The position numbers and the translations under genes were made by a program. Source: an uncultured Caryophanales bacterium (GTDB lineage: Bacteria > Bacillota_I > Bacilli_A > RF39 > UBA660). From it: a stretch of DNA of 35,281 nt. Positions 1 through 35,281 of this stretch are shown one piece after another. Under the pieces are notes generated by a model. That model was not told the DNA's origin. It did not search any database and worked only from the letters and a program-made list of their open reading frames with translations. Location of the stretch: assembly GCA_946614095.1 (NCBI GenBank), contig CAMOGG010000012.1:1-35281 (forward strand), in the 5' to 3' direction. Each line of letters opens with the position of its first letter. Within the stretch, counting starts at the first letter, position 1.

Positions 1-20
1 AGAACTACTTTTGTAGTTCT
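1..20 (-). terminator. Possible intrinsic terminator at window edge
   Basis: The first 20 bases are a perfect inverted repeat: 8-bp arms AGAACTAC/GTAGTTCT around TTTT. It overlaps the stop codon of the minus-strand gene at 5-631. In this window many terminators overlap the stop codon in the same way. The T-tract would lie outside the window, so it cannot be confirmed. Confidence 0.5.
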
Positions 21-631
21 ACTAAGCTTAGTTTGATATCATCATGGATAAATACTAATTCTGCTTCTTTTTGATAACTTGAGAAGGCATCATCTGTATA
101 AGACCAGTTTACTTTTACAAAATATGCTTTATCATCTTTTTCTTCTCCATATTCATATTCTTTTTGTTCTACATTTTCTATTTCTATATTTGTAACTACT
201 GGTAGTGATTGTTTTCTATTATTATAAATATTATTTTCTATATATTTATAATAAGTATCTTGAGCATTTTGTAAGAAGTTTTCTCTAATCAATTCATAAA
301 CAAAGTCTACTCCACCAATATCTGTTTTAGCAGTTTTATCTTTTAGAGAATAGAAGTCATAAATAAACATTTCTGATATTTTTCTTACATATTTTTCTTC
401 ATCTACTTCAGATTCTGATAAGATTTTTTTTAATTCTTTAAACATTTCTTTATAAGTAGTTGGTTTATTCTCTTTTAATTTGTAGCCATACTTTTCTATT
501 TCATTAATTACTTTTGTTTCTTTTACTTCTTCTTTTGTATTAAATTGTTGGTAGATGAAATATCCTGCTACTCCTATTAGGATGATAAATAATACAAGTA
601 ATACTCTTTTTACTTTCTTTTTTAATTTCAT
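5..631 (-). CDS. Membrane-anchored extracellular protein of unknown function
   Basis: I do not recognise this 208-aa protein. It starts with a short lysine-rich stretch (MKLKKKVKR) and one hydrophobic segment at about residues 9-27, then a charged soluble region to the end. This is the layout of an N-terminally anchored protein facing outside. There is no lipobox cysteine after the hydrophobic stretch, so it is not a classical lipoprotein. It begins 2 nt after the stop of the LTA synthase gene and is almost certainly co-transcribed with it, so a role in the envelope or in polymer synthesis is an inference from position only. The fold could resemble NTF2-like or other small extracytoplasmic domains, but no motif settles this. 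Confidence 0.8.
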   Translation of the reverse strand: MKLKKKVKRVLLVLFIILIGVAGYFIYQQFNTKEEVKETKVINEIEKYGYKLKENKPTTYKEMFKELKKILSESEVDEEKYVRKISEMFIYDFYSLKDKTAKTDIGGVDFVYELIRENFLQNAQDTYYKYIENNIYNNRKQSLPVVTNIEIENVEQKEYEYGEEKDDKAYFVKVNWSYTDDAFSSYQKEAELVFIHDDIKLSLVELQK

Positions 632-633
632 AG

Positions 634-2697
634 CTATCCTTCAGTGCTCCCTTCTACATTCTTTTTTGGATTTAATAAATCAAATACAATCATATCATTA
701 GAAACATCCAATAATTTATTTGCATATTCTGTTGTATTTGTTATGGTTTCTTCTGATATTGGTTCATCTGATAATGGCAGATATGTTGCTTTTTGACTAT
801 TATAGTATAATTGATTATTTACCCAGTTTCCATTAGGGAAGACAACAACATTATTATCTTTAATATTGTAAATATCATGTCCTAAGGCATATTTATTGTA
901 GAATCCAAACATATTTCCTAATGTTGGCATGACGTCATACATTCCCATTACATTTGTGTTTGTAAAATTTAATTTTGTTCCTTTCATATCTTTTGTCCAG
1001 ATAATAAATGGAACTTTTCTTCCTAGTTCATATTGATAGGAATCATATTCTTTGTATTCTGGATTATCTTTATCTAAGGTACTATCATTTTCTTTATCAT
1101 AATTATATAAACGATTATATTCTTTCTTTGGTAGTCTTGCATCATGATCTCCATATAAGACAATTACTGTATTTTCTAATAAACCTTTTTCTTCTAGTCC
1201 AGTTATAAATTCTCCTAAAGCACTATCAGCATAATGAATAGACTTAAAATAATTTCCTAACTTGGTCTCTTCCATATATGGGTAGATTACTTCTTCTGTT
1301 GTACCATCTTCTTTTGTAATTGTTTCTTTTATATCTACTGGGAATTCTCCATATTTTTCTACTTCTGAGAATGGTGTATGATTTGATAACATAATTAATA
1401 ATCCATACCATTTTTCTTTTTTTTCATTAATTTTTTCTATTTTTTCTATTGATTGTCTAAAGAATTCTTTATCGGAAAGTCCTAAACCAATGATGTTTTC
1501 TTTTGTTACTTCATAATCTGTTTTACTGTAAAAACGATTATATCCTAAATTCTTATGCATGGTTCTACGATTCCAAAAGTCTGCATTATTCGCATGCATA
1601 CTAAAGGTATAGTAACCTTTTTCTTCTAATAATTTTGGAATTGCGATATAAGTACGATCTGAATAAGATACAAAGGCTGTTCCACTTTTTGTTGGCATCA
1701 ATGAAGTATTATACGTTAATTCAGAATCACTACTCGTTCCAACACTTACTTGGGAATAAAAATTTGAAAAGTACATTCCTTCTTTTGATAAGCGATTTAA
1801 ATTGGGGGTAACTTCTTGACCATTAAACGTTAAATCAATGACATTAGTCATCATACTTTCTGCATGTATTGCAATTACATTTTTTCCTTCAAATATATTC
1901 GTATACTCATTTGGCTCTGCAGATTCTGGAATATTTTGAAAATAATCTGTAAAATTTTTATTGGCTTTATCATAGCCGAACATTGAATTAATCTTTGGCT
2001 GAATAGATGTTACCAAATCATTAATCTGATAAACATAGATTCCAAATCTCATGACTACATATTCTTTATTCCATTGTTTTAAAAATCTAGAAACATCTAA
2101 TGATGTGAGTGTTATTAAGAATAATACTAATAAGATTCCTGTAAAACTTAATGATTTAATTGTTTTCTTTCTACGTTCTGCTTTTAATTCAATTTTATTA
2201 TAATAGCTTTTCTTTTTCAATTTATAGTGAATCATTATTAATACTAATGGTCCAATTAAATATATTAAATCTTTTAATTGAAGAACATTTTCTACTACAG
2301 CATCTCCTACATCACCAATATATTGTGTTAGGGATAACATTGAAATAGAAGCAAATGATGTATAGAATGTATAATATACAGAATTAATCATACAGATAGC
2401 AGTAAAGAAAGCTGTTAGTGAAAAAAAGTAAGTAAACCGATTCTTTGGTTTGAATAAATATCCAAAAGCTCCTAATAATGTAACGATAATAGTATCTGCT
2501 AGAATAGCTTTCCATGATAAAAAGTTTTCAATGGAGCGCATGCAGAAAAATCTTAAAACTGTAGAATTTAAGATATTTATCACAACAAAAGACAAAAATA
2601 ATGTATTATTTTTGAAATATTCTCTTACTAAATGATTTTTCTTTATTGCTTTTATTGCATTGAGTTGTTTTTTTATAAAATTTCTTAATACTTTCAT
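634..2697 (-). CDS. ltaS: LTA synthase family membrane sulfatase-fold phosphoglycerol transferase
   Basis: This is a polytopic enzyme of the lipoteichoic acid synthase family, which moves glycerol phosphate from phosphatidylglycerol onto a growing chain outside the membrane. About five membrane segments fill the first 200 residues, followed by an extracellular sulfatase-fold domain. Visible active-site parts are the metal-binding Glu in HAESM, the nucleophile region GTSSDSE, the WNRR/H segment, and YGDHDA supplying Asp and His. I chose the ATG at 2697 (MKVLRNF, 687 aa) over the ORF-track start because AAGGAGA sits 4-5 nt upstream. The track start at 2745 lies inside the promoter -35. The gene is expressed from its own promoter and is followed after 2 nt by a membrane-anchored protein. 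Whether it makes LTA or modifies another polymer cannot be told from sequence. Confidence 0.92.
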   Translation of the reverse strand: MKVLRNFIKKQLNAIKAIKKNHLVREYFKNNTLFLSFVVINILNSTVLRFFCMRSIENFLSWKAILADTIIVTLLGAFGYLFKPKNRFTYFFSLTAFFTAICMINSVYYTFYTSFASISMLSLTQYIGDVGDAVVENVLQLKDLIYLIGPLVLIMIHYKLKKKSYYNKIELKAERRKKTIKSLSFTGILLVLFLITLTSLDVSRFLKQWNKEYVVMRFGIYVYQINDLVTSIQPKINSMFGYDKANKNFTDYFQNIPESAEPNEYTNIFEGKNVIAIHAESMMTNVIDLTFNGQEVTPNLNRLSKEGMYFSNFYSQVSVGTSSDSELTYNTSLMPTKSGTAFVSYSDRTYIAIPKLLEEKGYYTFSMHANNADFWNRRTMHKNLGYNRFYSKTDYEVTKENIIGLGLSDKEFFRQSIEKIEKINEKKEKWYGLLIMLSNHTPFSEVEKYGEFPVDIKETITKEDGTTEEVIYPYMEETKLGNYFKSIHYADSALGEFITGLEEKGLLENTVIVLYGDHDARLPKKEYNRLYNYDKENDSTLDKDNPEYKEYDSYQYELGRKVPFIIWTKDMKGTKLNFTNTNVMGMYDVMPTLGNMFGFYNKYALGHDIYNIKDNNVVVFPNGNWVNNQLYYNSQKATYLPLSDEPISEETITNTTEYANKLLDVSNDMIVFDLLNPKKNVEGSTEG

Positions 2698-2716
2698 ATT
2701 ATCTCCTTGCTTAATC

Positions 2717-2745
2717 ATTATACCACTATCAGTATTTCTTTTCAA
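2717..2745 (-). promoter_or_regulatory. Promoter of the ltaS operon
   Basis: On the minus strand TTGAAA (2740-2745) and TATAAT (2717-2722) are separated by 17 nt, with TGG before the -10 giving an extended -10. Transcription would start about 13 nt before the ATG at 2697. The promoter lies just downstream of the terminator of the preceding operon. Confidence 0.75.
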
Positions 2746-2760
2746 TCTTAGTATTTTGTC

Positions 2761-2784
2761 AAAAAAAAAGTATTATTATACTTT
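2761..2784 (-). terminator. Intrinsic terminator of the GGDEF/YihY/SipW-like operon
   Basis: On the minus strand a 7-bp stem, AAAGTAT/ATACTTT with a 4-nt loop (2767-2784), runs into nine T residues. It overlaps the stop codon of the SipW-like gene. Confidence 0.75.
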
Positions 2785-3327
2785 CTTTTTCACTCTATTT
2801 TTTCTTTGCTTTATAGTAGAAAGAATACTCCCTACTAATACATCTAAGGCAACAATTCCTATTAAAAAGTGGAATAATCCAGTATGTTTATTAAAATAAT
2901 TAATATATTTTCCAGCATAAAGTATTTTTATTCCTGCTACTTTTCCTAATATTTTTGAGTACTTTTTTACTTTTATTTGACTATTTCCATCATTGATTTG
3001 ATAAGAATAATCAGAAGAAGAGGAATCTTTGGGAGCTAATACTCGGTGTATTGTACTAATTTTGTAATCATTACCATCTTTAAAAAGAATCATATCATTT
3101 TCTACTAATAATACTGGTTCTACTTTTTGATAATAAATTAATGTACCTTTTTTCAAGGAAGCATTACTATTGTATCCTTCTATTGTTAGCATTTTATATC
3201 CAAAAAGCATCGGAATAAAAAATATTAAATAACAAAATATTAATAGAAAACATATATCTGAAACTATTTTTACACCTGTCTTTAGTATTTTAAATGGTAA
3301 TTTTAAATTTCCTTCGCTATCGTACAT
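2776..3327 (-). CDS. SipW/S26B-type signal peptidase homologue, probably without catalytic Ser
   Basis: This is a 183-aa membrane protein resembling the archaeal/ER-type (SipW, S26B) branch of signal peptidase I. It has a membrane segment at about residues 23-45 (track numbering 29-50), an extracellular beta domain with a His in the TIHRV motif, and a C-terminal membrane segment (HFLIGIVALDVLVGSIL). In this branch the nucleophile sits in a SGSMEP motif and the partner His in HR. Here the corresponding stretch reads EGYNSNA, so a Tyr appears to replace the Ser. It may be inactive or use another residue. I chose ATG 3327 (MYDSEGNL) because GGGAGAG precedes it. That ATG comes 1 nt after the stop of the YihY gene, so translation is probably coupled. 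The family assignment is good, activity is doubtful. Confidence 0.72.
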   Translation of the reverse strand: MYDSEGNLKLPFKILKTGVKIVSDICFLLIFCYLIFFIPMLFGYKMLTIEGYNSNASLKKGTLIYYQKVEPVLLVENDMILFKDGNDYKISTIHRVLAPKDSSSSDYSYQINDGNSQIKVKKYSKILGKVAGIKILYAGKYINYFNKHTGLFHFLIGIVALDVLVGSILSTIKQRKNRVKKKV

Positions 3328-3328
3328 C

Positions 3329-4168
3329 TTAACTCTCCCTATCATTCTCTTTTTTTATATTGATAGTACCATAATTACTTGCATTAATAATCATACCTAA
3401 TACAAATATATAGGATAATAAGTATACCCATAATAGTAATACTAATATATTAGAGATACTTCCATAAAAAATATCATATTTTGCAAATTTTTCAACATAG
3501 AATGCAAATATTTCTGTTGAGAGAATCCAACATACTGTTGTGAATATAGCTCCTTTATTGGTTGTATGACTAGGTATTTCTTGATCTGGAGCAATTACAT
3601 ACATCAACTTAATATTAAAGAATAGTATTAATATAATTAATGGATATTTTAATATGATTAGCATTTCTTGAATAATACTTGAAACAATTCCATCTCCTAG
3701 TATTTCTTCTATGATTTGAAATAGACTACTACCAAATACTGGTACTATTAATAAAAACATAAATAGACTTACTAATATTAAAATCATTAGAATTGCTTTT
3801 GCTCTCCTATTTATAATATTATCTGGTTTTACTTTATAGATTTCATTAGATGTATTAATCATGGAATATGTTCCATTAGATGCTAGAAGAAATGCTGAAA
3901 AATAGAAAACAATAATATTAAAATTAATTCCATTTCCTAAAATAATACTGTTGATAATATCTGATACTTCTGTTGGAACCGTATTATTAATAATTCTACT
4001 CATTTCTTCTGTTGAAATGGATAATGTTGCAGCAATCGTTGCGATTAAAGCTACTAATGGAATAATTGTTACAACAAGAAAAAAAGCAAGTTGACCTGGC
4101 AATATTCTCATCTCTGGTTTTGATAATAAATTGAATATTTTCCTTGTAAAGTCTCTTGCTTTTTCCAT
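3329..4168 (-). CDS. YihY/BrkB family inner membrane protein
   Basis: This 279-aa protein has the pattern of the YihY/virulence factor BrkB family: a short cytoplasmic N-terminus (ARDFTRKIF), the typical QLAFFLVVTIIPLVAL first membrane segment, and about six transmembrane helices in all, with a short charged C-terminus. The conserved family features LAFF, the SNGTYSMINTSNEIY segment and the closing WVYLLSYIFVLGMIINA are present. The family was once called RNase BN, which is not supported. Its biochemical role is unknown. It starts with AAAGGTGATAGA upstream of the ATG. It lies 10 nt after the GGDEF gene and directly before the SipW-like gene, in the same operon. Confidence 0.88.
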   Translation of the reverse strand: MEKARDFTRKIFNLLSKPEMRILPGQLAFFLVVTIIPLVALIATIAATLSISTEEMSRIINNTVPTEVSDIINSIILGNGINFNIIVFYFSAFLLASNGTYSMINTSNEIYKVKPDNIINRRAKAILMILILVSLFMFLLIVPVFGSSLFQIIEEILGDGIVSSIIQEMLIILKYPLIILILFFNIKLMYVIAPDQEIPSHTTNKGAIFTTVCWILSTEIFAFYVEKFAKYDIFYGSISNILVLLLWVYLLSYIFVLGMIINASNYGTINIKKENDRES

Positions 4169-4178
4169 TCTATCACCT

Positions 4179-6218
4179 TTATTTATATTCTTCTTTGTTG
4201 GTAATCATTTCTAGAGTTGCTTCATTAATGGCATCATCTAGTGTTTTTATTTCATCTGTAATCATACTAAAGCCAACTGCTGCTCCAAATTCATGTGGAA
4301 GATTTTTCATTTCCTTAGAAAGCTTTTTCGTATAAGTACTCATTTGTCTTTCACTATAACCTACTAAATAAATCAAAAATTCATTTCCATCTGTTCGAAT
4401 AATCTCACTATTTTCTAGTTGGGTATTTACTAAAATACCAGCAGCTTTAATAATCAATTGGTCTCCTTCTTCATGACCATAATTATCATTTACATACTTC
4501 ACGTTATTTAAATCTACCATAACAATTGATTGAGGGAATACTTCACATTCTTCCCATTCTTTCATTTTGATATTTAGATAATTTCTATTCTTTAGTGAAG
4601 TTAACATATCTGTATATTTATGTCGATCTGTAATTTTAATTTTCTTTATTTTCTTTTTTCTCTTAATAATTAGATAAATAACTGTTAATGCTACTAAAGG
4701 AACTAGAATTGCTACTAAAACCATAATATATACTTGTTCAAATGTAGAGTCTTCTAGAATAGAAGCATTTAAATTTTCAATTCCTAAGTTTCTATAATTA
4801 TAATAAGAATTTGTATTTATAATATAATTGAATAAATCATAAAAAGCTTCATTATTATTTTTTACCATAAATCTATAATCGTTCATCATGGTATCTTGAT
4901 ATAATAATTTCAATTTTTTAAACTTATCATTTTGATAATAAGAATAGATTTCTCTATCTACAGCAATTAGTCTTGATCCAGCTTTTTTTACAAGATTATC
5001 TATATTATTATACTCTTTGATATTTGCTCTAGAATTATTTGAAAAATAATTATAAAGAGAATCTCCTTTTAACATTACTACGTCTTGTCCTTTTAAGCTT
5101 TCAAAAGAATTGACAATATGATTATCTTCTTGATTTCCTAGAATAACATAATCTTCCACAAAAGTAGATAATGTTGCTAGATATTTATCATTATTATAAT
5201 TGTAATAATCAAAATAAACATCAACTTTTCCTTTTTCAATAGCAGCTTGAAGTTCTTTTTTACTCTTATATTTTTTATATTTAAAATTAATATCTGCTAG
5301 TCTAGAAACTCTATTAATATATTCTCCTGCAATACCAGCAACTTTATTGTTTACTTTTACTTCATATGGTGGATTTTCTACATAACCATATACATAATTC
5401 TTAGATATTAGTTTTGCTTTCGTTTTTGCATCTAAATCATTTTTTTCTAAATAATAGCTTAGATATGCATTATTGTATTCATCCACATACTTTGTCTGAC
5501 GCCATTTATTATAATATTTTGTTACTATGTCATTTAGTTTTTTATTACTATCACTTAAAGTAATAACAATTTGTTTATTTAATTCTGTAAAATAATAGTT
5601 TACTGAGTATTTATCTTTTTCAATAGTATAGTCCAAGTACATAATGTTTGGAACTATAATCATATTAACACTACCAGAGTCTAAAGCTTTATATAATTCC
5701 GTTATATTTTCATATGATTTATAGGAAAGATTCGTTCCACTTTTTAAATAGAAACTTACTTCTTCGGAATCACTTTCTAATACTCCAAAGATAATATTTT
5801 TCATATCTGTAATATGATTTATTCTTTGATAAGTTTTTCCTACCGCAACATAGTTATCATTAAATAGAAATAAGTTCTTATCTGTTAGCTTTTCTTCATT
5901 ACTTAATATTTGAATTCTTAAATTGTCTGTTGTTGGAGTTGAAGTTTTTAAATATGGGATTTTGTTGAACTCAAGCCCAATTTTCTTTTCAAAGTCATCA
6001 ATAAAGTCAAAGATTACACCTTCTCCATTTGTTCCATATAAGGGATAATCATTTACTACTTCAAAGTCATAAGTCTTATCTTTGTTCTCTTCTACCCATC
6101 TTTTTTCAGAAACTGTTAATGTCGTTGTTTTATCTTCTTTATTGTAATAACGATATACAAATACAAATGTTGTGATTGCGATGATGATTGGTAAAATAAT
6201 TATTAATTTCTTTTTCAT
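4179..6218 (-). CDS. Sensor with two SBP_bac_3-like domains and a degenerate GGDEF domain
   Basis: This 679-aa membrane signalling protein has an N-terminal membrane anchor (residues about 4-22), two extracytoplasmic substrate-binding-protein-like modules (about 35-245 and 270-480), a second membrane segment (about 498-522), and a cytoplasmic GGDEF domain from about 532 to the end. The second module has a clear SBP-3 flavour (GYVENPPYEV, GKVDVYFDYYN). GGDEF landmarks are DMLTSLKNR, DLNNVKYVNDNYGH and RTDGNEF. The signature is DGNEF instead of GGDEF/GGEEF: the first Gly is Asp and the acidic residue that normally binds metal is Asn. It may therefore be a poor or inactive diguanylate cyclase or a GTP/c-di-GMP binder. 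The ligand is unknown, although the SBP-3 fold commonly binds amino acids. It begins 1 nt after the preceding gene in a four-gene operon. Confidence 0.85.
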   Translation of the reverse strand: MKKKLIIILPIIIAITTFVFVYRYYNKEDKTTTLTVSEKRWVEENKDKTYDFEVVNDYPLYGTNGEGVIFDFIDDFEKKIGLEFNKIPYLKTSTPTTDNLRIQILSNEEKLTDKNLFLFNDNYVAVGKTYQRINHITDMKNIIFGVLESDSEEVSFYLKSGTNLSYKSYENITELYKALDSGSVNMIIVPNIMYLDYTIEKDKYSVNYYFTELNKQIVITLSDSNKKLNDIVTKYYNKWRQTKYVDEYNNAYLSYYLEKNDLDAKTKAKLISKNYVYGYVENPPYEVKVNNKVAGIAGEYINRVSRLADINFKYKKYKSKKELQAAIEKGKVDVYFDYYNYNNDKYLATLSTFVEDYVILGNQEDNHIVNSFESLKGQDVVMLKGDSLYNYFSNNSRANIKEYNNIDNLVKKAGSRLIAVDREIYSYYQNDKFKKLKLLYQDTMMNDYRFMVKNNNEAFYDLFNYIINTNSYYNYRNLGIENLNASILEDSTFEQVYIMVLVAILVPLVALTVIYLIIKRKKKIKKIKITDRHKYTDMLTSLKNRNYLNIKMKEWEECEVFPQSIVMVDLNNVKYVNDNYGHEEGDQLIIKAAGILVNTQLENSEIIRTDGNEFLIYLVGYSERQMSTYTKKLSKEMKNLPHEFGAAVGFSMITDEIKTLDDAINEATLEMITNKEEYK

Positions 6219-6219
6219 G

Positions 6220-6678
6220 CTAACTCTCCGCTCTATCTTTCGTCCATACTAATGCATCTTTGGTATGATGTTTATATCCAATGATTGGAAATTGACTAGT
6301 ATTTGTATCATTTTCAATTAATACTTGAATATCATAGAATTTTTTTTCAACATCACTAAATGGTTCAATTGCCTTTGAGCCAAGCTCCTTAGCACTATCA
6401 AGAGTAGCGTCATTGGCTTTGATAATAATATATATTAATCTTCCTGCTACTCTTACTTCTACACTAGAGGTTTTATCACTTAAAGAAGATTTTACTTTTT
6501 CTTTAGTTTCTGAAGTAATTGGGATTTTATCAATACCCTCTAATCTACTTCCATAGATTGCTTTATTTTCATTATAAGATAATTCTTTTTTTACTAGAAA
6601 GACTGCTATGATTATAAGAACAATGATTCCTAGTCCTACTAGTGCATTTTTATGCTTTTTTATATATTTATTATTCAT
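6220..6678 (-). CDS. Small membrane-anchored protein, first gene of the GGDEF operon
   Basis: I do not recognise this 152-aa protein by name. A basic N-terminus (NNKYIKKHK) precedes one membrane segment at about residues 11-29, and the rest is a soluble domain of about 115 residues that should be outside. The soluble part has alternating short beta strands (VEVRVAGRLIYIIIKAN) and a helix (LDSAKELGSKAIEPF), somewhat like a small alpha/beta sandwich. It is separated by 1 nt from the GGDEF sensor gene, so the two are probably made together and may interact at the membrane. That is inference from position. An RBS-like GATGTGATGAT precedes the ATG. Confidence 0.8.
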   Translation of the reverse strand: MNNKYIKKHKNALVGLGIIVLIIIAVFLVKKELSYNENKAIYGSRLEGIDKIPITSETKEKVKSSLSDKTSSVEVRVAGRLIYIIIKANDATLDSAKELGSKAIEPFSDVEKKFYDIQVLIENDTNTSQFPIIGYKHHTKDALVWTKDRAES

Positions 6679-6701
6679 ATCATCACATCCTAATATAATT
6701 T

Positions 6702-6730
6702 ATTATACACTAAGTATCAGTCCTTTTCAA
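6702..6730 (-). promoter_or_regulatory. Promoter of the four-gene GGDEF operon
   Basis: Minus strand: TTGAAA (6725-6730), a 17-nt spacer and TATAAT (6702-6707). It sits between the gatB stop and the ATG at 6678. No clear terminator follows gatB, so some read-through from gatCAB is possible. Confidence 0.75.
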
Positions 6731-6738
6731 CGAGGAAA

Positions 6739-8160
6739 TTATTGTAATTCTTCTTTTAAAATGTCATTTGCCATTTTAGGATTTGCTTTTCCTTTTGTTT
6801 CCTTCATAACTTGGCCCATTAAGAATTTTATGGCTCTATCATGGCCATTTTGATAGTCTGTTACACTTTCTGGATTTGCTTTAATGATTTTTTTAATAAC
6901 TTCTCTAATTTCTGCATCATCTGTAATATTTTCAATTCCTTGTTCTTTCATAATGGTTTGTATAGACTTATCACTTTCTAAAATTACTTCTAGTATTTCT
7001 TTTAGATTCTTACTTGTTAATGTATTATTATCTATTAGATTTACTAATTCAATAAATCTTTCTTTTGATAATGTTGTATCTGTTATTTCCTTTTCTTTTT
7101 TATTTAAGTATGCTGATATATCTCCTAATAATAAATTACTTGCTGTTTGATGAGATATTTTTTCTTCTAATAAGTTATTAAAATAATCACTTAAACTTCT
7201 GTTTTGAATCAATTTTTTCGTATTGATTTCGGATACTCCTAAGGATAAATACTTTTCTCTTCGTTCATCTGGTAACATTGGAATTGTTTTTCTCACACTA
7301 TCAATTCTTTCTTCTGTTACAATGACAAATGGGATATCTGGCTCTGGGAAATATCGGTAATCATTACCAGTTTCTTTAACACGCATAAGAACTGTATCCC
7401 CTAATTTATCATCAAAACGTCTCGTTTGTGGCTTAAAAGTATCTCCTGCATCATAGATTTTTGCTTGGCGCTCTATTTCTTTTTCAATACTTAATCCTAC
7501 GTTAGAGATTGAACCAATGTTTTTGATTTCGGCTTTTGTACCAAATGGATCTGATTCTTTTTTACGGATTGAAACGTTTGCATCCGCTCTCATGGAACCT
7601 TCTTCCATTTTACAATCAGAAATGTCACTATAGAAAAGTAATTCTCTAAGTTTCTCTAAATAAGCTTTGGCTTCTTTTGATGTTGTCATACATGGTTTTG
7701 TAACAATTTCTATTAATGGTACTCCTGCTCTATTGAAATCTAGTAATGTTTTTTCTCCTCTATGAGTTGATTTACAGGTATCTTCCTCAATGTGCATTTC
7801 TTCGATATAAACTTTTTTCTTTTCACCATCTACTTCTATTTCGACATATCCATCATAACCAATTGGGGTTGCAAATTGTGTGATTTGATAGTTCTTTGGA
7901 TTATCTGGATAAAAATAATTCTTTCGATCAAAATGCATTTCACGTCTTATTTTGCAGTTTAAGACAGTAGCTGCTTTGATTGCTAGATTAAGAACTTCTT
8001 CATTTAAAGTTGGAAGTGTTCCTGGATAACCCAAATCAATTACATTTGTTAGGGAATTGGCCATTTGTCCATAACCATTTTCTGATGATGAAAAGATTTT
8101 GGTCTTTGTCTTTAATTCTACATGTACTTCGACACCAATTGTTGCAATATAATTACTCAT
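6739..8160 (-). CDS. gatB: Aspartyl/glutamyl-tRNA amidotransferase subunit B
   Basis: GatB is the tRNA-binding kinase subunit of the GatCAB complex. The complex activates the misacylated Glu on tRNA-Gln (and Asp on tRNA-Asn) by phosphorylation and then amidates it with ammonia from GatA. The full-length 473-aa protein starts with the family hallmark IGVEVHVELKT and contains YFYPDNPKNYQ, the RADANVS motif and the DYRYFPEPD motif. A helical tail and YqeY-like domain end near GQVMKETKGKANP. I chose ATG 8160 (MSNYIATIG). The track start at 8169 is a GTG that is part of the Shine-Dalgarno sequence GGAGGTG. The start overlaps the gatA stop by 8 nt (ATGAGTAA), pointing to coupled translation. Confidence 0.98.
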   Translation of the reverse strand: MSNYIATIGVEVHVELKTKTKIFSSSENGYGQMANSLTNVIDLGYPGTLPTLNEEVLNLAIKAATVLNCKIRREMHFDRKNYFYPDNPKNYQITQFATPIGYDGYVEIEVDGEKKKVYIEEMHIEEDTCKSTHRGEKTLLDFNRAGVPLIEIVTKPCMTTSKEAKAYLEKLRELLFYSDISDCKMEEGSMRADANVSIRKKESDPFGTKAEIKNIGSISNVGLSIEKEIERQAKIYDAGDTFKPQTRRFDDKLGDTVLMRVKETGNDYRYFPEPDIPFVIVTEERIDSVRKTIPMLPDERREKYLSLGVSEINTKKLIQNRSLSDYFNNLLEEKISHQTASNLLLGDISAYLNKKEKEITDTTLSKERFIELVNLIDNNTLTSKNLKEILEVILESDKSIQTIMKEQGIENITDDAEIREVIKKIIKANPESVTDYQNGHDRAIKFLMGQVMKETKGKANPKMANDILKEELQ

Positions 8161-9607
8161 TCTTTTCACCTCCGTATGGATTTAGGTCTAGGTTTAATTC
8201 TTTTTCTAAGGCACTTGCTAAAGAATAGATTTTTGCTTCTTCAAAAGAATTTGCGATAATTTGCATTCCAATAGGCATATGATTTTTATCAAATCCAATT
8301 GGTATATTTAAACCAGGCAAACCGGCCATATTGACTGGTATTACTAGAACATCATCCATGAATGATTTTGACGGATCATCCATTGGATCTGTTAGAAGAT
8401 ATGCAGTGGTCGTCGTAGTTGGTCCAATGATATAATCATAATCTTTGAATACATTTTTAAATTCTTGTTTCATATCATCTCTTATTGATAATGCTTTATA
8501 GAAATATTCTCTTGCATTTTCTCCACTTAAAAGATATGACCCTACCATAATTCTTCTTTTTACTTCTTTTCCAAATCCTTCAGCACGTGTTCCAAAATAT
8601 AAATCACGAATATCTTTTGGATTTTCTTTTGAATGACCATAACGAATACCATCGAATCTAGCTAAATTGGAAGATGCTTCTCCCATCGCAATAATCTGAT
8701 AAAGAGTTACTGCATGTTCTAGATATTTCATATCAATATAATCGACTTTTGCTCCGAGTTTTTCTAATGTTTTTTCTGTTTCTTTTATTTTATCAATGAT
8801 TTCATCATCTACAATATCACTAACAAAATAGTTTGGAATAGCAATTTTCTTACCCTTAATACTTTTTCCAATCAACTTGGTAAAGTCTTCTTCTTCTTTT
8901 TTTGCACTAGTTAAGTCTTTTTCGTCATGTCCTACAATAGCATTTAGTAATAGTGCGTTTTCATAGACGTTTTTTGTCATTGGTCCTATTTGGTCAAGAC
9001 TTGATGCAAACGCTACTAATCCATAACGGGATACTCTTCCATACGTTGGCTTCATTCCTACAATTCCTGTGTAACTAGCAGGTTGTCTGATACTTCCTCC
9101 TGTATCGCTTCCAAGTGCAAATAAAACATCCCTTGCTGCTATGGTAGATGCACTTCCTCCACTGGAACCTCCTGATATTTTATCTTTATTCCAAGGATTA
9201 TGAGGAGCTCCAAAGTAACTAGTTCTTGAACTTGATCCCATGGCAAATTCATCCATATTGGTTTTTCCAATAATAATCATATGCTTTTCTTTTATTTTTT
9301 CTACCACTGTGGCATTATAAATTGGTATAAAATTCTCTAACATGTGAGATGCACAAGTAGTACGTAGATTTTTTGTTACAATATTATCTTTTACAGCAAT
9401 AGGAAGTCCAAATAGAATATTATCTACTGGTAAGCTTTCTAACTCTTTGGCTTCTTTTAAAGCTTCTTCTTTATTTAACGTGATGTAAGCATTACAATCA
9501 GACTTTTCAATATTATCAAAAGCTTCTTCTACTAGGTCAATTGGTTTTATTTTTTTAGCTTTTAATAATTTGTGTATTTCTTCTATTGGTTGATTTAAAT
9601 ACTTCAT
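8153..9607 (-). CDS. gatA: Aspartyl/glutamyl-tRNA amidotransferase subunit A
   Basis: GatA is the glutaminase subunit of GatCAB. It releases ammonia from glutamine or asparagine and passes it to GatB. The 484-aa amidase-signature protein shows the Ser-cisSer-Lys triad region: Lys in LPIAVKDN, the glycine/serine-rich stretch GGSSGGSAS, and GSDTGGSIRQPAS containing the nucleophile. Length and ends match the family. Its ATG overlaps the gatC stop by 1 nt (TAATG), and its stop overlaps gatB. The gatC-gatA-gatB order is typical of Firmicutes. Its presence implies that the organism makes Gln-tRNA (and perhaps Asn-tRNA) indirectly. Confidence 0.98.
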   Translation of the reverse strand: MKYLNQPIEEIHKLLKAKKIKPIDLVEEAFDNIEKSDCNAYITLNKEEALKEAKELESLPVDNILFGLPIAVKDNIVTKNLRTTCASHMLENFIPIYNATVVEKIKEKHMIIIGKTNMDEFAMGSSSRTSYFGAPHNPWNKDKISGGSSGGSASTIAARDVLFALGSDTGGSIRQPASYTGIVGMKPTYGRVSRYGLVAFASSLDQIGPMTKNVYENALLLNAIVGHDEKDLTSAKKEEEDFTKLIGKSIKGKKIAIPNYFVSDIVDDEIIDKIKETEKTLEKLGAKVDYIDMKYLEHAVTLYQIIAMGEASSNLARFDGIRYGHSKENPKDIRDLYFGTRAEGFGKEVKRRIMVGSYLLSGENAREYFYKALSIRDDMKQEFKNVFKDYDYIIGPTTTTTAYLLTDPMDDPSKSFMDDVLVIPVNMAGLPGLNIPIGFDKNHMPIGMQIIANSFEEAKIYSLASALEKELNLDLNPYGGEKNE

Positions 9608-9915
9608 TATGCTCCCTCACTTTCTCCAATAACAACTGGTACTTGGATGTAATTTCCACTATGACGTGGAGCGTTTTCTAGGACTTTCTTTGGATCTAAC
9701 ATTTCTCTAGGTTCATCTTTTCTTAACTCCGTATTATTACTCCATGGAGCTATTAAGATTTCATCATCATATCCTTTTACATCATTTATTTTTTCTACGT
9801 CATTTAATAGTTTTTTTAATTCTACTTGATATTTCTTTATTTCTTCCTCTGTTACAGCAATACGAGCAAGTTCTGCTACATGTAACACTTCTTCTTTTGT
9901 TAATTTTTCTTTCAT
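9607..9915 (-). CDS. gatC: Aspartyl/glutamyl-tRNA amidotransferase subunit C
   Basis: GatC is the small subunit that wraps around GatA and holds GatA and GatB together. The 102-aa protein has the typical VLHVAELARIAVTEEE opening and the C-terminal LRKDEPREML segment with NAPRHSGNYIQVPVV. I chose ATG 9915 (MKEKLTKEEV) because AAGGAG lies 8 nt before it. The track start six codons upstream lies before that site. It is the first gene of the gat operon and has its own extended -10 promoter. Confidence 0.97.
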   Translation of the reverse strand: MKEKLTKEEVLHVAELARIAVTEEEIKKYQVELKKLLNDVEKINDVKGYDDEILIAPWSNNTELRKDEPREMLDPKKVLENAPRHSGNYIQVPVVIGESEGA

Positions 9916-9943
9916 GGAATAAACTCCTTTCATAACTCTTATT

Positions 9944-9952
9944 ATTATAACA
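9944..9952 (-). promoter_or_regulatory. Extended -10 promoter of gatCAB
   Basis: Minus strand TGTTATAAT (TGn plus TATAAT, -10 at 9944-9949). No convincing -35 is seen 17 nt upstream (CTGCAT), which fits an extended -10 type. The distance to the gatC start allows a leader of about 20 nt. Confidence 0.6.
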
Positions 9953-10216
9953 TAGATATTATTTGTATGCAGAAGAAATGATTAAAAACATGGCTTAAAC
10001 CTTTTTATTCATTTACTTCCAATCTTTCTACTCCTTTTCCATAAGTCTAATTATTATGCTCATCGTTTTACTATTTTTCTGTTATTCTTTCTACTTTTTA
10101 ATTATTCAAGCAATAATATTTCTAAGGTGTTAAGTCTTATGTCTTTCATAATACTATTTTCTTACTACTACATTAAGTCTAAAATACATTTATTTATCAC
10201 ATTCGAAAAGTTTTTC
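9953..10216 (-). other. Non-coding AT-rich gap between the 431-aa gene and gatC
   Basis: About 260 nt without a convincing gene on either strand. The plus-strand 73-codon ORF of the track begins here, but it has no ribosome binding site and runs into the tail of the minus-strand gene. Reading frames on the minus strand are broken every 5-15 codons. I see no riboswitch, tRNA or repeat. It may be degraded former coding DNA. Confidence 0.5.
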
Positions 10217-10248
10217 AATAAAAAATACAAAGATTATTCTTTGTATTT
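10217..10248 (-). terminator. Intrinsic terminator downstream of the 431-aa gene
   Basis: A perfect 11-bp stem AAATACAAAGA/TCTTTGTATTT with a 4-nt loop (10223-10248), followed on the minus strand by a run of T. It ends the HIT/431-aa operon. Confidence 0.8.
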
Positions 10249-10260
10249 GAATAAAACATT

Positions 10261-11556
10261 TTATTTTCTTGCTCTATGTATTGATTGTTCATCATCTTTA
10301 TCAGGTGAATTTTCTATGGAATCTTCTATTAATTCAATAGCTTTTTGATAGTCAAATTCTGCGTTACCATCTTCTTCATTTTTTAGTACGTGAATTTGCC
10401 ATCCGTTTTGATAACATTTGCAGATACCAAATACCCCATTCTTGCCATTTTCTAATATTCTTATGCATGTTTGTGCTTGCTCTTTTGTAATCGTTTCCGG
10501 GATGTATATTTGACAAAAATTGCTTTCTATAATGAAGGTAATTGACTGTAAATTGATAGCTGCTAAAAAGGCTAAAGTACGTGCTACTGCATTACTTTTA
10601 TTTTTTCTAACCATTTCACTATACATGTTTATTAGTTCTGGATAGTCTTGGTATATTATTTCTACTGCTTGTTCATGTCTTACCTTATTGTCAAAGGAAT
10701 ATGCGATACCTACTCCATCTGCGGTAATTCTTCTAACTTCTCTTTCACTACTTTTATTTTTTCCATCAAAGCATCTATTTTTTGTTGTGCTACTAGCATG
10801 TGGTCCCCCTCTTAGCATATTTTTTACTTTAAAATTATGTGTTTTTCTTGACTTTAATTCATCATATGAAATAGTAAACAATTCTTTCCATGATAATTCT
10901 TCTTCAAGTTTTCTTGCAGTTGAAAGATACTTTATTTTTTTTATTACATCTTCATCTAATCTTCTACCTGTATGTAATACATTAAGATACAATACTGAAT
11001 TATAATATAGTCTCGTAAAATGCAAGCTTTGTTTTAATGTTAATCCTACTTTATTTCTGATTATTTTTGCATTTTTTAGTAATTCATTATTGTTTTGTAT
11101 ATTTTCAAGTAACCAAATTAAATCTATTTTAGCAGAATAATCATCTATTCCATACATTCTATTTTCATTATCTAGATCCATGTGTAAATTAATTAGTTCT
11201 TCTATCTCTTCGTCAGTAAACACTTGTTCAAAATATTTTTGATAGTGTTCTTTTAGATTATTCCAGTAGAAACTTCCTTTTTGATAACTTCTTTTATTCA
11301 GACCATAATTGTCCGTTTGTATTAATGCTATAAGATGAGGATATTCTGAAAAATAAGAATATAAATTTTCCTGAGTATGTCCACTAACTAAGTATTCAAA
11401 TTCAATTTTTTTATCTATTGGCATTCTAATACTTTTAAGATTTACTCCATTTTCATTTATTAATCCATATTTTAGTAATGTTGACATAATTATTTTAAAA
11501 TATTCTTCATTTGTTCTAGTTTTTAGATAATCACATATTGCATTTCCAATATACAT
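10261..11556 (-). CDS. Unrecognised 431-aa soluble protein
   Basis: I do not recognise this protein. It has no signal peptide or membrane segment, so it should be cytoplasmic. The N-terminal two thirds is mainly helical and rich in Lys, Glu, Asn and Tyr. In the middle there is a Gly/Ser/charged stretch (MLRGGPHASSTTKNRCFDGKNK) that looks like a flexible, basic, possibly nucleic-acid-contacting loop. The C-terminal part has two short predicted beta units around ITFIIESNFCQIYIPE and GVFGICKCYQNGWQIHVL, then an acidic tail ending SIHRARK. The gene follows the HIT gene by 19 nt with an AGAGGA site, so the two are probably one operon. No catalytic motif is evident, and base composition matches the neighbours. 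Confidence 0.8.
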   Translation of the reverse strand: MYIGNAICDYLKTRTNEEYFKIIMSTLLKYGLINENGVNLKSIRMPIDKKIEFEYLVSGHTQENLYSYFSEYPHLIALIQTDNYGLNKRSYQKGSFYWNNLKEHYQKYFEQVFTDEEIEELINLHMDLDNENRMYGIDDYSAKIDLIWLLENIQNNNELLKNAKIIRNKVGLTLKQSLHFTRLYYNSVLYLNVLHTGRRLDEDVIKKIKYLSTARKLEEELSWKELFTISYDELKSRKTHNFKVKNMLRGGPHASSTTKNRCFDGKNKSSEREVRRITADGVGIAYSFDNKVRHEQAVEIIYQDYPELINMYSEMVRKNKSNAVARTLAFLAAINLQSITFIIESNFCQIYIPETITKEQAQTCIRILENGKNGVFGICKCYQNGWQIHVLKNEEDGNAEFDYQKAIELIEDSIENSPDKDDEQSIHRARK

Positions 11557-11575
11557 TTTTTATCATTCCTCTTTT

Positions 11576-12085
11576 TTATTTTTCTAATAGTTTTCTTAAT
11601 TGTTCTATTTTATCTTGATCTTCTTTATATTCTTTTCTTTCTTTTACAAAGTTCTTTGAACCTCTTTTTTCATAGGAATATCTTGGTATTAATTGAAGAT
11701 GAAAGTGATTCATTGCTCCATCACACATTGTACATTCATAAACACTTTCACATTGATATACTTTTTTTATAATGTTCATAACTTTTTTAGCAAATAGAAA
11801 TACTTTCATACAAATATCATCATCTAATTCCATCATATCTTTATAATGCTTTTTCGTAGCAATTACAGTATGCCCAATCGCCCTTGGATTTTCGACTAAA
11901 AAGCATTCTAAGTCTTTATCTTCATAAATCATTCTTGGGGAATCATTTCCATAAATGATATTATTATGCTCTCTATCAAAACAGGTTGGACATATTCCTG
12001 AGTCTAGAAAATCTGCTCTAGTGATAGTTCCTTTTTTTAACATTTCAATAATTTCTTCATCTTTATACTTTTTTAAATTATTCAT
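11576..12085 (-). CDS. HIT family protein with HxHxQ active-site motif
   Basis: This is a histidine-triad superfamily protein of 169 aa. These enzymes hydrolyse or transfer nucleotidyl groups. The N-terminus carries a CPTCF cysteine pair with a further Cys in ECTMC, so zinc binding is conceivable. The HIT core has FLVENPRAIGHTVIATKKHY and the active-site stretch MNHFHLQLIPRY. In classical Hint/Fhit proteins the motif is HxHxHxx. Here the third position is Gln (HFHLQ), as in GalT-type transferases, so it may act as a nucleotidyl transferase or phosphorylase instead of a simple hydrolase. I chose ATG 12085 with GGAGGA 5 nt upstream. The track start is the GTG just before it. It is the first gene of a pair with the 431-aa gene. 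Confidence 0.85.
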   Translation of the reverse strand: MNNLKKYKDEEIIEMLKKGTITRADFLDSGICPTCFDREHNNIIYGNDSPRMIYEDKDLECFLVENPRAIGHTVIATKKHYKDMMELDDDICMKVFLFAKKVMNIIKKVYQCESVYECTMCDGAMNHFHLQLIPRYSYEKRGSKNFVKERKEYKEDQDKIEQLRKLLEK

Positions 12086-12117
12086 CACAGTCCTCCAGTA
12101 TCTCTACTATAATATAA

Positions 12118-12136
12118 AAAGAGCAAACTTGCTCTT
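12118..12136 (-). terminator. Intrinsic terminator of the 262-aa membrane protein gene
   Basis: An AAGAGCAA/TTGCTCTT inverted repeat (12119-12136) with a tiny loop, followed on the minus strand by TTTTTATATT. It overlaps the stop codon of the upstream gene and insulates it from the HIT operon. Confidence 0.75.
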
Positions 12137-12923
12137 ATTGTTCTGCAAAACAATCTGATATATATACTCTATTAGATTGCTTACTAGTTGCTTGTTTAAA
12201 ATCTTTGATACTACCAATAATAGTAATTTCTTTTCCTATTTCTAATTTATTTAAATTATTCTGTTCTTTTACCATATTACATTTTATCGTTAAATCATAT
12301 TTTTTGCCTTCATCTTGATATCCTATGGTAATTGTTCTATTTTTCTTATCTACTTCTTCTAGAGTAGAAATAATTCTTACAAACTTTTTATAGTATTTTG
12401 TGTAAGCCTTTTCTGTATTTTCACTGAATTCAATAGCCATATCAACATCTTCTACGGTAATTGGATTGGTGTTATATTTTAATGACCATGAACCAATCTC
12501 TCTATCTCTTCTACCTTGTGTTTGATGATACTTGATTACCTTGTATCCTAATCCATAGTATTCTTTTGTACCGCCGTCATTATAAGTATGTAATGGAATA
12601 GAGAAAAATGGTCCTACATTGTATTTTGCTACACAAATAACATCAGTTGCTATCATGACTAATATTAACATAACGATTCCAAAGAATATATTAATAATTC
12701 TTTTTGCTTTTTTATCTTTACGATTCCATAGTTCTTCTTCTTCATATGCCTCATAGTCATATGCTTTTTCAACATTTTCTTCGTTCTCTTTTATTTCATC
12801 AGTTTCTTCTTCTATTATTTCTTCTGGTTCTTCTTCATATGATTTAATAATTTCCTGTTCTTTACTTGCTAAATTCATAATATCTTCTTGGTATGAAACA
12901 AATCCCTTTTTCTTATTCTTCAT
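12135..12923 (-). CDS. Membrane protein with acidic cytoplasmic N-terminus and extracytoplasmic OB-like domain
   Basis: A 262-aa protein I cannot name. The first 75 residues are very acidic (several EEE runs) and contain a KKKGF start. A single membrane segment (IINIFFGIVMLILVMIATDV) follows at about residues 77-100. The remaining 160 residues should be outside: a segment YYGLGYKVIKYHQTQGRRD that recurs in Gram-positive envelope proteins, then a C-terminal beta-rich stretch (RTITIGYQDEGKKYDLTI, LEIGKEITIIGSI) that looks like an OB-fold-type domain. The last two points are inference. I chose ATG 12923, because the track start is a GTG within the GGTG ribosome-binding stretch. In relatives of B. 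subtilis, the slot between ligA and gatC is held by a lipoprotein gene, so an envelope gene here fits the pattern. Confidence 0.8.
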   Translation of the reverse strand: MKNKKKGFVSYQEDIMNLASKEQEIIKSYEEEPEEIIEEETDEIKENEENVEKAYDYEAYEEEELWNRKDKKAKRIINIFFGIVMLILVMIATDVICVAKYNVGPFFSIPLHTYNDGGTKEYYGLGYKVIKYHQTQGRRDREIGSWSLKYNTNPITVEDVDMAIEFSENTEKAYTKYYKKFVRIISTLEEVDKKNRTITIGYQDEGKKYDLTIKCNMVKEQNNLNKLEIGKEITIIGSIKDFKQATSKQSNRVYISDCFAEQ

Positions 12924-12955
12924 TTTATCACCCACATCCCCTTTTTTATGTGCAT

Positions 12956-12984
12956 ATTATAACATATATTCGATAAAAAGTAAA
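12956..12984 (-). promoter_or_regulatory. Promoter of the 262-aa membrane protein gene
   Basis: Minus strand: TTTACT (12979-12984), 17-nt spacer, TATAAT (12956-12961) preceded by TGT (extended -10). It lies between the ligA terminator and the ATG at 12923. Confidence 0.7.
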
Positions 12985-13008
12985 GGCTTTCTGTATTTTT
13001 TGACAAAG

Positions 13009-15031
<2,023 letters not shown>

Positions 15032-15033
15032 CT

Positions 15034-15042
15034 ATCATACCA
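15034..15042 (-). promoter_or_regulatory. Extended -10 promoter of ligA
   Basis: Minus strand TGGTATGAT: TGn before TATGAT (15034-15039). The upstream DNA is the T-tract of the previous gene's terminator, so no clear -35 is seen. Confidence 0.5.
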
Positions 15043-15051
15043 TATTTTTTC

Positions 15052-15087
15052 TTTTAAAAAAAAAGAAGTTTGATATTTTCAAACTCT
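15052..15087 (-). terminator. Intrinsic terminator of the IPNTA surface protein gene
   Basis: Minus strand stem AGTTTGA/TCAAACT extended by AGA/TCT with a bulge (about 15064-15087), followed by a run of eight or more T. It lies directly after the stop codon at 15088. Confidence 0.75.
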
Positions 15088-16029
15088 TCATCCAATTCTT
15101 CTATCTCTATAAATAGCATATCCCATAGTAAGTAGTCCAATTATGATACATGAAATACTAATTATATACATATATGTTGGAACCTTTTCTGCCGTATTTG
15201 GAATGGCAATCACTTCATCTGTAATACTTGTTTTAGGATTTTCTACATTTACGTCATCTTCTATATCTGATTCTATACTATTTAAGTTTTCAATTAGATA
15301 ATCAATATTATCAATATTATAAAACATCAATATTTTCGATGGACTTTGATTATCTTCTGAATAAGCATTCTCAAATAGCTCTAGATAATTCAATACATAG
15401 TTACCAATTTCATTTTCTTCTGTTAGTGTGTTTTCATATAATAGTTCTGCTGCATCTGTTTCTTCATTATAAACTATTGTAGCAGCATTAAATACCTGAT
15501 GAATTGTTTTTGTCATGTCCTGTTCTTCTGGTAATTTGTTCAGAAAAAAATTAACCAATGCTCTTAAATAACCGGAGCTATATATGTGTTGGTAATTCTG
15601 TGGATATTGTGTTAATTTGTAATTAACTGCAAGTTCTGCTATATATCCTTTTTTTTGTGTAACATTTGATATTTCTTCTGCTAAAAGTGTTTCTAATTGT
15701 TCTTTGGTTATGTTAAGATTCAAATTTACCAAAATATTATCAATTCCATTTATCTTTTCTGTTCTATATTCTGGATTAATTGTATAGTTGGTGGATGATA
15801 AAGGAATTTCTTTTGTCATTACTTCATTTATGAAATTATTAAAGCTTTCTTCTGTAACTTCATCCTCTCCTTCTTCTTTCTCAAGTGTATAAACTCTTAG
15901 TGAAACCCCCTCTATTTGATATTGGTATTCTCCGTATGTGAAAGTATTGGGCCAAGTAACTGGTTCTGCATAAACATTTGTTGTGATAAAGCATAATAAT
16001 AATGCTAAAAAAGTAAATTTTCTCTTCAT
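15088..16029 (-). CDS. Secreted protein with IPNTA-type sorting signal
   Basis: A 313-aa protein with an N-terminal signal peptide (KRKFTFLALLLCFITTNVYA, probable cleavage after A-E-A-type residues near 21). A soluble region of about 250 residues, rich in Glu, Asn and Tyr, follows. The C-terminus is a complete cell-wall sorting signal: IPNTA, a spacer, a hydrophobic segment (YIISISCIIIGLLTMGYAI) and a basic tail YRDRRIG. Sortases of class D are known to accept LPNTA, so this is a likely sortase substrate. The soluble region has no motif I recognise. An AGGAGG lies before the ATG. It is a single-gene unit with its own promoter and terminator, placed between ligA and a nucleotidyltransferase gene. 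Confidence 0.82.
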   Translation of the reverse strand: MKRKFTFLALLLCFITTNVYAEPVTWPNTFTYGEYQYQIEGVSLRVYTLEKEEGEDEVTEESFNNFINEVMTKEIPLSSTNYTINPEYRTEKINGIDNILVNLNLNITKEQLETLLAEEISNVTQKKGYIAELAVNYKLTQYPQNYQHIYSSGYLRALVNFFLNKLPEEQDMTKTIHQVFNAATIVYNEETDAAELLYENTLTEENEIGNYVLNYLELFENAYSEDNQSPSKILMFYNIDNIDYLIENLNSIESDIEDDVNVENPKTSITDEVIAIPNTAEKVPTYMYIISISCIIIGLLTMGYAIYRDRRIG

Positions 16030-16046
16030 AGTATCCTCCTATTTTT

Positions 16047-16075
16047 ATTATATTTTTTCTTCTTGAAATAAGCAA
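16047..16075 (-). promoter_or_regulatory. Promoter of the IPNTA surface protein gene
   Basis: Minus strand: TTGCTT (16070-16075), 17-nt spacer, TATAAT (16047-16052). Confidence 0.65.
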
Positions 16076-16113
16076 ATAAAAAAGAATAAGTTTTGTTAGT
16101 TTACTTATTCTTT
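16075..16113 (-). terminator. Intrinsic terminator of the nucleotidyltransferase gene
   Basis: A 10-bp stem AAAGAATAAG/CTTATTCTTT (16081-16090 and 16104-16113) with a 13-nt loop. On the minus strand it is followed by TTTTTTATTT. Confidence 0.75.
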
Positions 16114-16117
16114 ACAC

Positions 16118-17032
16118 TTAATTCCATAAATGATTTGGATACTCTCCTTGTGGGTTTTCTTTTGTTTTTACTAGTCTTTTAATAGACTCTTTGACTAGAG
16201 GGGTATCTTCTTTATAGGTTACTCCTATCCATTTACTAGTTGTTGGAAGGACCTTTATTTTAACTTTTCCATTTTGAATCATTTCATCTAATACATCTGG
16301 TAATAAAAATTCACAGTCATCCATATTTTCTGTATTGTTCTCAAAAAATGTAATGATTTCTTTTTCCAATTCATCAAATATTATTGGAGTAAGTCCAAAC
16401 ATTAACATGGATACTGGTTGGTCTAGAGGAACATCAAATGGTTCTTCTCCATTCAATGGTTCACAATGAACTTTATCTCCATTTTTCTCTACTTTGCTTT
16501 CAATCACGTTAGTTAAATATCCATCTTTTTCGATACATACTCCTCTTTTGACACTACCTTGTTCTGATAGTGTTTCTCCTATTTTGTAACCTACAACACA
16601 AAAGTCACTTTCCTTTTTTAAGAACTTTGCAGCCTGTCTAAATGCATCTTGCCCAAAAAAATCATCTGCTGAAATAATTGCAAAGTTTTCATGAACTTTA
16701 TCTTTAGCACAAAGGATTGCTTGAGCAGTGCCATATGGTTTTACCCTATCTTTTGGATAATCAAATCCCTCTGGTAATATATCATTATTTTGGAAACAAT
16801 ATTCCACTTTAATGTGTGGTTCTACTCTAGCTCCAATAGTGTCCTTAAATATCTCATAATTTTCTTCCTTAATAATAAACACAATTTTGTTAAATCCTGC
16901 CTGTATGGCATCATAAACAGAATAGTCTAGAATAAATTCTCCATTTGGTCCCATCGGTTCAACCTGTTTTAATCCTCCGAATCTACTACCCATACCTGCG
17001 GCTAAAACTACTAATGTAATATCTTTATTCAT
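16118..17032 (-). CDS. NTP transferase family sugar-phosphate nucleotidyltransferase
   Basis: A 304-aa protein of the NTP_transferase family, which joins an NTP and a sugar phosphate or choline phosphate to make an activated precursor. The N-terminal nucleotide-binding signature is LAAGMGSRFGGLKQ. The conserved KPYGTAQAILCAK (substrate and base recognition) and the metal-binding ISADDFFG follow. The C-terminal half carries LLPDVLDEMI and TTSKWIGVTYKED. The length and the N-terminal motif resemble uncharacterised glucose-1-phosphate thymidylyl/uridylyltransferase-like proteins common in gut Firmicutes. The exact sugar cannot be told. AAGGAGGATATAA precedes the ATG. It is probably a single-gene unit with its own promoter and terminator. 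Confidence 0.87.
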   Translation of the reverse strand: MNKDITLVVLAAGMGSRFGGLKQVEPMGPNGEFILDYSVYDAIQAGFNKIVFIIKEENYEIFKDTIGARVEPHIKVEYCFQNNDILPEGFDYPKDRVKPYGTAQAILCAKDKVHENFAIISADDFFGQDAFRQAAKFLKKESDFCVVGYKIGETLSEQGSVKRGVCIEKDGYLTNVIESKVEKNGDKVHCEPLNGEEPFDVPLDQPVSMLMFGLTPIIFDELEKEIITFFENNTENMDDCEFLLPDVLDEMIQNGKVKIKVLPTTSKWIGVTYKEDTPLVKESIKRLVKTKENPQGEYPNHLWN

Positions 17033-17083
17033 TTATATCCTCCTTCAACTTCTTACTTGTTCAGTAGTATGCTGATTGCATTT

Positions 17084-17092
17084 ATTATATCA
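17084..17092 (-). promoter_or_regulatory. Extended -10 promoter of the nucleotidyltransferase gene
   Basis: Minus strand TGATATAAT (TGn plus TATAAT at 17084-17089) about 50 nt before the ATG. There is no clear -35. Confidence 0.55.
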
Positions 17093-17107
17093 TATTTTTA
17101 TTACTAC

Positions 17108-17138
17108 GAAAAAGAAACTATCAAATGGATAGTTTCTT
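17108..17138 (-). terminator. Intrinsic terminator of the pcrA-metalloprotease operon
   Basis: A perfect 11-bp stem AAGAAACTATC/GATAGTTTCTT (17112-17122 and 17128-17138), followed on the minus strand by TTTTTCG. Confidence 0.8.
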
Positions 17139-17148
17139 ATGATTATTC

Positions 17149-19074
17149 TTAACTATGAATTATTCTATTATTTTCTACATTTTGTTCATTAGGATCTGTT
17201 AGCATGTTTTCTAATTCCTGATTTTTTTCCATTGATTTTAAATAGTATATTGTTTCTCTTAAAGAATATTTATTATTACCGATACATATTTTTTGATGAG
17301 AATCCATTTGTAATAATGCATATTTTAATATAAAATCTTCTATTGTTAATTGCTTATTATTTATTGTTACTATTGTCTTTCTATCAGTTTGAGGTAATTC
17401 TTCTAATCTTTGAATAGCATATATCTTATTAAACTTTTTTAATGTTTCTGTATATATAGCTTTGTAGTCTTCCAATTTTTTTCTAAATGATGGACTAGTT
17501 CTTAAGACTTCATTTTCTATGTTATCGGGATTAAAATCTCTAAAGTCATATAAAAAATTATATACCGGATGAGTATTACTTATTCTTTCATCATTTGTTC
17601 CTTTGTAAGCTTCTATAATTGTATCAAAATTTTGATTAATATATGATAATAGTTTTGTGGCTAGAAACAGTTTATAATTTGTGGTTGTTTCTATTTGCTT
17701 ATAAGTAAATTCTTTATGATTTGAATTTTTATACGTTTTTGTGTCCATAAAATAATCTTTCAATGTACACACATTATCTAATCTATATGTACTTACTAAA
17801 GCAGGAATTAGACTTCTTATGTCATTACTACTCATATTTTTTAAATCTATCTTATCCAATTCACCATTTCTGATTCCATAATTTAGGTAATATTCATACA
17901 TTCTTCTATTTTGTGATTGATTGATTCTTTGCATAAAAATCTCTAAAAAGCTTTTTTTACTTCCATTTGGATGATAAAAATGACTAAGTACGGGATAATT
18001 CTTTATTTCTTCTGGATGCTCTTTTATGATTTTATCCATGTTTTCTACAATAAATTTATCTACCGATATTGGCCTTTTTTTCTCATCGTACATAAATGCA
18101 TAATAGTTTCTAGTTTCTAAATCAAATTTTCTACTATTATTTAATTCTTCACGTAAGTCTTCTCTTTGGAATTCACCACATAAAAAGATAGTTGCATCAT
18201 AATATCCATGATTTTCAGCATCTAATTCTATTGATGAATATTTATAATTATCATGATAGCTGTCATAATTATCCGCATTCATGTATTTATTAAATAATTT
18301 ATATTGGGCCATTTCAAAAGCTGCAACTGTATCTTTATTTTTAGACTCTTCTTCTTGAACAGCGTGACGACATTCATGAAAAACGATATGTGTTAGTGAG
18401 GCAATGCTGCATCCTGGTATATCATGGTTAATCACTATTATGTTATGTTCTTCTTCTCCATTTGTTTGCTTATTTCCATCTACTTCTCCTAGCATTACAA
18501 TTGGCTTTGTTGGGGTAGTATTAGCTATATATTGACAATAAAGGAGTAATTCTGAATCAGATAATCGTCTAACACTTTTATTACTATCAATAATTTTTTT
18601 AATTTCTTGTTTTATTACTCGTTGAAGGGATTCATTTTTGGTATTTAAGTTTCTAATAAAAAAAGAATATAGTTGATTTTTCTCTGATTCTGTTAATTCT
18701 CTTTTTTTTGATTCTTTATATATTTTTTTTGCAGTAACTTCACTATAATAGCTATCGCGAAATTGTTTTATTTTAAAAGCATTATGCCCAAATACTTTTT
18801 CTATAATTGTATCTTTAAGAAGAGGACTATGTACAAACTTCCATGGTTGCTTGTAAAAATCTTGATACATTTGAATTACATATTGCTGGCAAGTTTTTGA
18901 GCTTTTTCCTGTTACAATACATTTTGTAAGATAATGTTGTAATTCATAATAATTTCTTACACTTTCAAATGAAAGATCATCAATATTCTTATGAGAGTAT
19001 GGTAATTCAAAGCACATCTTCTCAAAATAGCTTTCTCCCTTTTGGTCAATAAAATGTTGACTATAATAACTCAT
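17149..19074 (-). CDS. Putative cytoplasmic HExxH zinc metalloprotease of unknown family
   Basis: A 641-aa protein I cannot assign to a named family. It has no signal peptide or membrane segment. The striking element is HIVFHECRHAVQ at residues 229-240, which is an HExxH zinc motif (H233, E234, H237). It is followed about 45 residues later by SIELDAENHGYYDA, where E283 or E287 could be the third zinc ligand as in gluzincins. A gluzincin-like metallopeptidase or a related metal hydrolase is inferred. The N-terminal 180 residues are helical. The C-terminal 300 residues are helical with many Tyr/Lys/Asn and no known domain. It starts 8 nt after the pcrA stop with AGGAGGTAAT before the ATG, so it is translated from the pcrA transcript. 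The substrate is unknown. Confidence 0.8.
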   Translation of the reverse strand: MSYYSQHFIDQKGESYFEKMCFELPYSHKNIDDLSFESVRNYYELQHYLTKCIVTGKSSKTCQQYVIQMYQDFYKQPWKFVHSPLLKDTIIEKVFGHNAFKIKQFRDSYYSEVTAKKIYKESKKRELTESEKNQLYSFFIRNLNTKNESLQRVIKQEIKKIIDSNKSVRRLSDSELLLYCQYIANTTPTKPIVMLGEVDGNKQTNGEEEHNIIVINHDIPGCSIASLTHIVFHECRHAVQEEESKNKDTVAAFEMAQYKLFNKYMNADNYDSYHDNYKYSSIELDAENHGYYDATIFLCGEFQREDLREELNNSRKFDLETRNYYAFMYDEKKRPISVDKFIVENMDKIIKEHPEEIKNYPVLSHFYHPNGSKKSFLEIFMQRINQSQNRRMYEYYLNYGIRNGELDKIDLKNMSSNDIRSLIPALVSTYRLDNVCTLKDYFMDTKTYKNSNHKEFTYKQIETTTNYKLFLATKLLSYINQNFDTIIEAYKGTNDERISNTHPVYNFLYDFRDFNPDNIENEVLRTSPSFRKKLEDYKAIYTETLKKFNKIYAIQRLEELPQTDRKTIVTINNKQLTIEDFILKYALLQMDSHQKICIGNNKYSLRETIYYLKSMEKNQELENMLTDPNEQNVENNRIIHS

Positions 19075-19082
19075 ATTACCTC

Positions 19083-21179
19083 CTATACTTTCGATAATTT
19101 CTTATGATTTTTCATTAATTTTTTAATTCCATGAGGATGTTTGAAGGCTACACTTACAAGTGTGTTGGTTACTTCTACTACTTTTCCAGTTCCAAATGTA
19201 TCATGATAAACAAAGTCTCCTACTTGGTAATCTACTTCTTCTTCCCTAAACATTTCTCCTACTTCTATTTTCTTTTCTTGTTGCTTAAATTCTTCTTGAA
19301 CATTGCTTTCTACTAAATCTTTAGGAATTTCACTTAAGAATCGACTAACCGGATTAATTTGTTCTTTACCAAATAATGTACGTCTTCTGGCATTTACAAG
19401 GTGTAAATCATCTCTAGCTCTAGTAATTGCTACATACATTAGTCTTCTCTCTTCTTCTACTTCTGATGATTCCATCAATGAATTCATATGTGGAAATATT
19501 CCTTCTTCCATTCCGATGACAAATACATAATTAAATTCTAATCCCTTCACAGAATGAACGGTCATTAAGCTAACTCTATTTGGATCATCTTTATATTCTT
19601 CTACGTCACTAATCAAACTTATTTCTAATAAGAAGTCTTCTAGAGAAATTAATCCTTCTCTTTCTTCAAATGACTTTGTAATAGACTTAAATTCTTCTAG
19701 ATTCTCTAATCTAATTTCTGCTTCTAATGATTTTTCACTTTCCAAATCTTGTTTCATACCTGATGCATCAAGAACTTTATCAATTAATTCTGTAAGGGTT
19801 AAATCTTCCGCTACCTCCTTCAGCTTTTCAATAATATTTTTAAATTCTAATTCTTTACCATTAGTGATTACTTCATAAATACTTAATCCAGTCTCATCTG
19901 CTTTTCTTGTTAAGTTCTCAATTGTTTTTAGACCAATTCCTCTTTTTGGTGTATTAATTACCCTTAGTAAAGATACATTATCTTTTGAATTATGAATTAA
20001 GCGCAAGTATGCAATTAAGTCTTTGATTTCTTTTCTAGAGTAGAAGTAGAAACTACCAATTACTCGGTATGGCATATTTTCTTTTAGCATTTCTTCTTCC
20101 ATGACACGGGATTGAGCATTAGTTCTATAAAGAACAGCAATGTCTCGATATTCTATGCCTCTATGAGTTAATTCTTTTATTTTGCGAATTACATATTGAG
20201 CTTCATCTCTTTCATTGTATGCTCTATAATATTTGATTTTTTCTCCTATTCCTCTAGCTGTCCAAAGATTTTTATCTTTTCTTTGTTTATTATTTTTGAT
20301 TAAGCTATTTGCAGCATCTAAAATATTACTAGTGGAACGATAGTTCTGCTCCAAAAGAATCGTTTTTGCATCTTTGTAATCTTTTTCAAAGTTTAAGATA
20401 TTTTTATAATTAGCACCACGGAAACTATAAATACTTTGAGAATCATCACCGACACATGTGATTTTTCTATTTTTTTCACTTAATAATTTGGTTAATATAT
20501 ATTGGGCTTCATTTGTATCTTGATATTCATCTATTAAAATGTATTGATACAAGTCTTGATATTTTTTTAGTATTTCTGGATTTTTTTTAAATAATTCAAT
20601 TGGTAATAATAGTAAATCATCAAAATCTACTGAATTATTTCTTTGTAGTTTCATTTCATATTGTTTATAAACTTCATAGACTACTTTCTCATAGTCACTA
20701 ATAGCAAATCTTTCATATGCTTCTGGGGATGTCATCTCATTTTTACAACTACTTATTTTATTACGGATAGCTCTTGGATTATATATTTTTGGATCATAGC
20801 CCATATCTTTGATAATCTTTTTCACAACTGTTAGGGAATCATCACTATCCATAATGACGAAGTTTCTGTCATATCCTAGAGCATCATAATTATCTCTTAA
20901 TAGTTTTAATCCAAAGCTATGGAACGTTGATACTTGTAATTTTTTTGCAAGGGAACCTATTTGTATAAATAGTCTATCTTTCATTTCTTTTGCTGCTTTA
21001 TTGGTAAAGGTAATTGCTAAAATATTATAAGGACTAACTCCTTCTTCTTCTATCAAATATGCTATTTTTGTAGTTAGAGTCTTGGTCTTTCCCGCTCCAG
21101 CTCCTGCTATAATTAATAATGGTCCTTCATTATATAATACAGCTTCTTTTTGTCTATCATTTAACTCTTCTAAATTCAT
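19083..21179 (-). CDS. pcrA: ATP-dependent DNA helicase PcrA (UvrD/Rep family)
   Basis: PcrA is the superfamily 1 3'-5' helicase that acts in nucleotide excision repair, removes RecA and resolves transcription-replication conflicts. The 698-aa protein shows the Q motif (LNDRQKEAV), Walker A AGAGAGKT, motif II in LIDEYQDTN, motif III GDDSQSIYSFRGA, motif IV LEQNYRST, motif V LMTVHSVKGLEF and motif VI VAITRARDDL. The C-terminal segment YQVGDFVYHDTFGTGKVVEV is the tudor-like RNA polymerase-binding domain typical of Firmicutes PcrA. AGGAAG precedes the ATG. It heads an operon with the putative metalloprotease gene, and ligA lies further along in the same orientation. Confidence 0.97.
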   Translation of the reverse strand: MNLEELNDRQKEAVLYNEGPLLIIAGAGAGKTKTLTTKIAYLIEEEGVSPYNILAITFTNKAAKEMKDRLFIQIGSLAKKLQVSTFHSFGLKLLRDNYDALGYDRNFVIMDSDDSLTVVKKIIKDMGYDPKIYNPRAIRNKISSCKNEMTSPEAYERFAISDYEKVVYEVYKQYEMKLQRNNSVDFDDLLLLPIELFKKNPEILKKYQDLYQYILIDEYQDTNEAQYILTKLLSEKNRKITCVGDDSQSIYSFRGANYKNILNFEKDYKDAKTILLEQNYRSTSNILDAANSLIKNNKQRKDKNLWTARGIGEKIKYYRAYNERDEAQYVIRKIKELTHRGIEYRDIAVLYRTNAQSRVMEEEMLKENMPYRVIGSFYFYSRKEIKDLIAYLRLIHNSKDNVSLLRVINTPKRGIGLKTIENLTRKADETGLSIYEVITNGKELEFKNIIEKLKEVAEDLTLTELIDKVLDASGMKQDLESEKSLEAEIRLENLEEFKSITKSFEEREGLISLEDFLLEISLISDVEEYKDDPNRVSLMTVHSVKGLEFNYVFVIGMEEGIFPHMNSLMESSEVEEERRLMYVAITRARDDLHLVNARRRTLFGKEQINPVSRFLSEIPKDLVESNVQEEFKQQEKKIEVGEMFREEEVDYQVGDFVYHDTFGTGKVVEVTNTLVSVAFKHPHGIKKLMKNHKKLSKV

Positions 21180-21203
21180 ACTATCTACTTCCTGTCTTTT
21201 TTT

Positions 21204-21232
21204 ATTATACCCTACTTTATTCGGGAAAACAA
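21204..21232 (-). promoter_or_regulatory. Promoter of the pcrA operon
   Basis: Minus strand: TTGTTT (21227-21232), 17-nt spacer, TATAAT (21204-21209). The leader would be about 20 nt. Confidence 0.75.
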
Positions 21233-21233
21233 A

Positions 21234-21256
21234 TTAAAAAAAGAAGATTTTTTTAA
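21234..21256. repeat. AT-rich inverted repeat between pcrA and the RNA element
   Basis: A perfect 9-bp palindrome TTAAAAAAA/TTTTTTTAA with a GAAGA loop. It could terminate weakly in either direction or simply bend DNA upstream of the pcrA promoter. Confidence 0.4.
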
Positions 21257-21261
21257 GTTGT

Positions 21262-21290
21262 TGGACATAAATTTATTTCTTGCGAATAAT
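21262..21290 (+). promoter_or_regulatory. Candidate promoter of the structured RNA
   Basis: Plus strand: TGGACA (21262-21267), 17-nt spacer, AATAAT (21285-21290); each box matches consensus at 5 of 6 positions. The expected start site, 6-7 nt after the -10, falls on G21297, the first base of the 14-bp closing stem of the element downstream. Confidence 0.5.
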
Positions 21291-21296
21291 AATAAT

Positions 21297-21440
21297 GAAG
21301 ATATGTTTTACATGATTTTCTTTTGGGGATTCGGTTCACTCTAAAAAAGAGAATTATAAATCTTTTGACTTAAGCATATGCTCTCTTTATGCTGACATTT
21401 TATAAATAGATATTCAACTATAAAACATATCTTCTTTTAT
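21297..21440 (+). ncRNA. Candidate structured small RNA with 14-bp closing stem
   Basis: The 5' end GAAGATATGTTTTA (21297-21310) and the 3' end TAAAACATATCTTC (21421-21434) are perfectly complementary, enclose 110 nt, and are followed by TTTTATTTG. Inside, two local helices can be drawn: a weak arm around CTCT/AGAG (21339-21351, possibly extended by GATT/AATC) and AGCATA/TATGCT (21373-21393). Together with the closing stem this gives a three-way junction. A possible promoter places the start at the first base of the stem. A separate promoter for the next gene begins 7 nt after the stem, so this looks like an independent RNA and not a leader. I could not match it to 6S RNA, SRP RNA, a T-box or a known riboswitch. 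It may instead be only a DNA inverted repeat. Confidence 0.45.
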
Positions 21441-21469
21441 TTGTTATGATTTCAGTGCTATGTTATAAT
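21441..21469 (+). promoter_or_regulatory. Promoter of the amidohydrolase gene
   Basis: Plus strand: TTGTTA (21441-21446), 17-nt spacer, TATAAT (21464-21469) preceded by TGT (extended -10). Transcription would start about 23 nt before the ATG. Confidence 0.75.
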
Positions 21470-21498
21470 ATTTTATTATATTTTTTGGGGGATTTAGA

Positions 21499-22452
21499 AT
21501 GGAGAAAAGAAGTATTATTGATTCACATAGTCATATTGGATTTGATTATACATGGAGTATTCCAGGAACATTAGAGGAATATGTTCGAAAGGCTAGAAAA
21601 CTAGGTATTTGTGAAAGTTTATTAATGCCTGTTCCAATGCCAATTTTAAAACTTGGTTCTTGTGAAGTGATTCCTATTATGTTGGGAACTTATGAAGAGG
21701 AAAGTTTTGTTGTGCAGGGAGTTTATGATTCTCATGGTTTGCGACCAATACCTCTTTCTGATAACCCTTATCGTTATGTGAATGAATTACTTTATCAAAA
21801 TATTTTTCATTTTCATGATTGTGGAATTGATTTACATTTTGTTCCGTTGATTCATCCCTTATTTGATACCAATGATTATCTTGATGAAGTCATTGAGAAG
21901 TATCATCCTGTTGCCATCAAGATACATGGTTATTCTAGTCTTTTTTCTCCTTTGGAAATATCTCCAGATTTTTTTCGGATTATTCAACAATATGATATTC
22001 CTATTATTATTCACACGGATTGTGATATTGATACTGACTCTGATTCCTTAGATACTTATTTACGTAATGAGAATTCTCCACTTAATTGGATTAAAGTACT
22101 AGAGCCATACTCTATTCGAACTTACTTAACACATGGGGCTCGTTTATGTGAAAAAAGTTCTACTATTATCAATGAAAATCCTAACTTTGTCGTGGGGTTA
22201 GGTCCAGATTTATTACTTTCCAATTGTCAGGATAGACTGTATTCTGATGATGAATATTTAAAGACTTTATTTTCTAGAATTGATAGTAATAAAATCTGTT
22301 TTGATTTAGATTATCCTTGGAATGTATGTTCTTATGATCAAAACTCATTAGATTGGAATTCTCTAGAGCGAATCGAAACTTTAGGACTTACTGAAGAAGA
22401 AAAAGAAAAAGTTTATTCCAAGAATTCTAAAGCTTTTTTTCACTTATTATAA
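21499..22452 (+). CDS. Amidohydrolase family metal-dependent hydrolase
   Basis: A 317-aa TIM-barrel protein of the amidohydrolase superfamily, closest in look to the amidohydrolase_2 (ACMSD-like) group. Likely metal ligands and catalytic residues occur in order: the HxH of DSHSHIG near the N-terminus, the strand with AIKIHGY, the His in IIIHTD, the His in LTHGAR, and the Asp in ICFDLDYPW near the end. It has no signal peptide. GGGGGATTTAGA precedes the ATG. It is a single gene with its own promoter, divergent from pcrA and convergent with the surface operon. The substrate is not predictable; decarboxylases and lactonases also occur in this group. Confidence 0.83.
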   Translation: MEKRSIIDSHSHIGFDYTWSIPGTLEEYVRKARKLGICESLLMPVPMPILKLGSCEVIPIMLGTYEEESFVVQGVYDSHGLRPIPLSDNPYRYVNELLYQNIFHFHDCGIDLHFVPLIHPLFDTNDYLDEVIEKYHPVAIKIHGYSSLFSPLEISPDFFRIIQQYDIPIIIHTDCDIDTDSDSLDTYLRNENSPLNWIKVLEPYSIRTYLTHGARLCEKSSTIINENPNFVVGLGPDLLLSNCQDRLYSDDEYLKTLFSRIDSNKICFDLDYPWNVCSYDQNSLDWNSLERIETLGLTEEEKEKVYSKNSKAFFHLL

Positions 22453-22480
22453 AAAGAAGCATTCTTAATGAATGCCTCTA
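22450..22480 (-). terminator. Terminator between convergent amidohydrolase and surface operon
   Basis: Stem GCATTC/GAATGC with a 5-nt loop (22459-22475). On the minus strand it is followed by TTCTTTTTAT. It mainly serves the minus-strand operon; on the plus strand no T-run follows. Confidence 0.65.
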
Positions 22481-23535
22481 TATAATCTTTCTAATTCTGT
22501 CATATTATCTTCTAACTTTTTATCTTCAAATTCCTCTTTGGCTTTTTGTAACTTTAACATTTCTTGACGTAAAGATTCTTTTCTTTCTTCTTCTAAACGA
22601 ATGATTTCTTGTTTTTGTTTTTCTCGATAATCCATTTCTTGATGATTCATTATCAATGGAGTATCCGAAAATTCCTCTCTATCTATTTCCTCTCTTGTCT
22701 TTTGGCGAATTAACATTTTTAAAATTCTCTTGTAGTCTTCTAATGTTAATAAGTTTTCAAATTCTTTCGTTAATTCTTTTTCTTTTTGAATTTCTCTTTC
22801 TAAATCCATATTCGTTTTCTTCTGGGTGATTTGTAATTCATTTTCTCTAACATTTGCTTTTGGAATTTTACCATATAACCAATCTGGTGTTTCTTTTGGT
22901 TCGTAATTCTCTGGTAATTTTTTTATTTTCTTTTTGACAATTACTTTTCTTACTTTAGGCTTATAGTCTTTTTTTATGTAAATTAAAATTAATTTATATA
23001 GTATTAAGAAAATAATCCATACGATAAAAATAACACTAGAAAGTTCTATTAAAGCAGTTGTTTTCTTATTTCCATAAATGGAACCTTGACTATAAATATC
23101 TAGGTTCTTTTTACTAATAACACTTAAGACTAAAAAAAGTATATAGTTCATAATCACATAAATTATACAATTCAGTTTTTTAATATATTCTGATGTCTGA
23201 AAACTAAAAATACTAATCCATACTATAATGTTCATAATGATTAAAGCTGCTAAATAGATTGCAATATTGGGAAATAATATTGCAATAAAGAAATTGTTCA
23301 TCATATAGTCAAATATTTTTCCTAAAGATGTATGATAAAACAGTAACATGCATATAAGGATGAAGATAGAGACACCAATATATATCTTTTTATTTCTCTG
23401 TATGGTTCTTCTGTTTGTTGTTGAAAAGATCATTCCTAAAATAATCAATACTAATATAATTAATAAGTATAAATAAGAACTTTGAGACATCTTGAAAAGA
23501 ATGTCTATCTTCTCTAAAAAAGACATTTTGCTCAT
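22465..23535 (-). CDS. Polytopic membrane protein with charged coiled-coil tail, sortase operon
   Basis: A 356-aa protein I cannot name. The first 190 residues contain about five hydrophobic membrane segments (LYLLIILVLIILGMIF, IGVSIFILICMLLFY, a long pair near 83-115, VIMNYILFLVLSVI, SVIFIVWIIFLILYKLILIYI). After a basic stretch (KPKVRKVIVKKKIKK), residues 210-356 form a highly charged cytoplasmic tail. Its last 80 residues (KQKQEIIRLEEERKESLRQE and on) are predicted coiled coil. It lies 25 nt after the sortase gene with GGGGGGTGAAG before the ATG and is the last gene of the operon. It might scaffold or regulate the sortase at the membrane, but this rests on position alone. Confidence 0.8.
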   Translation of the reverse strand: MSKMSFLEKIDILFKMSQSSYLYLLIILVLIILGMIFSTTNRRTIQRNKKIYIGVSIFILICMLLFYHTSLGKIFDYMMNNFFIAILFPNIAIYLAALIIMNIIVWISIFSFQTSEYIKKLNCIIYVIMNYILFLVLSVISKKNLDIYSQGSIYGNKKTTALIELSSVIFIVWIIFLILYKLILIYIKKDYKPKVRKVIVKKKIKKLPENYEPKETPDWLYGKIPKANVRENELQITQKKTNMDLEREIQKEKELTKEFENLLTLEDYKRILKMLIRQKTREEIDREEFSDTPLIMNHQEMDYREKQKQEIIRLEEERKESLRQEMLKLQKAKEEFEDKKLEDNMTELERLYRGIH

Positions 23536-23560
23536 ATCTTCACCCCCCCTTTTTTAATTT

Positions 23561-24220
23561 TTATTCTTCTATATTGATTAATTCTGCAATATATATTGTT
23601 TGTGTTGTGGAATCATTGTTGGTACAAGTAATTAATGTCAAAGTAGTTTTACTATAATCACGATAGATTGCTAGTTTACCTGTCTTTGGTTGTGTATAAA
23701 TATTAACAATGTTATACACATACTTTTTATTTTTATAATTAATATAGGCAGTATCATTAATTTGCAATTGATATAAGTCATTAAAAAACGCTTTCCAACC
23801 GGTACCGGAATGACCAGCTATAATGAAGTTTCCTTTTTCTTTATCTGGATAATCGGAACCATTTACTACCAATATATTCTTTTCAACATCATTCTCTGAA
23901 GAACGATAATCGAGGAATCCTTTGGTTAGATTAATTTTTGGTATTGTTAAATATCCAATGTAATCGTTTGTAATAACCTCTGGCAATTTTTCTTCTTCTT
24001 GTACTGGTTTCTCTTCCTTTTTCTCTTCTTCCTCTGTAATACTTATGATTTCATTTCCCGTATAGAATGCATTGGCCATATAATCATAAGCTACAATTTT
24101 TTTTGATTGAATGTAATTATATGAAAGAAAGAATCCTCCTATTAAAGTAATGAGAGCCCCTATAAAGGCCGTTCTACTTGGAGAGATTCTTTTACTTCTT
24201 GTATTAAGCTCTTTTTCCAT
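23561..24220 (-). CDS. Sortase lacking the usual catalytic arginine
   Basis: A 219-aa sortase. Sortases cut a C-terminal sorting motif and join the protein to the cell wall. It has an N-terminal membrane anchor (TAFIGALITLIGGFFLSYNYI), a Glu-rich linker, and the sortase barrel starting at IGYLTIPKINL. The catalytic His is in IIAGHSGTG and the Cys in TLITCTNND. In characterised sortases an Arg follows 8-12 residues after the Cys at the start of the next strand. Here that segment reads DSTTQTIYIAEL with no Arg. The barrel features suggest class D or a relative. I chose ATG 24220; the track start is a GTG inside the upstream gene. The ATG overlaps the adhesin stop by 17 nt, so the two proteins are translationally coupled and the adhesin is the obvious substrate. 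Confidence 0.88.
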   Translation of the reverse strand: MEKELNTRSKRISPSRTAFIGALITLIGGFFLSYNYIQSKKIVAYDYMANAFYTGNEIISITEEEEKKEEKPVQEEEKLPEVITNDYIGYLTIPKINLTKGFLDYRSSENDVEKNILVVNGSDYPDKEKGNFIIAGHSGTGWKAFFNDLYQLQINDTAYINYKNKKYVYNIVNIYTQPKTGKLAIYRDYSKTTLTLITCTNNDSTTQTIYIAELINIEE

Positions 24221-25754
24221 TCTTATTAATATAGAGAATTCCAGCACCCATTATACTTGCTCCTAAGATATATAGTATCGTAGTTGATACTGATGCAGTA
24301 TCTGGAACAATTGTTTCTTTTGCATTTACAAATGATACCTGATGAGATTGATGCTCATCATCAATTGTAAATGATACTTTATTGGTGTTGATGACATATC
24401 CTTGTGGAGCACTTGCTTCTTCCACGGTATATGTTCCATCGGCTAAGTCTGTTAAAACATAAGGTTGTTCTGTAGTTGTAAATCTAGCTACTTCTTCTCC
24501 CTTAGAATTTTTTACTACCAAGACTGCTCCAGCAAGTGGGCTTTGTGTTTCTTGATCAACTTTTATGATATTAACAACAACTTTTTTTGGTGCATTTTCA
24601 ATTGTTACTTTTACATCTCTATTACTATCACTGATTGTGAATTTTGTAATATTTTTGTTAATTGCATATCCAGTAGGTGCTGATGTCTCTTCAATTGTAT
24701 AATTACCATTTGCTAAGTTCCTAATAACGTGTCCAGTTGCTTTTGATTCCCAATTTGCTAATACTTTTCCGTTTGCATCTTTTAATACTAATTTTGCTCC
24801 TGCTAGAGCTTGTTTTGTATTTGCATCTACTTTGGTAATTGTAACCTTTGAAGATGATATTTCAAGTTGTAATTCTGAAGAAACATCTTTTTCTATTTTT
24901 TCTAATAAAGCCACATTTTGCATACTAGAATCAACTGGTTGATATTCATATGCCATATAGCTTGCATTTCCTTTACCAGATGCTTTTACTTTAATTGATA
25001 AATCAGTAGAAGTAACACTTGATGCTGGAACTTTAATCTTAAATGATTCATTTGTTTTCATTGTAAATGCCTTTGAATAAACTGATTCTTCTCCGTTTTT
25101 TACAATCATTGTTCCTGAAGGTGCATTTTCTAATGTAATTGAATAGGAACTTAAATTTTTCATTGTACTAGCTTTAATATCAGCTGAAGTATAATAACCA
25201 TTTTGTAATACTAATTGACCATCTGTTGTTGCAATTGCTAATTTTGTATCAGTGTGTCCAATACTATCATTTCTATGATTATATCCTTCAGTCATTAATT
25301 GTTTTACATATGGTCTTAAGTTTTGTGGATCTGATCCATCTGATTTAAATTGCTCACCTAGGTTAGTGCTTCCAGTTGTTTTATCTAAATACCACCATAC
25401 TGCTGTTTGTGTAATATAATAGTCTTTTGCTTTATCACCAGTAATTTTTTTATTAGGGTAGCCATTTTTTAAAATATAAACTAACCCTCCTGTAATATTC
25501 TTACTGTTTTTAACCATTTTAGCTTTCACATTTGTAGCTGTATTTTTATGCATATTTAAACAATACAAATATTTTCCTTTTTCTGTCACTTTGTAATAGA
25601 AACTAACTCCAGCAATATAGTCCCCTGTTTTGGTAGCATTTCCTAATTGAATTGTATCACTTGCTGCTTTTACATTGAATATTCCAGTTACCATAATTGC
25701 TACCGAAATTATCATAGCTAGAAACTTTCTCATCATATTATTTACTTTTTTCAT
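24204..25754 (-). CDS. Thioester-domain surface adhesin with Cna-B repeats and VPDTA anchor
   Basis: A 516-aa wall-anchored protein. A signal peptide (FLAMIISVAIMVTGIFNVKA) is followed by a TQxA/thioester domain: Cys65 in YLYCLN and Gln116 in ITQTAVWWYLD are placed as in Gram-positive thioester adhesins, which bond covalently to host targets. After a linker region come two Cna-B/SpaA-like domains (about 300-395 and 395-480). Each has a Lys in ITKVD/IIKVD, a Glu in YTIEE/YTVEE and a terminal Asn, so intramolecular isopeptide bonds are likely. It ends with VPDTA, a hydrophobic helix and NKNGKRA. I chose ATG 25754, because the track start overlaps the GAGGGGG site. It is the first gene of the sortase operon and resembles a pilus tip or monomeric adhesin. 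Confidence 0.9.
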   Translation of the reverse strand: MKKVNNMMRKFLAMIISVAIMVTGIFNVKAASDTIQLGNATKTGDYIAGVSFYYKVTEKGKYLYCLNMHKNTATNVKAKMVKNSKNITGGLVYILKNGYPNKKITGDKAKDYYITQTAVWWYLDKTTGSTNLGEQFKSDGSDPQNLRPYVKQLMTEGYNHRNDSIGHTDTKLAIATTDGQLVLQNGYYTSADIKASTMKNLSSYSITLENAPSGTMIVKNGEESVYSKAFTMKTNESFKIKVPASSVTSTDLSIKVKASGKGNASYMAYEYQPVDSSMQNVALLEKIEKDVSSELQLEISSSKVTITKVDANTKQALAGAKLVLKDANGKVLANWESKATGHVIRNLANGNYTIEETSAPTGYAINKNITKFTISDSNRDVKVTIENAPKKVVVNIIKVDQETQSPLAGAVLVVKNSKGEEVARFTTTEQPYVLTDLADGTYTVEEASAPQGYVINTNKVSFTIDDEHQSHQVSFVNAKETIVPDTASVSTTILYILGASIMGAGILYINKNGKRA

Positions 25755-25780
25755 TGTAATCCCCCTCATTAATTTGCCTT

Positions 25781-25809
25781 ATTATAGCACTTTTCTCCCT
25801 GTTTGGCAA
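25781..25809 (-). promoter_or_regulatory. Promoter of the adhesin-sortase operon
   Basis: Minus strand: TTGCCA (25804-25809, 5 of 6), 17-nt spacer, TATAAT (25781-25786) with TGC before it (extended -10). A near-consensus promoter, suggesting strong expression. Confidence 0.8.
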
Positions 25810-25926
25810 GTAAAACCTTGTTTTCACTCTATCTTTCCTCTCTTTTTTTTACTTTTTATCAATTTTTCTGATCACTTCTCTTTCATACTTTTTCTATATC
25901 TGTTATATCACATTCTTATCGTACTG

Positions 25927-25955
25927 ATAACATATTTTTTTTCTTTTCATATAAT
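25927..25955 (+). promoter_or_regulatory. Promoter of the ABC transporter operon
   Basis: Plus strand: TATAAT (25950-25955) with a weak -35 ATAACA 17 nt upstream. The leader is only about 10-12 nt long and contains the GTGAGGTG ribosome site. There is therefore no room for a riboswitch. Confidence 0.6.
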
Positions 25956-25972
25956 ACTTTGTGAGGTGAATT

Positions 25973-26971
25973 ATGAAAAAACATATTTTTTGGATGATAA
26001 TAGGAACTCTTCTTATTATACTTGTGGGATTTGCTATTTTTTCTTATCATGAGTCTTCTCAGGTTAAAGATTCTTCTTTTAAAAAAGTCACTCTGGCTGA
26101 AGTCGCTCATACTGTATTTTATGCTCCAATGTATGTAGCAATAGAAAAAGGTTTTTTTGAAGAAAAGGGAATTCAAATTAATTTAATTCTTACAAGTGGT
26201 GCAGATAAAGTAACAGCTGCTTTATTATCAGGAGATGCTGATATAGGTTTTTCTGGGAGTGAAGCTACAATTTATGTCTATAATGGTGGTGAAAAGGATT
26301 ATTTAAAAACATTTTCACAATTAACACAAAAAGATGGTACCTTTCTAGTTTCTAGAAAACAAATGAAAGATTTTTCTCTTGAAGATTTAAAGGGAAAAAG
26401 TATTATTGGTGGTAGAGCAGCGGGTATGCCTGAAATGACTTTAGAATATGCCCTAAAGCAACATGGTGTTGATCCTAGAAGTGATGTTTCAATTGATACT
26501 TCTATTGCGTTTGCTGCTATGAGTGGAGCTTTTATTGGTGGGCAAGGAGACTTCGTCACTTTATTTGAGCCAACTGCTACGATGGTAGAAAAGCAAGGAT
26601 ATGGATATGTCGTAGCTAGTGTTGGAGACCTTGGAGGTATTGTTCCTTATACTTCTTATTCTGCAAGAACTAGTTATATCAAAAAAAATCCAAAATTGAT
26701 TAAGAAGTTTGATCAAGCTATTCAAAAAGGATTAGATTATGTTCATAGCCATACTGATAAAGAAGTTGCTAAAGTCATTTTAAAACAATTTCCTGATACT
26801 TCTTTAAATGATTTAGAAAATGCTATTAAGCGTTACCGTTCTATTGATACATGGCCTACAACTACCACTTTTACTGAAGAATCTTTTGATCATCTACAAG
26901 ATATTATGATTGATTATGGTGAGATTCAAGAGAAAGTAGATTATCATCAATTATTCTATTCTATTTCATAA
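25973..26971 (+). CDS. ABC transporter substrate-binding protein, SsuA/THI5-like
   Basis: The binding subunit of an ABC importer of the nitrate/sulfonate/taurine/thiamine-precursor family. The 332-aa protein has an N-terminal membrane segment (IFWMIIGTLLIILVGFAIF) that serves as anchor or uncleaved signal. There is no lipobox Cys, which is unusual for a Gram-positive binding protein. The family signature follows: HTVFYAPMYVAIEKGFFEEKG, then GADKVTAALLSGDADIGFSGSE and the hinge FVTLFEPTATMVEKQGYGYVV. It is the first gene of an operon with the ATPase and permease. The ligand could be an aliphatic sulfonate, or a thiamine pyrimidine (ThiY-like), but there is no TPP riboswitch to support the latter. 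Confidence 0.87.
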   Translation: MKKHIFWMIIGTLLIILVGFAIFSYHESSQVKDSSFKKVTLAEVAHTVFYAPMYVAIEKGFFEEKGIQINLILTSGADKVTAALLSGDADIGFSGSEATIYVYNGGEKDYLKTFSQLTQKDGTFLVSRKQMKDFSLEDLKGKSIIGGRAAGMPEMTLEYALKQHGVDPRSDVSIDTSIAFAAMSGAFIGGQGDFVTLFEPTATMVEKQGYGYVVASVGDLGGIVPYTSYSARTSYIKKNPKLIKKFDQAIQKGLDYVHSHTDKEVAKVILKQFPDTSLNDLENAIKRYRSIDTWPTTTTFTEESFDHLQDIMIDYGEIQEKVDYHQLFYSIS

Positions 26972-26989
26972 GAGACGTAGTCTCTTTTT
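26970..26989 (+). terminator. Short hairpin/terminator between binding protein and ATPase genes
   Basis: AAGAGAC/GTCTCTT stem with a 3-nt loop, followed by TTTTTA, right after the stop codon. It may be a leaky terminator or a 3' stabilising hairpin that keeps the binding protein mRNA more abundant than that of the ATPase and permease. Confidence 0.6.
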
Positions 26990-27050
26990 ATGATTTCTAT
27001 CCTTATCATATTTCTTTTTCTTTCATACATTATTTTGGGAGGAGAAAGTT

Positions 27051-27800
27051 ATGGAGAAAAAAATATTACAAGTTTCTCATTTAAAAAAGAATTATCATAC
27101 TTTAAAGGAAGAAATTGAAGCTTTAAAAGATATTAATTTCTCTGTTGACAAAGGAGAATTTATTTCCATTGTAGGTCCTAGTGGTTGTGGAAAATCTACT
27201 ATTCTTTCTATTTTAAATGGTTTGTATGAAAAATCTAGTGGTACTATTCAAATGGACTCTAACACTCATATTGCTTATATGCTACAAGATGATTGCTTAT
27301 TGCCATTTCGTACAATTCTAGATAATTGTCTTATCGGCTTAGAAATAACAGGAAAATTAACAGCAGAAAATCGTCAATATGTCATTAATTTATTAAAATC
27401 TTATGGTCTTTCACAATTTATTAATCAATATCCTAGTAGCTTATCAGGTGGAATGAGGCAACGTTGTGCTTTAATTCGGACACTTGCGGTTAAGCCTGAT
27501 ATTTTATTATTAGATGAAGCTACATCAGCATTAGATTATCAAACCAGTTTAGCTATTAGTGAAGATATTCATCGGATTATTAAGAAGGAAGGAAAAACAG
27601 CTATTATGGTTACACATGATATTGCTCAAGCAATTAGTATGTCTGATAGTATTATTGTTTTATCCAAAAGACCTGCAATCATAAAAAATAAATATACATT
27701 ATCTTTTGATTCTCATTTAACTCCAATGGAGAGAAGAAAGACAAAAGAGTTTTCTGATTATTATGATATGATATGGAGGGATTTAGATGTACACATATAG
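27051..27800 (+). CDS. ABC transporter ATP-binding protein, SsuB/ThiZ-like
   Basis: The ATPase subunit of the importer, 249 aa. Motifs are the Walker A GPSGCGKST, the Q-loop MLQDDCLLPFRT, the signature LSGGMRQR, the Walker B ILLLDEATSALD and the H-loop MVTHD. The short helical domain and the C-terminal DVHI are usual for the NrtD/SsuB group. GGGAGGAG lies before the ATG. The permease gene starts within its last codons (14-nt overlap), so stoichiometry is set by coupled translation. Confidence 0.93.
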   Translation: MEKKILQVSHLKKNYHTLKEEIEALKDINFSVDKGEFISIVGPSGCGKSTILSILNGLYEKSSGTIQMDSNTHIAYMLQDDCLLPFRTILDNCLIGLEITGKLTAENRQYVINLLKSYGLSQFINQYPSSLSGGMRQRCALIRTLAVKPDILLLDEATSALDYQTSLAISEDIHRIIKKEGKTAIMVTHDIAQAISMSDSIIVLSKRPAIIKNKYTLSFDSHLTPMERRKTKEFSDYYDMIWRDLDVHI

Positions 27801-28587
27801 TAAGGAACATTTAGATTATCTAAAAAAGAAGCGTAAGAAAAAAAGAACCATTACTTTTTGGAGACTTTCTATTGTATTATTAATATTTTTTGTTTGGGAA
27901 TTATTTGCGAGAAATCATATGATTAATACTTTTCTTTTTTCTAGCCCTAGTAGAGTCATTCAAACTATGGTCTCTCTTATTCAAAGTAGAGAACTATTTC
28001 TACATATTGGTATTACTATATATGAAGTTTTTATCAGTTTTGTAGTTACATCTCTTCTTAGTTTTTTCATAGCAACCATTTTGTGGAGTAATGATTTACT
28101 TGCTAAAATAATGGATCCATATATTACTATCTTAAACTCTCTACCAAAAGTTGCTCTAGGTCCTCTCATTATTATTTGGGTTGGAGCTAGCATTCATTCC
28201 ATTATTTTTATGGCTCTCATGATTAGCCTTTTTGTCACTATTCTTACTATTTATCAAGGCTTTATTTCTATTAATCCTAGTTATATTATTATGTTAAAAT
28301 CTTTTGGAGCTAGTAAATGGCAAATTTTTCAAAAAATTATTTTTCCTAGTAATTATGATACCATAATTGCTGCTTTAAAGATTAATATTTCTATGAGTTT
28401 AATTGGTGTTGTGATGGGAGAATTATTAGTATCTAAAAGTGGATTAGGATATTTGATTATGTATGGATCTCAAGTATTTCAAATTGACTTAGTAATTACA
28501 GGTGTCTTTCTTTTAGGAGTTCTTTCATCTATTATGTATTTTTTATTATCTTTACTTGAAAGATATTTCATTCAAAAGAAATCATAG
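27787..28587 (+). CDS. ABC transporter permease, SsuC/ThiX-like
   Basis: The membrane subunit of the importer, 266 aa, with six membrane segments after a basic N-terminus (YLKKKRKKKRT). The BPD_transp_1 fold is shown by the opening TFWRLSIVLLIFFVWELFA, the segment LNSLPKVALGPLIIIWVG and the EAA loop SFGASKWQIFQKIIFP, which contacts the ATPase. The closing GVVMGELLVSKSGLGYLI is typical of the SsuC/TauC/ThiX group. It overlaps the ATPase gene by 14 nt and ends in a strong terminator, which closes the operon. Confidence 0.93.
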   Translation: MYTYSKEHLDYLKKKRKKKRTITFWRLSIVLLIFFVWELFARNHMINTFLFSSPSRVIQTMVSLIQSRELFLHIGITIYEVFISFVVTSLLSFFIATILWSNDLLAKIMDPYITILNSLPKVALGPLIIIWVGASIHSIIFMALMISLFVTILTIYQGFISINPSYIIMLKSFGASKWQIFQKIIFPSNYDTIIAALKINISMSLIGVVMGELLVSKSGLGYLIMYGSQVFQIDLVITGVFLLGVLSSIMYFLLSLLERYFIQKKS

Positions 28588-28600
28588 GATTTCTTTTTAT
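28574..28600 (+). terminator. Intrinsic terminator of the ABC operon
   Basis: A perfect 10-bp stem AAAAGAAATC/GATTTCTTTT with an ATAG loop (28574-28597), ending in TTTTTAT. It contains the permease stop codon. Confidence 0.85.
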
Positions 28601-28674
28601 ATGGTTACCTGTAATATTCTTTCTTTTTTTACTTGCATATTTTATATTAGAATACACAATTGGAGGTGGTGTCT

Positions 28675-28749
28675 ATGAATTATAAATGTTGGTTTCTGTA
28701 TCTTTTGATATTGGCACTACTGGGAATCATGATAGGTTTAGTTTTTTAG
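28675..28749 (+). CDS. 24-aa membrane micropeptide
   Basis: A short ORF absent from the ORF track. The product is 24 residues: MNYKCW followed by one hydrophobic stretch (FLYLLILALLGIMIGLVF), so it is a single-span membrane peptide with one Cys. TGGAGGTGGTGTCT lies right before the ATG, and a TAG stop follows. The gene is bounded by two strong terminators (28574-28600 and 28765-28788), so it would need its own promoter. A possible -10 TAGAAT occurs at 28648. I do not know its function: stress micropeptide, small toxin or modulator of a membrane complex are possible. The ribosome site and the isolated location are the main evidence. Confidence 0.55.
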   Translation: MNYKCWFLYLLILALLGIMIGLVF

Positions 28750-28764
28750 ATATTCGTGTATTCA

Positions 28765-28788
28765 AAAAGGAAGATTTCTCTTCCTTTT
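28765..28788. terminator. Bidirectional terminator
   Basis: A perfect 10-bp stem AAAAGGAAGA/TCTTCCTTTT with a TTTC loop. T-rich on both sides, it serves the micropeptide gene on the plus strand and the dehydrogenase gene on the minus strand. Confidence 0.8.
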
Positions 28789-29863
28789 ATTTAATATATT
28801 GATTTAATGATTTTGTACGATACTTTAATTCGTCTAGGTCACAAGAAGGTATAAATCCTGGTTCTCCATTGATAACATCTGGAATACGATTTACAATTGT
28901 CGCACAGGTTAATTCTACTGTTGCTGGACGATTTACAGTAATGGTCGTTTCTGGTTCCCCTATTATCGTCCATTCATTTTTATCGAATTCATCTGGTCCA
29001 TATACTTTTCCTATACATTCTGATTCTATTACAATTCCCTCTTTTGTATTTGTCGTCACAATAGCACTCATTCCAGTTGCATTTCCTTGTGGGATTGTCA
29101 TATTTAGAGTTGAGGAAGAAATATCTTCTTTGTACGTTGTTGGAACACATTCTTGCGATTGACTAATTACAGTTAAACCTAGCTTTCTAGCTAGCCATCC
29201 ATTTACATTCCACATATATGATGGAGTATATTTTCCACTATCAATGATTTGTTGTCTTTCTTCTGCACTCATACGATCTACACTTGCAATTTTACTATCA
29301 AATTCTTCCATTGATAATCCTGAACCATGTGCTTCTGCTAAAGCAATTCCATAGTCTTCTACATTGTAGGAAGAACTTCCTTTAATTTTTTTAATGGTAT
29401 GAGTGGATCCCGCAATAGCACTGATTAGTTCTCCCCAATAAATGTCTTGATATCCAGAGCCAACGATTGTACAATCATGTTCTTTGGCTATTCTGTCAAT
29501 TTCATTTGTTAGTGTTGGATTAGAATTATAGGCATAAAAAGCTTCTTCACAAGTTGTAATAGCGTTGGTTCCTGTTTCTGCACAGATTTTTAAAGCTTCT
29601 TCGACATCACTTAATAAGCTCATAGTTGTAATGATACAGATATCTGGATGTAACTCTTTTAATAATTCTCGAGCATTCTCTACACTTGTTATTGTTACTC
29701 CTCTTGCTTCAGTGCCCATCACTTCACCAATATCTTTTCCTATTACATTTGGATTAATATCAATGGCACCAACAATTTCTGCTCCTTTTTCAAATACATA
29801 TCTCATTGTATACACAGACATTTTTCCAGTTCCATACTGAACTACTCTTATTTTTTGATTCAT
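28787..29863 (-). CDS. 2,4-diaminopentanoate dehydrogenase-like oxidoreductase
   Basis: A 358-aa NAD(P)-dependent enzyme of the DapB-like fold. It looks most like 2,4-diaminopentanoate dehydrogenase (Ord) of the oxidative ornithine fermentation pathway. The nucleotide-binding N-terminus is VVQYGTGKMSVYTMRYVFEKG, followed by VGAIDINPNVIGKDIGE. A middle motif GSGYQDIYWGELISAIAGS and a C-terminal substrate domain ending PEVINGEPG-like (PDVINGEPGFIP) match that family. The length fits. GGAGGGATAAA precedes the ATG. The gene lies after the FIST gene but has its own promoter. The ortholog assignment is likely but not certain, since other pathway genes (ortA, ortB, oraE) are not in the window. Confidence 0.78.
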   Translation of the reverse strand: MNQKIRVVQYGTGKMSVYTMRYVFEKGAEIVGAIDINPNVIGKDIGEVMGTEARGVTITSVENARELLKELHPDICIITTMSLLSDVEEALKICAETGTNAITTCEEAFYAYNSNPTLTNEIDRIAKEHDCTIVGSGYQDIYWGELISAIAGSTHTIKKIKGSSSYNVEDYGIALAEAHGSGLSMEEFDSKIASVDRMSAEERQQIIDSGKYTPSYMWNVNGWLARKLGLTVISQSQECVPTTYKEDISSSTLNMTIPQGNATGMSAIVTTNTKEGIVIESECIGKVYGPDEFDKNEWTIIGEPETTITVNRPATVELTCATIVNRIPDVINGEPGFIPSCDLDELKYRTKSLNQYIK

Positions 29864-29881
29864 TTTATCCCTCCTAGTTTA

Positions 29882-29910
29882 AAAATACCTCTATTTTCTC
29901 TATTTATCAA
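29882..29910 (-). promoter_or_regulatory. Promoter of the diaminopentanoate dehydrogenase-like gene
   Basis: Minus strand: TTGATA (29905-29910), 17-nt spacer, TATTTT (29882-29887). It is placed just after the FIST terminator. Confidence 0.55.
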
Positions 29911-29918
29911 TTTTTTTT

Positions 29919-29948
29919 GTAAAAAAAAAGAAGAGTTTGTCTCTTCTT
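29919..29948 (-). terminator. Intrinsic terminator of the fucO-FIST operon
   Basis: A perfect 8-bp stem AAGAAGAG/CTCTTCTT (29928-29948), followed on the minus strand by nine or more T. Confidence 0.85.
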
Positions 29949-29953
29949 GACAC

Positions 29954-31141
29954 TTAATTTTTCCCAAAAGCTGTGAACGATAACATAAGTCCTCCACAAA
30001 TATTAGCAGAATGCTCATCATATCCATATTCACCAAATGTAAAGGTGGTAATAAATGGAACTCCTCTTGTCTCTTTTAGTAATTGTTTATGAACCTCATC
30101 TATTTTATCTCCAATCCCAAGCTTTCTGCCACCGCAATGGATTAATATATAGGATGCTGGTTCAGTATAGATTTTTCTTTTTAAATCTTTTATGGTCTCT
30201 CCTGTTGATTGAATTAATTCCTGTTGGGTCGCTTCTAATTGAATGATTGCAGTTCCTTCTACCACTTTATTTCCTAAAGTAATGGTATCATCTGCTGTAG
30301 TTTTTGTACCCATATCATTTCCAAACATTGGATGACGAATCACTGTTAAATTTCCCAATGGGTCTTTTATACCTAATGGTTTGGTTACGGATGCTACTAA
30401 TAAATTTTTCCCCTTTAAATCATTTGGAGAAACATTAATCCAATGAGCATATTTTTTTAAAGCTGAAATTCCATCTATTGAAACTAGAGTACGATTATTT
30501 TTCACTTCTGTGATTAATCCTATATTATTTGTTTCTTTATATTGACCTGTAAATGAAGTTACAATTTCATTATCTGTATAGAAAAAAGCTACTGCTACTC
30601 CATCAGAGAATACTTTATCATTACAAATTATTTTCCATTTTCCTGATAAGTCATCATCGGCAGCACTTCCACCAAACATTGGAACTCTTCCGATAACATC
30701 TTGTATTCCCATTAAATATTCTTCTTCCTCTTTTGGACTTGCAACCATATAAAAGTATGCTGGAGCTCTTGTGGTTTGTGCATCTTCTACAGCTGCTATA
30801 GCCACTTTTCTACCAATTGCTCTAGCATCTCTTCCTGCTTCATGGCATCCTACACCAACAATCATATTAGGATCATTTATCGATAGCATTCCGGCAAATC
30901 CATCATCTGATGTAATATATCCATCTGGTACAATGATTCCTTCTGTACTAGTGCATCCTATAATAGGTGCATTGGTTATACTTTGAATTCCTTTTACTAC
31001 TTTTTTTAAATCACTATTTACAGAGGAATATAGGAAATTCAATTGTATATTGGATAAATCTTTTGTTGCTTGAGTAGCTGTTTCAACTCCCATTACATAA
31101 CTATCTGAATTTATACTATAACCAACCTTGGATTTTAACAT
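29954..31141 (-). CDS. Free-standing FIST domain protein
   Basis: A 395-aa soluble protein with FIST_N (about 35-210) and FIST_C (about 225-370) domains. Landmarks are IIGCTSTEGII, DGFAGMLSI, GRVPMFGGSAADD, DGVAVAFFY, and a C-terminal THTFGE-like segment (TTFTFGEYG) that ends in CGGLMLSF. FIST domains are predicted small-ligand (perhaps amino-acid) sensors usually linked to signalling proteins or found near redox enzymes; here the domain stands alone. It has no signal peptide. It lies 11 nt after fucO with AAAGGAGAAAAT before the ATG, and ends in a strong terminator. Its job could be to sense the substrate of the neighbouring dehydrogenases, which is inference. Confidence 0.88.
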   Translation of the reverse strand: MLKSKVGYSINSDSYVMGVETATQATKDLSNIQLNFLYSSVNSDLKKVVKGIQSITNAPIIGCTSTEGIIVPDGYITSDDGFAGMLSINDPNMIVGVGCHEAGRDARAIGRKVAIAAVEDAQTTRAPAYFYMVASPKEEEEYLMGIQDVIGRVPMFGGSAADDDLSGKWKIICNDKVFSDGVAVAFFYTDNEIVTSFTGQYKETNNIGLITEVKNNRTLVSIDGISALKKYAHWINVSPNDLKGKNLLVASVTKPLGIKDPLGNLTVIRHPMFGNDMGTKTTADDTITLGNKVVEGTAIIQLEATQQELIQSTGETIKDLKRKIYTEPASYILIHCGGRKLGIGDKIDEVHKQLLKETRGVPFITTFTFGEYGYDEHSANICGGLMLSFTAFGKN

Positions 31142-31152
31142 ATTTTCTCCTT

Positions 31153-32304
31153 TTAGTATGCTTCTTTATATATTTCTATTAGATCATCTACAGTTACTTC
31201 TCTTGGATTTCCAGGTGTGCAAACATCATTAATAGCTTGTTGGGCAAGAGCTGGTAACATTTCTTCTGGAATACCGATTTCTCTTAGTGTCTGTGGAATT
31301 CCTAAACTTTTCGATAAATCTGCTATTGCTTCAACGACTTTATCAACAGCAGCTTCATCACTTAAATTATCCATATCTAAATTAAACGCTCTTCCCATAT
31401 TTCTAAATAGATCTGGACAAACTTGTCCATTAAATTTCATAACATGTGGTAGTAAAAGTGCATTTGCTACTCCATGAGGAGTATCAAAGAATGCTCCTAA
31501 GGAGTGAGCCATAGAATGAACAATTCCTAGTCCGACATTGGAAAATCCCATACCCGCAATATATTGTGCATAGGCCATCTTTTCAATAGCAATTGGATCT
31601 TTGTCGTTTGCAGCTTTTGCTAGATTTTTATATATTAATGCCATAGCATTGATATGAAACATATCTGGGATTAGCCAACCAGCTTTTGTAATATAACCTT
31701 CCATTGCATGTGTTAGGGCATCCATTCCTGTTGATGCTGCTAATTGCTGTGGCATTCCATCCATTAAGTCAGGGTCTATGATTGCACATACAGGTACGTC
31801 ATGAACATCGATACATACCATTTTTCTCATGTTTACTTCATCAGTAATCACATAGTTCATTGTTACTTCTGCTGCTGTTCCAGCAGTTGTAGGTAATGCA
31901 AATAATGGTAATCCTTGATTTCTAGTTTCTACTGCACCATCTAAACTTGTAACAGCTGTGTGTTCTGGATTAGTCATGATGATTGAGATAGCTTTTGCAG
32001 TGTCAATTACACTTCCTCCACCAACAGCTACAATAGAATCTACATTACTTATTTGAGCAAGCATTAATCCATCTTGTACATTTTTTACTGTTGGATTTGG
32101 CTTGATGTTCATATATACAAAATATGTAATTCCTTCCCTATCTAATATATCTGTTACATATTGTGCAGTATTTGTATTCATTAAATTTGCATCTGTTACA
32201 AATAATACTTTTTGATATCCTCTTTTCTTTAGCTCTTCCCCTAGTTTTGATCTTGATCCTCTTCCGAAGTATGAGGTTCCATTTAATACTACTCTATTTA
32301 TCAT
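31153..32304 (-). CDS. fucO: Iron-containing alcohol dehydrogenase, lactaldehyde reductase-like
   Basis: A group III (iron-activated) alcohol dehydrogenase of 383 aa, the same length as E. coli FucO (lactaldehyde:1,2-propanediol oxidoreductase) and very similar along the whole chain. Matches are RVVLNGTSYFGRGS at the start, the nucleotide-binding VGGGSVIDTAK, LPTTAGTAAEVT, and the metal site formed by Asp and His in GMDALTHAMEGY and two His in VHSMAHSLGAFFDTPHG. The C-terminus NDVCTPGNPRE also fits. It reduces lactaldehyde to propanediol or a similar small aldehyde using NADH. No fucose or rhamnose genes are nearby, so the physiological aldehyde is uncertain. GGGAGG precedes the ATG. It is the first gene of a unit with the FIST gene. 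Confidence 0.9.
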   Translation of the reverse strand: MINRVVLNGTSYFGRGSRSKLGEELKKRGYQKVLFVTDANLMNTNTAQYVTDILDREGITYFVYMNIKPNPTVKNVQDGLMLAQISNVDSIVAVGGGSVIDTAKAISIIMTNPEHTAVTSLDGAVETRNQGLPLFALPTTAGTAAEVTMNYVITDEVNMRKMVCIDVHDVPVCAIIDPDLMDGMPQQLAASTGMDALTHAMEGYITKAGWLIPDMFHINAMALIYKNLAKAANDKDPIAIEKMAYAQYIAGMGFSNVGLGIVHSMAHSLGAFFDTPHGVANALLLPHVMKFNGQVCPDLFRNMGRAFNLDMDNLSDEAAVDKVVEAIADLSKSLGIPQTLREIGIPEEMLPALAQQAINDVCTPGNPREVTVDDLIEIYKEAY

Positions 32305-32326
32305 ATTCTAGCCTCCCTATTTTCTT

Positions 32327-32335
32327 TATTATATC
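32327..32335 (-). promoter_or_regulatory. Extended -10 promoter of the fucO-FIST operon
   Basis: Minus strand TGATATAAT (TGn plus TATAAT) about 25 nt before the ATG. The -35 is weak. Confidence 0.55.
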
Positions 32336-32384
32336 ATAATTTTGTTACACATAAAGTGTTTTCTTTTACTTTTTTATTTTTTTA

Positions 32385-32417
32385 CAACAAAAAAGACACA
32401 TCATCTTAATGTGTCTT
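32385..32417 (-). terminator. Intrinsic terminator of tsaD
   Basis: A perfect 9-bp stem AAGACACAT/ATGTGTCTT with a 7-nt loop (32393-32417), followed on the minus strand by TTTTTTG. It overlaps the tsaD stop. Confidence 0.85.
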
Positions 32418-33405
32418 GTGACTTTGAATTTAAAGATAGGTCAGCTCTTCTTCCATCTTTATATGCATAATATCCTGCTGCGGCAATCATTGTTCCGTTA
32501 TCTGTACAATATTTCATTGGTGGAATAGATAATTCTACATTCATTTTATCTGTAAGTTCTTTCATTGCCGTTCTAAGTCCATTATTGGCAGCTACTCCTC
32601 CAGCTAAAATAACATTTTTTATATTTTTTTGTTCTATTGCTTTTTTTACTTTAGAAGTAATGGATTCTACTGCTACTTTTTGAAAGGATGTTGCAAGATC
32701 AGCTTTTCTCAATTCATTTCCTCTTTGTTCTTCATTATGAGCTAAGTTAATTACAGCGCTTTTAAGTCCACTAAATGAAAAATTATAGCTATCATCTCGT
32801 AGCGGAATTGGTAATTGATAGGTATCTTTCCCTTCACTGGCAAGTTTATCTAGTTTAGGTCCTCCTGGATATTCTAAACCAATTACTCTGGCTACTTTAT
32901 CATAACATTCTCCTATGGCATCATCTAAAGTTCCACCTATTTTTTCAAATTTATAATGATCTTTCATTTCTATGATTTCTGTATGTCCACCACTTACTAC
33001 AACTGCTAGTAGTGGAAATTTTAACTCTTTCACTAAACTATTCGCATAAATGTGCCCAGCTATATGATGAACCGGTATTAATGGCTTATTATATAAAAAA
33101 GATAATGTTTTAGCTGCTTCTAAGCCAATCAGTAAGGATCCTATTAATCCTGGTCCATATGTAATTGCAATTGCATCAATGTCTTCCATACTCATCTTTG
33201 CTTTTTGTAAACATTCTTCTAATACTATGGTAATGTTTTTTACATGATGTCTACTGGCAATTTCAGGAACTACACCACCAAAGTCTTTATGGATATCTAT
33301 TTGAGAAGAAATAACTGTAGCAATTTCTTCTGTACCATTTTTAACAATAGAAACACTTGTTTCATCGCAACTACTTTCAATTCCTAAAATGTACATATCC
33401 TTCAC
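32401..33405 (-). CDS. tsaD: tRNA N6-adenosine threonylcarbamoyltransferase TsaD
   Basis: TsaD transfers the threonylcarbamoyl group to A37 of tRNAs that read ANN codons, working with TsaB and TsaE. The ASKHA-fold protein has the start LGIESSCDETS, the metal-binding VHHIAGH, the nucleotide loop VVSGGHTE, the LDDAIGECYDKVARV segment and the closing AGGVAANNGLR. I favour a GTG start at 33405 (translated M-KDMYILGIESS, 334 aa), because AAAAGGTG sits 8 nt upstream and the KDMY start matches known TsaD proteins. The track ATG at 33429 would add eight residues and overlies that site, while ATG 33396 has a poor spacing. It is the last gene of the tsaE-tsaB-rimI-tsaD cluster. Confidence 0.96.
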   Translation of the reverse strand: MKDMYILGIESSCDETSVSIVKNGTEEIATVISSQIDIHKDFGGVVPEIASRHHVKNITIVLEECLQKAKMSMEDIDAIAITYGPGLIGSLLIGLEAAKTLSFLYNKPLIPVHHIAGHIYANSLVKELKFPLLAVVVSGGHTEIIEMKDHYKFEKIGGTLDDAIGECYDKVARVIGLEYPGGPKLDKLASEGKDTYQLPIPLRDDSYNFSFSGLKSAVINLAHNEEQRGNELRKADLATSFQKVAVESITSKVKKAIEQKNIKNVILAGGVAANNGLRTAMKELTDKMNVELSIPPMKYCTDNGTMIAAAGYYAYKDGRRADLSLNSKSQDTLR

Positions 33406-33441
33406 TTTAATCACCTTTTCTTTTTTCATTCATATTTTAAC

Positions 33442-33469
33442 ATAAAAGACTCTTTAAAAAAAGAGTCTT
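33442..33469 (-). terminator. Hairpin/possible terminator between rimI and tsaD
   Basis: A perfect 10-bp stem AAGACTCTTT/AAAGAGTCTT with a 4-nt loop (33446-33469) that overlaps the rimI stop. Only four T follow on the minus strand, so it may be leaky and let tsaD be partly transcribed from upstream. Confidence 0.6.
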
Positions 33470-33866
33470 ATGAACCTTTTCTCTCCATTAGAATACCATC
33501 TATTCCTTGATAATATCCTTTTCGAATTGCTTTTTTCTCAAAACCATTATTTAAATATAGTTTTATTGCTGGTAAGTTGGTTTCTTTTACTTCAAGAGTG
33601 ATATCTTTATCCACAATTTTTATGAATTCTTTTAATAATAAATTTCCTTTTCCACAGTTTCTGTGGATTTTATTTATTTCTATTTGATTAATTTCCACTC
33701 TTTCATAAATATCACTATAATAGATAAAACCAATTATTTCTTTTTTTTCCACTAACACTATCATTTTTCCAAATGGATTATTTTCAAATTCTTTTTGATA
33801 ATAATCTTTATCTATAAATGATTTGCTTAGTAAACCAATATTGTTTAAGTTTATTTCAACAATCAT
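33468..33866 (-). CDS. rimI: Ribosomal protein S18-alanine N-acetyltransferase RimI-like (GNAT)
   Basis: A 132-aa GNAT acetyltransferase. The acetyl-CoA loop is IHRNCGKGNLLL (R-x-x-G-x-G), followed by the RimI-type ending LEVKETNLPAIKLYLNNGF, YYQGIDGILMER. RimI acetylates the N-terminus of ribosomal protein S18. The protein is a little shorter than the usual 145-150 residues but has the whole core. Its start overlaps the tsaB stop by 4 nt (ATGA). The tsaB-rimI-tsaD order is typical of Firmicutes, which supports the name. Confidence 0.9.
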   Translation of the reverse strand: MIVEINLNNIGLLSKSFIDKDYYQKEFENNPFGKMIVLVEKKEIIGFIYYSDIYERVEINQIEINKIHRNCGKGNLLLKEFIKIVDKDITLEVKETNLPAIKLYLNNGFEKKAIRKGYYQGIDGILMERKGS

Positions 33867-34486
33867 AATTTACTTTCTTCTGCTTCTGTTAATTTTAAAT
33901 ATTCAGGATTTACTGCATGTGGATTCATTGCTTCTTTATCTTTAAAATAATTTACTATTTTTTCAATATCAGGATTGTATAATTCTATCTTATTAAATGA
34001 ATCAAACTTATCATTTGATATTATCTCGTAGTCATCTATACTATTTAGTTTTTCTGATAAATCTTCAATTGTGATATGTTGTGGCTTTAGTATTTCTTTA
34101 TAATCTTTATCATAAATTGCTGCGAAAACATATCCCCTTCTTGCATTAATCATTGGAACATGAATTTTATTATTTTTACTAGACATAGCCATTGCTTCTA
34201 ACGAATAGATTGTTGTGATTGGAATATTCATACTCCAAGCATATACTTTTGCAATTGTAAGACCAATTCTAATTCCTGTAAAACTACCAGGTCCGTTTAC
34301 GATAATGATTTTATCAATCTCTTTTGGATCTATTTTAGTCTTTTCAAATAAAAGTGCTATTTTGGGTAAGGCAACTTCTGATAAACTTTGTCCATATTCT
34401 TCTTTTACTTGATAAAGAAGTTTATCATTTTCCACAATTCCTGTGTATAAAAAACTTGAAGAAGTATCTATATATAAGATTTTCAT
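33863..34486 (-). CDS. tsaB: tRNA threonylcarbamoyladenosine biosynthesis protein TsaB
   Basis: TsaB is the inactive paralogue and scaffold partner of TsaD in t6A synthesis. The 207-aa protein opens with ILYIDTSSSFLYTGIV and has the family motif GPGSFTGIRIGLTIAKVYAW and the MINARRGYVFAAIYD strand. At 207 aa it is slightly short, mostly in the C-terminal lobe. It overlaps tsaE by 4 nt at its start and rimI by 4 nt at its end, so the three are translated as a unit. Confidence 0.95.
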   Translation of the reverse strand: MKILYIDTSSSFLYTGIVENDKLLYQVKEEYGQSLSEVALPKIALLFEKTKIDPKEIDKIIIVNGPGSFTGIRIGLTIAKVYAWSMNIPITTIYSLEAMAMSSKNNKIHVPMINARRGYVFAAIYDKDYKEILKPQHITIEDLSEKLNSIDDYEIISNDKFDSFNKIELYNPDIEKIVNYFKDKEAMNPHAVNPEYLKLTEAEESKL

Positions 34487-34941
34487 AAAATAGCCTCACA
34501 TAGTTCTTCATATTTTCTACCATATGGAGTAATTGTAATAATTCTTTTATCTTCATCTTCAGATGAACTTTTTATTTTTATATCAAGACGATTATCTGGT
34601 AAATAGTCTGGTATCATATCTGCCCATTCTATGATTGTTATACCTTTTTTTGTGTAATATTCTTCTATCCCTAAATCTTCTACCTTACCATCTAATCTAT
34701 AAACGTCCATATGATACAAAGGTAGTTCCCCTGAAGTATATTCTTTTATAATATTAAAAGTAGGAGAAGTTACTTCTTCTTTTACTTCTAAAGCTTGAGC
34801 AAATCCTTTGGTAAATACTGTCTTTCCACTTCCTAAATCGCCTTTTAAACATATGACCATATTTGGAAATTTTTCTGATTCTATGTTTTGAGCTAATTCA
34901 ATTGTTTCTTCTTCAGAATATGTTGTTAATTTAAAATCCAT
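34483..34941 (-). CDS. tsaE: tRNA threonylcarbamoyladenosine biosynthesis ATPase TsaE
   Basis: TsaE is the small ATPase that recycles the TsaB-TsaD complex. The 152-aa P-loop protein shows CLKGDLGSGKTVF (Walker A), a SPTFNIIKEY segment, the YHMDVYRL strand and the IIEWADMIPDYLP motif. I chose ATG 34941 (MDFKLTTY) because AGG lies 8 nt upstream. The track start is a GTG within the ribosome-binding stretch AGGTGATG. It heads the tsaE-tsaB-rimI-tsaD operon and starts about 130 nt after the end of the 5S rRNA gene. Confidence 0.95.
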   Translation of the reverse strand: MDFKLTTYSEEETIELAQNIESEKFPNMVICLKGDLGSGKTVFTKGFAQALEVKEEVTSPTFNIIKEYTSGELPLYHMDVYRLDGKVEDLGIEEYYTKKGITIIEWADMIPDYLPDNRLDIKIKSSSEDEDKRIITITPYGRKYEELCEAIL

Positions 34942-34959
34942 TTTCATCACCTAAAAATT

Positions 34960-34968
34960 ATTATATCA
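34960..34968 (-). promoter_or_regulatory. Extended -10 promoter of the tsa operon
   Basis: Minus strand TGATATAAT (-10 at 34960-34965). Its upstream part is the T-tract of the rRNA terminator, so promoter and terminator are fused. Confidence 0.6.
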
Positions 34969-34992
34969 AAAAAAAAGAGTTATACAACTCTT
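34968..34992 (-). terminator. Intrinsic terminator of the rRNA operon
   Basis: Stem AAGAGTT/AACTCTT with an ATAC loop (34975-34992), followed on the minus strand by nine T. It lies downstream of the 5S rRNA gene. Confidence 0.8.
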
Positions 34993-35068
34993 AACTATCA
35001 TATTTTTAAATAAAAACTGTCTAATTTTTTATATTTACAAATTATATTTACAAAAATATAAAAAAAAA

Positions 35069-35176
35069 TTCTTGGCAACGTCCTATCTTCGCATACACTA
35101 TTGTCGGCGATGAGTGGCTTAACTTCTGTGTTCGGGATGGGAACAGGTGTACCTCACTCTCTATCGTTACCAAGAA
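35069..35176 (-). rRNA. rrf: 5S ribosomal RNA
   Basis: On the minus strand the sequence contains the highly conserved 5S core CCCATCCCGAACACAGAAGT and the terminal helix CTTGGTAACG/CGTTGCCAAG. The ends given are from that helix and may be off by a few bases. The length of about 108 nt is slightly short but usual for AT-rich Firmicutes. Confidence 0.95.
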
Positions 35177-35181
35177 AATAT

Positions 35182-35197
35182 AGAGAAATAATTCTCT
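35182..35197 (-). other. Processing hairpin in the 23S-5S spacer
   Basis: A perfect 6-bp inverted repeat AGAGAA/TTCTCT with a 4-nt loop in the 60-nt spacer between 23S and 5S. It is a plausible RNase site. Confidence 0.4.
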
Positions 35198-35236
35198 GAA
35201 AACATAGATATTGTGTTCATCAAATGATTAAATTAT

Positions 35237-35281
35237 GATTAAATCCTCGATCTATTAGTACTGGTCAACTCAAAATGTCAC
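35237..35281 (-). rRNA. rrl: 23S ribosomal RNA, 3' end only
   Basis: The last 45 nt of the window, read on the minus strand, match the conserved 3' end of 23S rRNA (GACCAGTACTAATAGATCGA, then GGATTTAATC). The gene continues beyond the window. Confidence 0.9.

What the first reader, a model, noticed from the sequence alone, without database searches (positions are those of the whole stretch)
21297..21440. Undescribed structured RNA candidate with perfect 14-bp closing stem between pcrA and an amidohydrolase gene
The two ends are perfectly complementary over 14 bp and enclose 110 nt with two further helices. A promoter-like TGGACA-17-AATAAT puts the start site on the first base of the stem, and a T-rich stretch follows the last base. 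The next gene has its own near-consensus promoter just behind it, so this is probably not a leader of that gene. I do not recognise the family. A competing pair inside (TTTTATA near 21399 with TATAAAA ending at 21425) could open the closing stem, so switching is possible.
Basis: partly seen in the sequence, partly recalled or inferred. Interest (0 to 1): 0.65.

Follow-up and report, generated by a model that had tools for sequence, protein, structure and literature searches.

The report
Decayed copy of small-toxin RNA locus
[quoted passage not shown] this copy has lost both toxin and antidote but kept its promoter and closing stem.

Summary
In detail: the perfect 14-bp stem (21297–21310/21421–21434) is the only one of its kind in the window (about 0.1 expected), with a TGGACA-17-AATAAT promoter in front. 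The inner helices do not exceed chance.

It is not a stand-alone riboregulator. Promoter and 5' part (21258–21349) are homologous to four intact copies in the same genome and to well over 100 loci in relatives. Intact copies (about 205–235 nt) encode a conserved 25-aa hydrophobic peptide (nonsynonymous/synonymous rate about 0.19). The Shine–Dalgarno is held in a hairpin, the mRNA ends pair with each other (95% of cells paired, compensatory changes in 9 of 12 pairs), and the opposite strand carries a short antisense gene with promoter and terminator. This is the anatomy of a type I toxin–antitoxin family. It occurs in 88 of 291 genomes of one family of uncultured gut Bacilli and has no Rfam, Pfam, NCBIfam, PHROG or PADLOC match.

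The window copy has lost Shine–Dalgarno, start codon, ORF and antisense terminator. It sits, beside a rare amidohydrolase gene, in an insertion between orf356 and pcrA. Best reading: a relict. Toxicity and transcription are untested. A retained ORF-less RNA function is possible but unsupported.

The parts
21258..21349 (+). segment homologous to the 5' module (promoter, start site, 5' closing arm, anti-SD hairpin) of the intact paralogues
   Evidence: 80% identity to G000:C18:22700 and 23017, 76% to C60:401, E 1e-14 to 7e-9
21262..21290 (+). family-type promoter TGGACA-17-AATAAT (core TTGGACA-N12/13-TTGCGAATAAT)
   Evidence: scan; the exact pattern occurs 3 times in the whole genome, all in front of copies of this family; relaxed pattern 5 times, 4 of them family copies
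21297..21310 (+). 5' arm of the closing stem (GAAGATATGTTTTA)
   Evidence: homologous arm in paralogues GAAGATACGTTTTA
21421..21434 (+). 3' arm of the closing stem (TAAAACATATCTTC)
   Evidence: one pair is T-A here and C-G in the C18 paralogues
21311..21353 (+). remnant of the Shine-Dalgarno-sequestering hairpin; SD (AAAGGAGGG in paralogues) replaced by AAAAAGAGAA
   Evidence: alignment with paralogues
21350..21420 (+). position of toxin ORF and antisense gene in intact copies; here no ORF and no recognisable homology
   Evidence: local alignment scores equal to shuffles; window copy spans 138 nt against 206-234 nt in intact copies
21435..21456 (-). position of the antisense-RNA promoter in intact copies; -10 degenerate here
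   Evidence: paralogue C18b has TTTACA-16-TATAAT (11/12) there; no comparable site at that place on the - strand here
21441..21469 (+). promoter of the amidohydrolase gene (TTGTTA-17-TATAAT)
   Evidence: scan
21499..22452 (+). Amidohydro_2 family gene (PF04909), probably acquired with or next to the relict
   Evidence: Pfam E 9.6e-11; absent from 39 other genomes sampled, in 4 of 243 of the family
21245..22455 (.). approximate insertion between pcrA and orf356 holding the relict and the amidohydrolase
   Evidence: in relatives orf356 (and sortase) lie directly upstream of pcrA
19083..21179 (-). pcrA, UvrD/PcrA helicase
   Evidence: Pfam
22465..23535 (-). orf356, neighbour of pcrA in relatives
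   Evidence: tblastn on pcrA loci

Best explanation
[quoted passage not shown] In intact copies a strong promoter makes a roughly 205-235-nt mRNA for a 25-aa single-helix membrane peptide. The mRNA's 5' and 3' ends pair in a closing stem of mostly 10-14 bp, a second long-range helix (UCAGAUG/CAUCUGA) lies inside it, and the Shine-Dalgarno is held in a local anti-SD hairpin, so the full-length mRNA should be translationally shut. An antisense RNA of about 75-80 nt, transcribed from the other strand from just outside the closing stem and ending at a hairpin behind the toxin stop codon, should pair with the 3' half of the mRNA and neutralise it. In the window copy the ORF, SD, start codon and antisense terminator are gone and the antisense promoter is degenerate, so at most a short non-coding transcript remains. 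It lies in a roughly 1.2-kb insertion, beside a rare amidohydrolase gene, between orf356 and pcrA. Shown from sequence: homology, coding conservation, covarying structure, antisense terminator, loss of parts. Inferred: toxicity, antisense action, transcription, and that decay rather than reuse explains the copy.
For: Paralogues in the same genome and a DNA family in 29 of 99 relatives. Peptide profile in 88 of 291 genomes of the family, up to 12 copies per genome, often tandem. 138 distinct ORF-anchored loci (one a spurious ORF), 93 distinct peptides. Nonsynonymous/synonymous ratio about 0.19. Structure on a structure-blind alignment of 73 diverse loci: 91.1% of cells paired against 30-53% for slid versions; 134 cells with double changes against 31.7+-9.8 shuffled; closing stem 95.4%, second long-range helix 95.1%, aSD/SD 89.4%, antisense-terminator hairpin 99.0%. 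Antisense terminator with U-run in 130 of 137 loci; antisense promoter TTTACA-16-TATAAT in a paralogue. 131 of 138 loci have at least 9 contiguous long-range pairs, mostly in the closing stem. Window copy: SD and ORF absent, middle region without homology. Decay is common in the family: nonsense codons in ORFs, a lost start codon, 3'-half-only copies. Insertion context.
Against: The window copy keeps a family-type promoter and a perfect 14-bp stem, one pair doubly substituted relative to the C18 paralogues, which a dead copy need not do. The family-wide profile does not detect the window copy; homology rests on the close paralogues. No toxicity, antisense transcription or pairing has been measured for any member.
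Confidence: 0.78

Rival explanations
1. An ORF-less derivative of the toxin mRNA has been kept as a functional non-coding RNA, for example as a competitor or sponge for antisense RNAs of the intact copies.
For: Promoter intact and nearly private to the family; closing stem perfect with a C-G to T-A double change; 5' part 80% identical while the coding middle is gone.
Against: Only one such copy seen; no conservation at this site in relatives. It lacks the 3' sequence that the paralogues' antisense RNA would bind except the last few bases. Internal structure not beyond chance.
Confidence: 0.1
2. A stand-alone structured riboregulator or riboswitch, or a leader of the amidohydrolase gene, unrelated to toxin-antitoxin loci.
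For: Strong closing stem, own promoter, lies upstream of a gene on the same strand.
Against: Homology to toxin-like loci; amidohydrolase has its own promoter; no family element in front of other pcrA genes or next to three amidohydrolase homologues; no Rfam match.
Confidence: 0.03
3. The copy still makes a peptide: the ATG at 21304 opens a 13-codon hydrophobic frame (MFYMIFFWGFGSL).
For: The frame is open and hydrophobic (read).
Against: No Shine-Dalgarno, a leader of only a few nt, no counterpart in paralogues, start codon inside the closing stem.
Confidence: 0.04
4. The intact family is not a toxin-antitoxin system but a regulated small membrane protein with an antisense regulator; the window copy is still a relict of it.
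For: Toxicity not tested; regulated non-toxic small membrane proteins exist (own knowledge).
Against: Multi-copy, patchy, tandem, frequent decay and antisense-only copies; end-to-end locked mRNA as in AapA-type systems.
Confidence: 0.15

Closest known systems
AapA/IsoA type I toxin-antitoxin family of Helicobacter and relatives (eLife 2019;8:e47549, PMC6733600)
   Same: Toxin mRNA of about 225 nt with a 5'-3' long-distance interaction, SD-sequestering hairpins and a cis antisense RNA.
   Different: Different peptide (24-29 aa, MTxRE plus a very hydrophobic helix ending mostly in K/R), different bacteria, a local aSD hairpin as the main SD lock, and an antisense gene that overlaps the 3' half of the mRNA.
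Convergent 3'-overlapping type I systems of Gram-positives (txpA/RatA, bsrG/SR4, yonT/SR6, Clostridioides CD2517.1-RCd8)
   Same: Toxin and antitoxin genes convergent, overlapping at the toxin mRNA's 3' end; small hydrophobic toxin (for Clostridia, for yonT/SR6; other B. subtilis cases from own knowledge).
   Different: No hit to known peptide families; strongly covarying end-to-end closing stem; toxin shorter.
hok/Sok
   Same: End-to-end folded, translationally silent mRNA and antisense antidote (own knowledge).
   Different: No evident mok-like coupled frame, other peptide, different antisense position.
Ibs/Sib (E. coli)
   Same: Very short, almost purely hydrophobic peptide (own knowledge).
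   Different: Sib antisense covers the whole ibs gene; no end-to-end closing stem known to me.

Membership tests
type I toxin-antitoxin system (the family of intact copies) | small hydrophobic peptide with a membrane-spanning stretch, really coded | tested here: met
   25 aa, M1 R4 E5 I12 L15 invariant in 19 peptides; 93 distinct peptides; ratio about 0.19
type I toxin-antitoxin system (the family of intact copies) | Shine-Dalgarno occluded in the toxin mRNA | tested here: met
   aSD/SD helix 89.4% paired, 4 of 6 pairs with double changes; prediction only, no probing
type I toxin-antitoxin system (the family of intact copies) | overlapping antisense RNA gene | tested here: met
   terminator hairpin with U-run on the - strand in 130/137, promoter 11/12 in C18b; transcription itself not tested
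type I toxin-antitoxin system (the family of intact copies) | peptide toxic, neutralised by the antisense RNA | not testable with these tools
   needs induction experiments
type I toxin-antitoxin system (the window copy) | toxin ORF with SD | tested here: not met
   SD replaced, no ORF, middle without homology
type I toxin-antitoxin system (the window copy) | antisense gene with promoter and terminator | tested here: not met
   no terminator and no good -10 at the expected place on the - strand
AapA/IsoA | 5'-3' long-distance interaction in the full-length mRNA | tested here: met
   closing stem 95.4% paired with compensatory changes in the intact family
AapA/IsoA | homologous peptide | not tested
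   no AapA model or sequence was compared directly; Pfam, NCBIfam, PADLOC and PHROGs gave no family for the peptides
any Rfam family | score above gathering threshold | tested here: not met
   window; 16 loci holding intact relatives, best unrelated E 0.34

The most novel reading that the evidence does not exclude
The ORF-less copy is a functional non-coding RNA evolved from a toxin mRNA (for example an antitoxin sponge), kept with promoter and closing stem, alongside antisense-only copies in relatives; that is, type I loci breaking up into stand-alone regulatory RNAs in an uncultured gut lineage.
Probability: 0.1. Interest if true: 0.75.

Novelty: new member of a known kind. Interest (0 to 1): 0.5.

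Why it matters
It reveals a large, apparently unnamed family with type I toxin–antitoxin anatomy (about 30% of sampled genomes of one uncultured gut Bacilli family, up to a dozen copies each) with very clear covariation support, so toxicity and antisense control can be tested directly with cloned loci in laboratory strains. It also explains a striking 'orphan' structured RNA as a relict and shows intact, toxin-broken, antisense-only and ORF-less stages side by side.

Tried and rejected
Rfam at gathering and permissive thresholds: no relevant hit. Family elements upstream of pcrA in relatives' loci: none. A genome-wide sigma-factor regulon behind TTGGAMA...TTGCGAATAAT: the pattern is nearly private to family copies, so rejected. 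Phage or plasmid origin: no match in viral contigs, phages or plasmids. Link of the amidohydrolase with toxin loci: none next to three homologues. Literature: the peptide strings give nothing relevant, and a type I search with RF39 as a term listed no paper holding RF39. T1TAdb could not be queried and its paper is not held.

Full report
OBSERVATION. This is the only perfect 14-bp inverted repeat with a 30–160-nt loop in the window; 60 first-order Markov shuffles give 0.12 on average. The folded stretch has z −3.57, but the 110 nt inside the stem only −1.34, so the closing stem is the one remarkable feature. Promoters TGGACA-17-AATAAT (21262–21290) and TTGTTA-17-TATAAT (21441–21469, in front of the amidohydrolase) are found by the scan, no intrinsic terminator is. 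Rfam has nothing at either threshold.

WHAT IT IS. A search of the window's own genome gave three further copies of the first 90 nt, promoter included; a fourth paralogue came with an intact copy as query. Two stand in tandem on contig 18, one each on contigs 60 and 30. Reading them shows a complete small locus: promoter, 5' arm GAAGATACGTTTT, a hairpin in which TTTTCCTTTC pairs with the Shine–Dalgarno GAAAGGAGGG, a 25-codon ORF (MTIRERSFFIIILLLFILVFILLFK), a hairpin CATCTGAGTCCTAAGGACATCAGATG preceded by an A-run (hence hairpin plus U-run on the opposite strand), and the 3' arm ending in GACGTATCTTC. On the opposite strand TTTACA-16-TATAAT stands just outside the 3' arm of the second contig-18 copy.

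THE FAMILY. DNA relatives occur in 29 of 99 related genomes. A profile of 19 peptides finds 88 of 291 genomes of the same family, 66 of 206 good-quality ones, in 62 of 150 genera, up to 12 copies per genome; in 296 genomes drawn from the class all 13 positives lie in that one family. It was not found in viral contigs, phages or plasmids. Of 138 distinct ORF-anchored loci with 93 peptides, one is a spurious ORF and was dropped for the later counts. Single-change codons are synonymous 2978 times against 1164 expected and nonsynonymous 1651 against 3465, a ratio of about 0.19: the peptide is under selection. Pfam, NCBIfam, PADLOC, PHROGs and PDB give no family.

STRUCTURE. Twenty-four full loci fold at −62 to −79 kcal/mol with paired ends. 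On a MAFFT alignment of 73 diverse loci, made without structure, 91.1% of cells pair against 30–53% when slid; 134 cells have double changes against 31.7±9.8 in shuffles. The closing stem is 95.4% paired, the second long-range helix 95.1%, aSD/SD 89.4%, the antisense-terminator hairpin 99.0%. That terminator, with U-run, is present in 130 of 137 loci. 131 of 138 loci have at least 9 contiguous long-range pairs, mostly the closing stem. The end-to-end lock is the same principle as the long-distance interaction of AapA mRNAs (PMC6733600). In many members UCAGAUG and CAUCUGA each occur twice in the mRNA, so alternative pairings are possible; this is inference.

THE WINDOW COPY. Aligned with its paralogues it keeps the promoter at the key positions (the exact pattern occurs only three times in the genome, all in this family), the 5' arm and part of the hairpin. 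The SD has become AAAAAGAGAA, there is no start codon or ORF, the 70 nt that follow resemble the paralogues no more than shuffled sequence does, the antisense terminator is missing and the antisense −10 is degenerate. It spans 138 nt against 206–234. Compared with the C18 paralogues the closing stem has a C-G to T-A double change and is perfect over 14 bp, compatible with retained selection but also with a stem that was already about 13 bp long. Other decayed copies exist: nonsense codons, a lost start codon (L074), and 3'-half-only, antisense-only copies (L010, L012, L070, L076).

CONTEXT. In most related genomes examined orf356, often with a sortase gene, lies directly upstream of pcrA. In the window about 1.2 kb, holding the relict and an Amidohydro_2 gene, stands between them, at the T-tract of the orf356 terminator; CTTCTTTTT is present on both sides. 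The amidohydrolase is absent from the 39 other genomes first sampled and present in 4 of 243 of the family. None of the relatives' pcrA loci shows a family element.

VERDICT. The stem is real and has a covariation-supported origin, but this locus is best read as a relict of an apparently unnamed type I toxin–antitoxin-like family. Toxicity, antisense transcription and the lock mechanism are inferred from anatomy and from AapA/IsoA-type systems, not shown.

Noticed in passing
A2 columns about 370-400 (for example L119, L128), just outside the closing stem of intact loci: A palindrome whose arms covary (ATGAAGTTTCCTTCAT, GCAAGTTTCCTTGAC, TCAAGTTGCCTTGACA) lies at the antisense promoter; it could be an operator or a hairpin.
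   Followed up: no
L010, L012, L070, L076: Antisense-only copies: the 3' half with antisense terminator and promoter region but no toxin ORF, possible solitary antitoxin RNAs.
   Followed up: partly
L041 about 1501-1620 (G021:C47:4296): The family-type promoter TTGGAAA...TTGCGAATAAT without the rest of the locus stands in front of an ORF that by eye resembles a C39 peptidase; possibly a promoter left by a decayed copy.
   Followed up: no
L090 and L092, upstream of pcrA: The two relatives share a conserved, structured-looking stretch (ACACAAGAGG.AAACTTGGAA...GTCATGAATCC) in front of pcrA with no Rfam match at gathering threshold.
   Followed up: partly
window 35070-35174: 5S rRNA gene on the - strand.
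   Followed up: no
window 23561-25769: Sortase gene next to a SpaA-type, thioester-domain surface protein gene.
   Followed up: no
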